This document shows, in pieces, positions 1 to 64,000 of a stretch of 64,000 nt of DNA. Under the pieces are notes generated by a model, which made no database searches, was not told the DNA's origin, and saw nothing but the letters and a program-made list of their open reading frames with translations. The DNA comes from Phialocephala subalpina. Its lineage: Eukaryota; Ascomycota; Leotiomycetes; Helotiales; Mollisiaceae. Each line of letters starts with the position of its first letter. The first letter of the stretch is position 1. The DNA lies in contig FJOG01000002.1 of NCBI GenBank assembly GCA_900073065.1, forward strand, positions 1,706,243-1,770,242, written 5' to 3'. Made by a program: the position numbers and the translations under genes.

Positions 1-991
1 TATGAATCGTATTATTCCCAGTGCTCAAGAGTTGATGCATGACTAGCACTTGCAGACTTGATTAGCCTTTGCGTACAGTGACATTTATGTCAGTGACAAA
101 GGCTCGAGACTACCCGAGAGACCTATACGTTATCTTAAGCACCTAAACATGGAAGGACTGCGTTGACATTGCATCCACGAGGTCAAAATACTACCGTGTG
201 GCTTGATTCAAGGCAACAAAGTACAAAATTGCAGTGATATCCACGATCAGCGAAAGATGAGAGCCATCTGAAGTTCATAATTGTGGTATGAGACATCTTT
301 GAGCCCGTTGGGCTCATCTCCGAAGTCGAATCACACCTTGTGATTACTTGTCTTTCCAAGACCCCAAAATTATTCAGTTATCTCTTGCAGCGACGAAAGA
401 GACGAATTTCTAGTGATTACGCGACGAAAGAGACTAACCAGATCATAACGCTTCAGAAATTCGGTAAGGACTTGCCTGTTGCTAATTATTATCCGAGTTA
501 AAGGTGAAGGTCGGCGAAGAAAATAATATCTCGAATTCGGATCCTCGAGCACCTTCTCCCTTATACAACAACGAAGCCTAACCTCTGCCACCCACCATCA
601 CAGCACGGAAAGCGCTTCTTTTCCATAATCAAGACAAGCTCGTGGAAAACGGAAAACATGCACCTTTATTCTGATCCCGTTTAAGCTAAAAATGGACCTT
701 CAGCGAACAGCCATAAATTTTCGAGTTCGCGTCACCTCCATCCTTCGACGAAAACCAAACCCAACCTCACCCACCTGACATCGCAGCGTGGCAAGCACCT
801 CTCTGCCATAACCAACACCAGGAGAGAAGGTAAGCAAGAATTCAGCCACGTTACGGTCATACCTAAGCTAAAAGTGCATATCAGCGGACAAGCATAATTT
901 CAAAAAATCCCAACCTCGCATCCCTCTGGCCTCGATCTCTTCCATCCTTCTACAACAACCACTATCGAGCTGTCCCACCTTCAATCACGCA
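1..991. other. 5' intergenic region with degenerate tandem repeats
   Basis: I see no convincing gene. From about 480 to the first exon at 992 the DNA consists of roughly three diverged copies of a ~184 bp unit, listed as a separate repeat. A 13-bp direct repeat (CGACGAAAGAGAC) lies at 391-403 and 422-434. The short open frame at 370-591 (minus) resembles nothing known to me. Confidence 0.5.
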
Positions 992-1000
992 ATGACAAGC
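480..1000 (+). repeat. Degenerate ~184-bp tandem repeat, about three copies
   Basis: Related landmarks recur at about 497, 682 and 866: a TAA-rich start, then a CAGCGAAC/CAGCGGAC-like block, then an AT-rich block. A second landmark set recurs at about 595, 778 and 982, where a CATC/CAATCAC motif is followed by a GGAAAG/GGCAAG-like block. The last copy overlaps the start codon region of the downstream gene. Copies are clearly diverged, so this looks like an old local duplication of a promoter and first-exon segment. Confidence 0.5.
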
Positions 1001-3341
1001 AGGAAAAGCGTGGACGCTTCATCGGACGCGCAGTTAGATCAAGACGCGTAAGAATAATATTCTTCAAGCTGGATCAAAATATCTGACTTTGACGTGTCCA
1101 CAGGATGGGCGCTGTGACATCGCACGAAGTACAGCCATCTGAAGAGACAATCGATAGCGCCCTGGCTGATGCCATTGATATGTCAAATCAATCTAACCAG
1201 CTAACGGAAAGATCCTCGAGCGAAAAGGCCCGACTGACAAAGAAGAGAGCATTGGAAGTTGAAGTTGAGGAGGCAGAGGAATTTAATGATCATAGAGATC
1301 TCGACGATGAGCCCGACTTCAAGGGAGCTCCAGACAGCGAACAACCAGATGCGCCCAAGAAGAAGAGAAGAGCCAGGAGTCTTTTGCGCGAACACGAAGG
1401 ACAGCTTGTGCATATCGGCCAACACACCGGTGAACCCCGCATAGACATCGGTGCTCGACTCCAGGATAATGGCCATTTGTGGATGCAGGCTCTGTGGAAA
1501 AGCAATACTCCCAAGCCTCCTAATTGGGACGCCCTGATCGGACCCAACAGACGAGTCAGTAATGCAGATTTAAAGCTCAACCCAATTGTGGCGCCAAACT
1601 ACAAGGACAACCTGGATGATGTCAGCCACGAGAAAAAGAAGCAGTTGGTAAAGGACTACCTAAGCTCATTGACGGCACAAGACGATTATACAAATACCAT
1701 TCAATCCTCTGAGCTCCCGGAGCTCGTAGGTAACGACAACAATGATGGAGACGAAGACTCACATTCCACCAAGAAGACGTTCTTCGAGCCTCCTGAACTT
1801 CACGTTGGAACCTACGACGGCGGTGCCGAGGTTTACGTAAAGTGTTCCCAGCGTGAAAAGGATAAGCCTCCCTCTTTATCCTTCTTCGCACGTTCTCTAG
1901 GTCCAGCACCTCGATTCAAAGCTGTCGACAGCCTCGCCATGCTCGAATGGATCCAATTTGACAAGAAGTATTGTCGAGGATCTATAGACGAGACTAAAAC
2001 CTATCTGAAGACCTTTTTCAAAGCCAAGACAGAGATCAAAGAAGGTAAGAAGTATTTCGAAAATTTGTCTGCTTTGATCTCATGTTGACATCAATTTCAG
2101 ACACCCCATCTCGCAAAGTCATCTCCAAGGTACTTGGCAGGGAGCCTTCTGACTCTGCCCATCCTGAAGTCCCTCTCAACGACAAGATTGACCCAGCCTT
2201 TGCAGCCCTCGAGGATGAGATCCAACGCGTCCTAGCAACTGCCTTATTCAACGAACGTATAAAGCCCGCCATTACCAACGTCCGAGAAGAAGTTGCGTTG
2301 CTCGAAGTCCAAATTAGTGTACAAGAGAATGAAATCTTCGACCACAAGTCAAACTTTGCGGAGCAGGCAGGAGACCTTGCTAAGCTCACCACTACAAATG
2401 AGCAGCAGGCGAAGAGGATTGCCGAACTCGAGAGCGCGCTGCAAGATCGTGATCAGACCATCAAGGGGTTGACGGCCACGAACCGCCAACATGGTGACTC
2501 GATAGCTGCATCTCAGGCACTTGTTCGGCTTCGAGACCAGACGATCCGAGAACTGACAGCCAAGCAAAAACAAGCCAAAATGATGGCACCACCGGATTTG
2601 AATGTCCGTGAGCACTTCAGCACTCTTGAGTCTCAACAGTCTCGGATCCAGGAGCCTGAAGAGTTGGGATCTGCCAATCGACCAGCTATGACAGACCTTC
2701 ATCCTGGAGCTAGCCCGCAAGATCCGCTCCTTGATGTTGTTGCTATGCAATCGAAAATCGAGAAGCTAGAGAAAGCTCTTGAGACTGAGAAGACTGCCAA
2801 CCAGAGTCAAGCCCAGAAGCTCGCTTCGCTAAGCCCCCATGCTGAGGACCAAAAGCTGTCGCCAGCAGTCATGGATCTGCAGATCGTCAACCTAGAGAAG
2901 GATAAGCAGATCAAAGATTTGAAGGAGCAGGTTACAAATCTTCAAGCGGCACAACAGCCTTCTCAGCCCTCAGCCGCTGGAGTGTCAGTCCCAACCTTCA
3001 ACATTCCAAAGCTTAATCTCGCTGGGCAGACCTTCGATGATGCTTATATGAGAATTCCTGAAGATGCCGCCAAGGTTATTATGTACCTCAGTAATAATTC
3101 TCAGATCATGGTGGACAATGGCAAGCGTTATCAAAGGATGGAGACTCTTCAGGAGGGCATTTTCGTTGGAGGAGAATCTAATGGAGAAGATATCCTAATC
3201 GGTGGTGAACCCTTCTCTCGCCTGTTGGAGGATGGTTTGGAGAAATACGTCCAGCACCTGTCACCGCGCTCGCTTGTAGAGCATGAGGGAAAGATTAAGA
3301 TCAAGCAGGTCTTCTGGAAGCAGTTGCCGATCAGATTTTGA
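992..3341 (+). CDS. Coiled-coil protein of unknown function
   Basis: The model has three exons (992-1047, 1104-2044, 2101-3341) giving about 745 residues. Introns of 56 bp each begin GTAAGA and end CACAG or TTCAG, and phases match at both joins. A shorter start at 1105 is possible. The N-terminal part is acidic and has basic clusters (KKKRRAR) that could act as a nuclear localisation signal. Residues of about 380-480 and 560-650 are rich in heptad-like E/K/Q/L runs and are probably coiled coils. The C-terminal 110 residues are not coiled and may form a small globular domain. I recognise no family, so a structural or nuclear role is only a guess. Confidence 0.7.
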
Positions 3342-4112
3342 TTTTAGATGTGGATTGATGATGGGTTTAAGTGAGCATTCTGTGTAGTGGTTGTGGTTGT
3401 TTCATGTACAGTACATTTACTTCGGAGGACGTCTAGTATTTCATTGGAACTTCAAGTTGCTAGGCTCATTCTGGCTGGCATTGAGTCCATGTTCTTCTTT
3501 TCGTGCTGGCCCAATCCGGTTACCTCTCTGTATTTAGACGTTGCGTCTCACCTTACACAGAGGCTGTAGACCAGTGTGTCCATAAGACACCACGCTGCTG
3601 TGGTGTACATATAGCCAGTCTATGGAACCAGTAACACACTTCTGATTTTCGTCCATGCTACATTGAAAAAGTTGAAGGAGAAGGTCGTAACTTCATCGCA
3701 CCCTCTGACCATCACGTGCAAACTGGCTGACGTGAGCCATTGCTCTTGCCCAAGTCAGCCATCTCCACCAACAACCTACAATCGAGTTTAGTTGCCTCAT
3801 GCTATTATGGCCAGTTCCGGAGTTAAGACATCATTCACAAACTTCGAGCCTCCTTTTCGAGGAATGAAAGTGCTTTCCGTGTACGAGATGCGAGATGCCT
3901 TACTCTTCGTACGTTTTTAGGATTTGGCTGAGGTGAGCAAGTACGGAGATAGAGAAATGGTTCAAACATGTATTCAACATGATTCTATTGTTGAGAGGAG
4001 TTCGAGATATATAAGTTCTCAATCCTTTCCCCATCTATCCTCAGAATTCAAACCACATTGCAACTCTCAAAACTTTTCCTTTACAAATCCCTACCAAACA
4101 TCATCATTCATC
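3342..4112. other. Intergenic, promoter of the aldo/keto reductase
   Basis: No gene is supported here. The right part is the promoter and leader of the reductase; a TATA-like element lies at 4007-4015. Confidence 0.5.
4007..4015 (+). promoter_or_regulatory. TATA-like box
   Basis: ATATATAAG lies about 100 bp upstream of the reductase start codon at 4113, a normal distance for a fungal TATA element with a short leader. Confidence 0.45.
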
Positions 4113-5252
4113 ATGTCGAAGCTTCCAACCAGCCAGTTGGGAAAGAACGGTCCTCTCATTCCTAAGATGGGGCTTGGATGTATGGGTCTGAGTATCTGGT
4201 ATGGAGCGGGAGCAATTCCCGATGAGGAACGCTTGCAGTTCCTCGATGGGGCTTTTGAGCTTGGCGAGACGTTCTGGGTAACTTCAGATAGATGTATGTT
4301 CCTACCTCTTTCCGCTAATCCCTTGCTCGTCACAACCCTCTCGCCCGTTCACGCTCTCTCTCGACTGTCTTCAATCTGTTCCCATAGCTGACCCTTCACA
4401 GACGGAGACAACGAAGCCCTTCTCGCCAAATGGTTCAAGCGCACAGGTCAACGCTCCTCCATCTTCCTCTGCGACAAATTCGGCCTCGTACCCTCCGACG
4501 ACATCCTCAAATCAGAGATCCTACGCACCGATCCCGAATGGACAAAGCAAGCATGTGCTAACAGCCTCAAGACCCTCGGTGTTGACAAGATCGATCTTTA
4601 CATGGCTCATCGTGTCGACGATGTCACACCCATTGAGAAGACCGTTGAAGCTATGATTGAGCTCAAGAATGAGGGTAAGATCGATTACATCGGATTTAGC
4701 GAGATTTCAGCAGCTAGTCTGCGCAGAGCTTGTGCTGTTCACCAGATTTCAGCTGTGGAGGTTGAATTCTCTCCCTTTTCCCTCGAGATTGAATCCGAGC
4801 AGATCAATCTCCTCAAGACGTGTAGAGAATTGGGTGTCGCGGTAGTTGCTTACAGTCCTCTTGGGAGAGGTCTGATGGCTGGACAGATCAAGTCTCTAGA
4901 TGATCTCGGTGAGAAAGATGCGAGGAGGATAATGCCTCGATTCAGTGCTGAGAATTTCCCGAAGAATCTGAAACTGGTTGAAGATTTGGAGAAGATTGCG
5001 GAGAAGAAAGGGTGTACTCCTGGCCAGTTGACGCTTGCGTGGTTGATGGCTGAAGGGGACGATATCTTTCCTATTCCGGGGACGACGAAAGTCTCCCGGT
5101 TGGAGGAGAATCTTGGGGCGTTGAAGGTGGTGTTGACTCAGGAAGAGATCAAGGAGATTAGGACTGTTGTTGATGCTGCCGAGGTATACGGAGCGAGGTA
5201 CCCAGAGGCATTTGCTTCCATGGTCTTTAGAGACACTCCTCCTTTGGTGTAA
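4113..5252 (+). CDS. Aldo/keto reductase with altered catalytic tetrad
   Basis: Two exons, 4113-4293 and 4402-5252, encode 343 residues. The join restores the RYGDNEALL segment. It is an NADPH-dependent (alpha/beta)8-barrel oxidoreductase of the aldo/keto reductase superfamily, closest by eye to fungal AKR13/pyridoxal-reductase-like proteins. The start MSKLPTSQLGKNGPLIPKMG is the usual first strand of the barrel. Tetrad residues Tyr61 (YGDNE), Lys86 (CDKFG) and His130 (YMAHRVD) are present. The catalytic Asp expected five residues before Tyr61 is Val56 (FWVTSD instead of FWDTSD). The C-terminal cofactor region (PIPGTTKVSRLEENLGA) is intact. Likely cytosolic; substrate unknown. Its stop lies 102 bp from the stop of the convergent bZIP gene. 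Confidence 0.9.
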
Positions 5253-5354
5253 GTGCCACAGGATAACGAGCCAGAAGCGCAGGATGCAGGTAATACTCCC
5301 TTATTTTGAATGCAAGATTTCTATCGTTAGGAAGATAGACTCGTGCATGCCTGC

Positions 5355-7095
5355 TCAACTTGAAGCCGATGTCATCTCGACTTTCGGTTTGCCTCTCATC
5401 CCTCTCCACCATTGAGTCTGCTCCCACACCCCGCCCGTCTCACCACCAACAAGAATCCACCATTTCTGAAGGAACCAGGGTTCTGCTTCCCAACTTCGCA
5501 TATCCCATGGCTGTCCACTACCGCCAGATCCTCCCACGCGCCAGCAGAATATCCCGCTATTCATGAAGACATCGTTCTTCAAGTCATATATATCTATCAT
5601 AGGTGGATCAAGGGAACTTAATGTGAGAGCTCGTTCACGAATTGTTGGAAACGGGATCATATCCATCCACGGATGATGAGGTTGCGTAATTTGAGCAGGA
5701 GTGGGTCGTAGAGCTTTTGGGAGTTCGTTCCATGCTACTTCAAGGGCAGCCATGTTTCCACTCGCGTAAGCTTCAGGTTCTAGAAGACGGGGGAGTCAGC
5801 AATGGACATTTAAAGAATGTTTCGGGAGAATATGGCAAGAGAAATATCGTGAGACATTCCCAAATAGGAAAGAAGGTGTATTCCCCCGTTACGTACGGTA
5901 GAAAGGAGATTGGAAAGCTTCATTCTTGAGGCCCGAAATGGGTAGCTTCAAAGCCATCGCATTAGAAAGATACGCTTGCAGAGAGGAGGTAGGTATCAGC
6001 GTCAACGTGTTCTTGTAAGGATCAAATCCCGTTCGCGGCTGGAGATTTTCTTGCTTGTCTAGGGCCGCGAGCCCAGCAAGGAAAACATCTCTGATGTTGT
6101 AATTTCGTGCTATAGCTGTCCGAATAAGAGACTGATTTTCTTTGGAATCATCGAGACGAAGTTGGCGAATGAGGTCAGCAGAAAATGTCGGTGCTATTTT
6201 CCTAGCTGTGTCTGAATTTTCGGGCTCTTTGAGAACTCGCATTGTCATCTTGCTGACTGTTCCTGGATCCGGTGTCAATCGAACAAAGTTGTCGATGGAC
6301 TTGGCAGGCGATTTGCCGTTGGCAGACCAGAAATGAGTGGGGCCCCAAGGTGCGTATTTCGGTCGATTGCTCTCGGTGGATTGGTTTGATTGATTTGAAT
6401 TATTCGTGAGGGGTGTGACTTCGCTGGATAACTGGTTGATATAAAAGTCATACTCAAAATCAACATTGAGTGAGCTTGGTTCGTTGAAGCTGTCATCGAC
6501 TCTCCTCGAAGAGGTTGATTGCTCAGGCTCGATTGGCGATTCGAAGATGCTTTCCAAATTGGGGAAGCCTGGGTCATTGAAGAATTCAAAAGCTCCCGTA
6601 TCAACAGGAAGATACCGATTTGCAGAGCTTCCAGGTTCCATGTCCGGCATGAAGTCGAAAGTGCTCGGGTCTACAGTGGTTAGGTCGATTGTTTCGACCT
6701 GAACGTTGCTTCCAGCAACATGGCTTGCTTCATCATCCTGGGGACAAACAAGTACAAGTGCGGAAGAGCTAGTCACAGACTCTGGAACTTCTGGATTTTG
6801 CTGAGCGGCCTCCGGTTGAGAGCTAGTTCCAGCACCAGGGACTGCTGTACTTTGCTGGCTCGCAATCTCAGCAGCCTGGCGCTCAAGATTCTCAAGTCGA
6901 CTCTTCAAACTATCTCCTAAATATTCTCAGCTTCAAGTTTCCGATACTAGAAATGTGGCGCTTACTGTACTTTCTCTGAGCAATCCTGTTCTGCAGTTTG
7001 CGTTTTTCCGTAGGACGTCTTTTCTTCGTGCCTGTTTCATTCTGTTCCGTACCACTAATGGACACCTCTTCAGGACGTGGAGTTGAGGATTCCAT
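5355..7095 (-). CDS. bZIP transcription factor with DUF3425 C-terminus
   Basis: Three exons (7095-6966, 6916-5897, 5779-5355) join to 524 residues; introns are 49 bp and 117 bp. The first join makes a complete basic region, NRIAQRKYRDSLKSRLENL, which neither exon contains alone. The second restores SPFYQPEAYASGN. The basic region and short leucine zipper occupy about residues 25-75. An acidic, Ser/Thr-rich middle follows, then the DUF3425 region at roughly 330-520, with the typical ending HHPWMDMIPFPTIRERAL and GQPWDMRSWEAEPWFLQKW. Such proteins are fungal nuclear DNA-binding regulators; members act in development, stress or secondary metabolism. The specific targets cannot be told. A naive single-exon call would lose both the DNA-binding helix and the C-terminal domain. 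Confidence 0.88.
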
Positions 7096-7639
7096 TTTCT
7101 GGGATGTTATGAAGAGGCTGAAATGATCGAAGTTATTCCTCGATTCAAGAAGAGCATGCAGCGTACAAATAAAGATGTGACAAGGCAGGGATGAGGACGC
7201 GGTTGGACAGTCAGCACGACGCGTCTCACGGAGCTAACCGGAAGTATGATAACGGCGAGATTGGGGCAGAAACTCCGAAGTACTGTTTGGGGAGGTCTAA
7301 AATTATTGGGATCTGCAACCCATAGAGAAACGCGAAGAATTCACACAAAGCAAGTAAGATCCATTTTGCCTGAGCATTAAAGCAAGAATGAAGCCGTGGA
7401 CTTGTCGAAATGCTCGGACTTAAGCGAATGCTAAGCGACACCCTTTTCTAGGAGAGCTTGCACTACGATGGACTCTCAACTGAAAGGCTAGAGAATCATC
7501 GAGTCGTTGAATTATCTTTATGTACTTGGCTATCAGAGCTATAAGTTCATGTGCCCTCCCAAAACCTCAAACGCCTACTCCAATCATCATCATCATAACA
7601 TCGTACATCGTGCAAGTCCTCGGCATCACAATCTTGCCA
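7096..7639. other. Intergenic region
   Basis: Promoter of the bZIP gene on one side and 3' flank of the glycine-zipper gene on the other. Short open frames at 7507-7828 lie opposite or beside the 3' end of that gene and look like shadows. No other signal seen. Confidence 0.45.
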
Positions 7640-8821
7640 TCAGTCATACCCATCACTTCCATAGTCTCTGTCATCTCTCCTCGGCTTCTGACTTCTATGA
7701 CTTCTTCCACCTTCACTTCTCGCATCCCCATTCTTATCATCCCCATATTTATCCTCCGACTTGTCCTGCTTGCCTCTCGCCTCCTTCTTCCCATCCTCGT
7801 ACTTATCAACAATTGCATTGACTGCTAATCCACCAACGGCAGCTCCGAGTAGGGTAATGAGAGCATTAGGCTCCTTCGGACGACCCTTCGAGTACCCCAC
7901 CTGCGCCTTGTTCGTCGCCCATCCAGCGACAACTGCACCGACAGCACCGCCCGCCAAACCAACTTTACTCTTGGTGAAGTTCCCCTCAATCTCATCCTTC
8001 AATCCATATCTATGCGCCGTATGCCTCGCCTTATCGACCGTCTCGGAACCAGAAGGATGTTTTCCCCTCTTCGCCACCAATGCCCCATAACTATCATCAT
8101 CATCCCTATCCCTCCCTCTCGGACCATGATATGAACTACTCCTCCTTGTGACAGCTTTCGGTCTCGTCGGACGCCTGTAAGAATCAGAATAATAATCATC
8201 GTCATCATCCCAACTATCCCTCCTCCTATCTCTCGATCTGCGATCATACGGATTGCCGAAGTTCTGCGGAGGAGGAGAATAGTAGCCACTCGCTGCTACC
8301 CCAATTGGCGGTGCCGACTCAGGTATGTATTGTGGTCTCTGACGCGGCGGTTCATGACTGTATTGCGGGAATGGAGGCGTGATGTATGGTCCCTCCTGAT
8401 TGTATGCACCACCAGGCAAACTCCCATCTCTCGGCATTGGTTGCACCATATCTACCCCTCTTATGAGATGGAGATCTTTATTCCCCGATGCTTCTTTTGT
8501 GTCGCTTTCGGGTCTGAGATCAACTTCGCGTTTCCCGTCCGCTTCTTCGACTTCGGATTCGTCTGATTCGGAATCGTCGTCTTGATTTTGATCTTGAGAA
8601 TTATTACGATCCTGTCGCTTCTTGTTCTTTGAGAGAGCTTTGGGTTTGTAGGTATCGGTGTAGAGGTATTTGTGCGGCACCTTATCAAAGTGTTTGTCGA
8701 TGATTTTGTTGGCGCCTTTCAGACCAAGAGATATCCAGGGCCCAGCTTCCATGGTTGCTAGAATTCCGGATTCCGGGGCTTTTTTGATGACGTGGGACGC
8801 GGAATGGATGGAAAAGGGCAA
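7640..8821 (-). CDS. Glycine-zipper protein with charged low-complexity body
   Basis: A single exon of 393 residues; the start could also be the second Met at 8752 (MEAGPWISLGLKGANK), which opens the better-looking domain. The body is rich in Asp, Arg, Pro and Tyr, probably disordered (DDDDDYYSDSYRR, PPRQRPQYIP). Near residues 285-350 two Gly/Ala-rich hydrophobic stretches follow each other (GLAGGAVGAVVAGWA and LITLLGAAVGGLAVNAIV), the pattern of a glycine-zipper two-helix membrane element. The tail is highly charged. The function of such fungal proteins is unknown; membrane association is inferred from the zipper. Confidence 0.7.
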   Translation of the reverse strand: MPFSIHSASHVIKKAPESGILATMEAGPWISLGLKGANKIIDKHFDKVPHKYLYTDTYKPKALSKNKKRQDRNNSQDQNQDDDSESDESEVEEADGKREVDLRPESDTKEASGNKDLHLIRGVDMVQPMPRDGSLPGGAYNQEGPYITPPFPQYSHEPPRQRPQYIPESAPPIGVAASGYYSPPPQNFGNPYDRRSRDRRRDSWDDDDDYYSDSYRRPTRPKAVTRRSSSYHGPRGRDRDDDDSYGALVAKRGKHPSGSETVDKARHTAHRYGLKDEIEGNFTKSKVGLAGGAVGAVVAGWATNKAQVGYSKGRPKEPNALITLLGAAVGGLAVNAIVDKYEDGKKEARGKQDKSEDKYGDDKNGDARSEGGRSHRSQKPRRDDRDYGSDGYD

Positions 8822-9703
8822 GATCGGTCTTGGAGCTTCTTGGCCGAGGTGCAGATGCAGCTGCTCTTCGATGGCTTGGGAAGGACGAAAAGGATATGGT
8901 TCAAGAGATATCTTGGCCGTGTTTACCGAAAACGAGGATTTTGGTTCTTCTTATAATTATTTATGGTATTGCTCACCGTAAGTTTTCCGGCTGTCCTCAA
9001 CCCCCGCGTGGCCAATTCTCGTCTGGTCGACCAAAGATCGTGGTCGGGGGCATGAAAGCAGGATTGTATCATTGTGCATTAGCTCCCCTCGAGAGCACCC
9101 CACACGAATCAGGGATTACACGTGATCCTTCACCATTTGAATATCTTTAAAGAAATCACTTCATGTTGCTTGAAAAGACATCTGGTAGCATTGCTATATC
9201 TGTTCTGAATGCCACTACCGTAGTAACGCTTCTCAATACCAAATGACTCCCCAACCACACCGAACACCGGTCTCGCAATGCAAGCCGATGACAAAGCGGC
9301 GCCGGCTGACTTCCGCTGAAGACTCCCTTCGCAATAATTGCTTCTTCTATGGATGCAATCGTCCACCATGTAATCCTCTGTTAGAGGCCTTGGATTCGCC
9401 AAAACAATTCCGACCATAACCATATAACTTCTTCCGACAGATGGCAGTTCCTGAGTTGGGTGTGTGTTCTATGCGTGCTAGAGATCGACGGAATGATAGT
9501 CCGTCATGAGTCGTACAAGTACTACCTTGCAAATCCGACATAGGCCGAGTACATGAACATGACGCTCTTGCAAGTATCACCATGGTGAAGCTTGCCGCCA
9601 TCTTTTTCTATGTCTTCGTCTTGGAATAGTTTCATCCTGTGCGAGACATGCGCGAGATACCCTACTTGGCGCCTTTTCAAATCCATGGACCTAGGGGCAA
9701 TTC
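8822..9703. other. Intergenic region
   Basis: I see no gene. It holds the promoter of the glycine-zipper gene and the 3' flank of the CorA gene. Overlapping short minus-strand frames at 9130-9713 have no recognisable protein features. Confidence 0.4.
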
Positions 9704-11093
9704 CTAATACCATTTAAACTTCTTCGCAAGAACCATCAGGACCATGAACACAAAGATCTCGCCTCCAAGAATGATGTACCAAGCTGGCGTTGAGTTCATG
9801 TAAAGTGGTACGTTAGCATTGACGTTCATGCCAAACATACCGGCCACAAAATTCAGCGCGGTGAGGATCATGCTAACAGTGGTAAGCAATGCCATGAGAT
9901 CGTTGACTCTGGTCCGGCCTTGAAGCGTCTCGTGAGAAGCTTGGGCAAGGTAGTTGCTCTGAGAACGTGACAACAAGCTCTCGGACTGATGCAGATTCGA
10001 AAGCATACCCTCGATATGGTCCTGAACGTCGTTGACATAGAGCTTCAGGTTATGCCCTGGTCTAACGTCCTCGTCGGATGATATTTCCATGCAGTGATGC
10101 TTTTCAAAACTAAGTAAGACTTTGGTCTTTCCTGTCAAGAGTCTGGTCAATGCCGAAACGCGCTTTCTGACCCCATCAATTTTGAGGAGAAAAGCCTGCA
10201 TATCGCCTTCCCTTGTGGTATAGACGGCCTCTTCGATTTCGGAGACTTCGAGATCGATTTCCAGGATAGAGGGACCGAACGAATCGACAATGTTGTCTCT
10301 ATACTTGAATTAGCACAGCGTTGAAGAGCTTAGCTGACTATACCTACACGAAAGCGTAGAAAACCCAGTCAGATTTAACAGCCACCACACCCTTGAGAAG
10401 TTCAATTCTCTCTAAGACATTCATCGCATGAGTCGTCGTGCTGAATGAGAAGCTCAGCGTGCCAGAAGGAAACACAACCGTATAGATAGTGCAGGGCTCG
10501 AATGCTTTTCCATCGTTCACTTCCACGACATGATATGACCAAACAGATGCAAAATAGTATGTGGTGTAATCCTGTATCTTCTCCTGACTTTCTTGTGTAA
10601 CAATATCCTCGAACGTCAAAGGATGAATTCGGAATGCCGAACATAGAAGTCGAAGCTCTTGCACGGACGGATTTTGAACATCAAGCCACCACGGATGATG
10701 TTCATCGTCCGAAAATATGGCATGCAAATCCTCGTGTACGTTCAATGCATTAAAAGCAGATGCGCGGTATGTGGATTCGGAGGTGCCGGAGTATAGAATG
10801 ATTCTCTGTGACTTCGGTACCCTGGCGACCTTCGGAGGCATGTGGTAATGCTCATCGATGCGGATGTTCTCGTATGGTTGAGGTCCATCGTCGTCGACTC
10901 GTTTTGGTGCGAGCAGCTTCTCGAGGATCTCGAAGTCGATTCGTCTATCGTTCACTGGTGGGGTGATGGAACCAGATGCCTGGCTCTCGGACTGCGTAAA
11001 TGCAGACATGGCGAATGAATCATTGTAGTCATCAATGTCGATGATGGTCGTTACATTGCTGTTGAAGGAGATGCGATTGTTGTGCGCAGCCAT
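9704..11093 (-). CDS. CorA-family divalent-cation transporter
   Basis: Two exons, 11093-10348 and 10298-9704, encode 446 residues. The 49-bp intron join gives FYAFVDNIVDSFGP, the conserved run into the long CorA stalk helix. An N-terminal cytosolic domain of about 250 residues is followed by the long helix, then two membrane helices near residues 375-400 and 418-440. The first helix ends in the family signature GMN (AGMFGMNVNAN), which forms the pore selectivity filter for Mg2+. The short charged C-terminus is typical. The likely location is the plasma membrane; magnesium, or another divalent metal, is the inferred substrate. The very short loop after GMN is normal for the family. Confidence 0.88.
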
Positions 11094-11419
11094 GTCTCAC
11101 GGATGAAAAGATTTCAGGGCTAAGCCACGTCAAAAGTGACATCAGTCACAGCCGCGTCTCAGTGTGGAAAGGTGGAGTGGTTTCTGTAAATTTTCCGGTT
11201 GGTTGATCTTGGAAAGTCTGGATCAAAGACGCTGAAGGCTTGGCGAGGCTATCACCTCAAGTTAGAAGTAGAATCTGACCCCTGAATCTGCTCCGCCAAC
11301 ACCGCAGCGCTTCCATGTCAACAATCAATTCGCCTTTCAGTCTCTCTTCTTAGACGATTCAGATCCAAGACTCCGTCGCAATCACAAAAGCAATCCACAA
11401 AAGTCAAGCGCTGTTCACG
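11094..11419. other. Divergent promoter between CorA and EF-hand genes
   Basis: The two genes are transcribed away from each other from this 326-bp stretch, which therefore contains both promoters. I see no distinct motif I can name with confidence. Confidence 0.5.
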
Positions 11420-12137
11420 ATGTTCTTCGGACGCTTATCCATGACGTGCGCGGCCCTCGCGGGCATGGCGATTGCACATGGAGGAGCTCATCAGAAACCA
11501 TTACAAGTTGACCCAGATGCGGACTGGGCGACGAGGCATATGGCTGGTATGCCTTTATTTACTACAGATTTGACTTGGCTAATCAATTGTTGCGATTATA
11601 GAGGAGCATCACATCGGAAACTTCGACCCGGCCTCGTTCTTCTCTCTTCACGATTTTGATGATAACGGATTCTGGGACAAGAGTGAAATCCTGAAGTTAT
11701 ACGGAATGACAGACCCAAGTGCAAAGGATACGCCACAAGAGAAGAAAGACGAGATCATCAGAGAGATTATGAAGCTAATGGATTTGAATAATAATGGTAT
11801 TGTGGAGAAGGAAGAGTGGAATTCGTTTACGCAAGAAAGGAAAGGAACGTTACCGGATTTTGAGACTGGGCCAGGACATCATTGGGACATGGAGATGGAG
11901 TACGAGATTCATCATTGGGAGAAGTGAGTCCTGCTGGTGGAAAGTGCTGAGTGAATGCTGATGTAAGACAGATATCATGACGAGAACACAAAGGAAGAAG
12001 ACTTAATACACCCCGAAGATATCGAGCATTTCAAGCTGCACGACGAAATGGAGGACGAAGCCGAGAGAGTTGCTCAATTGGACAAGATGTCGATAGTCGA
12101 GCAGAACATACCCGCCAAATTCCGAAAGGATCTATGA
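11420..12137 (+). CDS. Secretory EF-hand protein, Ssp120-like
   Basis: Three exons (11420-11546, 11602-11923, 11972-12137) encode 204 residues; all phases close. An N-terminal signal peptide ends near AIAHGG. Two EF-hand loops are visible: DFDDNGFWDKSE at about residues 58-69 and DLNNNGIVEKEE at about 100-111. After them comes the conserved block GPGHHWDMEMEYEIHHWEK and a PEDIEHFKLHDE segment. This order matches yeast Ssp120, a small EF-hand protein of the early secretory pathway related to nucleobindins, which partners the cargo receptor Emp46/47. Calcium binding and an ER-Golgi role are inferred from that family. There is no HDEL-type ending. Confidence 0.85.
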
Positions 12138-12906
12138 AGCCTGTATAGATAATGTATATCTTGTCGCGAGACATTAGCAAATTTACCCAGGCTCAGAGCA
12201 GCAACAAAACGCACATTCACAACATCGAATACTAGAGAGTATTGGCAGAGATTGAACGAACGTTCAAGGCGCGCCCCAATTTCTCAACGTCCCATCTTCA
12301 GCCGAAGATCAGAAGTGGAAACAATGTCGGAAAGAGCTCTAGACAACAGGACAGTGTCGAGCTGTACTGTCAACCACGAGCCGAAAATTATTTAACCTGC
12401 AATTCAACTCCGAACAAAGCATTTTCTACAAATTTCATTCGAATTTCTGTTCTCCTCATTTCTTCGCAATGCCTATCTTTCGATCTCAACTCCGGAGTTC
12501 GACCTTCCCTGATACCATGATAGTTTTCATTCTTACCAATGTCAGTGAGATGAATTGAGTACATCCTACATCTCTGGAAGAATATCTTCCAAGTCATGTC
12601 AAGATTTTGATGATGAAGTCTCGTCACGTGTCGATCTAAGTCTCATTTCGAGACCATTGTCATCGAAGCTATTCTCAGACCCCGTTAGTTATCCACTGTT
12701 CGTTAAATTTATGCACATAAGTTTGTATCACACTTTCGACTCCGGGGTGGAGGCTCATACGGCGAAATTTCACCGTTTTGTTCATGTATATAAATTGCTG
12801 ACTACTTAGCCTGACTTTAATAATACTTTGATGAATATTAAGTTTAATCTCATCTCAATCTCCTAACTCACCATCCACAGTCCGTCCTCACCTCAAATCT
12901 CAAATC
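12138..12906. other. Intergenic region
   Basis: No gene seen. The short open frames at 12242-12809 do not resemble proteins. The right part is the leader and promoter of the monooxygenase gene. Confidence 0.45.
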
Positions 12907-14153
12907 ATGGCTACAAAACCCTCAATCCTCATATGCGGAGCTAGCATCGCCGGTCCCGTCCTCGCCTGCTTCCTCTCCAAGGCCGGTATCAAAACCACTA
13001 TCATCGAGCGTTCTCCAAATTTCCGCACAACAGGCCAACAAGTCGACATCCGCGGTCCTGGCCTCGAAGTCGTCAGACGCATGGGCCTAGAAGAAATCGT
13101 CAGATCCAGAACGACAGAAGAAGCAGGCCTAAAATTCGTCGACGAGAACAATCAGCTCATCGCCGAGTTTCCCGTCGACAAGGAAACTGGAATGAGTTTC
13201 AGTTCTGATATTGAGATTTTGAGGGGAGAGTTGGGAAGGATATTCTACGACCAGACTCAAGAATCTCAAAACGTAGACTACATCTTCGGAGACCACGTTA
13301 CTTCCCTCAACGACAACGGGTCCAAAGTCGAAGTCGAGCTCGCAAGCGGTCAGAAACGTTCATTCGACCTCGTAATCGGCGCCGATGGTCAAAACTCCAA
13401 GACTAGACGACTATTATTCCCTGAAATCCAGGATCCGTTCAATTCTTTGGACAATATATCGCCTACTTCACAATCCCCTTCCAACCCCCAGACAGCACCT
13501 TCTCACGTTGGTGCAACGCACCCGGCGGACGAACCATCCTTCTCCGTCCTGATCATGAAAGGGCTACCCGAGCTTTTCTTGCGATCATCCCTTCGAAACC
13601 TTCTAAACTATCTGAATATCAGAAAATGAATGAGAGGGAACAGAAAGATTTGTTTAGGGAGTTATTTAAAGATGCGGGACGGGAAGCTGAGCGTGTGTTG
13701 AGGGAGATGGACGGATGTGAAGATTGGTATATGCAAGAAATCGGCCAAGTCAAGATGTCATTTTGGCATAAAGGTCGCATCGCCCTCCTCGGCGACGCAG
13801 CATATTGTCCGTCCCCAATATCCGGAGCCGGAACCAGTTTAGCAATAGTCGGGGCTTATATCCTTGCTGGAGAAATCGTCAGGAGTGTCAAAGCTGGAAA
13901 AGGGGATTTGGAGCAAGCGTTTGGGGAGTATGAGAATAAGATGAGAGCTTATGTTGAGAAGGCGCAGAAGTTACCGCCGGGGGCACCACAAATCGCGAAT
14001 GCGCAGACTAAAATGGGCATTATGGTGATGAAGGGGGTGTTGGGGTTTGTGTATTGGAGTGGGCTGGTTAATTTGTTTAGTAAGTTGGCGTTGGGGGGAA
14101 TAAAAGGGAGAAGGATGATTTGGAGGAGTATGAGTTTTGAGGTGGCTGAATGA
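12907..14153 (+). pseudogene. FAD-dependent monooxygenase with one-base frameshift
   Basis: This is a class A flavin monooxygenase of the UbiH/TetX-like type, about 415 residues if continuous. The N-terminal dinucleotide fold is ILICGASIAGPVLACFLS; the second FAD motif is GADGQNSKTRR near residue 157. The third is GDAAYCPSPISGAGTSLA in the second half. Reading is broken after FNSLD: from about 13453 the homologous sequence (YIAYFTIP and APGGRTILLRPDHERA) continues in another frame to 14153, consistent with loss of one base. No intron explains the shift. It may be a real recent mutation or a base-call error. If intact, it would hydroxylate an unknown small molecule. Both halves have normal codon use. 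Confidence 0.8.
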
Positions 14154-16019
14154 GGGTAGATCCTGGAGTGATTCGTCAATATTGGTTTAGATTTGGTTGA
14201 TACCATCAAGCGAATGCATTTTGGACATCAAGCTCCTCAGCTTTCCACGTCTGCTGACTTTGAAAGTTGAGCTTCGCCTCTGTCATTCGCGGTGACTCAA
14301 ATGTACGGTACGAATGTGTCTCGGGTCATGTACAACCGCCACAACAAATATAGTCCGTTTGAACAAGAAACGTGTCTTGCACATTCCTACCATCCGAATA
14401 TCGGGAAAGGGGCTAGCAAGATCGAACATGAAGTCAGCTCGCTGCTCATCACCCTCTAACAACCGAGCTGACTCCCCCGCAAAAAGTCCAGAACATCGGA
14501 TCAAGCCCGCACCAACTTCTCCTAAGACTGGAATGCCGGCAAAATGCCATCATAATCTCATCACAAATTCCATCCCCTAAACCCGTAATCGGACCCCTAT
14601 CACAACTAATCTCGCCTCCACAAAGCTCTAATCATTAATTCGAAATCCAGTTCTTCACGGCCCAAGCCGAACCTTTCCATCCCATAAACGCCTCTTTCAG
14701 GGGTCGCAGCCACTGACGTACTCAGCCACGCAATAACAAACCAACCCGAACTCAGAGCTGTACACCACGCAGACGCACCTGACGAGCGGGAGGATGGGAG
14801 TTCGGCATCGTGGGTTATGCGCTATGATGGAAAGGGATGGTGGAAGGGCTAAAAATACGCGTGATTGTCCTGCTGAGTGCAATACAATTCGGCCGAGCTA
14901 TGTCTCGGTGGTTAAAGGCAAGTGAGTCGTGACTTCAGCTGCGCCTGAAGGTCTGCGTAGAGCCTGTAAGGTTAATCGAAAAGAGTTCAAGCAACTCAAT
15001 CGAGGCAATTGAATCCGAGCTTCGTAATTTACCTCAATACGCCGTGCCTGTCGTGTCTTTTCCTGTCCTCTTGATCAATTCTTGTCATTTGCGCCTCATT
15101 CGTCGTCCCAACTCGTGCTGCATTCGTACTGCACTCAGCATGCACACTCCCGTCTCACAGGCACGACAAATCTCGGCACTCCAACAAACTTCACGATGAC
15201 TTCATCCAAGTCGTTTTGCATAACATTTCCCCAGACATCCATAACACAGTAAGAGTATTGCACAACGCATCCACCTCGATACACAGCTTCCCCGTCTCCC
15301 TTCTCGCGATCGCTGCTTGACAGCGGGAGTCATCCCTTCCGCAACTCTCCACGCTTGCAGCCCAAACGTGCGAATCTGAGACCCTTCACAGGCAAGCCCC
15401 GGTGAAATTCTTGTCGTTTCAAGTTTTTCCTTTTCCTTTTTCTCTTTTGCACCGATGCAGAAACCAAACCCCAGTAGAGATCTGCACCAATTCGTATCAA
15501 GACGACCCAAGACCTCGCGTCGTGCGGCGGATCCCACTTCTTCTCACCCACTTCCTTTGCCGGGAAGCGAGGTCTTGGGAGTCTTGGACAAGGGGATGCC
15601 GAATGGACGAGTCGAGATCCCCTCTGGGGGGGGGGGGATGATCAGGGTCTGGGTGCTAGACAGGGATGGGCGCAGAGCGTGGCTTGCTGGTGATACTCGT
15701 CATAAATGGATCCACTTGTGATTGGGAGGAGGGTTTAATTTGTGGAAAGAGGACAGGAGGGTTGCTTATAGGCGGACGTTCTCCTCCTTTACTTTGTGCT
15801 TTTGTGTTGTGTAGCATATAATACTGATTCAGCCTTCCCTCACTCACTTCGAATACGAGTTACTTAATCACTCATCGTGACAAACAACCAACCATCCGGA
15901 ACACGAAACCGCGACCGCGAAACACAACTCGTCTTCTTTTCTTCGCATCTCGTCGCGTACAGGCCAGCAGAGAACATCACTTTGCAAACAACGACAGAGC
16001 TAGCAGAAAAAACATCACG
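14154..16019. other. Long intergenic region with poly-G run
   Basis: I find no supported gene in 1.9 kb. A run of 12 G residues lies at 15626-15637. The last 500 bp is CT- and CA-rich on the plus strand, as in long fungal 5' leaders, and probably belongs to the downstream small gene. Confidence 0.45.
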
Positions 16020-16469
16020 ATGTCCTCACCACAACCACCACCAACAACAACAACAACCCGGCGCCCCCGCCGCGAATCCCGCTTCACAGAAGGCGACATC
16101 ATCACCTCCTCCGACCTCCACACCCAATCTCCCCCCACCCAAAACGAACTATTCTTCACCATCCTATCGCAAATGGACGAACATGAAGAGAAGCGACGGA
16201 AACGAAACAACTCCAACTCTTCCGTTGAATCCTTCGTCTCCTCCAACGGATCGCCTACCAGTCCACAAATGAGTGCTCCGAAAGAGACGATTGCGAGGAG
16301 GAGTGTAACATTTGGTAGACGGAGTGGAGAGTTGGTCAGAAAGAGCTTGGATGAGAGGCCGAGAGGGGAGAGCAATGGGAGAGAGGCGTTGGCGGATAAG
16401 GTTAAGGGACGATTGAGGGCTTTGACGGGGGAGAGGAGGAAGGATGTTAAGCCTTATCCTGGCACTTGA
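16020..16469 (+). CDS. Small Pro/Ser/Arg-rich protein of unknown function
   Basis: A 149-residue single-exon frame. It begins with a Pro/Thr run and an Arg cluster (TTTTTRRPRRESRFTEGD). A conserved-looking middle follows (QNELFFTILSQMDEHEEKRRKR), then a basic C-terminal half with RRSVTFGRR and a helix-like DKVKGRLRALTGERR. No domain is recognised; the composition suggests a largely disordered, basic protein. The long CT-rich leader and the ordered middle argue that it is a real gene. Confidence 0.6.
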   Translation: MSSPQPPPTTTTTRRPRRESRFTEGDIITSSDLHTQSPPTQNELFFTILSQMDEHEEKRRKRNNSNSSVESFVSSNGSPTSPQMSAPKETIARRSVTFGRRSGELVRKSLDERPRGESNGREALADKVKGRLRALTGERRKDVKPYPGT

Positions 16470-18033
16470 AGGAAGGGATCCGGGTTGAAAATGATTGAAA
16501 ACGCGACATAACTACGACTGAAACGAACAACTATACAGGTTCAAATAGCGCCTCACGGCTAGAAGGAGGAATGCATGGGCGGTACGATTGTGGGTGTAAT
16601 ATTATTACGAGAGACATACGAGCAGCGAAAGCTTTGGAGTTCAAGGGCGGCGAGGATACGATGGATAGAGAAAATCGTGTGATAGTGTTATGCGATGCTT
16701 CGTCGGCATGCGTAGTGTAGGATGGGACCATCATTTGGTCTGCAATTGAAAGTACTCTCTCAATGGGAGCTACATTAACTTCAAACATGTTCTTGGTAGT
16801 GATTGTGCCCACATCAACAATCGTAAAGTGATGTTTTTCACTGGAACTCTGGCAAGCACGTTCACACAATCTCGGCGTCTCTTGATCTGGTCTCCCTCAG
16901 ATGCCGTTTGAGAAAAGAAGTTGGCTTCGTTTTGATCCCGATTCTCGAAATCAGAATCCAGATCTTATTATTAGTCAATAACGCGACAAATGCAGTCTTC
17001 GTAAACGAGAAGATTAAACATCGAGAAAGGAGACGCACTCTTTCAAGGTTGGAATGCGTGGGTAGAACATCATGAAGATAAAAATGGGTATTCGAGGGAG
17101 AACTTGATTTGACATGCATCCATGTCCTCATATATGATTTAACTAAAACCCAAAATTACAACGTGTATCAAAAAATGTTTGTCATCCTCATCTTTAGGTC
17201 CTCTCTCAATATCTAGATCATTGTTGGACTCCTTAATGCACCAGCCTTGTACTGCATATTGAGATTCCCTAAACAGTAAATTCTCAACTCTACCCCAACG
17301 TGGTCCATTATTCCAATGGGCCTCGACATTCAGCCTTTTATTGCACATCGAGAAATATGACTACATATTAGACATTAGAACCCATCAAAGTAGTTGTCGC
17401 CTATCGCAGTGTCCAGCCATTTTCCAGACATTGGGATGTCTGAATCCAAAGGGAGAGCAAATCGGGTGGGGACAATTGTCCTCTCGATACGCACCATAAT
17501 ATTTACAATGTTTGAATAAAGAAGGGACAGTTGTCCTCTCGATGCAGCAAATATTTCAAGTTCTCGAATGAGGCACTAAATACCTCGTTCGAATTATCAA
17601 GGGACTACTGTCCTTTCAGAATTCAACAAAATCACCTACTCCCCAAAGGTGACTCACAACCAACCTTGAAAGTCATGGGGAAGACAAGTTATTATACCTC
17701 ATCCCTTCGACGTGCAACGAAGAACCAAAATCACCAACTCCGACTCACACGCTAACAAAGTCTGGGGGGCGAGAGATAGTATATAAACTCGGCGTACCTT
17801 CCGGTGTGCAACAGAAATCAGAACTGTATAATGTGCGAAACAAAATTGAAAGTGTAGCCATGCAAGACAACCAAGTGAGAAAGACAGAGAACGAAATGCT
17901 CGGAGGTTGGTGAGGAACGGTTAGAAGACCTCCAGAAGTTCCAAGTACGTCTTTCGAAATAAACTACCACTTGAATACTTAGGAAACAAGCAACTACCAG
18001 TAGACCCAAACCTCTGACTATCATCTCAACTTT
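16470..18033. other. Intergenic region with clustered palindromes
   Basis: No gene is supported; the short frames at 16531-17755 show nothing protein-like. Three related palindromic elements lie at 17470-17613 (separate entry). The region separates the small gene from the 3' end of BFR2. Confidence 0.45.
17470..17613. repeat. Three related GGAC-N4-GTCC palindromes
   Basis: GGACAATTGTCC (17470-17481) is a perfect 12-bp palindrome. GGACAGTTGTCC (17525-17536) and GGACTACTGTCC (17602-17613) keep both outer half sites. Flanks are also alike: CTCTCGAT follows the first two and CTTTCAGA the third, and AATATTT lies downstream of the first two. Start-to-start spacing is 55 and 77 bp. They could be a cluster of binding sites for a dimeric factor or remnants of a short tandem repeat. 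Confidence 0.6.
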
Positions 18034-19902
18034 TCACGACCTAAACAACATCAACCCCTCCTCCTCAAGCGGCACCCCATTCCAACCCTCATCATTCTCC
18101 TCACTATCCTCCTCACCCAACGACATCTTCTGACCCAACAAACTCCCAAAGAACCCATCAATAGCATAACCCTCCCAACTCCTCCTATCCTCCGGCGCCA
18201 TGAAATTCTGCAATTTTTCATGCACAGTAAACCGCATCTTTCTCCCCTTACTAGCTTTCGTATCAACCACCTTTCTCGTTTTGGCTTCCTTGACGGCTGT
18301 CCATTGCATAGTCTTTCCTGCTGCATTGACAGGATTCGCTATTGACTCGACACGACGTTGGTCGACGAGCTCTTTGAGCAGCATTTGGTAGAAATTGCCG
18401 TCGTCGTAGATGTTGGGATCTTCTGTGACTTTGGAGTCTCGTTGAATGGGAGCGCAAGATCGAGGGATCTTGGTCCGTTGGATGAGGTGGTCTGAGCTTG
18501 CAAGTTGGTCTTGGAGGACTGAGGTGATGGATTGTTGGTTTGCTGTAGGGTTGAGTTTTCTGGAAACGGGCATCGCGGTTATGCCTCTGACTTTAGATGA
18601 CCATTTCTCGAGGGTGCTTTGTCTGTTGTCGATAGCTGCAACTTCAGAGGCTTGCATTCTCTCCCAGATAGCTGATGATGGAGCCGCTGTGTCAATGTCG
18701 CGCTTTCGTTTCTTGCTACTCTTGGTACCAGAGCTGGCTTTCTGGAGATCATGCCGGATGGAGTCCAAGGTATTCCATAATTTGATAGCTGCTTCTTCAG
18801 CTGCTTCGTATGGTTGATTCGTTGGCTCTTCCGAATCCCTTTCTTCTGTAACGGCCATGGAATTCGTTGCAACCAATGCCTTCTGTAACACTATGCGGAC
18901 ACCAAGGAGAGAATCGAAAGCTTTCCTCTGCTCCTTGACCGCATTTCCCTTGTCTGCGTCTGCCTTTGCAGCTTGAGAAATAGTAGCCACGACAGTCTTC
19001 TGCTCCTCGCTCATGATCTTGCGTAGCTCAGCACGCCGAGACTTCTCATCATCTGCATCATCACCGCTGTCTTCTAATTCGTCTTCGCTTTCCTCGTCCT
19101 CGTTGGATCCAGACCCAGACTCGGACTTATCTTCATCGTCCTCCGAGCTGAGGACACTCTCGTAGGCCTGCCCAACCGAGCCATCAACATCACTATCCAC
19201 CTCCTCTGGATGCTGACCCGCGGTATCCAAAACATCCTCCTCACTTTCCTCCTCGTCAGACTCATGCCCGTTCAAAGCAACCCCTTCATCCTCTTCGTCG
19301 CTGTCAGACATGAAATCCGCAGCAGTTGGTCTAGCCTTCTTCCCACCAGACAAAGAACTGGGCGTCGAGCTTCCTCGGAAAGTAAAGTCCTTGAACTTCT
19401 CCAAGTCACTATCCCCCAAAGCATCATCGCTATCGATTTCCCCATCTTCGTCGTCCATGTCTATATCGACATCGTCCGGGTTCGCTAATTTTCCGCTTCC
19501 TCCGTCTTCACTGGACTCTGCATTTGACGGTACCTCTTCCTCGTTCTCTTCCGAATCGTCGTCAAGGGCATCTCGAGGTACTCGAGCTCCAGAGTATTCG
19601 GGGCCGAGTAAAGGCTCTGCTGATTTGCGAAGCTTGCTCTTACTATAAACAATTAGCAAAGTCTTGATACTGAATCCTTTCGACTTACCCAACTTTAGCA
19701 TAATGTTCTGTGCCAGCTGAGTCATCCTCGCTGGACTCAGATGCGCTATCTTCGCTGTTTTGTTGCGGAGCATCTTCTTCTGGGTCAAAATCTGTGAAGA
19801 GTCAGAGATGCATAGTTTCTCCATATCTGCAGAAAACAAACCTTTCGCCACGGTCTCCTCGAACTCAGCAAACTGCTTGGGAACACCCTTTGATTTCGCC
19901 AT
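18034..19902 (-). CDS. BFR2: BFR2/AATF-family ribosome-biogenesis protein
   Basis: Three exons (19902-19842, 19791-19689, 19642-18034) give 590 residues. Introns are 50 and 46 bp and the joins produce VAKDFDPEEDAP and EHYAKVGKSKLRK, the conserved N-terminal signature (KSKLRK...LGPEYSGARVPRDAL). Long acidic runs occupy about residues 75-250. The AATF/Che-1 region follows at about 260-420, and the C-terminal TRAUB domain at about 480-570 (FYQMLLKELVDQRR, KASKGRKMRFTVHEKLQNFM). In yeast Bfr2 is a nucleolar component of the small-subunit processome, needed for early 18S rRNA processing; the same role is inferred. It shares a 160-bp divergent promoter with IND1. Confidence 0.92.
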   Translation of the reverse strand: MAKSKGVPKQFAEFEETVAKGLFSADMEKLCISDSSQILTQKKMLRNKTAKIAHLSPARMTQLAQNIMLKLGKSKGFSIKTLLIVYSKSKLRKSAEPLLGPEYSGARVPRDALDDDSEENEEEVPSNAESSEDGGSGKLANPDDVDIDMDDEDGEIDSDDALGDSDLEKFKDFTFRGSSTPSSLSGGKKARPTAADFMSDSDEEDEGVALNGHESDEEESEEDVLDTAGQHPEEVDSDVDGSVGQAYESVLSSEDDEDKSESGSGSNEDEESEDELEDSGDDADDEKSRRAELRKIMSEEQKTVVATISQAAKADADKGNAVKEQRKAFDSLLGVRIVLQKALVATNSMAVTEERDSEEPTNQPYEAAEEAAIKLWNTLDSIRHDLQKASSGTKSSKKRKRDIDTAAPSSAIWERMQASEVAAIDNRQSTLEKWSSKVRGITAMPVSRKLNPTANQQSITSVLQDQLASSDHLIQRTKIPRSCAPIQRDSKVTEDPNIYDDGNFYQMLLKELVDQRRVESIANPVNAAGKTMQWTAVKEAKTRKVVDTKASKGRKMRFTVHEKLQNFMAPEDRRSWEGYAIDGFFGSLLGQKMSLGEEDSEENDEGWNGVPLEEEGLMLFRS

Positions 19903-20062
19903 GTCAATATCGGAAAGTGACTGTCGTAGGAAGCTCTGCTAAAAAGTCCAAAAACTTTTAAGAAATTATCTGATCCCACCGAAATCTTGGCGCACTAGCG
20001 GCCGCGCTTCCGTTTTTAACTTTTGAAGCTCGGGACAATTGCTCGACCAGCTTGGTACAATT

Positions 20063-21142
20063 ATGAAGCCTCGATTATTCTCAACATTACGCTGTTTACA
20101 GCATGAAAATCCTCTGGTAAGCTGCGAGAATGTCTGAAGATGCAGGTTATCTTGCCTAATAGCTTTTACAAGGGATTGCCGCGAACAGGAAGCATACCGC
20201 GCATGCAGCGTGGGCTGCCCGAACGACGAACGATCAAAGATGTCAAGAAAGTAATCGCTGTGTCATCTGCGAAAGGCGGGGTTGGAAAGTCTACAATAGC
20301 AGGTTCGAAAGCTACCTCTAACAAACGGACATTCATAATAAAAATCCAGTCAATCTAGCTCTAGCATTCGCACGCCGAGGTCTTCGCAGTGGCATCCTCG
20401 ATACCGACATCTTCGGACCCTCTATACCAACTTTGTTAAATCTCTCAGGAGAACCCCGATTATCACCAAGTTTGTGAATGCTTCTATATGAGGGTATATA
20501 AGTCTGATGGCGGACAGACAATCAGCTTATTCCACTTTCCAATTACGGAGTTAAGTCCATGTCGATGGGATATCTGGTTGGAGATCAAGCTCCGGTGGTA
20601 TGGCGGGGCCTGATGGTTATGAAGGCCTTACAACAGCTATTGCATGAGGTTGATTGGGGTGGATTGGATATCCTAGTCTTGGATCTGCCACCTGGAACGG
20701 GAGATACTCAGTTGACGATCACGCAGCAGATTGTTCTGGATGGTAATGACCTCTCTTCTCTTGAAGGTTTATGCTGATTCAGCCAGGCGCTGTCATCGTC
20801 TCTACACCTCAAGACATTGCATTGAAAGACGCTGTTAAGGGCATTAACATGTTCAAGACGATCAAGACTCCAATCCTTGGGATGGTACAGAACATGTCAC
20901 TGTTCACATGCCCTCATTGTCACAACAGTACCCACATCTTTGGAGCACATTCGGGGGTAACGAAAGCTTGCCAGGAGCACGGGATTGATTTTCTGGGAGA
21001 CATACCATTGCATGCAAGCATATGTGATGATGCAGACAGGGGGAAGCCGACGGTTGTTTCTGAGCCAGACAGTAATAGAGCGAAAGCTTTCATGGCAGTC
21101 GCTGAACAGGTTGGTGCAAAAATAGGCTTGTTCGATAGATAA
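20063..21142 (+). CDS. IND1: IND1/NUBPL-type Fe-S assembly P-loop ATPase
   Basis: Five exons (20063-20116, 20173-20302, 20350-20469, 20518-20742, 20787-21142) encode 294 residues; introns are 44-56 bp. The first acceptor is ambiguous in frame: the chosen one gives HENPLGLPRTG, the family's usual N-terminus, while one at 20144 would add about nine residues. The deviant Walker A is [44 protein letters not shown] and [14 protein letters not shown] follow. The Fe-S ligand motif is CPHC ([14 protein letters not shown]) near residue 220. A short basic leader ([13 protein letters not shown]) suits mitochondrial import. Ind1 inserts Fe-S clusters into respiratory complex I. Divergent from BFR2. Confidence 0.92.
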
Positions 21143-21494
21143 TATATGTATAAGAGAAAATAATTGTAAATCAACGGAATGAAACACCTACCTGTGAAGT
21201 CTGGCTGTCATTGTCGGCTTTAAGCTGCTCACAGGTCGCTCTCGACGAGGTCCTAAGAGAATGTCATGATTTAGCATGTTCCTCCTCGACACAGGAATGG
21301 GCGGGTTGTCCGTTACGTCCATCCATTGCTCTATTACCAAGTATTTCAGCCATGCACCACCGCACTATTTGCAAATCAAGAGCCCAGTGTTAGCCTCCAT
21401 CAAATGCTCTGCAACGAGAAGAAAACAGGTGATCGGAGAGTCCACGCTGAGCGCCGTATACTTGCAAAACTCCAGTCCATGCAAACCAATTTCC

Positions 21495-22460
21495 CTAAAA
21501 TTCTTCTTCCCCATTTGTCTGGTAGATATGTCGACTTCGGGTAGGATCCTTCCGCATCGACTGTCCTGAGCCAGTAAATCCAACTACATCAGTTAGCCAA
21601 TGCTCACTAATGGGGAAGGGAGCCTTACCTCGACCGTGGACTCCCTCTGGAGTTCGGAACATGCTCTCCTTCTTTGCAGCCTTCCCAAACTTGCCTTTTT
21701 GTGCGAAGTCCTGCCACTTTGATTTGCCAGCTTCCAATTCCTTGTTTGCCTTGATCTTCTTGGGAACTTTGGCAGGTCTAACAGGACCGTCACTGACCTT
21801 ACTTGGCTCACGCTTTGTCTGTTGTGCGAGCTCAGGATTGATATCTGCGGCGGCAGAGATTACGTTGGTATTGACGGGAGGCGGTGCAGGAATCACAGCA
21901 ACCACTGGTGTTCCATCAGCTTTGCGCTTATTTGGGTTGACAATGGGCTTGATGTCTTTAGCTCGCAGAGTCTCTGTAGTGTCGTAGTTCTTAAACTTGA
22001 CAATATATACAGGAGATGTCGAGGATCCGGTGATCGATGTGATTCGTGCTGGGTAGAAGCCTTTATCTCCTGAGTGCCATTTCGCCAATACCATATCGTT
22101 TACTTTGAAAGTCGTAGTCGTCTCCGGTTCTTCGGCTGGAGGTGCTGTCTTCTTAAATGCGGGGTGATTCTCTCGGGACCATTTCTCCTTCACCGGTTCT
22201 GCTGACTTCTTGGGTTGAACTGCTGGCACTGAAGCGGGTTTTAGTTCTGCGATCGCGCCTTCGGTGAGGGAAATGACTTGTTCGAGTTCAGTCTTTAATT
22301 CCTGAAGCTCTGCGCTATCCGGATCTGCCTGGAGCCCCAGTTGGACTGTTTCCAACTATTGCAGGTTAGTTATCATTCATATGGAAGGTAGATCGATTTT
22401 GCTGACCTGGAGCTTGTACTCCTTGATCTCATTTTCATATGCGGCAATCTCACTACTCAT
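21495..22460 (-). CDS. SPF30-like splicing factor with Tudor domain
   Basis: Three exons (22460-22407, 22355-21629, 21583-21495) encode 289 residues, with introns of 51 and 45 bp. The N-terminal helix (MSSEIAAYENEIKEYKLQ joined to LETVQLGLQADPD) is a coiled segment. A Tudor/SMN domain spans about residues 115-170 (VNDMVLAKWHSGDKGFYPARI, FKNYDTTETLRAKDI), and a basic C-terminal part ends VGFTGSGQSMRKDPTRSRH. In human SPF30/SMNDC1 this domain binds symmetric dimethyl-arginine on Sm proteins and the factor joins U2 snRNP to the tri-snRNP. The same nuclear role is inferred. It is divergent from another splicing gene across 344 bp. Confidence 0.88.
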
Positions 22461-22804
22461 GGTGCTTGATTTCTAGACACCGCCTCGCGAAACTTCGACT
22501 CGAGGAGCTGGTATTGAATCGCTGAACTCGGCGGTACAAGGAACGTGCAGATCTTCAATTACGACTTGAAAAAGAATGTGTGGTAGGTACGTCGTAAGAT
22601 TTGGTTCGCTGGGAAAATGGCGGACTTGAGTTGGGAGTCTGAAATTCAATCGAGGAAGGCGAAATAGACTCGTGACTCCGATAAGCTGGATTACTAAGCA
22701 ACGAGGCTAACAAGTTATAGCGGCCGCTTCAAGGCAGCAACTTTCCTTCATGACATTCCAACCATAACACCAAATCTTCACCCGGGCAGGAGCCAGCCAT
22801 CACC
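22461..22804. other. Divergent promoter shared by two splicing-factor genes
   Basis: A 344-bp stretch with no open gene separates the start codons of SPF30-like (minus) and CWC16-like (plus). It contains a GCGGCCGC block at about 22720. A similar GCGGCCGC block lies between BFR2 and IND1 near 19999; whether this is functional is unknown. Confidence 0.5.
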
Positions 22805-23833
22805 ATGCAAGGCTTCAATATGGGGCGTTATGTCCCTCCGGACCAGGAGGGACTGATGAGTGGGAACCAGCTCCATGGAAAACACGCGCTCGGAGCTCGC
22901 GCGAACAAGATCTCCCAAGGCATTCTCATAGTACGATTCGAGATGCCCTTTCCGATATGGTGTACGACATGTCCAAAGCCCACGATCATAGGTCAAGGTG
23001 TGCGATTCAATGCTGAGAAGAAGAAGGTTGGAAACTACTTCTCATCAGCTATATACAGTTTTCGGATGAAGCACACAGCTTGTGGAGGCTGGATTGAGAT
23101 TCGAACAGATCCCAAAAATACAGCATACGTGGTCACAGAAGGAGCGAGGAAGAGAGATTTAGGAGAGGATAAAGTTGAAGAGGGGGATATCAAGATTTTG
23201 ACGCAGGAAGAGAGGGAGGCGCTCCGGGACAATGCCTTTGCTGCACTGGAGGGCAAGGTAGAGGACAAGAAGAGGTTGGAGCACAGCAAGAAACGGCTAG
23301 AAGAGCTTCAAGAGCTTTCAGAACAGATGTGGGAGGATCCGTACGAGCAGAACAAAAGGCTACGGAAATCGTTTCGAGAAGGCAGACATCAAAGGGAGAA
23401 AGCAGCAGATGTGACAGCAGCACTTCAAGACAAGATGAGCCTGGGATTCGATCTACTACCAGAGCACGAAGACGATGCAAGGAGAGCGAAATTTATCGAG
23501 TTTGGTGAGGTTGACACCGGGAAGGACATGGCCGTCTCCAAACCACTTTTCAAGAGTGAGGAACTAGTGGTAAAGCCGAAATCCAAGTCGAAAAGCGGTA
23601 AAGGCTCGAGGAAGCTCAAAGCAGATGAACTTGCTAAAAAAAAGAAAGAGAACATCGCAGCAGAGATTCGAGGTAACACCAGAGCTGCTATGGATCCCTT
23701 CCTCGCAGATACTCGTGCTGCAAAATCAGTGTCCAGGCCAATACTGGCAGGCATCAAGAGAAAGCAGCCACAGCTGGAAGAAGAGGCTCCTGCCACGGCT
23801 GGGGCTGGACTGGTGGACTACGACTCTGACTGA
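22805..23833 (+). CDS. CWC16/CCDC130-family splicing factor (Saf4-like)
   Basis: A single exon of 342 residues. The start MQGFNMGRYVPPDQEG is the hallmark of the CCDC130 branch rather than Yju2/CCDC94. A zinc-binding arrangement is visible: CTTC at about residues 58-61 and a second Cys in HTACGGWIEIRTDPKN near residue 97. After that comes a helical charged region (KKRLEELQELSEQMWEDPYEQNKRLRKSF), then a basic tail. The family associates with the spliceosome at the catalytic stage; S. pombe Saf4 is the likely counterpart. No intron is present, unlike most neighbours. Confidence 0.9.
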   Translation: MQGFNMGRYVPPDQEGLMSGNQLHGKHALGARANKISQGILIVRFEMPFPIWCTTCPKPTIIGQGVRFNAEKKKVGNYFSSAIYSFRMKHTACGGWIEIRTDPKNTAYVVTEGARKRDLGEDKVEEGDIKILTQEEREALRDNAFAALEGKVEDKKRLEHSKKRLEELQELSEQMWEDPYEQNKRLRKSFREGRHQREKAADVTAALQDKMSLGFDLLPEHEDDARRAKFIEFGEVDTGKDMAVSKPLFKSEELVVKPKSKSKSGKGSRKLKADELAKKKKENIAAEIRGNTRAAMDPFLADTRAAKSVSRPILAGIKRKQPQLEEEAPATAGAGLVDYDSD

Positions 23834-24538
23834 ACTGCATTTCGTTCCGAAGATGTGGTGGTGTGGTGTACTATTTGGCTTTCAGCATCATGACTTGGCA
23901 TGGATTTGGCGTTGTGGTTATGCATTTACAAGATACCCCGGAGTTGGCAAAGATCTGGCAGGCGTTAAATGCGGCATTGACGAAGGAATGTATGATAGTG
24001 TCTTGAAGTCCATGTGCGCTCTAATCTTCTCTCTATTTTCAGTGGCGCCACTTTTCTCCACGTCTCAGATATCCCGTGCCGTGCAGTCAACGGCATTGAG
24101 CAGGGTGGTCAGATACATATCGATCATGTACGGCTTGTGCCGAAGTGCTCAATCTGTAGCTGGTCATTCGACGGCACGGTTATCCCAACTCATGCGGGAC
24201 AGCATGCAGGCAATTCTAAGTTAATTTCAATTACCTGGGTACACATTTAGTGACCACAAAGTTGCCACTCAAGATATCACCAAAGACGGTAGGTACTCAC
24301 GACTCATACTTTTGCTTATAGTACACATTAGGCTGACAAGTGTCAAGTGGTGGTATCTTAGAACGAGAAGCATGCAGAAAAAACTTCAAGTGCTAGTCCC
24401 CGATGCTGCAACAAAAGGATGTTATAAGAGTAATGAACGAATGAGCTTGTTGTAAAGCATTGATCCCTTTTGCGCCGGGCCAGCCAGTCCCATTCATGTC
24501 ATCATATTCATATAATCATCCACTAGGGTATCAATCAA
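23834..24538. other. Intergenic region, convergent 3' ends
   Basis: This lies between the 3' ends of the CWC16-like and rhodopsin-like genes. Open frames at 23625-24250 are continuations or shadows. No other signal seen. Confidence 0.5.
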
Positions 24539-26226
24539 TCATCTCTCAACCATCACCTCCGTTGTTCTCAAAATCCCTATCCTCGTCTGAAAATCAAAAT
24601 CCCTATCAGTCGGTGACCTCACCCTTTCCCTAAACTTCCTATCAAAATGCATCGGCATGTCCTCATAATCTTTCTCACTATCCGCTTCCGTGATACTTTG
24701 TTCGAGCTTTGACATGGGTCCACTGCTTGCTAGACTTGGTCTTCGGTCAAATATTGGTTCTCCATCCTCACTGATTTTGCCACCGCTAATGACAGTTATT
24801 CTATAGCCTTTTTGGTGGCCTAAGTTGGTTGTTGATCGCGTAGGCATCGCTTCGAGGTTATGTCCTTGTTTGGGTCTGTAGTATGTGTTGCGGGCGTTGC
24901 TGCCGAGGGCGGTGAGGCGGAGCCCGGTGGCTCTGATGGCACTTGCAGTTTCGAGGAGCCAGGCGAAGAGAGGTCGGAGGGCTGGAAGGCATGCAGCTAG
25001 GATGCCTACGTTAAGCTCAATGCTGTCGACTTGTTAGCAATCTTCGGCTGTAGAACTTTGAAGAGAGTAGATCTTACTCGTTCCAAATCTGAAATGTGTA
25101 TGTACTGCTTGTGTGTCAGTACAGGAAATCTGGGTCCTTGAGGTCGTAGCTGAACTTACAAGAATGGATCAGTATCCGTGAAGAAATGTGCTAAAAGCAC
25201 TTCTTTGACAATTGAAGCAGCACAGGCACTAAATCTTGATTAGCCTTCGCTATGGTCGCAGAATCCATTACCTACAAATATCCAAGACTGAGGATACAAA
25301 CTAGAGATATTTTGGCCCGCAGATTGATCTTGAGTGGTATGATGATTGGGAGAGGCAAGAAGGCAAAGGCAAAGTCCGTGAAGGCATTGATCGCTATTTT
25401 TATGTTAGATTTGGTCTCTGAGAGAAAACTGCATCTCTTACCTCCATTTACCAGCGCGATGATCCGAAATGCTGGTGTAGAGAAGCACCTAGTGTTCGGG
25501 TCCAGTCTTAAGGTGAAGTTCCATGCTGCGTATATTGGAGTGCACTGAAATGCGCTGTGATGTGTCAGTGATTGTATAGAAATCTATGAGGCAGGAAGAG
25601 CAGATGATAATCACCTACATTGTTCCCAAAGATGCCAATCCAAAAATAATCAGAAATATAATCCAGGTTATCAAAATTCGCTGTACAGTTTAGCACCGAT
25701 CATTTGAGGTGTTCAAGGAGAACTGACCCTGTATATCGTCCCTTGCACAAGTCTGAGCAAAAAGAACCCGATTGATACCTTCACTGTGGAGATACCAAAG
25801 ACATTGAGCAGTCCGTGGAAGAAGAACCAATGGAATATTTTCATCACATTCCCCATTAATCCTGGGTCTGACATGCGGTGTCCAACCCCAAAGTCGACTT
25901 CAGCAACAAAACATATGAAAACGCCAGCTGACGCAAGCCTGGAATGATCAGCATTTATATGACAGAGGGAGGAATTGGACTTGCATCGCAACCATCATTA
26001 TCCAGTCATCGGCACCTACTGTCTTAAGCATGACAGCTCGAACATACATCCTCATGATAACCACCAGCCCAGCAAAGCCTGTAAAGGCACCCGTAACGGC
26101 AAGAATGACGGGTCCATTGTCCGCAGTGGATATCGGTACTGGTCCCATAGGTGGCATTCCATCCATTCCGATTGTCGGTGGCGTCACATTTCTTTGTAAA
26201 TACATTTCTTCAGCTTGTTGGCCCAA
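24539..26226 (-). CDS. Rhodopsin-like (Pth11-related) seven-helix membrane protein
   Basis: Eight exons: 26226-25985, 25938-25728, 25680-25619, 25554-25442, 25393-25276, 25228-25160, 25104-25078, 25022-24539; all phases close and give 441 residues. The first intron begins GCAAGT (a GC-AG intron) and exon 7 is only 27 nt. Seven hydrophobic helices run from about residue 28 to 325. Family motifs include ADDWIMMVAMLASAG, FQCTPIYAAWNFT, INAFTDFAFAFLPLPIII, FACAASIVKEVLLAHFFTDTD, and IWNDIELNVGILAACLPALR. The C-terminal ~100 residues are cytosolic and polar. Such fungal integral membrane proteins include Pth11-like receptors, but the ligand and function here are unknown. The Met at 26205 is an alternative start. 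Confidence 0.87.
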
Positions 26227-28317
26227 GAAATGTCATAAACTTTCCTAGTATTTCGTTCTCGGAAAAGAAGTAACTCTATGAAATGTAGAATGCTGACAAG
26301 CGGGGAGTGCCTGTCTTTAACAGCAGGGTAGAAATATAGATGACGACCCAAAGGTTGAGATAGAAGTGTTGGATATGCATATCCCTCTGCATTGAATGCA
26401 CGAGATCTAGTATCAGCCATGTGCTAATCCCCGTGGGGAACTGCAGCAGGGTCATCACGAGCCTCTGCTTGATCTGGATATGCTTTGTCCAAGCTTCCCG
26501 CTGCCACGGACGGCACAGGGCGTCACCTACCCATCGGAATGCAATAGATGCTGATGCGCTCGTCTTTAGTTGGATTGAATTTTGCCACGAACATGCTAGG
26601 CAACGGTAATTTCCCAACCTGCAACATCGGCTGTGTCAGGGGTAACGTTGACAACACTTGAAGATTCAGCTCGTATAGGCTGAAATGATTTGTTTGTGAG
26701 AAGAAAATGAGGTGTGATACGGGAAGAGGAAAACTCGAAGAATTCAAGAACGAATGACATTGGAATTGGTATCAATCAGTGACATGGGCTTTGGCCATAA
26801 AGCGAGTAATATAGGTGAGAATGTGCCTCGTATGCTGGTGAACTGCATGCTCGTGAAAACACCAGGAATTTTTCCTGCGCAGTATCGGCGGAAAATTCTC
26901 TGTTGCACAGTCGTTACCAGAGCGAAGAATATTGTCTCGACGCGAAAAGCGACCGTTGGGCTCCGGGTTGAGGACATCGCCATCCATTCCTCTCATCCGA
27001 TGATGTTGACTTAAGAGTAATGCGATGTCGTTCATCGAGGAGTTCGGACGGTACCACAATGCCGTGGCTCGCGCCTCTCAGATGTTTGTCACCACGAGTC
27101 GGCCATCACATAATGATCTAGACAAGAGGTGTGACTTCCCGTCGAGGTCTACTCCAAACAGCTGAATTTGGACTTGGCAACATCTTGGTGGTTGCACAAC
27201 ATACGGAAGGGGCCGAGAACCTTAGCGCCACACCGCGTGATCCGCTAGCTCCCCTCGCTTCGGATGAACTACCTCCTTTCCCCCTTTTCATCAATTCCAA
27301 AGCATTGTTCAACATTCACTAATCATCATTCAGCACGCCACAGAAGACTCTGCTTGCTGTGAATCGGGACATTTGCAGATTCTATCGCCAATTATTTTTA
27401 AGTCCTCTAAAGGTTGGTCTGCGACGCTATAGTTCCCCGAATCGACCACGGAACATGGAGCTACGAAAGGATGACAGATCCTCGTTCTTATCATATCAGC
27501 CACCAGTTATGGTTCTATACCCACTCTTCTTGACGGCGGCATCTGCGGACTGTGGAAGTATCACAGAAGCATCTTTGTGCTCTCCAGTAAGCACGCTGCT
27601 TTCGTTTCACAGGAACCTAAATCTAACATCGATTGGATTTCAGAGATGTTCAGGGTACTTTCGGGGGCGTGTCTTGGTGTACTAGCGTACCATACTCATT
27701 CTCTGCGGATCAAAGTCTATTCCACAGCTTGGACGCTTCCCCGCAATATTTTCGGACTTCATGGCTTCGGAGATCTTTTCGGTGGTCGATCATAAAATGG
27801 CCGTGTTCTCTATGAGTCTAGGCTTCGGAACATGCAGAAGTCTTTGGAAGCTATCGATCTTGGATGATGGCATCGATGCGAGAGAAGCTTGAGTTTTCTA
27901 CCGCTCGTCCCACTTGCGTTGCAACAGTTCGTGCTCCAATGAGTAGAAGTTTTGCGTTTCTTCCCAGCGGTGATAAGTTCAATCATTCCTAGACGACTAC
28001 ATGAACTCAGTCTTGAAAGGCAGTGCCGTATCTGCTCAGCTTCCGACTTTTCGTCGGCTTTCAAGCGAGCTAGATTAAGGGTCCACCAGCTCCTAGACAA
28101 TACTGCACGCACTCGGTACCTAAGTAGCTCTCAGGCGTCTGTCAAGATTTCAGAGGGTTATCCATACGTTCCACTTCAGCAAAGTCCTCCACAGTCCCTC
28201 ACCGCCAGATCCTCGGTCCGACTGAGAAAGTGGAGATGGGCACAAAAGAGAAAAATTCAACCACCCCACAAGACAGAACACATATTTGAAATTCCAAAAA
28301 GAAATAATCGAAAATTT
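26227..28317. other. Long intergenic region
   Basis: I can support no gene in 2.1 kb. A minus-strand frame at 26276-26617 ends in a hydrophobic stretch (LNLWVVIYISTLLLKTG). It lacks a good start and any recognised family, so I leave it uncalled. The right end abuts the tRNA terminator. Confidence 0.4.
28311..28314 (-). terminator. Pol III oligo-T terminator
   Basis: Four T residues on the minus strand begin three bases after the last tRNA base, the usual RNA polymerase III stop. Confidence 0.6.
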
Positions 28318-28505
28318 GGTCCTATCCGCGATTCGAACGCGGGGCTTGTTTTGTTATTAGTTGACTTCCTTGCTCTCTGGAATTGAGGTGCTTACCCTCT
28401 CGCAAATGACTTAGAGTAAACCCTAAGCGAGCTATTGATCATTAGCTGGTGTTCAGTCATTGGTTGAGGAAGATACTAACAATCATACCACTAGACCAAC
28501 AGGAC
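28318..28505 (-). tRNA. tRNA-Pro(AGG) with three intervening sequences
   Basis: Read on the minus strand, 188 nt hold 72 nt of tRNA in four pieces. Acceptor strand GTCCTGT (28505-28499) pairs with ATAGGAC (28325-28319) with one G-U; the unpaired 3' base is C, normal for eukaryotic tRNA-Pro. The D arm with the A box is TGGTCTAGTGGTATGATT. The anticodon stem CTCGC/GCGAG closes a TTAGGGT loop with anticodon AGG. The variable loop is AGGCC; the T arm is CCGCG-TTCGAAT-CGCGG with the B box. Insertions: 49 nt after position 26 (28480-28432), a 16-nt anticodon-loop intron (28420-28405) whose CTAAG can pair with CTTAG, and 51 nt within the variable loop (28395-28345). The outer two run GT to AG. Without removal of all three the molecule cannot fold. 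Confidence 0.8.
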
Positions 28506-29949
28506 TTGAAACCATCTGATTGGTTGTTGTTGGGGTCGTTTTGCTTATTTAAATCTATACAGCTGTTGGCGACCTCGAAAGCGAGCTTGATCGCTCCCCC
28601 TTTTCCACATCAAATCGCCGAGTCTGCCGAGCCGAGACATCGGATTGGGGCCCAAAGTCAACAGACACTATGCTGGCAAAAGAAGTGACACAACTTGTCT
28701 GTTTATTTTGGACGTTGAATTCGCTACTACTATGCCACATCTATGGAATGCATGAAGGAGGGGTTTACGTTTCCGCCTACTTCGAGAAATGTCTTTCAAT
28801 TATGCATCCATATCGTCTTACACGCCACCTTCCGCCTGACAAGTAGCCCGAATAATGGCTAAAGGAGCATTGGCATGCTTATTGACATTGAGGAAGGATC
28901 ATGACCAACAATGAGGCGAGAGTCTGTCAGTCTTACATTCCATGTATGCATCTATCTCTCCTAGACCTAAATGTTCAAGCCATGCTGTCATGACACCTGT
29001 TATCGCCATTTTGGCATACTTTCGTATATCCTGGAAGATCATCTCGATCTCGGTCCGCCACATCGCTCTATGATCTTCCATTGTGGTCGTTCACTAGGTT
29101 TGGGTATGTATCTGCAACATTCTGGAACATCCAATAGAACTTCTTTCCCATTCTCTCCTTCCCTCAGCTGAACGTCCCAAAGTTTCCGGTCAGAATTCCC
29201 TTATGATGACAAGATTAATGTTCGGACTACATCAGGAATTGATGACGGACATAATTTTTTCCCCTATCGATCTTCATTTCCCTTCTTGAGCTCCTGGAAT
29301 TCTTACTTGCAAGACCAACATCGAAGCTCCCCAATCTGCCTCACCTGCGACCCCCACAATCTCCGACCGTACACCCTGTACCCCAGAATCTTTCATCTCA
29401 TCTTCAACCTCATCAATTCTCCGAGATCTCATCTTGCATCATATCTCTTGCCGTGAACAAGAAATCCAAATATGCACAGACAACCACTTGCATTTCCCTG
29501 AAGATCTCCATGATCTCCCTTCTCCTGATCGACAAGAAAGTCAAAATTTCAGACGACTTAGGCATAATGCTGCTTGAAACTGTGACAGGTAGCTAGGGGT
29601 AGTTGTACGGAGATACATATGCACTGTTGTGGTTTCAGATGGGGCACGTGATGTTGACTGCATGAGGTGCTTGTGGGTTCTGGAAGGAGTGATGGAAGGA
29701 GAATGAAAGCAGCAAGAAAGGAAGGAGAGAGTCATTGTGGAATACTATGGGGAGGTGCTATTATTCGAGTCGCTTCGAAGCTGCGCTTGCCGGAAACCTG
29801 AGGGATGGATTTTTGTTACTACAAGCAGGAGTGGGAATGACATGCAAAGTGCTACTCATTAAGGGTATCATTCTCTAGCAGACAGCACACCATCTAACTC
29901 GAAGTCATCTAGCTAAGCACGCAAGTAAGCACTTGCTATTTGTCCCTCC
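28506..29949. other. Intergenic region
   Basis: No supported gene in 1.4 kb between the tRNA and the 3' end of YRB30. Short frames at 28899-29171 and 29541-29735 carry no recognisable protein signal. Confidence 0.45.
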
Positions 29950-32430
29950 TCAGACCTTCCCAACTTTATCCACCAGCGTTGGGCTTCCTGGACTTGTGCC
30001 GAGAGTTGAATCAGTCTCGACACTCATGCCTCTCCCCAATGGGCTTCCATTCTTCCCTACCCCACGCTCAGACTGCACACGATCTAAATGCCTCGCACCC
30101 TTTCTCTGCTGAGGTCTATAAGGACTTACGGGCGAGCTCGGCGGAATCTCCGGCGTCCCTCTCCTCGAATTAGAACTCTCTCTCCGGCTCAATAGCCACG
30201 GTTCCGGCGTTCGTTGAGCAGGCATACTCTGTTCCCTAGACCATCTAGGGTTGTTCCTAGGTAAACCACCATCATAATCCTCATACGGAGTATTGCCCCT
30301 CGAACGATCCCTCGATTCCCAACCTTGACCCTGACCCTGGTCCCAATTCTGACCTTGATATTGATAATCCTCTCCATGTCTCTTAACTGGACTCTCATCA
30401 TATGGATCAAAGCCTACTTTCCTCCTTGCTTCTGTTCGAGTTTTTCGTCGTTGGTCTCCATCTCCACCGGCACCGGTGGTAGATGATTCTTCCAAGAAGA
30501 AAGTGAGAAGTTCGTCGGGAATAGTGAGGTGAGACGCTTGTTGGAACTGTTGGAGTGCGGTGAGACGGATGAGCATTTCGAGGAGGGAGAGCGAGGAGCG
30601 GGTGGGTTCGAAGGGAGATGGCGCTGGTGAGAAGTGATTGTTGAATGGCGGCGTGCTTGAGATTTGATGGGCGGGAGATGGTGATGGGGACTTTTGGCTG
30701 AGATGTAAGTTGTTGAGTCTGTCGGATAGGTTCTCGGGATTTGGGTCTTCTCCGGATGAGCTGGGTCGATGGGAGACGTAGGCGGAGTCATCATTGACAT
30801 CTTGCTCAGTGTCCGAGTCGGAGTCTTCAGGCTCAGTGTAGACTTCGAGTGCCAGCCATTCCGAATCTAGATCTGCTGGGAGTTGCCATTTTGTTTCGTC
30901 AACAAGTGGCTCGGTGACTGGTTCGACGGCGACGGAACTTTCTCTTCGAATTTGCGCGTCGATGTCGTCCGAATCGTTGTCACTTTCCTCTCCCGCAGGC
31001 TCGTCGGTGTTCTTGTTGTCCTCGAGTTCTTTATCCTCATAGAGGTCTGTATCTCTCTCGCTCTCTTGCATCATCCTCCGTGGTGGTGCGGCATTGATGT
31101 CTCGCTTTAGTAGAAGCACTGGGCTATTCGCCTCCCCCTCGTTTCCAATATTGAGGATCTTTCCAGTATCTGCGTAGAAGATCTTCGAAATCTGATGGAT
31201 GGGCAGGAAATCCCTAATACCAGCAAGTGGAACATCCCCATATAGTCCTGGTTGAGTTTCATCATCCTCGAATGAGTGTACTCGGCCATCATCCAGATCC
31301 TCGATGATCTCAATATGGTAAGCGTATTCACTGTGTCTTCCCTCTCCAGTCATAACATGGTCGTCTTTTTCGATTGATTGGAGGATTTGCGCAGCAGATT
31401 GAACATGGTTGGTACGTAGGGGAATACGCATAAGCTTAACCCTAGCTTTATGAATAACCTCTTTCCATGTCGTCTCTCGCATACCGTCTGCACCTTCATG
31501 AACCCGGTTGGAGTGGCCTGCGAAAAGCATGTACAAGGAAAGTGTGAAAGTTGGGCCGACCTGAGCAGAGATAGCAGGATTCATGGAGTATTGGAAGTCA
31601 CCAGTATTGACCATGTAGCTAGCTTGTAGCATTCGTGAGGGTGAAACAGTGGCAGGCATGGTTGTCGAAAGTTTGGCTCCAGAGCTGGCTAGCGCAAGAT
31701 TGATAAGTGGAACGGCATGGTCGATTTTTGCGAGTAGCTTCTTGATGTCTTGAACAATAAGACGAATCTCGGCATGATGGATTGCTTTTGAGGGTGCTTT
31801 GGTGCTCTTCCTTCTCGAGGACTCTTCTGCTGCAGCTGCCTTGGCAAGTCGAATACCGAGTGCTTGAATATCCCATCGGAGAGATTTGGTCAGCGTGACC
31901 GCCGATTCCAGAGTCGTATTTCCTCTTGCAGAGCTGAAAGTTGTCAGGCGAAGAGTTCATCATACAACCTTGTGCAGCTTACATGATGTCTATCATGTCA
32001 ATTGCCGGTGACACGATCTAGTACAGAATCAGAACCAGCTCATAGGTCGTTGGGGGAATAAGAATATAAAGTACCTTAATTTTAGTATCCAAGAGCTCTT
32101 GGAGACTTTGTAGCTCTTGATAGTCTGCGTTGTCGTCGACCGTCTGATTTTGCAGTCAGTATAAGTCCCTAAATGTTTAGCAAACAGAGGGTGCTTGCCT
32201 TCAGCAACCTCGAGGTTTGCCTGATGGTATAGGAAGCAGTGATTCCGATTCCAGCCCTATTTGACATCAGAGACTTTTCGCAATACCTAGTAAGAGACTT
32301 AATATACCGAATCGCATAGTTCATAGCATGCTGAGTGATCTAGTGTTGTATTTGAGGTCAGCACGTGATCTCGAAGAGCTTGAAGAGATGAAAGCTTTCC
32401 TTGACATACCTTGCCTAGAAAGACTTCCAT
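29950..32430 (-). CDS. YRB30: RanGTP-binding protein, Yrb30-like
   Basis: Six exons (32430-32410, 32339-32308, 32256-32199, 32143-32075, 32017-31983, 31933-29950) encode 732 residues. Intron 3 is GC-AG (AAG then GCAAGC). The N-terminal helices (ITQHAMNYAIRAGIGI, IVSPAIDMIDIISARGNTT) and core (SPSRMLQASYMVN, VGPTFTLSLYMLF, HIEIIEDLDDGRVH, ISKIFYADTGKILNIG) match the Ran-binding domain of yeast Yrb30. That protein binds Ran-GTP and blocks GTP hydrolysis stimulation. Beyond about residue 400 the protein is long, acidic then Ser/Pro-rich, and probably disordered. That tail is much longer than in yeast. A role in nucleocytoplasmic transport is inferred. The first exon codes for only seven residues. 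Confidence 0.87.
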
Positions 32431-32691
32431 GACTGACGGATGGAGCCGGTTGTCATCCACTACGTAATCAACCACTCAAAATAAAATTTGGACAGTTATG
32501 ATATTTAAATTGGAGTCGCGTTTGCTCGTTACGCGAATGGATAGAAATCATACGGTGACCTAAGAATGGAGCTAATCTTAGTACCAACCCAGAAAATTAG
32601 CATTCTGCTGCCCTGTGTTCTCTATTTCTTGGGACAATTGGCAACTGGGGCCCAAGAATACCCGATCCAAGTCATTAGTTTGGGCTTGTGA

Positions 32692-33353
32692 GTGCACCTT
32701 GTATACATCCGAGTCAATTTTGACTCACACATTGTCACACTGAGGCCATACACAACCCAAATCCAGCAACAACGACCAAAGTGCCTGCTTCCTGCCTTGT
32801 GGAGAAATGGGTTGCTTATATCGCTTTCGGGCAGCTTTGCCACTTTTCTCCATTGCATCCACCATAGTCCTGATGACGGATCGTCCTTCAACCTTCAACC
32901 TGAGAAGCATACCTTGGCTGTGGACCTCACCATCAAATTTCCCACAAAGCTCGGAGCGAAAGAGGTTGCGATTCCTTATACCTATCCCTACGATAGGCTC
33001 CCTTTCTTTTGGCAGACCTTTCTACATACGGTTGGAGTCTCTTCAACGCTTTATTTAGGCACACTTCACCAATTTGTCCAGTGTGATTCAGAGCAGTGTA
33101 CAGACACTTCTAACGGACTCATCACCGCCGGTTACATCATTCTCATAGGTATTTTCCTAGGTGCGTCCAAGATCAAGGACGACAAAAAAAAGCCATCGAT
33201 AAAAAGATCAAGGAAGACATCGAAGCACAAGAGCAGCTTAGGCGCGAATCCGAGTCACGAGATCTGCCAAACTCCCAATCACAATCACCATCCCGCACTA
33301 TCGTCAAAGAACGAAAAACGTCACCCCGCGAGGATTCACAAAAAAACAAATAA
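32692..33353 (+). CDS. Possible small membrane protein upstream of SUP35
   Basis: An open frame from 32692 encodes a hydrophobic segment (LITAGYIILIGIFLGASKI) followed by KIKDD. After an eight-A run at 33184-33191, the best protein-like sequence continues in another frame as AIDKKIKEDIEAQEQLRR, ending at 33353. Either one A is missing or an intron ending near 33146 (CCTAG) changes the frame. The stop lies only 31 nt before the SUP35 start. I do not recognise the family, and the true start is uncertain. It could also be a non-functional part of the SUP35 leader. Confidence 0.35.
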
Positions 33354-33384
33354 TTCACGAACCCCTCCCTCAACAATCACAACC

Positions 33385-35648
33385 ATGTCGGATCTTAACT
33401 CTTGGGAAGACGACCCTGCCGCGCAGGACGAGAATCTCTCGCGGCAGACGCAACAAATGAATTTGAACAACCAGCAACAGCAACAAGGAGGTAGCTTCCG
33501 TCCAGGCGCAACATCGTTCCAGCCCGGAGCCCAATCCTTTCAACCAGGTCAGAACTTCCAGCAATACGGTGGATATGATCAATATGGTCAGAATTACAAC
33601 AACTACCAAGGCGCTCAGGGCGCACAAGGCGGTTATGGTGGTTACCCCCAATATGGCCAGCAAGGTGGTTACAGTCAGTACCAGCAGGCACAGTATGGCC
33701 CAGGCTACAACCAAGGATACTGTAAGTCTCCTGTCGTAAGCGATTCATATTCGAAAGGTCTGTTCTAACGAGAGCGTTCTCACAGCTCAACAATACCCAG
33801 GCTATGCTCAACAAGGCCAAGCAGTGACATCGACATCCGCACAGCAACCGCTTCGCCAGACTCCTACGATCGCGAAACGACCTGCCGAAGGCTCCTCGAG
33901 TTCCGCAGAACTGAATAAGCCCATCACAGTGAAGGATGGAGCGCCAAAGGTTTTGAGCATAGGTGGAGATGCACCAAAGCCCAAAGCTAAGGTTCTCTCA
34001 ATCGGTGTCCCAGCTGCAGCGCCACCTGCCAAGAAAGAGCCTGAATCTGCTACTTCTGCAGTAACTCCAGCCGAAGCAGGAGCTAAGGTCAAGGCTGCAA
34101 AAGCAATTGAGAAGTCGGAGACGGCCTCTGCGAGCGGAAAGACATCACCCACACCTTCATCAGGTCGATCAAGTCCTACAAGAGCAGCAGCAAAGGCAGC
34201 CGCTCGCGAGATTGATGCTGTTGAGAAAGAACAGACCGCGGATGTCGATGAAGAGACACTGAAGGAAATCTATGGCAAAGAACATGTCAACATTATCTTC
34301 ATTGGACACGTTGATGCTGGCAAATCTACTCTCGGTGGTGCAATTTTGGTCCTGAGTGGCATGGTGGACGAGCGAACCTTGGACAAATACAAGAAGGAGG
34401 CGAAGGAGATGGGTCGTGAGAGTTGGTGGCTTTCTTGGGCACTAGATCTCACGAAGGAAGAGAGATCCAAGGGGAAGACTGTGGAAGTTGGACGGGCGTT
34501 CTTCGAGACCGAAAAGCGAAGATACAGTATTCTTGATGCGCCCGGCCACAAGACCTATGTGCCAAGTATGATTGGTGGCGCTTCACAGGCCGATGTTGGA
34601 ATCTTGGTTATTTCTGCACGAAAAGGAGAATATGAAACCGGTTTCGAAAAGGGTGGTCAGACTCGAGAGCACGCTATGCTGGCAAAGACACAGGGTGTGA
34701 ACAAGCTGGTTGTGGTCATCAACAAGATGGATGATCCTACAGTCGAGTGGTCAGAGAAGAGATACAACGAGTGCACAACCAAGCTCGCTCAATTCTTGAA
34801 GGGTACCGGATACAACCTCAAGACAGACGTCTTCTTCATGCCTATCGCCGCACAGCAATTGATGGGTCTTAAGGACCGAATCCCGCCTGGAGTGTGCTCA
34901 TTCTACAATGGACCATCTCTCCTCGAATATCTCGACAACATGGCTGCACTGGAAAGAAAGGTCAACGCACCATTCATGATGCCTATCAATGGCAAGTATC
35001 GTGATATGGGTACTCTCGTGGAAGGCAAGATCGAGGCTGGTGTCATTAAGAAGAACATGTCTTTGGTAATGATGCCTAACCGAGAAAAGGTCGACGTTGC
35101 AGCACTCTACGGAGAGACCGAGGAAGAAGTCAATACTGCGCAGTGCGGAGACCAAGTTCGTATCCGGTTGCGTGGTATCGAAGAAGAAGATATTCTGCCT
35201 GGTTTCGTCTTGTGCTCGCCGAAGCGATTGGTGCATTGCGTTACTGCTTTCGAGGCACAAATCCGTGTTCTGGACCTAAAGAGCATCTTGTCGGCCGGGT
35301 TCAATTGCGTCTTGCATGTTCACTCAGCAATTGAAGAAGTTACGTTCGCGGCCCTACTTCACAGCCTGCAGAAGGGCACGGGTAGGAGAAGCAAGAAGCC
35401 TCCAACTCATGCCAAGAGAGGCGATAGTATCATTGCGAGAATGGAGGTCATCGGTGGTGCGGGATCTGTCTGTGTAGAAAGATTCGAGGATTATCCTCAA
35501 CTGGGAAGATTTACGCTCAGAGATCAGGTAAGAGAGACACTCCTATGTCAACGAATACACGCATACTGACATTTCACAGGGTCAAACCATTGCTATTGGT
35601 AAGATTACGAAGCTGATCAAGGCTGAGGACGAGGGCCCAACTGCTTAA
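33385..35648 (+). CDS. SUP35: Translation release factor eRF3 with prion-like domain
   Basis: Three exons (33385-33721, 33786-35527, 35580-35648) encode 715 residues. The start MSDLNSWEDDPAAQDENL is the usual filamentous-fungal N-terminus. Residues 25-115 are rich in Gln, Asn, Tyr and Gly (NYNNYQGAQGAQGGYGGYPQ), the prion-like N domain. A charged Lys/Glu/Ala/Ser-rich M region follows to about 270. The GTPase domain then begins: HVNIIFIGHVDAGKST (G1), DAPGHKTYVPSM (G3), NKMDDP (G4). Two beta-barrel domains follow and the protein ends ITKLIKAEDEGPTA. With eRF1 it promotes GTP-dependent termination in the cytosol. The first intron falls inside the Q/Y-rich stretch, the second in the last barrel. 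Confidence 0.95.
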
Positions 35649-36239
35649 ACGACTAATGGGAACTCAACGATGACTTATGTATCTGGGGCGGAGAAGGTCT
35701 AAGGCGCAGAAGAACGGCTCTACATTTCTGCATTCGCATAGAGAACTTCATGTATACCAAGCTATAGGCATGGGTCATGATTCACTCGCGGTGGGAGGAG
35801 ATACACGCATCTAAATAAAAGCCTTCGATTCAGACTTGCCTTTGCCCATCATGAGGGTTTATGTATGTTTGTCTAGGATCATTGTCTTGCTGCCCAACTT
35901 CTGGGTACGATACTCCAGAATGCATATAGAGAATCACAAGTCATTTCTTGATAATGAGGATGTCGGAATCTGGAAACAATTAGCATCCACAGTGCCACAA
36001 TTTACCCTCATGCTCATACTTTCCTCTATTATAATGCAAGCACCCCATCTTTCCTAAATAGACCGCATTCGCAACCTTGCATGCCTTCCCTTCGAATTTC
36101 GAGAATACCAATCAGGTGACCGTCCTAAAGAGTGACCGACGACCGCCTAACGGGGATGGCTTCCACTTCCACCACACCGCATGACTCCTTCCCCAAATTT
36201 CAAGGCAACGAACTTTACCCAATGTGAAAACTATAAAGA
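35649..36239. other. Intergenic region
   Basis: SUP35 3' flank and sirtuin promoter; no gene or clear motif seen. Confidence 0.5.
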
Positions 36240-37379
36240 ATGCTCCTCGCTCCAAGAGCAATTTCTCACATTTCAAAATTCTCAACGCTCACACGAACAA
36301 TGGCCTCTCAAGCAGGACCCAAGCCTCCCAAGTCCTCCTACGGACCTAGCACCGACGTTCAAGAATTCCACGACGTACTCAAATCCTCGAAACGGATTTT
36401 AGCACTATGTGGTGCAGGACTGAGTGCTGCGAGTGGGTTGGGGACTTTCAGAGGTGCAGGAGGCATGTGGAGGAATCACAAAGCTACGACACTGGCTACT
36501 CCCGAGGCTTTCGAGAGAGATCCTGGATTAGTGTGGTTGTTCTACAGTTACAGGAGGCATATGGCGTTGAAGGCCAAGCCGAATGCGGGGCATTATGCTT
36601 TGGTGGAGATGTCGAAGAAGATGGGAAGTTTTATTACGATGACGCAGAATGTGGATGGTAAGTGGGTTACTGTTTTTGAGGAGGAGGAGGATCATGTGAA
36701 GCTCACTCCTTCTTACTTACGCGGTTCTTCTAATCTTTTAGATTTAGAGGCCGATTACTGATCTATGATAGGCCTCTCCCAGAGAGCGGAGCACCCAAGA
36801 GAACAGCTAAAACTCCTCCACGGCTCCCTCTTCGATATCAAATGTTTCAACTGTGACTACATCCAGTTGAACAATTTCGAGGACCCTTTCCACCCCCTTC
36901 TCGCCATCTCCTCAGACGAAGACGCTCGTCTAGCTCCCTCAGCCAACAACGTTCAAGCCACAGCCGCCTACCTCGATCCCAACGTCGGCACCTCAACCGT
37001 AAATCCCGACGATTTGCCTCATTGCCCATCATGTAAAACCGGTCTCCTTCGACCAGGCGTTGTGTGGTTCGGAGAATCGCTGCCAGAAGATACCCTAGCC
37101 GAGATTGATCAATTCATTCTGGAGGATAAGATGGATTTGATGCTAGTTATTGGAACGACGGCCACTGTGTACCCAGCTGCTAGCTATGTTAACCAAGCGA
37201 AAAGGAGAGGAGCTAGGGTTGCGGTTGTGAATATGGATGGGCTTGATGGTGAGTTGGGTGCTGCGAGTAATTTGAGGAGAGGAGATTTCTTGTTCCAGGG
37301 TGATGCGGCGAAGATTTTGCCGGAGATTTTGAAGCCGGTTATTGGGGAGTTGAAGATCCCTGAGGTGGAGGGTGTGTAA
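36240..37379 (+). CDS. Class III (SIRT5-like) NAD-dependent deacylase
   Basis: Two exons, 36240-36657 and 36772-37379, encode 341 residues. The 114-bp intron join gives [17 protein letters not shown]-binding motifs [18 protein letters not shown] and TQNVDG and the catalytic His (KLLHGSLFD) are present. The structural zinc site is formed by CFNC and [13 protein letters not shown] carries the Tyr-x-x-Arg pair that in SIRT5 binds acidic acyl groups, so desuccinylase or demalonylase activity is expected. A start at 36240 adds a basic, Ser-rich leader ([20 protein letters not shown]) suitable for mitochondria; a start at 36300 would give a cytosolic form. The insert between the Cys pairs (residues about 205-240) is longer than in bacterial members. 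Confidence 0.92.
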
Positions 37380-38170
37380 GCAGAAGAGAGGAGGAAGGAA
37401 ATACAGGCCGACATCGCGAAAGGTGAAAAGAGGGTATGAAGTTGGAAAAGGGCCTTATCAAGCTTTCCCAGAGAGAAATACAGTAGGTGCTACGAAGGGC
37501 TGGATGGCACAAGAAATGCCAGAATCGGTCCGATCATCTTAAAGTTCCAACTTGACTTGGACATTTCAACGAGACAGGATTGAATATTCGATATTAGACA
37601 TTCACCATCCTTATAAGAACTTCAAATAAACACTTCCAGATCCCGCGTGCTTCCTGACATTGCGTAGCTGTATGAAACTAGCACCGATTTACTTCCCATT
37701 GACTTCCCATTGACTGCTTTGAAATGGACTCGATGTATGCGATGGAAGAGATGAAAGCTTTGATAGCGCCGTCTCACACAACTCAATGGCCCGCTGAGAC
37801 TTAAGCATAACCCAATAAGTGGCGTTGAACGAACGCATGGCAAGGACGCAATGTCAGCCTCAGCAGAGCCCAAAGTCTCGAAATCCACTTGGGCTTTTGG
37901 CAAATGGCTTTCTAAAACGATAGAATAGTACAAAGTTTTGACCTCTTTGAATAGCACCTATTTCATAGAGCCATCAACCGCATCGCAAAAGGCCAAAAAT
38001 ATATGATTTTGGATTGCTAATGTCCTCGTCCAGAGTCGGGGAGAAGGCGGCACCCTTGTCAAGAGCGGGAGCGCTAGCAATGCAGGCCCACAAAAAAAGT
38101 TTGGGACTAAAATCATCAATCGCCATTTGATCCGCAACCTGGAAGCTCTCAAATTCCATTTTAGATTGTC
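37380..38170. other. Intergenic region
   Basis: No gene supported; minus frames at 37622-38224 look accidental. A short tandem duplication of ACTTCCCATTG lies near 37690. Confidence 0.45.
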
Positions 38171-39976
38171 TTGATGCTCCAATGCCATAGAATACTCTCT
38201 AGGCGCGTCACTCGACAATCTCACCTAGCAATCAACCACACGCGACAATACAACTTCCGCCCAATGGAGGCTGTACGCGAACCTCGAACTCCTCAGTCGC
38301 AGAAGGGCGACCGTGGTCAAGGCGGGAAGAAAAGATCACTCCAGGGAGGACAATGGGCAAAAAGACAGAAGACTCGCAAGGAGAAGCCTGTGAACGAAGG
38401 TTCGCACGAAGAAGTTCTTGTGGCCGATATTCGAGCTCTTTTCGCGAAGCAGAAGCTCTCGCAAGCACCGGAGGGAGATATTGTTAAGAAGGAAGAGAAT
38501 GCGGACGATATCAAGACTGAGGAGGTCGACTCGACCCGGGTTGGAAATGGAGAGTCTACCAATGAGGTCGGCAAAGCGATACTGCCAGATAAATTCGCGG
38601 AGATTGAGGTGGAAGTTGTCGAAATATCCTCCACAGGCGACGGCCTTGCTATACACCCTGACTCAGACCAAATCTACGTTGTACCCTTCAGCACACCTGG
38701 AGATATCGTCAAAGCGAAGGTTATCACGCATTTCAAAAATGAACATTACTCTCTAGCAGATTTCGTCTCCGTTGTGAAAGCAGGATCTCTGCGAGACGAC
38801 AGTCGAGTCAACTGCAAATACTTCGCCAGTTGTTCTGGATGTCAATTCCAGATGTTGGATTACCCGACACAATTGGCACACAAGAAGACTATTGTAGAGA
38901 AGGCATACAAGAACTTCTCGCAGTTGCCTCCGGAGCTCATGCCATTGATTGGTGACACCATTGGGAGTCCGTTGCGATATGGATATAGAACCAAGCTCAC
39001 GCCTCACTTCGATGGACCTCCAGGACCAAGGAGAGATAGGAATAAGGTGTTCAAGGAAATCCCTGAGATTGGATTCATGGCAAAGAACCGAAGAGTTACG
39101 TTGGACATCGAAGACTGCCCAATTGGCACGGAAGCAGTGCGAATGGGTATGAAGAGAGAAAGAGAGCGAGTGGGTGAGAAATTGAGCACATACAGAAAGG
39201 GTGTCACGATATTGCTGCGTGAAAACACTCTCAGAGTACGAAACGACGATGAACAAGCTTCCAAAGATATACCGGATACCATCAAAACCACGACAGAGAA
39301 GTACACGGACTTCAAATCTTGTATCACGGACAACAATGGGACGTCGACAGAGTACATTGGCGACTTTGTCTTTACTAACATTGCCGGTTCATTCTTCCAA
39401 AACAATAATTCAATCCTGACACCTTTCACTCAATACATCCGAGATAACATCCTGCCACCTACGCCATCCTCAGCTGAACCTCCAATCAAGTATCTTATTG
39501 ATGCATATTCAGGATCTGGATTGTTCACAATAACACTGTCTTCGCTCTTCGAATCTTCAATGGGTATCGACATCTCTGGACCTTCAATAACTTCAGCAAA
39601 AGAAAACGCCAAGTTGAATAATTTACCCGAATCACAGTGCTCTTTCATGGCAGCAGATGCACCAGAGCTCTTCAAGTCCGTCAAATACCCCAAGGATGAA
39701 ACAGTCGTGGTTATCGATCCTCCAAGAAAAGGATGTGATGAGAGCTTCTTGAACCAGTTGATGCAGTTTGGGCCAAAGAGAGTTGTCTACGTGAGCTGCA
39801 ACGTCCACACCCAAGCAAGAGATGTGGGAGTCTTGGTCAGGGGGAGTGAAGTTGGGGCGAGGTACAATCTCGAGTCCCTAATAGGGTTCGACTTCTTTCC
39901 TCAGACGGCACACGTCGAGGGTGTAGCAGTGCTCAGCAGAGTAGACCCCGAAGAGAAAGTTGGAAAAGCAGAATAG
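38171..39976 (+). CDS. TRM2: tRNA (uracil-5-)-methyltransferase, Trm2-like
   Basis: A single exon of 601 residues. An N-terminal basic leader (RILSRRVTRQSHLAINHTRQ) resembles a mitochondrial presequence; Met at 38264 is an internal alternative. A TRAM domain lies at about 135-200 (EIEVEVVEISSTGDGLAIHPD). A Cys cluster (CKYFASCSGCQFQML) follows, typical of the RumA/TrmA group. The SAM-dependent methyltransferase fold includes YLIDAYSGSGLFTITLS, VVVIDPPRKGCDESF and the catalytic Cys in VVYVSCNVHTQARDV. The enzyme forms m5U54 in tRNA; yeast Trm2 also has nuclease-linked roles in repair. The fold ends normally. Confidence 0.93.
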   Translation: MMLQCHRILSRRVTRQSHLAINHTRQYNFRPMEAVREPRTPQSQKGDRGQGGKKRSLQGGQWAKRQKTRKEKPVNEGSHEEVLVADIRALFAKQKLSQAPEGDIVKKEENADDIKTEEVDSTRVGNGESTNEVGKAILPDKFAEIEVEVVEISSTGDGLAIHPDSDQIYVVPFSTPGDIVKAKVITHFKNEHYSLADFVSVVKAGSLRDDSRVNCKYFASCSGCQFQMLDYPTQLAHKKTIVEKAYKNFSQLPPELMPLIGDTIGSPLRYGYRTKLTPHFDGPPGPRRDRNKVFKEIPEIGFMAKNRRVTLDIEDCPIGTEAVRMGMKRERERVGEKLSTYRKGVTILLRENTLRVRNDDEQASKDIPDTIKTTTEKYTDFKSCITDNNGTSTEYIGDFVFTNIAGSFFQNNNSILTPFTQYIRDNILPPTPSSAEPPIKYLIDAYSGSGLFTITLSSLFESSMGIDISGPSITSAKENAKLNNLPESQCSFMAADAPELFKSVKYPKDETVVVIDPPRKGCDESFLNQLMQFGPKRVVYVSCNVHTQARDVGVLVRGSEVGARYNLESLIGFDFFPQTAHVEGVAVLSRVDPEEKVGKAE

Positions 39977-42723
39977 ATATGCAACCGGAATGCCCCCTAC
40001 CACACACCTTCAATCTGTCAACTGTTGTCGATGTTTTGGTCCATCTTTTTGACCCTCGTTGATTTCATTTACACATGTTTGCCATATATCCCAAGCGCGC
40101 TTCAGTCTCAAGTGTGACACAATGGTCTCTTCTACTCTTAGCTACCTTCACTTTTCAATACTTATTAAGTTCTGGACGCAGTGACTTCTACTTTAGGCTA
40201 GGATTTCTTGGACGAAGAGTCGACTTCGCAGATGCTAACGAGAATATCTTCCACGCGGAACTTCTGTCTTCATAGCCCCGGGGAAACAATAGATTTCTTT
40301 CGTCAAAGTTCAGAGGACCGCAACATTTACGCTATCAGGGTCAAGATGGACGATACCGGCACTGGACTGATATCTACTTGCTTGCATTGTCGTTGAGGAG
40401 ACCGGTACTCATGAGGTGGCGGGTCATCATTTGCTGCTGCATGGTTGTACATGATGCGGTGTCGATCATCTTCCATACCGCCGGAGTATGAAGTCTGGAT
40501 ATCTGGCAAGCTCTAGGACGGTGTCGGTGAGAACCTCCGAGTACCGGAGGATGAATCCATATCCGCCCCAGTACTACTTTTGAGTCATGTTTCGCTAGGT
40601 GGTATGAAAAGGCAGCGGAGACATGACAGTATCACATGTAGCCTCACGTGTCGAACCTCCACTCGCCCACTCACGTGGAGGACTCTTTCCGAACCAATGA
40701 ATTCGTTGTCGCCTTGTCCTTGCCTTGTGCAGTGCCACGATACCTTCAAATCCGGGGCGGCACGCTGCAGCCGCCGAGGCAGCAAGGCGATTCTGGGGTC
40801 ACAATATTGGCCTTCTCGCCCAGCGGTTGGGGAGATGCGGCCTGCGAGGCACCACAACACATCAAACACATCAGATTCGTTCGCATAGTAGAGCGCCCAA
40901 CCTGCTGGCCTCCGCGGTTTGCGCTGTGGTTCGGATCGTCAACCTGTTTCACTGAGTATTCGTCAACTTGTTGAGGCGCACAAAGACGGTGACGAAGAAG
41001 AAGCTGTGCCTAGATGCGGGCGAAGAATTTAAATCTGCCGGAACAGGAAGCCTCGTCCCATCGCGAAGCACACGTCACAATTGAAGTTGCTGTTGCCAGC
41101 CATGATGCTGTACGAGGCGCAATATGCGCAAACAAAGCCTTGGATCTCGGTTCGTTGAGGAAACATGGAAACTTGGAAAGGGGAGAATCTATCACAAGCA
41201 CTTGTCATATGAGATGTTACAGCCAGGAACGCTGAATTGCGATTCGCGATGCTGCACTATAGTCATCACAATGCTTCGCCTCGATCAAACACGAACAGAA
41301 ATCATGCAAACCAACTCTCGGCCATGAGAGGGAGCTCGTAGATGCCAACTTGACCTGTCCCTTTGGTTGCTTCATTGTAGCTGACCTGGAACGAGCTGGA
41401 GCTGGAACAAGAAGCTCGAATGAGCAAGAACTGCGAATCCCCCACTCATCACCAACCCACGCAATTCGAGGGATCCAGGCGAGCCGCGGCCTTTCTTTGG
41501 GATTTTGCGCTCAGGAGAATTTCCACACCGAGACACCTCCGGCGTTCGCAGAGGAATTGTTGCGACTTTGTAGGAAGGTGGGGGTAGACCCCACGGAAAA
41601 TACAAACGTGGGGTCTGACCTTCTGAGACACCCAGGCTCTTGACATCGGCGAAATCTGGAAGCTGGAAAAAACAAACACATGCACAAAGCACCTGGACTT
41701 GTCGTCCAGACTTGGGGATCACGAAACGAGTGGAGGGACATTTTTCATTTTTCACTTCTCTTTTGCTCTCATGCCCTTGAGTTATGAGGACTTAGATGTA
41801 CATCTGACGATTCGGGTATTGAAAGGGTATCGGACCGTACTGCCCCGCTATCGCCATGACTAGAACTCCTCAGGGTCCTGACTTTTTGTTCTGGCTCTTC
41901 GTCTGTTCGGAGAGATCTGAGCATATGCATTCAACCGTTGCGATTCAGGATTAGGGAGTTCGTTCCGGCCTCCTTACCGTTGCGGAACTGACAGTGGTGG
42001 ACTTCCGGCTGAATTCTTGAATTCTGACTAGAACACCTTTGGAAGCTGTGTCGTCTCGAGGTGAAGGCAAAGGGCCGTGGAGAGGTGAAACAGCGGTGAA
42101 AGTAAGCATTTTCTCACTCGTGGTTGGCTGCACGAGGATCACGGAAACCAGGTGTGCCATCCGGCGAGTTTGGCGGTGTCGACTGTGCTCAACGAATGGT
42201 GGGGGATCAGACTTCTTGACTCGGTGTTTGGTTGACGAAGATGCAGCCTGAGTGGTTGCTTGTTGCTCGGGCATCGATATTCGCAGTGCACACCGCAAAC
42301 TCAGACACGGTGAAAGGGAGCCGGAGAGCCATAGGGATGAAAAGAAAAAAGAGTCGCGCCCCCATACGCCAGCATCCGCGTTCTGGCTCAGACCTGCTGC
42401 CTGTCATATATGACTCTTGATTTCCACACGAAAGCAACATAAATAACAAACGAAGCCCGAATCCAGCCCTTTTGCATTTAATCAATATATTCTTGGACTC
42501 TTACCTTCCGTTCTCGTTGCAGCGCAGCAGACCAGTACGCTTACGAAAGACTTATTGTTACACACTCACACTGCGCCTCGGCATCACGAATATTTACGAG
42601 AAGAACCGGCGACCGAACACGAAAACTCACCGTGTTAAATCAGCAACGAATTCTTACAAGAGAACCATCTCGCGCCGAAGGGTTCCCCAGTTCCCCGGAA
42701 TCTCCAGAGAATCCACAGCAAAC
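39977..42723. other. Gene-poor region with a hairpin
   Basis: I see no supported gene in 2.7 kb. Several overlapping open frames on both strands (40580-40974, 41350-41755) reflect local composition, not a recognisable protein. A hairpin-forming inverted repeat lies at 41575-41622. The last few hundred bases are probably the promoter and leader of the next small gene. Confidence 0.45.
41575..41622. repeat. Inverted repeat, potential hairpin
   Basis: AGACCCCACG (41586-41595) is the exact reverse complement of CGTGGGGTCT (41607-41616), with an 11-nt loop. The outer AAGGT (41575-41579) can pair with ACCTT (41618-41622). No function is assigned. Confidence 0.55.
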
Positions 42724-43351
42724 ATGTATTTCTCATTTTCGCCGTCACCACCTTCAACCAGTAAGTAAATATTTCGTGTTACTGTTTGTGCCAAGTTTCG
42801 CGTGTAAGTGCAACACGAACGCGAGTTGTACGCATACACGTATAGACGTGGCAACAAAAATGTCCGAAGCCCACGCAGACATTTACACGTCTTAAATATC
42901 TGTCAGTTATGGAACATTCAAGACTGACTTTACCAAAGGTTACTCCACAGCACCTATGGATATCCCATCATCCTCCCGCTCGAGACCTCAGTCACCGTCC
43001 TGCGCATACCCATCATGGCCACGACGCGCATCCCTCTCCTCGAACTCGAGTGAAGAAGAGCACCAGTCCAGCTCCTTTATCATCTCGGACGAGGAACTCT
43101 TCCCAGACGTCTTCGATGACCAAGACTGCACGCCTCCTGCCACCCCTCACTCCCACGCAAGCCGATCACCAGCGTCACCCTCGATGTTATGCGATATGGT
43201 TGTCGAGAACGGATCTCTGATGCGCCAACTGATGGCAGAAGAGAAAGCGAAGAAGGAACGAAGACGTCGCAAGAGCGCTTCGTCGAAGAAGTCAAGAAGT
43301 GGAAGCGGCACATCGAAACATATGAGCCCTATCTTGGAGGCTGGTGAATGA
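42724..43351 (+). CDS. Small conserved-looking fungal protein of unknown function
   Basis: Two exons (42724-42760 and 42951-43351) encode 145 residues; the 190-bp intron is long for this genome. It starts MYFSFSPSPPSTTPMDIPS. A Ser/Pro-rich part leads to the ordered-looking acidic block SSFIISDEELFPDVFDD, then PSMLCDMVVENGSLMRQLM, and a very basic tail (KKERRRRKSASSKKSRSGS). Similar small proteins with an ISDEEL/FPDVF-like block are, to my memory, widespread in filamentous ascomycetes and uncharacterised. The basic tail hints at a nuclear site. It sits alone between two gene-poor stretches, which may give it a large promoter. Confidence 0.7.
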
Positions 43352-46300
43352 GGGGTAATGGAGCTGCAACGTGGGCCAAGAAAGACATATTTTGGGTGAG
43401 TTCACGGTCCAACTTACGGACGTACACCAACATGTTGGTGATTGTGAGCGCATCTTGCTGACTTCTGCCCCAAGATATCGAAATAATCGTATCTGCAAGG
43501 AAAGACCTACTGTGATCTAAACAGTATAGGCAATTATTGTCGAGAAGAACAAGACATCCCGCCATGCCTCGCCAGACCGCCTTGTCATCGCAACAAGCCA
43601 TGACGCCACGATTCATTCACACGCAGTCTAAGCGGGGTGAAACGAAAAGGATTCGGATTGCGATATCGAGTCGCGCTCGAACGCAAAAGTGATCTTTGCA
43701 TTGCCTTCTTGGGTGGATTCCTGGTTGAAGATCATCTTTAACGAGATTGCAACCTTATCGATTGCTTTTTCCTGGGGTATCGTTGTCGAGCACATATCCA
43801 CAAGGCAGATTCCTCGTCTAAGAGAGCCTGAAGGAGATTAAACATCACATCATCTTCAACAAAGCATTGATGTGACAATATCTCATCGTCCACGGGTCAT
43901 TCGTTTCGATAATTTGCATTAAATGCTGCGGCGAAGCTGGAGTCGAGGCTATCGTGAGAATCGTTAGCTTCGTTTATCGCAGCGGCCGGGACGGGCCTGG
44001 ACAAGGAAGTCGAAGAAGGGAAGGCGTGAGCGGGGAGCGAGCGGGATCTTGTTGGACAGTGATCGACCGCACTCAGATAATGGACTGTTCAGAGCCGGTG
44101 TTTGAGGCGAGCAGAGACTGGACGAAACTTACTTTCGCCAGCGGTAACACGAAGAAACGGGAGAGGAGAGACGGGATGGATTCGTGAAGTTTCTTCTGTT
44201 GTTTTGTTGAACTTGATAATTTGAAATCCTGTTTCGACATTTGAATTTCCCAATATGTGGAAGCCCTGAAAAGTGTGGCACTGAGTGAAAATTTGTGACA
44301 GCCGTTTGAGAAAAACAACGAGGCTGGCCTGCGGCCGAGAGCGGAAAGGGGGGTTATCGAGTAAGCACCTCCCTAGCTAGCTTCACTTTACGCGCCGACA
44401 CGCTTTGAGAAAGAAACCCACCGTCCAATTAGAGAATTTCTAGACGAATTTTCGTTAAAAGCTTCCCCTATTGTCCAATCACGAGAAGAGCACAGCTTCA
44501 TTTTCTTGACGCATAAAATTCCCAAGCCTCAAACTTTGTTGTGCTCTCAAAATGTGACAGACGTCGGAGGAGAGACGCCACACTACGAGGTAACGTGGGA
44601 CGACTTTTCATCCCCACCCCAAGCTTGGAGATGGTGTGGTTGAAAATTGCTTGGGAAAAGCAGGTACAAATCGGAAAACTGGACGAAAGCAGGTAGGTGC
44701 ATGGCAGGCACTATTAGGCTTTGCAGACACTTTATAAGAAACATTTTGGCTGTTCCCCTCAGTTGTAACACAAAACAGACCCTACAACTTTCTACCCCGC
44801 GATAGATGGGATCAGCAACTGTGCCAGCGGGAAGCTTGGGCCTCTCTGCAAGGTGAGGCGGGAGAGCAGATGTCGCACATGCCGATATTAAGCCTGCCAT
44901 AATGTGAACAATATAACGGCCAGGTTGATTGAAGATAACGATAGACATGGAAGGTATCCGAGAGGTGAAGAAAGAGAATGCGTGGGATAGCAGCGGTCAA
45001 TTGTCACAATATCAAGCATCCTGGAGCTCGAACCATGAACCCCTATGCATTACCGTCACATCTGGCCATTTTGCATGCTAGATAGCTTTTTTGGGCAACT
45101 ATTGATCGATAGAAGCAAGCATTGTATCTGTCAACCCCGTTCGAGCTCTGACTGTGGGATTAGCAACCAGGCGCATAAGATCAGACAGAGCAGGTCCGGA
45201 CGCCACAGCTCCCAACCCCTCACTTTTTGTGTTGCTGTCGAACGCAGGCTGACGGGTACCGTCTCACTCCGCAAGATCCTAAATTGAGGGCGCTCCAACG
45301 GTATTTAAGTTGGATGAGGAAAGAACCGGATGACGCTGAGGGCGTGGAACATCTCGGACTCGAGCGTCTGAGAATAGGAGAGACATTCGAAGAAGACTCC
45401 ATTCACAAAGGCTTTGTAGACGCTGGCTCCATTTAGTAGTTTTGGGGGCATTTTTCTTTGTCCAGTCGTTGGCGGTCAACAGCACCTTGGGCTCGTGAGT
45501 GGATGGAATTGTGATGAAGCTGCATGGCCGTGCTGTTGGTGTTGTCCAATGGGTGCCCCGAGGTGCCTTTCGACGTGGCCTTGGCTTGACACTGGCCAGG
45601 GAAGGCGGCGCTCCCTGCCACGGAACCCTGAGTGAAGTTCGCTCCACTGGCCACTAGCGACCGACCCCTCCCGCCAAACGAATCCCGTGAAAGCATGTCA
45701 CGTCCTCGACTTGCCCAACCGTGGACCTCGAAGAGCATCAACCACCAGTGATCACGCTCACAGCCTCGTTATGGATTCGTTCGGATGCCTCAAAAGCGTA
45801 ATGAGCCAAATACTTCGTCTCCACCTTGTCCCCAGACGCCGCCGACCGATTCGCCTGTCTGCCAATGCCACTTTCCCTCATCCTCCTCGAGGCCGCGAAG
45901 ACGGCCCAATATCAGAGTCCTAATGTGCCGAACATGGTTCATTGCTCAGCACGCTACTGCCCTGGATGGACATGGAGCTCCATCTCGCATTGAATTTGAG
46001 CCACTCCTGCAGTGCGAACCACCCTTCAATGCCCCATACTAGGCTTTGCTAGGCTTTGCTAGACGGCGAGATGTGGTCGAAGAGCAGCAGGGCCTCTTAA
46101 GCGGTATGCAGTGGCTGCTCTATCCTAGCTCCTCGAGCTGCGACTTGATGCATCGAGATGAGCCGGACGCATCCGCTTGAGATCCCATGGTTCGGCTAGA
46201 AATGCGTGTCTAATTCTGGCTTCGGATCATCCACTGATAGCTCGAATCACCTTCTCTTAACCGCCTTGCTCTTCAACGCTCTCAGACTTGATGGGGCCAT

Positions 46301-46921
46301 ATACGGCCTTAGGTGACCGTTCTCCAGCTTCCTCTCTCACTGAGTAAGGACTTCGGCCCCTTGGACCCCAATACAAGCGCCAAACGTCGTCTCCGTCCAC
46401 GCCAGACCCCACGAGGCAATATCCGTTCTGTTCGCCTCGTCCATGTCTCGTTGCTTCCACGAGGTCCCGTGCAACTCCAAGATATTCTCCTCTGTCGTAC
46501 TCCTTGTACTCCACCGTTTCTGATCTTGCCATCATTCGGTCATTGTCGAACACCTTAAATTGCACAAGCACGCAGAACACCTGTTCACGGCTACACAGCA
46601 GCGTCTAAGCCGTCCACTCGGTACCTCTCATATATAATCCAAGCATTGGGCCTCCAGCAACTCCATGTGACGATTGAAAGAATTGGGCGTGGACCGTGAT
46701 CAGCCCTGTACTGCAGGACCAACCGCTGGTGGGGCGGTAAAGAGACCTTCATTCTGTAAGGGTCTTTTCTTTTCTTTACTTGTACAAAACAGATTGGGTA
46801 TCTCAAGTTAGGGATCCGAACTACCGCTGTAGCTACCCTTTGGGAACATGCGCACCATGCGACCATCCGGCTGACTATCCTGTGCTTTGCAGAGTACGAG
46901 AACGAGGTCGACAATATCGCC
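43352..46921. other. Gene-poor region
   Basis: About 3.5 kb without a confident gene. From 46793 to the WD-protein start codon the frame stays open and reads like protein (IRTTAVATLWEHAHHATIRL), so upstream exons of that gene may lie here. A tandem copy of AGGCTTTGCT occurs near 46042. A minus frame at 46257-46580 is open but unrecognised. Confidence 0.4.
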
Positions 46922-49900
46922 ATGTCCACCGGACAGCTTCAAAGACATCGCTCGATGTCAATGAGCTCCGGGCAATCTTCGAAGGGGAAAGGGAGGTTGG
47001 CAACACTGGCAGAGATCACTGCGCTTCAGCCGGCAGAAATGGCTCCATCGAGAGACTTCGAGCCATGCGCAGCTACGGCATCTATGTTCCTCTAGTGAGT
47101 CAAAATTTGCGTTTGTTGTGAAGACATTTGGGAATTGGGCTCTCAAGAATGAACTCGGGAGAGCTTGGCTCCTATGCTCTTCGATATTAAAGTAAATCCC
47201 ATGCTAACTTTTCTATAGCGTGCAGGGAAACAGCGTTGTTTGTGCCCATCATGACACCCTGACGATCGAGCGGCGGTTTTCGAGACATACAGAAGAAATA
47301 CAATTGCTTGCCGTGGATACCGTGAGCGAGAGGGGCGCGGGACGATTGGTGGTTAGCTATGACGCGGGACAGACTGCGATTGTGTGGGACTGTATGACGG
47401 GAGACGAACTTGCGCGCTTCGCCTCATATGAAAACCTTACGGTGGCAGCGTGGATGCGAAATGGCAATGTCGCGTTTGGTATGTTGGGCACTTGCGCGAA
47501 AAGTGTGCTCTTGCTGATTTCTGTAGGAAACGCCCAGGGGAACGTCATCCTCTTTGAGCCTACGACATCAGAGCAGTATGTCAAATTCTTCCCTTTATTT
47601 GTAAAGATATTCAGAGCCGAACCCGGCTCCTCAGCTCCTCGACTCCCAAATTTTAAGTCAAATTATATACTGATTTATCTATAGTATTTCGGCAAGAACG
47701 ATTGACCAGATCCCTATTACGGCTTTGGCCCCGGCAGCAGATTGCAGAACATATGCCATTGGGTATTTTCAGATTTACATCCATACAATCACAAATTTCA
47801 TTAACTGACTCTTTCTAGATTTTCAAATGGATCTCTTCTCATTGCAGCTTTGCAACCAAGATTTACAATCCTTCACAATTTGACTACCTCCCGAGGACCG
47901 TCACCAATTGTCACTCTGGCGTGGCATGCTTCCTCCTCACGCCAGAAATCAGACATGTTGGCAACGCAGACAAATGACGGAGATCTGCGGGTTTGGAGTG
48001 TGGCGAAATCACCAACCAGCAGCGACACAGCAAAGGTCGTCAGAGTCCTGAAACGGACAGAAAATTTTACAACGGGCCCGAACTGGTTGGGATGGTCAAA
48101 AAATGGGCGCATCGTCCAATTTTCTGAGGGGTGAGTTCTGCATGAATCAACGCGCGCGCTTAGCAAGGCAATACTGACACAGCCACATAGGGAGACATCG
48201 TCCTGGGATGTTCGCACAAAGCATGTTACCTATGAGTCTGTTCCGACTCTTGAACACGTCAGGGGGCTTGCCGTCTACGGGCCCGGCGCGACCCTATTCA
48301 CACTTGGTCCTAACAACACGGCACAGCAGTTCGACCTAAACTCTCCTCCTCAGCTAGTGGCTAACGTCCAGCATCCGGCCAATCTCTTACCCCCTTCGCC
48401 ACCCGTGTCTATTGAAGAGCAGAAGAAGCAAGATGTCTCAGCGGCTACAGGAAGTCGGGAGACTTTCTCAGTACCGATCAATATCGATATTTCTGAGAGT
48501 GACGAGGACCACATGTCGCCCCTTGCCAGGATCGCCAGGGAGATGGACAAGCTTGAGCAAGAACGCTCTGAGCCAGACCGAGCTGATACCCTTAGCCCCG
48601 TTTCGTCAAGAAGTCATACCTCAACGACATCTCGGTCATCTGCAGGGTCACGACCACATCGCGAGCATCGAAAGCACTCCTCTGTGACCTCACGTGGTCT
48701 GAGTGACGGCACTACAATGTCAATAGGCTCTACCCTTCACTCTAATCGAGAGCCTTCACTTGCCTCTAGTCGCGATAGCCTTTCAATGAGCAGTCTCAGT
48801 TCGACATCTCAAACCTCGGGTAGATCGCGACCAAGGGGCTCTCGCTTACGCCAGGAGGTTCTCCGAAGTCCAGAGGACAACAAAGTTGTGGACCTTTTCA
48901 AGTTCACCAAGACCAGGCTTAGCGATATCCCATACCGTCACCCACAAGTTTTGGATAATTCACACTTGACGAACGACGACCTCCGCCTCCAGATGCTAAG
49001 TACGATCTTTGGTTGGGATGGTGAGGCTGAAGCGTTGGTCCAAGATGAGATGACCCGACATCCGCTGGGATCGCCAAATAGAGTACTTCTTGCCAAATGG
49101 CTCGGCGATATCGATACAGATATCATGGCAACTAGCTCAGAGTCGATGACCTCATCAGACTGGATGCTACTTGCTTTGAGTGGAATTGGTGGGCACGCTT
49201 CTCAGACCAAGGTAGCGCGAGCATATGTTCAGCGTCTACTTGAAAAGGGAGATGTCCATACTGCCGCAACCATCATGATCGGTATGGGCGACCAAAATGA
49301 CGCAATCGAGATCTATGTCTCCCATAAGAGGTACATGGAGGCCTTAATTCTCACCTGTCTTGTGTTTCCCAACCATTGGCAAAGGCAAGCGGAGCTCATC
49401 AGGAAATGGGGTGAGTGGGCTGTCCAGCATAGCCAGCAGCAATTAGCTATCCGGTGCTTCTCCTGCACTGGGTCTGAATCTTCTGAACCTTGGGTATCTC
49501 CAACAGCTCAAGCTGCCACATTCTCGCAGCTTCAAAGTATGAGCATTCCGGAGATGTTGAGCCCTCCGTTATCACCTCCTGGTGCTCGAGGTCCTCAACG
49601 CAGTATCGCGAAGACCTCTGCCCTAAAGCTTATCACTTCTTTTGGCGACAAGGCTGGGAAATCTAAGTTCTTTGGTTTGGCAGAAGATGAGCGAACACCG
49701 ATTGGTGGCGGCGTGACACCCATTGCGGAATCTGCATTATCTCCTGGAGGCGACACCACTGCGTTTCTCAGGCCCAGTCATCGGAGTGCTTACAATACGC
49801 CAGCATCTGCTCGGACCGCAACACCAGGCGGATTTTCAAGGCAAAGACTCCCTTCTATCGGAGAAATGCCAACGGATGTCATCCCTCGCAGGAAGCTAGA

Positions 49901-52664
49901 GCCAGCAAAGCTGCCAACCCCTGTCGACTCTGGATCCGACAAGGAGAAGAATGATCGTTTAGCTCGAGCCCATGAGCGACACATCTCACAGCCTGAAACA
50001 ATGCAGCTCAGCTCAGCAACTTATGTACCGACTGGCAGAGCTGCCACAGCCAGTCCAATGATGGAGAAGAACAAGAACAAGGCAGGACATCCTCTGCCAT
50101 CGCCATCTGCGGAAACTTTCTCGACTACAAAACAAGATGCTCGCAAGCGTAATGGATCCCGCGATCGCAAACCAGATGGACTTCAGATCCAATGGCCACC
50201 AATGGAGTCCATTATCACCGGGGACTACATGACTTCGCCTGAGACGTCAGTCACATCATCAAAGTACCGGACAGGTACTGCACGCTCTGTCAACGGATCG
50301 GTCAACTCACTGTCGACGGGCGGACCTTCCCGAAGTCCACTTCACAGTGAACGCAGCTACAAAAGTCAAGGAACTGCAAGTCCTGTAGTAACAGGTCGAA
50401 GCTTGGATCAGTACATCAGCAGTCTCGAGGCAGCACAGCATCATGCTGACAAGCAACGAAGACAAGCAAGCCGGGAGCGACGAGAGAAGCGGGATCGCAG
50501 TAGCAGTCGGAAAGCCAAGGCTCGTGAGATATCCGAAGATCGTGGACGAACTGCAGCTCGCTACATCAAGCCTGCTAAACGTTCACCAACATCACCAGTC
50601 CCAATGTCCCCTGAAGATCTCAGGGATCTAGGGGCTGTAGGCTATGGTGATGATGTTATCACTTCGGAGGTCACGGGTAGGAAAGTGCGAGATGACAGTC
50701 AGTCCAGGGTCAAGTCCGCCAAACCATCAAGCCGAGTTCGTCGTTTGTCTCCAGAGCCAATCGCACGGCCACAAGCAGGCAGCAAGCCGGGAAGTCGTGT
50801 GACAAGTCGCAACAACAGTCGACGACCGAGTCCAGACACTCGTCTCACCATTATCGATACTAAGAGGGGTCGGAGCAACGGCCGTGAAGGCTCTGTCATG
50901 CGCTCGCCCTCATCACCCCTTCCAATGTCACCTCAGACTAAATTCTATCAAGCAGACGACGACGTTGATGACTTGAGAAAGGCACATGAGGAACAAAAGG
51001 CATTCAGATCTCGCCAACGAAGCACAAGCAGACTGAGGGAACGAGGGGAGCGTGGCACTAGTGCTGTTCGTGATAGCTCTCCTCCAGACAGAAGACGTCG
51101 TGATCGTTCATCAAGTCGACGAGCTGGTGAGAGAGAGGGCAGTAGGACACGTAAGGAAGCGTCACCACATCCAAAGCGTGATCGCCCATCCCACTCTCGA
51201 TCAGTATCCGAACAGAAGGTTGGAGACATCAACCAAATCAAGGATGAGCGTACTCTCAAGAAGGAACAAGCTGCCCGTGACTTGGAGGAGAGGCGAAAGT
51301 CGTTGGCTCGAAGACCATCCGTGCCACCAATCGTTCATCCCGAAGAACTTACGAGACTCTCACCTATTCAGTATCGCCCCTCGCCGTCTCCGGAGTTCTT
51401 GAGATCTTCAACATACCCGTCCCCAAGACATTCTCAAATAGGACCCTCTCGAAGTCAGACAACCTCGCCTGCACAGCAACCTCCTCGTAGCCAGACAACC
51501 TCACCTGCGAATCTCAATACCTCTGAAGCATATCTTAAGCAGTCGAGCGGCTCATCGCCACAAATTGGCCTACCCGCAACTCCAAGAGCCATGAGACATC
51601 CCAAGTACGATCCTGATGGAAAAGATATCCCTGAAATGCCTCAGATTCCTGAGCAGTACAACATGGCACCACCTCCACCATCATGGGGCAGCTTGAATGC
51701 TGCGGCTCTCTCGTACAACAATGCTTTTGAAAGTCTTGGCCCCCTTCCCCGGACTACGTACTCTGGTGCTCCACGAAGATTACCCCCACGCTCTGCATCA
51801 GCTCCGATCCCTGAGGAGCCGCCTCAGTCACCTCACCCTCTGCCAGCTGCATTGCCAACACATCCAGCTTTCCAAGCTGCCCTCCCACCAAGCAGCAGAA
51901 GGAAGACTCAAGAACCCAACAACATGCGTGGGTCTCCTCCATTGACATCTCCACGCAAGATCAATCCAGGAGAATCCCAACCCGGCACACTTGGATACGA
52001 GACGCGCAACAACAGTCCAGTCTACTCAGTTGTTAGACCTGAGATCATGAGTGGTATTGACGAGACCATCGAAGCAAGCAGCCAGCCTATCAACCCTTCG
52101 AACGACAACCTCACTCCCCCACCCCCTCCACCCCCTCCTGCACCACCGATCTTGAAAGAGCTCCAACATCTGGCCATGCCTCCACCACCACCACCTGCTC
52201 CACTATATCGCCCTGGTAATCCGAACACGAATTCAATCGTCTCCGGAGTATCTCAGGGATCTGGCGTCATTGAAATCGTCATGGACGACGAAGAGGACAA
52301 AACGACTTCTGCCCCGATCATTGAGATTCCTTCCCCACCTCAGCCAGGATTCGCACGCAACTCGTCAGTCAGCCACAGCCGTGGTCGTAGCGAAAACGAC
52401 AACACTCTTCAAGGACGCTTCTCTCGCGTGACCGAGCGTCTTCGAAGTGCCAGCCGAGGAAGGAACGGCACCTCACCTCAGATGGACAGAACCCGAAGTC
52501 CACAAGAAGCAAGCCCGTACGAGAGCGTACCTCCCGTTTGGGGCGTCAATCCTCGACCTACTGCCTCAGCATCCACCACTAACGTCTCTACCGCCAACAT
52601 GACTGAGCGTCATCCTCGAGATGTCAAGGCATCAATGATGGACATAGACGGAGGCATGATCTAG
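46922..52664 (+). CDS. Large WD-repeat scaffold protein, 5' end uncertain
   Basis: Six exons (46922-47094, 47219-47478, 47527-47575, 47685-47762, 47819-48130, 48191-52664) give 1,781 residues; every phase closes. The first 420 residues form WD-like repeats (RLVVSYDAGQTAIVWD, GNVILFEPTT, DGDLRVWSV). At about 525-730 a helical repeat region follows (LAKWLGDIDTDIMA, AYVQRLLEKGDVHTAATIMI), resembling the helical solenoid behind the propeller in Sec31- or Gemin5-type proteins. The remaining 1,000 residues are Ser/Arg/Pro-rich and likely disordered, with two polyproline tracts near residue 1,600. I know of similar large fungal proteins but not a tested function. Coding sequence seems to extend upstream of the chosen Met. 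Confidence 0.82.
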
Positions 52665-53525
52665 ATGCTCTACCCTTTCTCCTCTCTCCATTATATCTTC
52701 AGTACATTCCGCATATACCACGGCGTCATATTCATTTCTGTTCCTCTCATTCGATACCCTTTACTTCTCTTCTCGCCTTCCTCTCCAAAAAGGAAGCGCA
52801 TATTGCATTGGGGTGTGCAGACTAGGGCGTGTGGGGAAGATGACAGGCTTTAGGCTACGAAATTTATGAAATTTGATTTGATTTTACAGGGCAGCAACTT
52901 ATCTTCATTCTCTGTATTCTACTTCTTACAATCCTTGATTTGAACACATTACATGATGGCGCTTCTTGTCTATTTCCGATGCTCGTTCGGTATGCGTTTT
53001 GCTTTCTTGATCGATTGTTTTTGGCGGCATGTTGCATGATGGGGTAGGGAACGATAGGGACGGAATGGTGGTGGTAGTGGGAGAGTGGAGGTGATGATGA
53101 CGAAGGATGAGGAGGGAGGGAGCTTTGGATTGGGATCTGTGATAATATTGGGCGAAAGGTCGGACAGAAAACCAAGATGGAAAAAGCTTCACTATATTTC
53201 TTGCCTCACGGCTGGCTTTTTGAATAGTTTCTGCTGCAGCTGCTGCATAATGACGATCTCTTTCACGCCCGCAGACTGTTCTCCGAAACTCGAATGTGAT
53301 TGATTGCATGCATCCTCATAAGAAAAGCCATGAGCAAGAAGAACGTTGATCTCATAACCGCGAACCTCCTCTCAACAGTGAACTCCACAACGACATTCCA
53401 GAGACGAGCTTTTCCCGACATCTTCCCAACCGGAGAGCGGACAAGTCCTTGTGTCTACTGTAAGCCTCACGAGAAGAGGGAACATAACCAGTGTCAAAAG
53501 TTCTTCCCCAACTCTTTCACAGCGT
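52665..53525. other. Intergenic region
   Basis: 3' flank of the WD-protein gene. Minus and plus frames at 52864-53309 and 53300-53572 are not convincing. No other signal seen. Confidence 0.45.
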
Positions 53526-53768
53526 TCATCCACGTTCAGCCCATGCCACAAGCGCTTTCACACCGTCCTTGAGATAAGCACAAACCGACCCCCAATTCTT
53601 TAGCAACCAAACTGTCAATTGTGCGGCTATTGCCGCACCAAAATTTGGTCCAATACTGCCAGTAAGTAGGCTGAGCAGGGCGTTTCCATCAGTGATTTCG
53701 GTCCCTTGTATCTTTATTGCCTGGAATAAAGCTTCGAGACTCGATCGTGGAAGGTGTTGCATCGCCAC
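53526..53768 (-). CDS. Possible small hydrophobic protein
   Basis: An 80-residue frame with an amphipathic start (SLEALFQAIKIQG) and a hydrophobic middle (IGPNFGAAIAAQLTVWLLKNWG). The first ATG within it is at 53762. A plausible 66-bp intron (GTAAGC to CTAAG) just upstream would create an ATG across the splice junction, two codons earlier. No family is recognised, so it may be accidental. Confidence 0.3.
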   Translation of the reverse strand: MAMQHLPRSSLEALFQAIKIQGTEITDGNALLSLLTGSIGPNFGAAIAAQLTVWLLKNWGSVCAYLKDGVKALVAWAERG

Positions 53769-54549
53769 TTAGTTTACGTTAGAATGAGTGGACACGTTTA
53801 AGAGGTGCATCTAGAGAGTTAGCTTACTTTCGTCAGTAGGCTGTTCTCAAGGAAAATATTGATTGTTACTGGAAGCTAGCGAGGTATCTTGCTATAGACT
53901 CTCTCGGATCAGCAATGAGTTGCATCAGTTTCGTCAAGGTGATGGAACTTACAGGAATGGGAGAGCAGCGGAATGACGTTCAGCCTCAAACCTCTTACTC
54001 TTTACTTTGACTTTGAACTAGAGAAACCTCAAGCTGATATAAACAAAAATTCATTCCAGCTTGACAATTCGCCATCTGATGACCTAGAGGGCTAATGCAG
54101 TCTTCCTACCGATTCATTTGATTATCAGCCGGCAAGCTCCACAATCTCATGCGTACAAAGCTGTCGAGTTTCATCAATGCAGGTTGTCTTGATGCTGCTG
54201 GTAGAAACGGTATTGAGTGCATGATATGTACCGTGCTTGGCCAAAAGCGACTCTTTTAGCCTGGAAGTGATGGATCACAACGATCGAGGGTTCGATGTGT
54301 AACACCCTTGACTAGACTGTTCGCTGCGTCACTCCATTGAAACTTTGGTGAGACTCCCACGCATGACGCCACGGACGCGATATTGTGGCTTGATAGGGGA
54401 CGACGAGGCAAACATTTGGTACCAATAACTCGAGGTTTCTTGGATTCCAGCTTGAGGGAAATCGAGTGGCATCGCTCTCTTCGAATCCGCTTACACCTCG
54501 AAATACTTAGGTGGTATTTCAATCTCTGATCAACTTTCAGTGCTTCAAA
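53769..54549. other. Intergenic region
   Basis: Between the small minus-strand frame and the DnaJ gene, no further gene or motif is seen. Confidence 0.45.
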
Positions 54550-56090
54550 ATGGCGACCAGACGTTTTGATAGAACGTACTACGAATCCCTGAATGTCTCG
54601 CCAAATGTCTCTGCATTCGAATTAAAGAAAGCATATCGACATGCAGCTCCGATCCACCATCCAGATAAGACTCCAGGAGACAAGCAAGCACAGCATAGAT
54701 TCCAGGAAGGAAGCTTTGTTTTCCAGGTCCTCTGTACCTAGTCTAATCATGATACTAACAACGACACCAAGATCAGTAAGGCATATCAAGGTACACAACA
54801 ATCAACCGAGCCATGTAGAAAGACATCAGAAGACTACGTGCTGATTTCGGTATCCAGTGCTCAGCGATACAGCTTTGCGTCAACGATATGTCCAAGGAGG
54901 GAGAGCAGCAGTAGAGAAAGGTGGCGAACATGGTACGTGAAATTATTTGTACGTGGTGCGGAGTGCCCTGACAATGCCCAGAGGCCCAAGGTATGTTTCC
55001 AGTGGACATAATCGAATATGCCCTATAATCCCGGATACTTTGTGCCGCGATCTCCGTACACGTGATGAGGCATTGACGTTTGATCTTGTAGGATCGCGGA
55101 ACTCTCCTGCCTCAAAAATGCGTTCAGGATGATGGAACTTAAGAATGCAGACAAGAATTGTTCCGTTGACAGGGGATCAAAAGCCTCGACGTCCCTTGTA
55201 AATATAAACCGAGATAGAACCCATGGGCGTCAGGACAGTCCTCAGAGACGCCAAGAAGTTCAGGATATATCTACAACATGATAAAGACATCGTACCAGCA
55301 GCAAAAGCAGATGTTGGAATTCAACGCCAAACGGAATCAGAACGAAGAAGAAAGATCCTCGAAGTATCGATGTCCATATCGCATAAGATTGAATACGTAG
55401 TACTCTTTCCAAAAGACCTTGCAAAGGCCAAGTGTCTCAAATGGAGGACCCAGAAAGCGGCCGAATCCATGAAGCTCGAATCCTTTGGCGATCAACTTCT
55501 CCAAACGATTAACCGAGTTTTCGTGTCGTATGGGAGAGCATTCATAGATTCCTGGCCCATCATAGGACCAGTGATGTGGTATTTGAGAGAATGTGGAAGA
55601 GATTATCGCGAAACAATTGACTTTTTGTCGAGCGGAGTGGAGGCAAAGCAAGCACTTGACGCAACGAAGAAAGCAGAAGACCAGATAGAAGTCAACGAGC
55701 GGGAGTTGAGTGAAGAACATAAACTCTTGGCAGGGAAAGTCTTGCCTGCTTGTTGGAAGATTACCGTCAAGGAGGTCCACGACATCCTCCGGTGAGTGGG
55801 CAGCCTTCGAACTAGAATCTGCCGCATCCCCAAATGAAAATGGCTGATCCATAGGCGTAGTGATGTATGCACCTGTCTGTTGTATGATGAAGACATTCCA
55901 CAGCCCTATCGAGTCAGGAGAGTTAATGTCTTGGTTATGATTGGCCAAATTTTCGTCCCTGTAAGTGCAGCCCCCGAATTGATGTCATGGATCTGGGTTC
56001 ATCGTATTATAGATAGCAAGGAATCCCGGAGACGAGACGGAGGAGCAGATCTTCGAGATGTTGGTGGCGAATGCATCCAAGAAGCTGTAA
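54550..56090 (+). CDS. Diverged DnaJ-X co-chaperone (Caj1/Djp1 type), model incomplete
   Basis: Recognisable pieces: J-domain exon 54550-54726 with the Hsp70-activating HPD (IHHPDKTPGD), a 19-nt exon 54772-54790 (ISKAYQ), and 54858-54932 (VLSDTALRQRYVQGG). An X-domain start follows near 55093 (IAELSCLKNAFRMMEL), then a long exon to 55791 (KLESFGDQLLQTINRVFVSYG). The last exons are 55855-55960 and 56013-56090 (NPGDETEEQIFEML, ending KKL). The usual Phe/Asp-rich block between the J and X domains is missing or scrambled, and exons between 54932 and 55300 cannot be joined without ambiguity. Caj1/Djp1 proteins aid Hsp70 and peroxisomal import. This copy is either a fast-evolving paralogue or decaying. 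Confidence 0.6.
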
Positions 56091-57293
56091 CATTTCATTC
56101 TGTTTACTGGGCGGAGAAGGCAATTGGAACAGGATAAGGAAATGCAGACTGCGATTTGATCTGTACAGATTTTGTACCTGTACCAGCATTTCAATGCAGA
56201 CCCGGGAGCCATGAATTGTGAGATGGTTCAACGTGTATCGAGGTGGAGAGTTGCTTGATGTGAAGTGTTCCGGAGAGAGAAGCTGAGGCTGTTCGTTCTT
56301 CCCAAACCGTGCTGTGCTCGACGCCCTCAGCTCAAGGACACCTCACTTTGGTCCGTTCCTTCCCGAATTTTCGGCTCGGTAAGAGTGTTGGAAATGCGAC
56401 TGAAGGAGGGGATGGGGAACGAATGCTCGCTCGACGGTTTGAGAAGGAGCTTGAAGCATAAAATGTCAGCTTGGTTTGCGATTCGATGGTCGCGTTGATC
56501 GCCACGAATGCCTTGATCCTTGATATGCCATACTTGGCTCTGTCTCGACGGGTGGTATGCATGCACTTTGTCAAACCATGTCCTCATCATTCGTGATTCG
56601 TGAAAAGACATCAATTCCCATATATAAATGGGAAGGTTTGAAGAAAGAGACCGAGGATCTTGAAGTTCGCTGCCACAGAATTTAGCGCCATCACGTGCAG
56701 ATCCACTAACCCGAATCCAGTCCATATCCTCGCTTGAACCAAATACCGATATAGATTTAAATAAGCACTTTTTAAACTCGGCTGTAATGGTCACAAACCA
56801 AGAAGACCTCTACTTCCCAGATCTCTTCACCCATTGCGTCGCAAGACACTACCAGAGGTGCCCAGTTCGAACATGGCGGTGGTTCCCCACTCGTGCAGGT
56901 AACTCACGATGCTGTGGGAGCCTTAAGCAATGAAGATAATTGTTTGAGGGAGGTTTCACTCTGCAGAACGATCTTCACCGTGGTGTGGCGGTATTGGATT
57001 ACACTTGCTGTGTGGTTTGGGTGTGGTGTTTGGGTTGAGCGTCAACCTTTTTTTTGCGGCATTTTTTTGGGGTGGTGGTGGCAGAAAGAGGGCCAGGTGA
57101 GGGCCTCGCTTCCCCTTTTGGCAAAGACTCGAGCGCGATTGGAAGAGCAGGAGGAAGGAGGCCAGCGATATGACTATTTCCTTGGCTGCAGACTTCAAGC
57201 GTTTCTCTTTTTATGTCTCCCGAGGAAACTTTTATCCTCAAGTTTCCAATATTCATTTGCATCCATGGATGAAATAACTCTGTGCTAAGGAAC

Positions 57294-57325
<32 letters not shown>

Positions 57326-57480
57326 CCATTTCGCGTGTTCAGTGTCAATGGAGTTTTTCAGCTTTGCTTGACCTCAATTTTAATCATAACATCCTCTTTC
57401 TAGAGCTCGCTCCATATACTATACATCTACCACAACCATCGAACTTCGCAACATAGTTGTTCAAAGACGCAGGATTCAGT
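56091..57480. other. Intergenic region with TTTTTA repeats
   Basis: No gene is supported. A 155-residue minus frame at 56327-56794 is open but unrecognised. A short (TTTTTA)4-like tract lies at about 57299-57325, near the 3' end of the ammonium transporter gene. Confidence 0.4.
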
Positions 57481-59985
57481 TCATCGACTACTTGCCTCAC
57501 TCTCCGCATAATCCTCAACCTCCCCAACAACATCCGTATCTTCACCGCCACTAGTAACAACCCTCTCACTCCCATGCAACTCCACAANNNNNNNNNNNNN
57601 NNNNNNNNNNNNNNNNNNNNNNNNNNNNNNNNNNNNNNNNNNNNNNNNNNNNNNNNNNNNNNNNNNNNNNNNNNNNNNNNNNNNNNNNNNNNNNNNNNNN
57701 NNNNNNNNNNNNNNNNNNNNNNNNNNNNNNNNNNNNNNNNNNNNNNNNNNNNNNNNNNNNNNNNNNNNNNNNNNNNNNNNNNNNNNNNNNNNNNNNNNNN
57801 NNNNNNNNNNNNNNNNNNNNNNNNNNNNNNNNNNNNNNNNNNNNNNNNNNNNNNNNNNNNNNNNNNNNNNNNNNNNNNNNNNNNNNNNNNNNNNNNNNNN
57901 NNNNNNNNNNNNNNNNNNNNNNNNNNNNNNNNNNNNNNNNNNNNNNNNNNNNNNNNNNNNNNNNNNNNNNNNNNNNNNNNNNNNNNNNNNNNNNNNNNNN
58001 NNNNNNNNNNNNNNNNNNNNNNNNNNNNNNNNNNNNNNNNNNGCGGAATTCCTCTCTCACTATGCCCATCCATATTTTCACCCAAATTTCCATGTCCATG
58101 ACCGCAAGCACACCACTCCTTCCCACTACCCAACAACGCGCCCGCAGCTCCAAAATCAAATGAATACTCGTCACCAATCTCATGAGCGAGCAAGATATCT
58201 TGGTCGAGGATGAGTTGAAAAGCGGGTTCTGGCATCTTGAAGAGGTAGCGGAAGAGGTAGATGGTTGCTTCCATGACGACGAGAATGAGGAAGGAGACTA
58301 AGCCTGACCAGAGCATTCCTACCAGGGCGTCGGAGATTTGGATCCTGCTTCAAGTTAGTTTTGATTGCAAATTGAGGTGACAGAGGTAGCGGAGATGGAC
58401 CCGAGTTGTTCCCAGCCATGATTATCATTTATCACTGAGTATCCGTCAAAGGCTGCGATATCTGCTCTGCTTGGATGTCAGTACGAAGGGCTCTGAGTTA
58501 GGAATGCAGCATACCTCGCAAGTCCAGCAGTTAACAACATCCCAACCCAACCAGCAACTCCATGAACCAAAAAGATCTCATTCGTATCAAAATAACGCTT
58601 CCCAATACCTTGAAAGGAAGCAACAAAGAAGCTCCCCACGATACCGAAAATCGGTCCCGACCAGTACGGTACCTAACTCGTCAGTCTTAATCACTGTTTC
58701 GTATATTTGAACTCACATATCCAGCCGCAGGCGTGACCGCAACGAGCCCAGCTACAGCTCCATTACAGAACGCTATAATCGAGAACTTGCCCGCATTGTC
58801 CGTACGTCGCCCTGTCTTGTCCTTTTTGAATGTGGCCATGTAATCGAGCAATGTTCCCATCACCCCACCCGCACATGCAGCGAGATGTGTCGAGACGCAA
58901 GCCGAGACCCCTCTGAGGTTGGCTCCAAGGGCGGATCCGCCATTGAAGCCGAACCATCCTATCCAGAGTAGAGCTGTCCCAACTACAACATTGACGACAT
59001 TGTGAGGCTTGAAGTCTCTGTTCAGTTGAGCTTTATCTGTACTGGACAGGCGTGGTTCCAATCGAAATATCTGGCGTCTCCATTTGCAGAATATCGAGTA
59101 TACTGCGGCGGTAGTGGCCGAAACAATCTGTATCCCTTGAGTCAGTAATCGGATCCAGCACGAACGCAATTCTTGCCAAAGTTGGACGTGTCTGAAGGTG
59201 GTGGAGAGCCTTACATGTACAACTGTACCACCGGCAAAGTCAAAGACTCCGCCATTGCCTTTCCAATAGTTTGACCATCCAACAGGGTTCCATGATGATC
59301 TCGCAATTGGATCGTATACCAATGTCGACCATATGAAGATGAACACTAGGAAGAATAATGGCCGTCCTTTACGAATAACTGCCCCGCTGACAACAGCTCC
59401 ACTGCCAAAGGTCAGCCAGGTTATGGGATATTAGCTCCGATTAACGTACGTAAAGCAGGCAAACATGCCTTGATAGAAGCAATGAAGGAGCAGAGGAATC
59501 TTAGGACCTGGCACATTGCCATTCCAAGGAATCGAAAGATCGTTGCTGAATGCAACACCATAGGAACCTCCCCAAAGATTATGCGATCCAGAAAAAGTGA
59601 TGGAGTATCCTACAAGAAACCACTATGTCAGTCAGTAATTAGCAGACTGTTGATGTTTGTTATCAGGTCCAAATCATACCTGCACACCAATGATCGACGT
59701 GGTCATCATAGACAACCACATCATGGATAAAGCTGAGCATCTTTCAGATATACCGGAGTAAAACAATCCAAGTCCAGGCACCATGAGCAGTACAAGGGCA
59801 CTTGCTACGATCATCCATGCCAGGTCGCCTCCCTTTTGATCTTGTTAGTGGATTCGCTACAGTAGGCGAAGGGCGCTAACTGAATAGAAGTCGTTTGGAT
59901 TGCTAGCCTTGAGTGCTTTGCTTGAGATATTGAGAGTAGTATCATTGAAGGCACTAGGCAAAGTAAACTCGAAGTTTTGTGACAT
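57481..59985 (-). CDS. Ammonium transporter (Mep/Amt), interrupted by assembly gap
   Basis: Eight exons: 59985-59881, 59832-59680, 59622-59450, 59401-59215, 59127-58717, 58672-58515, 58466-58401, and 58344 through the gap to 57481. Motifs: GGDLAWMIVASALVLLMVPG, QWFLVGYSITFSG, DFAGGTVVH (first pore His), NVVVGTALLWIGWFGFNGGS and FLVHGVAGWVG (second pore His). The C-terminus after the gap (EDTDVVGEVEDYAESEASSR) is acidic. It carries ammonium across the plasma membrane; fungal Mep genes are usually under nitrogen control. An insertion between helices (KWRRQIFRLEPRLSSTDKAQ) is longer than usual. The frames either side of the gap do not match with 455 N, so gap size is wrong or an intron is hidden. 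Confidence 0.88.
57588..58042. other. Assembly gap (455 N)
   Basis: A run of N lies inside the last exon region of the ammonium transporter gene. Open frames crossing it are meaningless. Confidence 0.99.
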
Positions 59986-60594
59986 GATGTAAAGCTGAAA
60001 TGAAGAATTTTTTTATTTCCCGGTGTGGTGCTGGCTGGCAGCGACTCCGTGGACTGAAAAGGAGCATTGGCTGTAGAACTTATGGATGAAAAATTGACAG
60101 ACCTTGTCGCGGTCCCAAACATGGGACCAAGCCGCAACCTAAAGCAGTCACCGAAAGAGGTGGGCAGTGAATGCCCTCAATCTTCACCCGCCCAATCCAG
60201 TCTCTCCTGCGTGGAGACGGCGCTAGGTTCCTGCCATGTTTTGGCTGACAGCGTGGGGCGTCGCGAATCAGCATCTGGGGAGGCGTTTTAAACCGCAGCC
60301 AGTCAATAAGTCAATGTTCACCCCGGAATGTACCGGCTGAATAGAGTAAAGAGGCTCAAAATAACAGCGAAAACGCCAATCAAATTTCCCGTTGATATCT
60401 GGCGCAGTAGCCTGCGGAACCGTTTGCTGGCATTGTCGTAATCTGAGTCAAAGCGCGAATTCTAGGTAAGGCTGGGGGCAAAGAACCAGGAGACATTCGA
60501 CGACTGCACTCTTTTCAACCCAGCCGGTACTCCCTGGAACTATCATATTTCTTGTCTTCAATCAACCTTGCGCACTCTGGAGTGATGACAAAGA
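59986..60594. other. Divergent promoter region
   Basis: Upstream of both the ammonium transporter (minus) and the BTB-like gene (plus). I saw no clear paired GATA sites, the expected nitrogen-control signal, though single GATA-like words occur. Confidence 0.45.
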
Positions 60595-61782
60595 ATGAGC
60601 AGCCCTAGATCCCACAACTTTTGGATACGGGAAGGGAATGGGAAGAAATGGAAATGGCTTGCAGTCAACTCAAATGACGTGGCAAAATATTCGGGCCGCC
60701 TTGGGCGACAGGTCAAAGAAGACAAACATTCCGGGTCTTCGCAGGTCGAACTGTGCGATGGCGTGACAGAAGACGCATTGAAGGTTATCATCAGCTCAAT
60801 ACCCAGCAAAGAAGATGAGGGCGATCTCCCAGTTCTCTGCATCAACGAACGCGATCCGGAATTCGGGTTTGATCAGCTTCTCAGTCTAGCTATAGCCTGC
60901 TGGAAATTTGACTGCGCGATACCACCGGTGTGCGAGAAATTTGCGCAAGATTTCCATGTAAATTGGACGCGGTCACATAAACATGACTTTGCCAAAGAGG
61001 CTCCGAGCGTCTCGAAGGCAATCAATTGGATGTTCATCGGGCTGGTATTCAAATGGGACAGGATATTCAGAGACGCGTCTCGGTTTGTGGTCGTAAAATA
61101 TAAGAGCGATGAGAACAATACAAATCTGCCGCAGGACTTCCAAGGTTAGCTGTAATCTGCTACAATGTTCTGGGTCATGCTAATGCCTCCAGAACTGATA
61201 CGCAACACCCGAAAACGGAAAATTCAGCAAACGTATACTTTCGTGAAGAACTCCTGGATCTCATTTTACGATCCTCCAAACAAGATGTTGAACGAAATAC
61301 ATACACACTTCAAAACAAAGTTGGGGATAGAGCTACACAACTCTCCACCGAAAGGTCTGTTTGAGCGAGCGAACCCAGACAACCTGCTGGTCGAGCTGGC
61401 AGCAACTGTGAAGATCAATCAGTCGGGTCGCCCAAGGCTACCGCCACCTCCACTGGAGTTTGATGCTCCCGCTCCCGGGATCAAAACACAAGGTACTGGT
61501 AGAGGGAGTCTCTTCGCACCTGTCGCTGCATCGGTTGGTCGCGACTTATTGGAAGCGGCGAAAAGGACGATGATGAACAGAGGACATACCGCCAGAAGTC
61601 CAAGTAGCAGCAGCAGCGAACAATCTTGGAAGCAAATGCAAAGCCTCGAGAAGAACATGAACGATTTTCGGACCAGATCTCTCGATGGCATACTTCTTGC
61701 GGACGAAGAATTCATGGACCTTCGCAACCAGCATATCAGACCAATCATCTCGGGATTCCAACCTAAAAACAAACGAGAATGA
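60595..61782 (+). CDS. Protein of unknown function, possibly BTB-like N-terminus
   Basis: Two exons, 60595-61144 and 61193-61782, encode 379 residues. The 48-bp intron (GTTAGC to CCAG, with GCTAAT) joins DFQ to ELIRNTRKRK. The first 180 residues include a segment reminiscent of fungal BTB/POZ-type proteins (VELCDGVTEDALKVIISSIP, FDQLLSLAIACWKFDCAIPP), but the match is weak. The second half is a charged helical region and then a Pro/Ser-rich linker (RPRLPPPPLEFDAPAPG). It closes with a final helix (DGILLADEEFMDLRNQHIRP). I cannot assign a function. Confidence 0.65.
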
Positions 61783-62714
61783 AGAGGAGACTGAAGCAAG
61801 TGTTGGCCTGCACAGCTACACTAGTAGATGGGAGACTTGGTGATAAAGATGACGAAGACCTGAGTATGGTGTTCGAGTCTTCAGTACTTGTATGCGAGGA
61901 TGGTCCGAATTGTCAAGAGAAGCGAGGACTTTTGAAGCGCTTTCGAAACAGACATTGCCACGCTGCAGACTGGCAGATAGGAGTCCCGATTCGCCTGGTA
62001 GGAAGCCTTGGGAATCGTGTGTATCGAAGAAAAAGAGAGCTGAAAGTATGCTCGTATTGCTCGCACAAGAGGACAGATGTAGGAATGCTGATTCCAATGG
62101 ATTTCTGACGCGTGTCGCCCATGGAAAGGCGTGAGAAGAAGGCTCTGGCACAAATGGAGGGTTTCGAAGTTGAAAGAGAAGGAAGGAGAGGATGAAGAGG
62201 AAATCGAAGAGAAAGAGCAAGTGGTTGGCCGTAGATACTAGCATGGCTGTGCTGAGTTTCTTGTATGTAATATTAATGGGCTTCCTGACTGCCTAAACGG
62301 GAAGCCGCAGATCGCCAGATCGCCTAAAGTCCCTGCGAAGTCCCTGGGGCGGAAGGCCTGAGGCTGATTGCAGGGCATATTGAGACAGTGCAAAGCTTCG
62401 TTTCCAATGAATAATTTTCATGAATAATTTTCAACACGACGAACATTAACAAACCTGATGGCTCGCCCCTTCATATTCTTCGTCGCTTGCCCCGGTTTGG
62501 CCCTCGAAAAAGAAATTACCAAAATGCTCGGGATTGGCTACATCAAAAGCAAGAAATGACATCATGGGCTTCCGTGACTGGGCGAGTCCTTCGCGTTACG
62601 CCCTCTCCTTGACGCGTTTACCACAGAGCATCCTCTCTACATCGCATTCTTCTGTCTTTCGAAGATACTCACAACTCTGCGACTAAACAAAACATAAGAC
62701 GTCCAGAGATCAAA
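61783..62714. other. Intergenic region
   Basis: No supported gene; frames at 61779-62244 overlap on both strands and look accidental. CTGAATAATTTTCA-like direct repeats near 62405-62430 are short. Confidence 0.4.
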
Positions 62715-63722
62715 ATGACCTGCAATCCCGCAGAACTAGAAACGCTCCAGCATGACTGGAAGCAAATGTTTCAACATACCCTCCCGGAAGCAGCAACCTC
62801 GAAATCTCCGGCTCAAGTATGTTGTCTCCTTCTCCACTATCACACCTTTTATTGTTCCCTTGCGATTTGTAATTACAACATTTCCTCCATCCAATCTGTG
62901 GACCAAAGCTGACAGCAAGCCTAGCCCAAATGGCCAGTCCATGTTGACCACTGCTTCGCCCGCATAATCCTCGACAAGGTCATTGGAATTGATGTACCCT
63001 GGATGCAAAAAATAAAATCACCAGCATACAAGAATATGTCAGAACAACAACTGCAAGACAGTATCACGTTGGGGCGACAGATTCTGGACGGAGAGGCAGA
63101 TCTTGTGGGACTGGACAACAGGAGTTTAGAAGTGCGGCGGAAGGGCAAAGGGAAGAGCGGCAAAGCTAGCGGGAAAGTTGAGAAGGAGGTTGGGACAATG
63201 AATTCGAAACGGAAGGCACAAGCAGAGGATGAGGAAGGAGTGAATCGTGAGATCAAGAGGTCCAAGAAAGAGTCTTCGAATCCTGACGGGAAAGCTGAGG
63301 AGAAGTCTCCTTATTTCAACAAAACCGAGCCCTCGAGCGTAGGAGACAAATCAGATGACCTCAAAACATGGCTCAAGAAGATCGCGCTTTCAGACAAGAC
63401 AACTTTCCAGAAGAAGGTCCTTACGGCTTTATGTCAAGTCCCAAGAGGGAAATATTCAACCTACGGCGCCATCTCCGATCATCTCAAATCATCACCTCGA
63501 GCAGTAGGCAACGCCTTACGAAACAACCCTTTCGCACCTCATGTTCCTTGTCACCGAGTACTAGCTAGCGGCGGTGGACTTGGCGGCTTCCATGGAAGTT
63601 GGGGCAAGAATGGGAAGGAAGGGCTGCATGACGATAAGAAGCGGAAGTTACTTCGAGAGGAAGGAGTCAAGTTCGACGGGCGAGGAAAGGTCGTTGGACC
63701 TCCATGGGCTGGCTTTTTCTAA
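62715..63722 (+). CDS. Alkylguanine-DNA alkyltransferase with N-terminal extra domain
   Basis: Two exons, 62715-62816 and 62925-63722, encode 299 residues. The C-terminal ~115 residues are the 6-O-methylguanine-DNA methyltransferase domain: TFQKKVLTALCQVPRGKYSTYG, PRAVGNALRNNP and the active-site PCHRV. The alkyl group is transferred irreversibly to that Cys. The first ~110 residues form a different domain (PKWPVHVDHCFARIILDKVIG, SPAYKNMSEQQLQDSI), joined by a Lys/Glu/Ser-rich linker with KRKAQ and EIKRSKKE, likely nuclear localisation signals. The usual alkyltransferase N-terminal lobe is replaced. It is expected in the nucleus, repairing alkylated bases. The role of the extra domain is unknown. 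Confidence 0.88.
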
Positions 63723-63991
63723 TGTCAATGAGATGACCACCATTCCTCCCAAATTGTGTATGCGATTGAGCGTGCACTGGAAAGTGAATTCGACCTCAGC
63801 GACTTCCCTAACCAAATATTCTAATACAAGAACAGACATTGCTTCATTGGCCGCCCAACCAATATACCACTACCTAAAACTCTATAAATACCCATCTGCA
63901 AGCAACCTAAAAGATCCCACCGTACCATCGAATCAGACTTCCTTCACGTATCACGCTCCTGCTCTTGCGTACAAACACATAGTTTTCGATA
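63723..63991 (+). promoter_or_regulatory. Promoter of the next gene
   Basis: A TATA element (TCTATAAATA, 63881-63890) lies about 100 bp before an ATG at 63992. CCAAT-type boxes are at about 63845 (ATTGG) and 63858 (CCAAT). This is a well-formed fungal core promoter. Confidence 0.5.
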
Positions 63992-64000
63992 ATGGACCAA
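63992..64000 (+). CDS. Likely start of a gene cut by the window edge
   Basis: Only ATG GAC CAA is visible after a TATA-containing promoter; the product cannot be told. Confidence 0.3.

Follow-up and report, generated by a model that had tools for sequence, protein, structure and literature searches.

Introns of apparent U2 type in a tRNA-Pro(AGG) gene of Phialocephala subalpina and in further tRNA genes of its genome

The introns of nuclear tRNA genes are taught as substrates of an endonuclease and a ligase, and spliceosomal introns as the business of RNA polymerase II, to which spliceosomal splicing is usually coupled. Outside protein genes, mRNA-type introns were reportedly described in the nuclear rDNA of fungi by Rogers et al. 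in 1993; there too the introns are of spliceosomal type in a gene that gives no mRNA, the host being an rRNA gene and the transcript that of RNA polymerase I. A precedent in a short structured RNA polymerase III transcript is the spliced mRNA-type intron of S. pombe U6, an RNA that is itself a component of the spliceosome and whose intron is thought to have arisen by reverse splicing (PMC10484740). Multiple introns in one tRNA, with 25/26, the variable loop and the T loop among their sites, occur in archaea, in the red alga Cyanidioschyzon merolae and in nucleomorphs; in archaea and C. merolae they are removed by endonuclease at bulge-helix-bulge motifs, and for nucleomorphs the removal mechanism is called unknown (PMC4090602). 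The same review supposes non-canonical tRNA introns to be rare in eukaryotes, naming nucleomorphs and Cyanidioschyzon, and its main text, as far as available, contains no word beginning with "spliceosom" (PMC4090602). In the available text on tRNAscan-SE 2.0, a search for non-canonical introns is described only for the archaeal model. The published genome of Phialocephala subalpina (69.7 Mb) was annotated with 91 tRNAs, and such introns go unmentioned in the accessible part of the genome paper (PMC5148876).

The tRNA-Pro(AGG) gene reported here lies in a stretch of 64,000 nt of P. subalpina DNA (the window) and carries two extra introns besides a canonical one. In length, 5' splice site, branch motif and terminal AG, the extra introns of this and other tRNA genes of the fungus agree with the U2-type introns of fungal protein genes, a single one being GC-AG; unlike those, they are hosted by tRNA genes, and their removal would fall to the spliceosome. 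Unlike the case of U6, many tRNA isoacceptors are concerned, with up to two such introns in a gene plus often a canonical one. They share several introns per gene and positions of this kind with archaea, C. merolae and nucleomorphs, whereas the bulge-helix-bulge motifs of archaea and C. merolae are absent and a splice consensus is present (PMC4090602). Judged from sequence, the window gene is very probably a functional RNA polymerase III tRNA-Pro(AGG) gene with U2-type spliceosomal introns, in an arrangement that recurs in many tRNA genes.

The split gene occupies 188 nt of the minus strand (28505-28318) and consists of four exon pieces and three insertions. As it stands, the 188-nt sequence gave a spurious Ser call in ARAGORN and nothing else, and the gene was undetected by ARAGORN in bacterial mode and by Rfam at the gathering score. 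With both extra insertions cut out, ARAGORN returned tRNA-Pro(agg) with a 16-nt intron, a mature length of 72 nt and a full tRNA-Pro drawing, which upheld the original prediction of a complete 72-nt tRNA in four pieces, with junctions at 28481/28431 and 28396/28344. Exon 1 (28481..28505, 25 nt) holds the 5' strand of the acceptor stem and the D arm up to position 26, and is followed between positions 26 and 27 by extra intron 1 (28432..28480, 49 nt, GTTAGT..GCTAAT..CAATAG). Exon 2a (28421..28431) comprises the 5' strand of the anticodon stem and the anticodon AGG, the canonical 16-nt intron (28405..28420) was placed by ARAGORN after position 37 of the joined sequence, and exon 2b (28396..28404) contains the 3' strand of the anticodon stem and the start of the variable loop. 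The variable loop is interrupted by extra intron 2 (28345..28395, 51 nt, GTAAGC..ACTAAT..AACAAG), and exon 3 (28318..28344) supplies the rest of the variable loop, the T arm, the 3' strand of the acceptor stem and the discriminator C; all these features are on the minus strand. The lengths and motifs given beforehand for the two extra insertions (starts GTTAGT and GTAAGC, internal GCTAAT and ACTAAT, ends AATAG and ACAAG) match the sequence, and the 16-nt insertion is, as had been said, of the normal type. It alone occupies position 37/38, like canonical tRNA introns, and the other two, after position 26 and in the variable loop, differ from it in site, in being about three times longer and in their GT-AG ends. 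The boundaries of extra intron 1 are unambiguous and GT-AG in the window copy (L003) and in its paralogue L004; that of extra intron 2 slides by one base, and one of the two placements is GT-AG.

The stems pair in the joined window tRNA, the acceptor stem fully, as predicted. Its energy fold contained the acceptor, anticodon and T arms and lacked the usual D arm; 14 of 200 shuffles folded as well. The A box in exon 1 and the B box in exon 3 are intact by eye, in accordance with the earlier reading. Downstream on the minus strand, two T runs were read at 28296..28314 (TTTT at 28314-28311 and TTTTT at 28300-28296), which are likely RNA polymerase III terminators. A TATA-like upstream element, ATAGATTTAAATAAG, lies 38 nt 5' of the tRNA (28544..28558, minus strand). 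In this genome many tRNA genes share the element with the SRP RNA gene; it occurs at 292 sites with at most one mismatch (14 for the reversed pattern), and it or a variant precedes intact tRNAs. The fungal SRP RNA gene of the window (56751-57054, plus strand; Rfam RF01502, 140 bits) has the same element; because the full Rfam model fits 276 nt, this gene leaves no room for an intron.

A 17-base D-arm pattern had four occurrences in the genome, namely the window copy and loci L001, L002 and L004. L002 is a tRNA-Pro(AGG) gene with the canonical intron only, and represents the empty site for both extra introns; L004 is a tRNA-Pro(AGG) gene with both extra introns at the same positions as in the window copy. 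Because an empty-site and a doubly filled paralogue exist, the case for introns inserted in a tRNA gene goes beyond chance. L001 is a tRNA-Pro(CGG) gene interrupted after position 9 by a GT-AG insertion, and tRNA-Pro(CGG) was met only as a split gene. The exons of the window copy and L004 are identical at 70 of 72 bases, the two changes forming one acceptor pair (C-G to T-A), so that the window copy differs from both L002 and L004 at base pair 5 on both sides (T5-A68). The acceptor stem had been called odd for a tRNA-Pro; for this genome it is not, L002 and L004 both carrying GTCCCGT/ATGGGAC. The canonical intron is identical in the window copy and L004 and has 17 nt in L002. The alignments of the extra introns of the pair agree at 37 of 47 and at 37 of 50 columns and also contain gaps (Fisher p 1e-4 for exon against intron divergence), and conservation in these introns is largely confined to the 5' splice site, branch motif and 3' AG (by eye). 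The original prediction had named many intact tRNA-Pro(AGG) genes as a sign of a pseudogene; one intact-type copy was found against two split copies.

The assembly searched for other split genes comprised 68.1 Mb in 119 contigs. Exact sites of the upstream element numbered at least 100, of which 93 were fetched and, with the window site, made up the 94 loci analysed; the six omitted sites were that of the SRP gene and those of five intact tRNAs examined before. A finder that excises up to two GT..CTRAY..AG segments and scores the product with ARAGORN gave 12 intact and 11 split tRNAs at these loci, and no split tRNA in 94 with reversed motifs. The 11 split calls include a doubtful one (L069) and three that were not curated (L097, L099 and L116); L101 was joined wrongly by the script and was curated by comparison with L030. 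None of 1500 random window segments and none of 752 two-base-block shuffles yielded a split tRNA, and chance was ruled out by these controls together with the reversed motifs. Exon-based searches found further split genes, those for tRNA-Phe(GAA) and tRNA-Val(AAC) among them, without the use of splice motifs. An Rfam tRNA search, in which 63 of 2196 candidates were scored, gave at least 38 matches, three of them confined to model positions 6-65 (tRNA-Arg(TCT), tRNA-Thr(CGT) and tRNA-Met(CAT)); the flanks of these three loci contain GT-branch-AG introns in the acceptor stem. tRNA types were set by eye from the anticodon and relatives, as ARAGORN isotype labels are often wrong with a canonical intron.

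The scan of the genome that had been proposed at the outset, which was not exhaustive, yielded a curated set of 17 split tRNA genes, which together contain 25 extra introns; L172-L174 (second intron partly fetched), L097, L099, L116 and L069 are excluded from the set. The introns lie in the acceptor stem, D arm, anticodon stem, variable loop or T arm, and in several genes the B box is split. An assembly artefact was ruled out, as the split genes recur across many contigs and isoacceptors. A pattern scan of viral contigs for split tRNA-Pro gave no match, and a pattern of the Lys exon plus donor had none in viral contigs and none in genome contigs; no relative came from these scans.

For tRNA-Phe(GAA) five loci were found: a GT-AG intron follows position 25 in two of them, a D-loop intron interrupts a third, and the other two are a copy free of extra introns and one without a recognisable 5' half. 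tRNA-Val(AAC) is present in one copy without and two copies with introns in the D loop and T loop; on inspection the exons of all three copies are identical, whereas the introns of the split pair match at 33 of 51 and 38 of 50 positions (p 1e-8). In both split tRNA-Val(AAC) genes the B box, the internal RNA polymerase III promoter, is cut in two. A T-loop intron is also found in four tRNA-Lys(CTT) loci (L085, L172-L174) and in the tRNA-Leu(TAG) gene L175 (G000:C47:1701640-1701910), which has two GT-AG introns, in the D arm and T loop, and sits about 4.3 kb to the left of the window. L172-L175 were found through a T-loop pattern that includes the splice motifs and gave 14 matches against 4 in the control; 7 of the 14 are or resemble tRNA T loops. 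The tRNA-Gly(GCC) gene L101 (G000:C57), whose intact counterpart is L030, is interrupted in the anticodon stem by a GC-AG intron and close to the T stem by a GT-AG intron. Because intact-type copies remain for Pro(AGG), Phe(GAA), Val(AAC) and Gly(GCC), the split copies of these types are not proven necessary.

Other tRNA-like loci were noted beside the curated set. The tRNA-Arg(TCG)-like locus L099 (G000:C57) has two apparent introns in its 3' part with a common donor, GTTCGTT, and branch region, AATTACTAATTGA; the pair is perhaps a recent intron duplication. L116 and L040 have tRNA-Ser-like bodies with Gly-type anticodons, GCC and ACC (ARAGORN). L069, L070 and L077 are tRNA-like, have the upstream element and contain long inserts without clear splice signals (by eye). 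L169 (G000:C51:3899825) is a decayed tRNA-Arg(TCT) copy adjoining an intron-like CTAAC stretch (by eye), and apparently a true pseudogene.

The 25 extra introns of the curated set are 46-61 nt long (median 52). Twenty-four begin with GT and one with GC, GTAAGT being the commonest start (9), and all end in AG (TAG 13, CAG 10, AAG 2). The branch motif CTRAY is present in 22, with its A 8-13 nt before the AG, and the remaining three have weaker branch motifs only (by eye). In 11 introns the joined tRNA admits a single boundary, in every case GT-AG; in the remaining 14, between two and four boundaries are possible, one of which is GT-AG (once GC-AG). Ambiguous boundaries were set to GT-AG and some loci were found via splice motifs, which biases the motif counts in part; only in Pro(AGG), Phe, Val(AAC) and Gly(GCC) is there an empty-site paralogue by which the boundary is fixed.

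Introns of protein genes in the window were taken for comparison from two genes verified by their proteins. In a protein search the eRF3 encoded at 33740-35566 showed 100% identity over 95% of the query to a P. subalpina protein, the next named matches being Acephala macrosclerotiorum (96%) and, among others, Mollisia scopiformis (91%). Removal of two introns from the gene gave exactly this 715-residue P. subalpina protein, and the BFR2 gene without its introns gave the 590-residue P. subalpina protein. The four introns, a small sample, are of 46-64 nt, with GTAAGT, GTAAGA or GTTTGT at the 5' end, CTAAC, CTGAC or CTAAT as branch motif, and AG. A third protein match (Acephala, 51%; tblastn) was left out, and joining of open reading frames was abandoned because of its noise, with 59 candidates against a background of 21 for reversed motifs. 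The resemblance to introns of the host's protein genes, claimed from the window gene, thus held for the population (46-61 against 46-64 nt), and in sequence the 25 extra introns look like a fungal U2-type population. Group I and II introns are far longer than these inserts and were rejected on that ground. The genome-wide mean of gene introns in P. subalpina is given as 80.2 bp (PMC5148876). Among the 25 introns the cores of different tRNA introns reached a top similarity of 20, against 18-19 in shuffles; because the cores are hardly more alike than shuffles, no clear sign of recent copying among tRNA introns is seen in the sequences, L099 perhaps excepted.

Some isoacceptors were met only in split form. 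BLAST with tRNA-Lys(CTT) gave four loci, all matching query positions 1-55 only, that is, up to the T-loop intron, and each has a GT-AG intron at the end of the match; no intact tRNA-Lys(CTT) was found in this non-exhaustive BLAST search of the 68.1-Mb assembly. The codon AAG encodes 44 of the 53 lysines of eRF3 and 26 of the 43 of BFR2. All four copies have an apparent T-T mismatch 29-41 in the anticodon stem, ARAGORN left the type undecided, and the minimum-energy fold is not a cloverleaf. For tRNA-Arg(TCT), BLAST gave one gene, split after position 6. An 18-base pattern with at most two mismatches had 4 matches (control 2) and added a second gene with two extra introns, one decayed copy and one unrelated match; a 19-base pattern from the other side had one exact match, the first gene, and 29 matches at up to three mismatches (control 23), five two-mismatch matches being left unread. 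The two credible tRNA-Arg(TCT) genes are both split, at differing positions, and both bases of acceptor pairs 6 and 7 differ between them; no intact tRNA-Arg(TCT) was found by BLAST and the two pattern searches, which were not exhaustive. Intact genes of other types did match full-length in the same kind of BLAST search. Split genes are missed by a first look with BLAST or Rfam, the Pro BLAST having missed both L003 and L004, and the searched assembly, being smaller than the published 69.7 Mb, may be incomplete. The split-only results for Lys(CTT), Arg(TCT) and Pro(CGG) favour function of the split genes.

With at most one mismatch, the upstream element was found in 12 of 20 split genes (the curated 17 and L172-L174), six of the 12 having been found through the element itself, and the reversed motif in none of the 20; in the other eight it was present only at two or more mismatches. 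L175 was also tested, outside the 20, with just 39 nt read. T runs follow the split genes wherever read. Because the element is shared and T runs are present, transcription of the split genes by RNA polymerase III is inferred.

Sequences other than tRNAs were also observed 3' of the element. Fourteen loci form one family (L052, L056, L063, L064, L073, L079, L080, L082, L087, L113, L118, L120, L126 and L131), and there are smaller ones, e.g., L050/L095/L103/L132 and L057/L076/L107/L133. At the gathering score Rfam found no family in 40 of the 93 upstream-element loci, some members of each of the three families among them, and these may possibly be new RNA polymerase III RNAs. L135 (G000:C99), also behind the element, is presumably a U6-like sequence with an unusual 5' part (by eye). 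The element pattern is matched by 19 viral stretches.

Other readings of the split genes were weighed against these data. Cleavage of the extra inserts by the tRNA splicing endonuclease or some new enzyme akin to it, on the model of archaea and the red alga, has its parallel in the multiple non-canonical tRNA introns of archaea, C. merolae and nucleomorphs (PMC4090602), and the many canonical 37/38 introns kept in this genome indicate an enzyme that is presumably active. However, at the GT-AG boundary none of the 25 introns had the complete set of four central bulge-helix-bulge pairs; the mean of 1.72 of four pairs was slightly above chance (1.47 in shuffles; boundary not slid). Because these motifs are absent, an endonuclease of archaeal type is unlikely, and an endonuclease needs no conserved 5' splice site, branch motif and AG, yet these mainly persist (by eye). 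The new endonuclease substrate originally offered as an option is disfavoured by both points, and we regard this reading as very improbable. The same low probability is given to the window copy being a pseudogene broken by introns or introner-like elements, with the fungus using intact copies. An intact-type tRNA-Pro(AGG) does exist (L002), decayed or truncated tRNA copies occur in the genome (L169, L159), and insertions of this kind usually lead eukaryotic tRNA genes to be taken for pseudogenes (PMC4090602). Against this stand the near identity of the L003/L004 exons with pair-keeping changes beside clearly diverged introns, the retention of splice signals, which is not expected of a decaying gene, and the finding of tRNA-Lys(CTT) and tRNA-Arg(TCT) only as split genes. 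The window gene itself does not look like a tRNA pseudogene, with paired stems, a two-sided change at base pair 5, the upstream element and T runs; the broken tRNA gene of the original prediction has accordingly lost ground.

That the split genes are read as mRNA-like precursors of RNA polymerase II and spliced as such, RNA polymerase III being uninvolved, would fit the usual coupling of spliceosomal splicing to RNA polymerase II and the interrupted B boxes of the Val, Lys and Leu genes. The upstream element, shared by 12 of 20 split genes with intact tRNAs and the SRP RNA gene, and the T runs where read speak against it, and splicing of an RNA polymerase III transcript is known from S. pombe U6 (PMC10484740); this reading is exceedingly improbable. 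A spliceosome acting on an RNA polymerase III transcript remains the best supported of the three options first put forward, in view of the splice consensus, exon conservation and split-only isoacceptors.

In this preferred reading, RNA polymerase III would transcribe the window gene from the TATA-like upstream element and the A and B boxes, giving a precursor with three introns for two removal machines. The U2-type spliceosome would take out the 49- and 51-nt introns by way of GTTAGT and GTAAGC, a CTAAT branch site and AG, and the tRNA splicing endonuclease and ligase would take out the 16-nt intron after position 37. Since the outer introns disrupt the cloverleaf, their removal would be an early step within the nucleus; after it the ends would be trimmed and the canonical intron excised by the endonuclease. 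Splicing, transcription by RNA polymerase III, spliceosomal catalysis and the order of steps are conclusions drawn from sequence. Beyond the single gene, we lean towards the spliceosome being an obligatory tRNA-maturation machine of this fungus, all tRNA-Lys(CUU) and tRNA-Arg(UCU) needing the removal of U2-type introns from an RNA polymerase III precursor, and the splits of the B box being perhaps tolerated by virtue of the TATA-like element.

A search of titles and abstract beginnings in the open-access literature found no report of spliceosomal introns in nuclear tRNA genes, and a prior report is possible; as far as seen, the intron type is known and the tRNA hosts are new. If the proposed explanation is true, these introns would form a nuclear tRNA intron class distinct from the endonuclease class, and splicing would be independent of coupling to RNA polymerase II for a whole gene class. 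Intron gain would then reach genes that need every base of the cloverleaf, and a large share of the tRNAs may be missing from the annotation of such genomes. For the fungus itself, translation would be directly exposed to the activity of the spliceosome.
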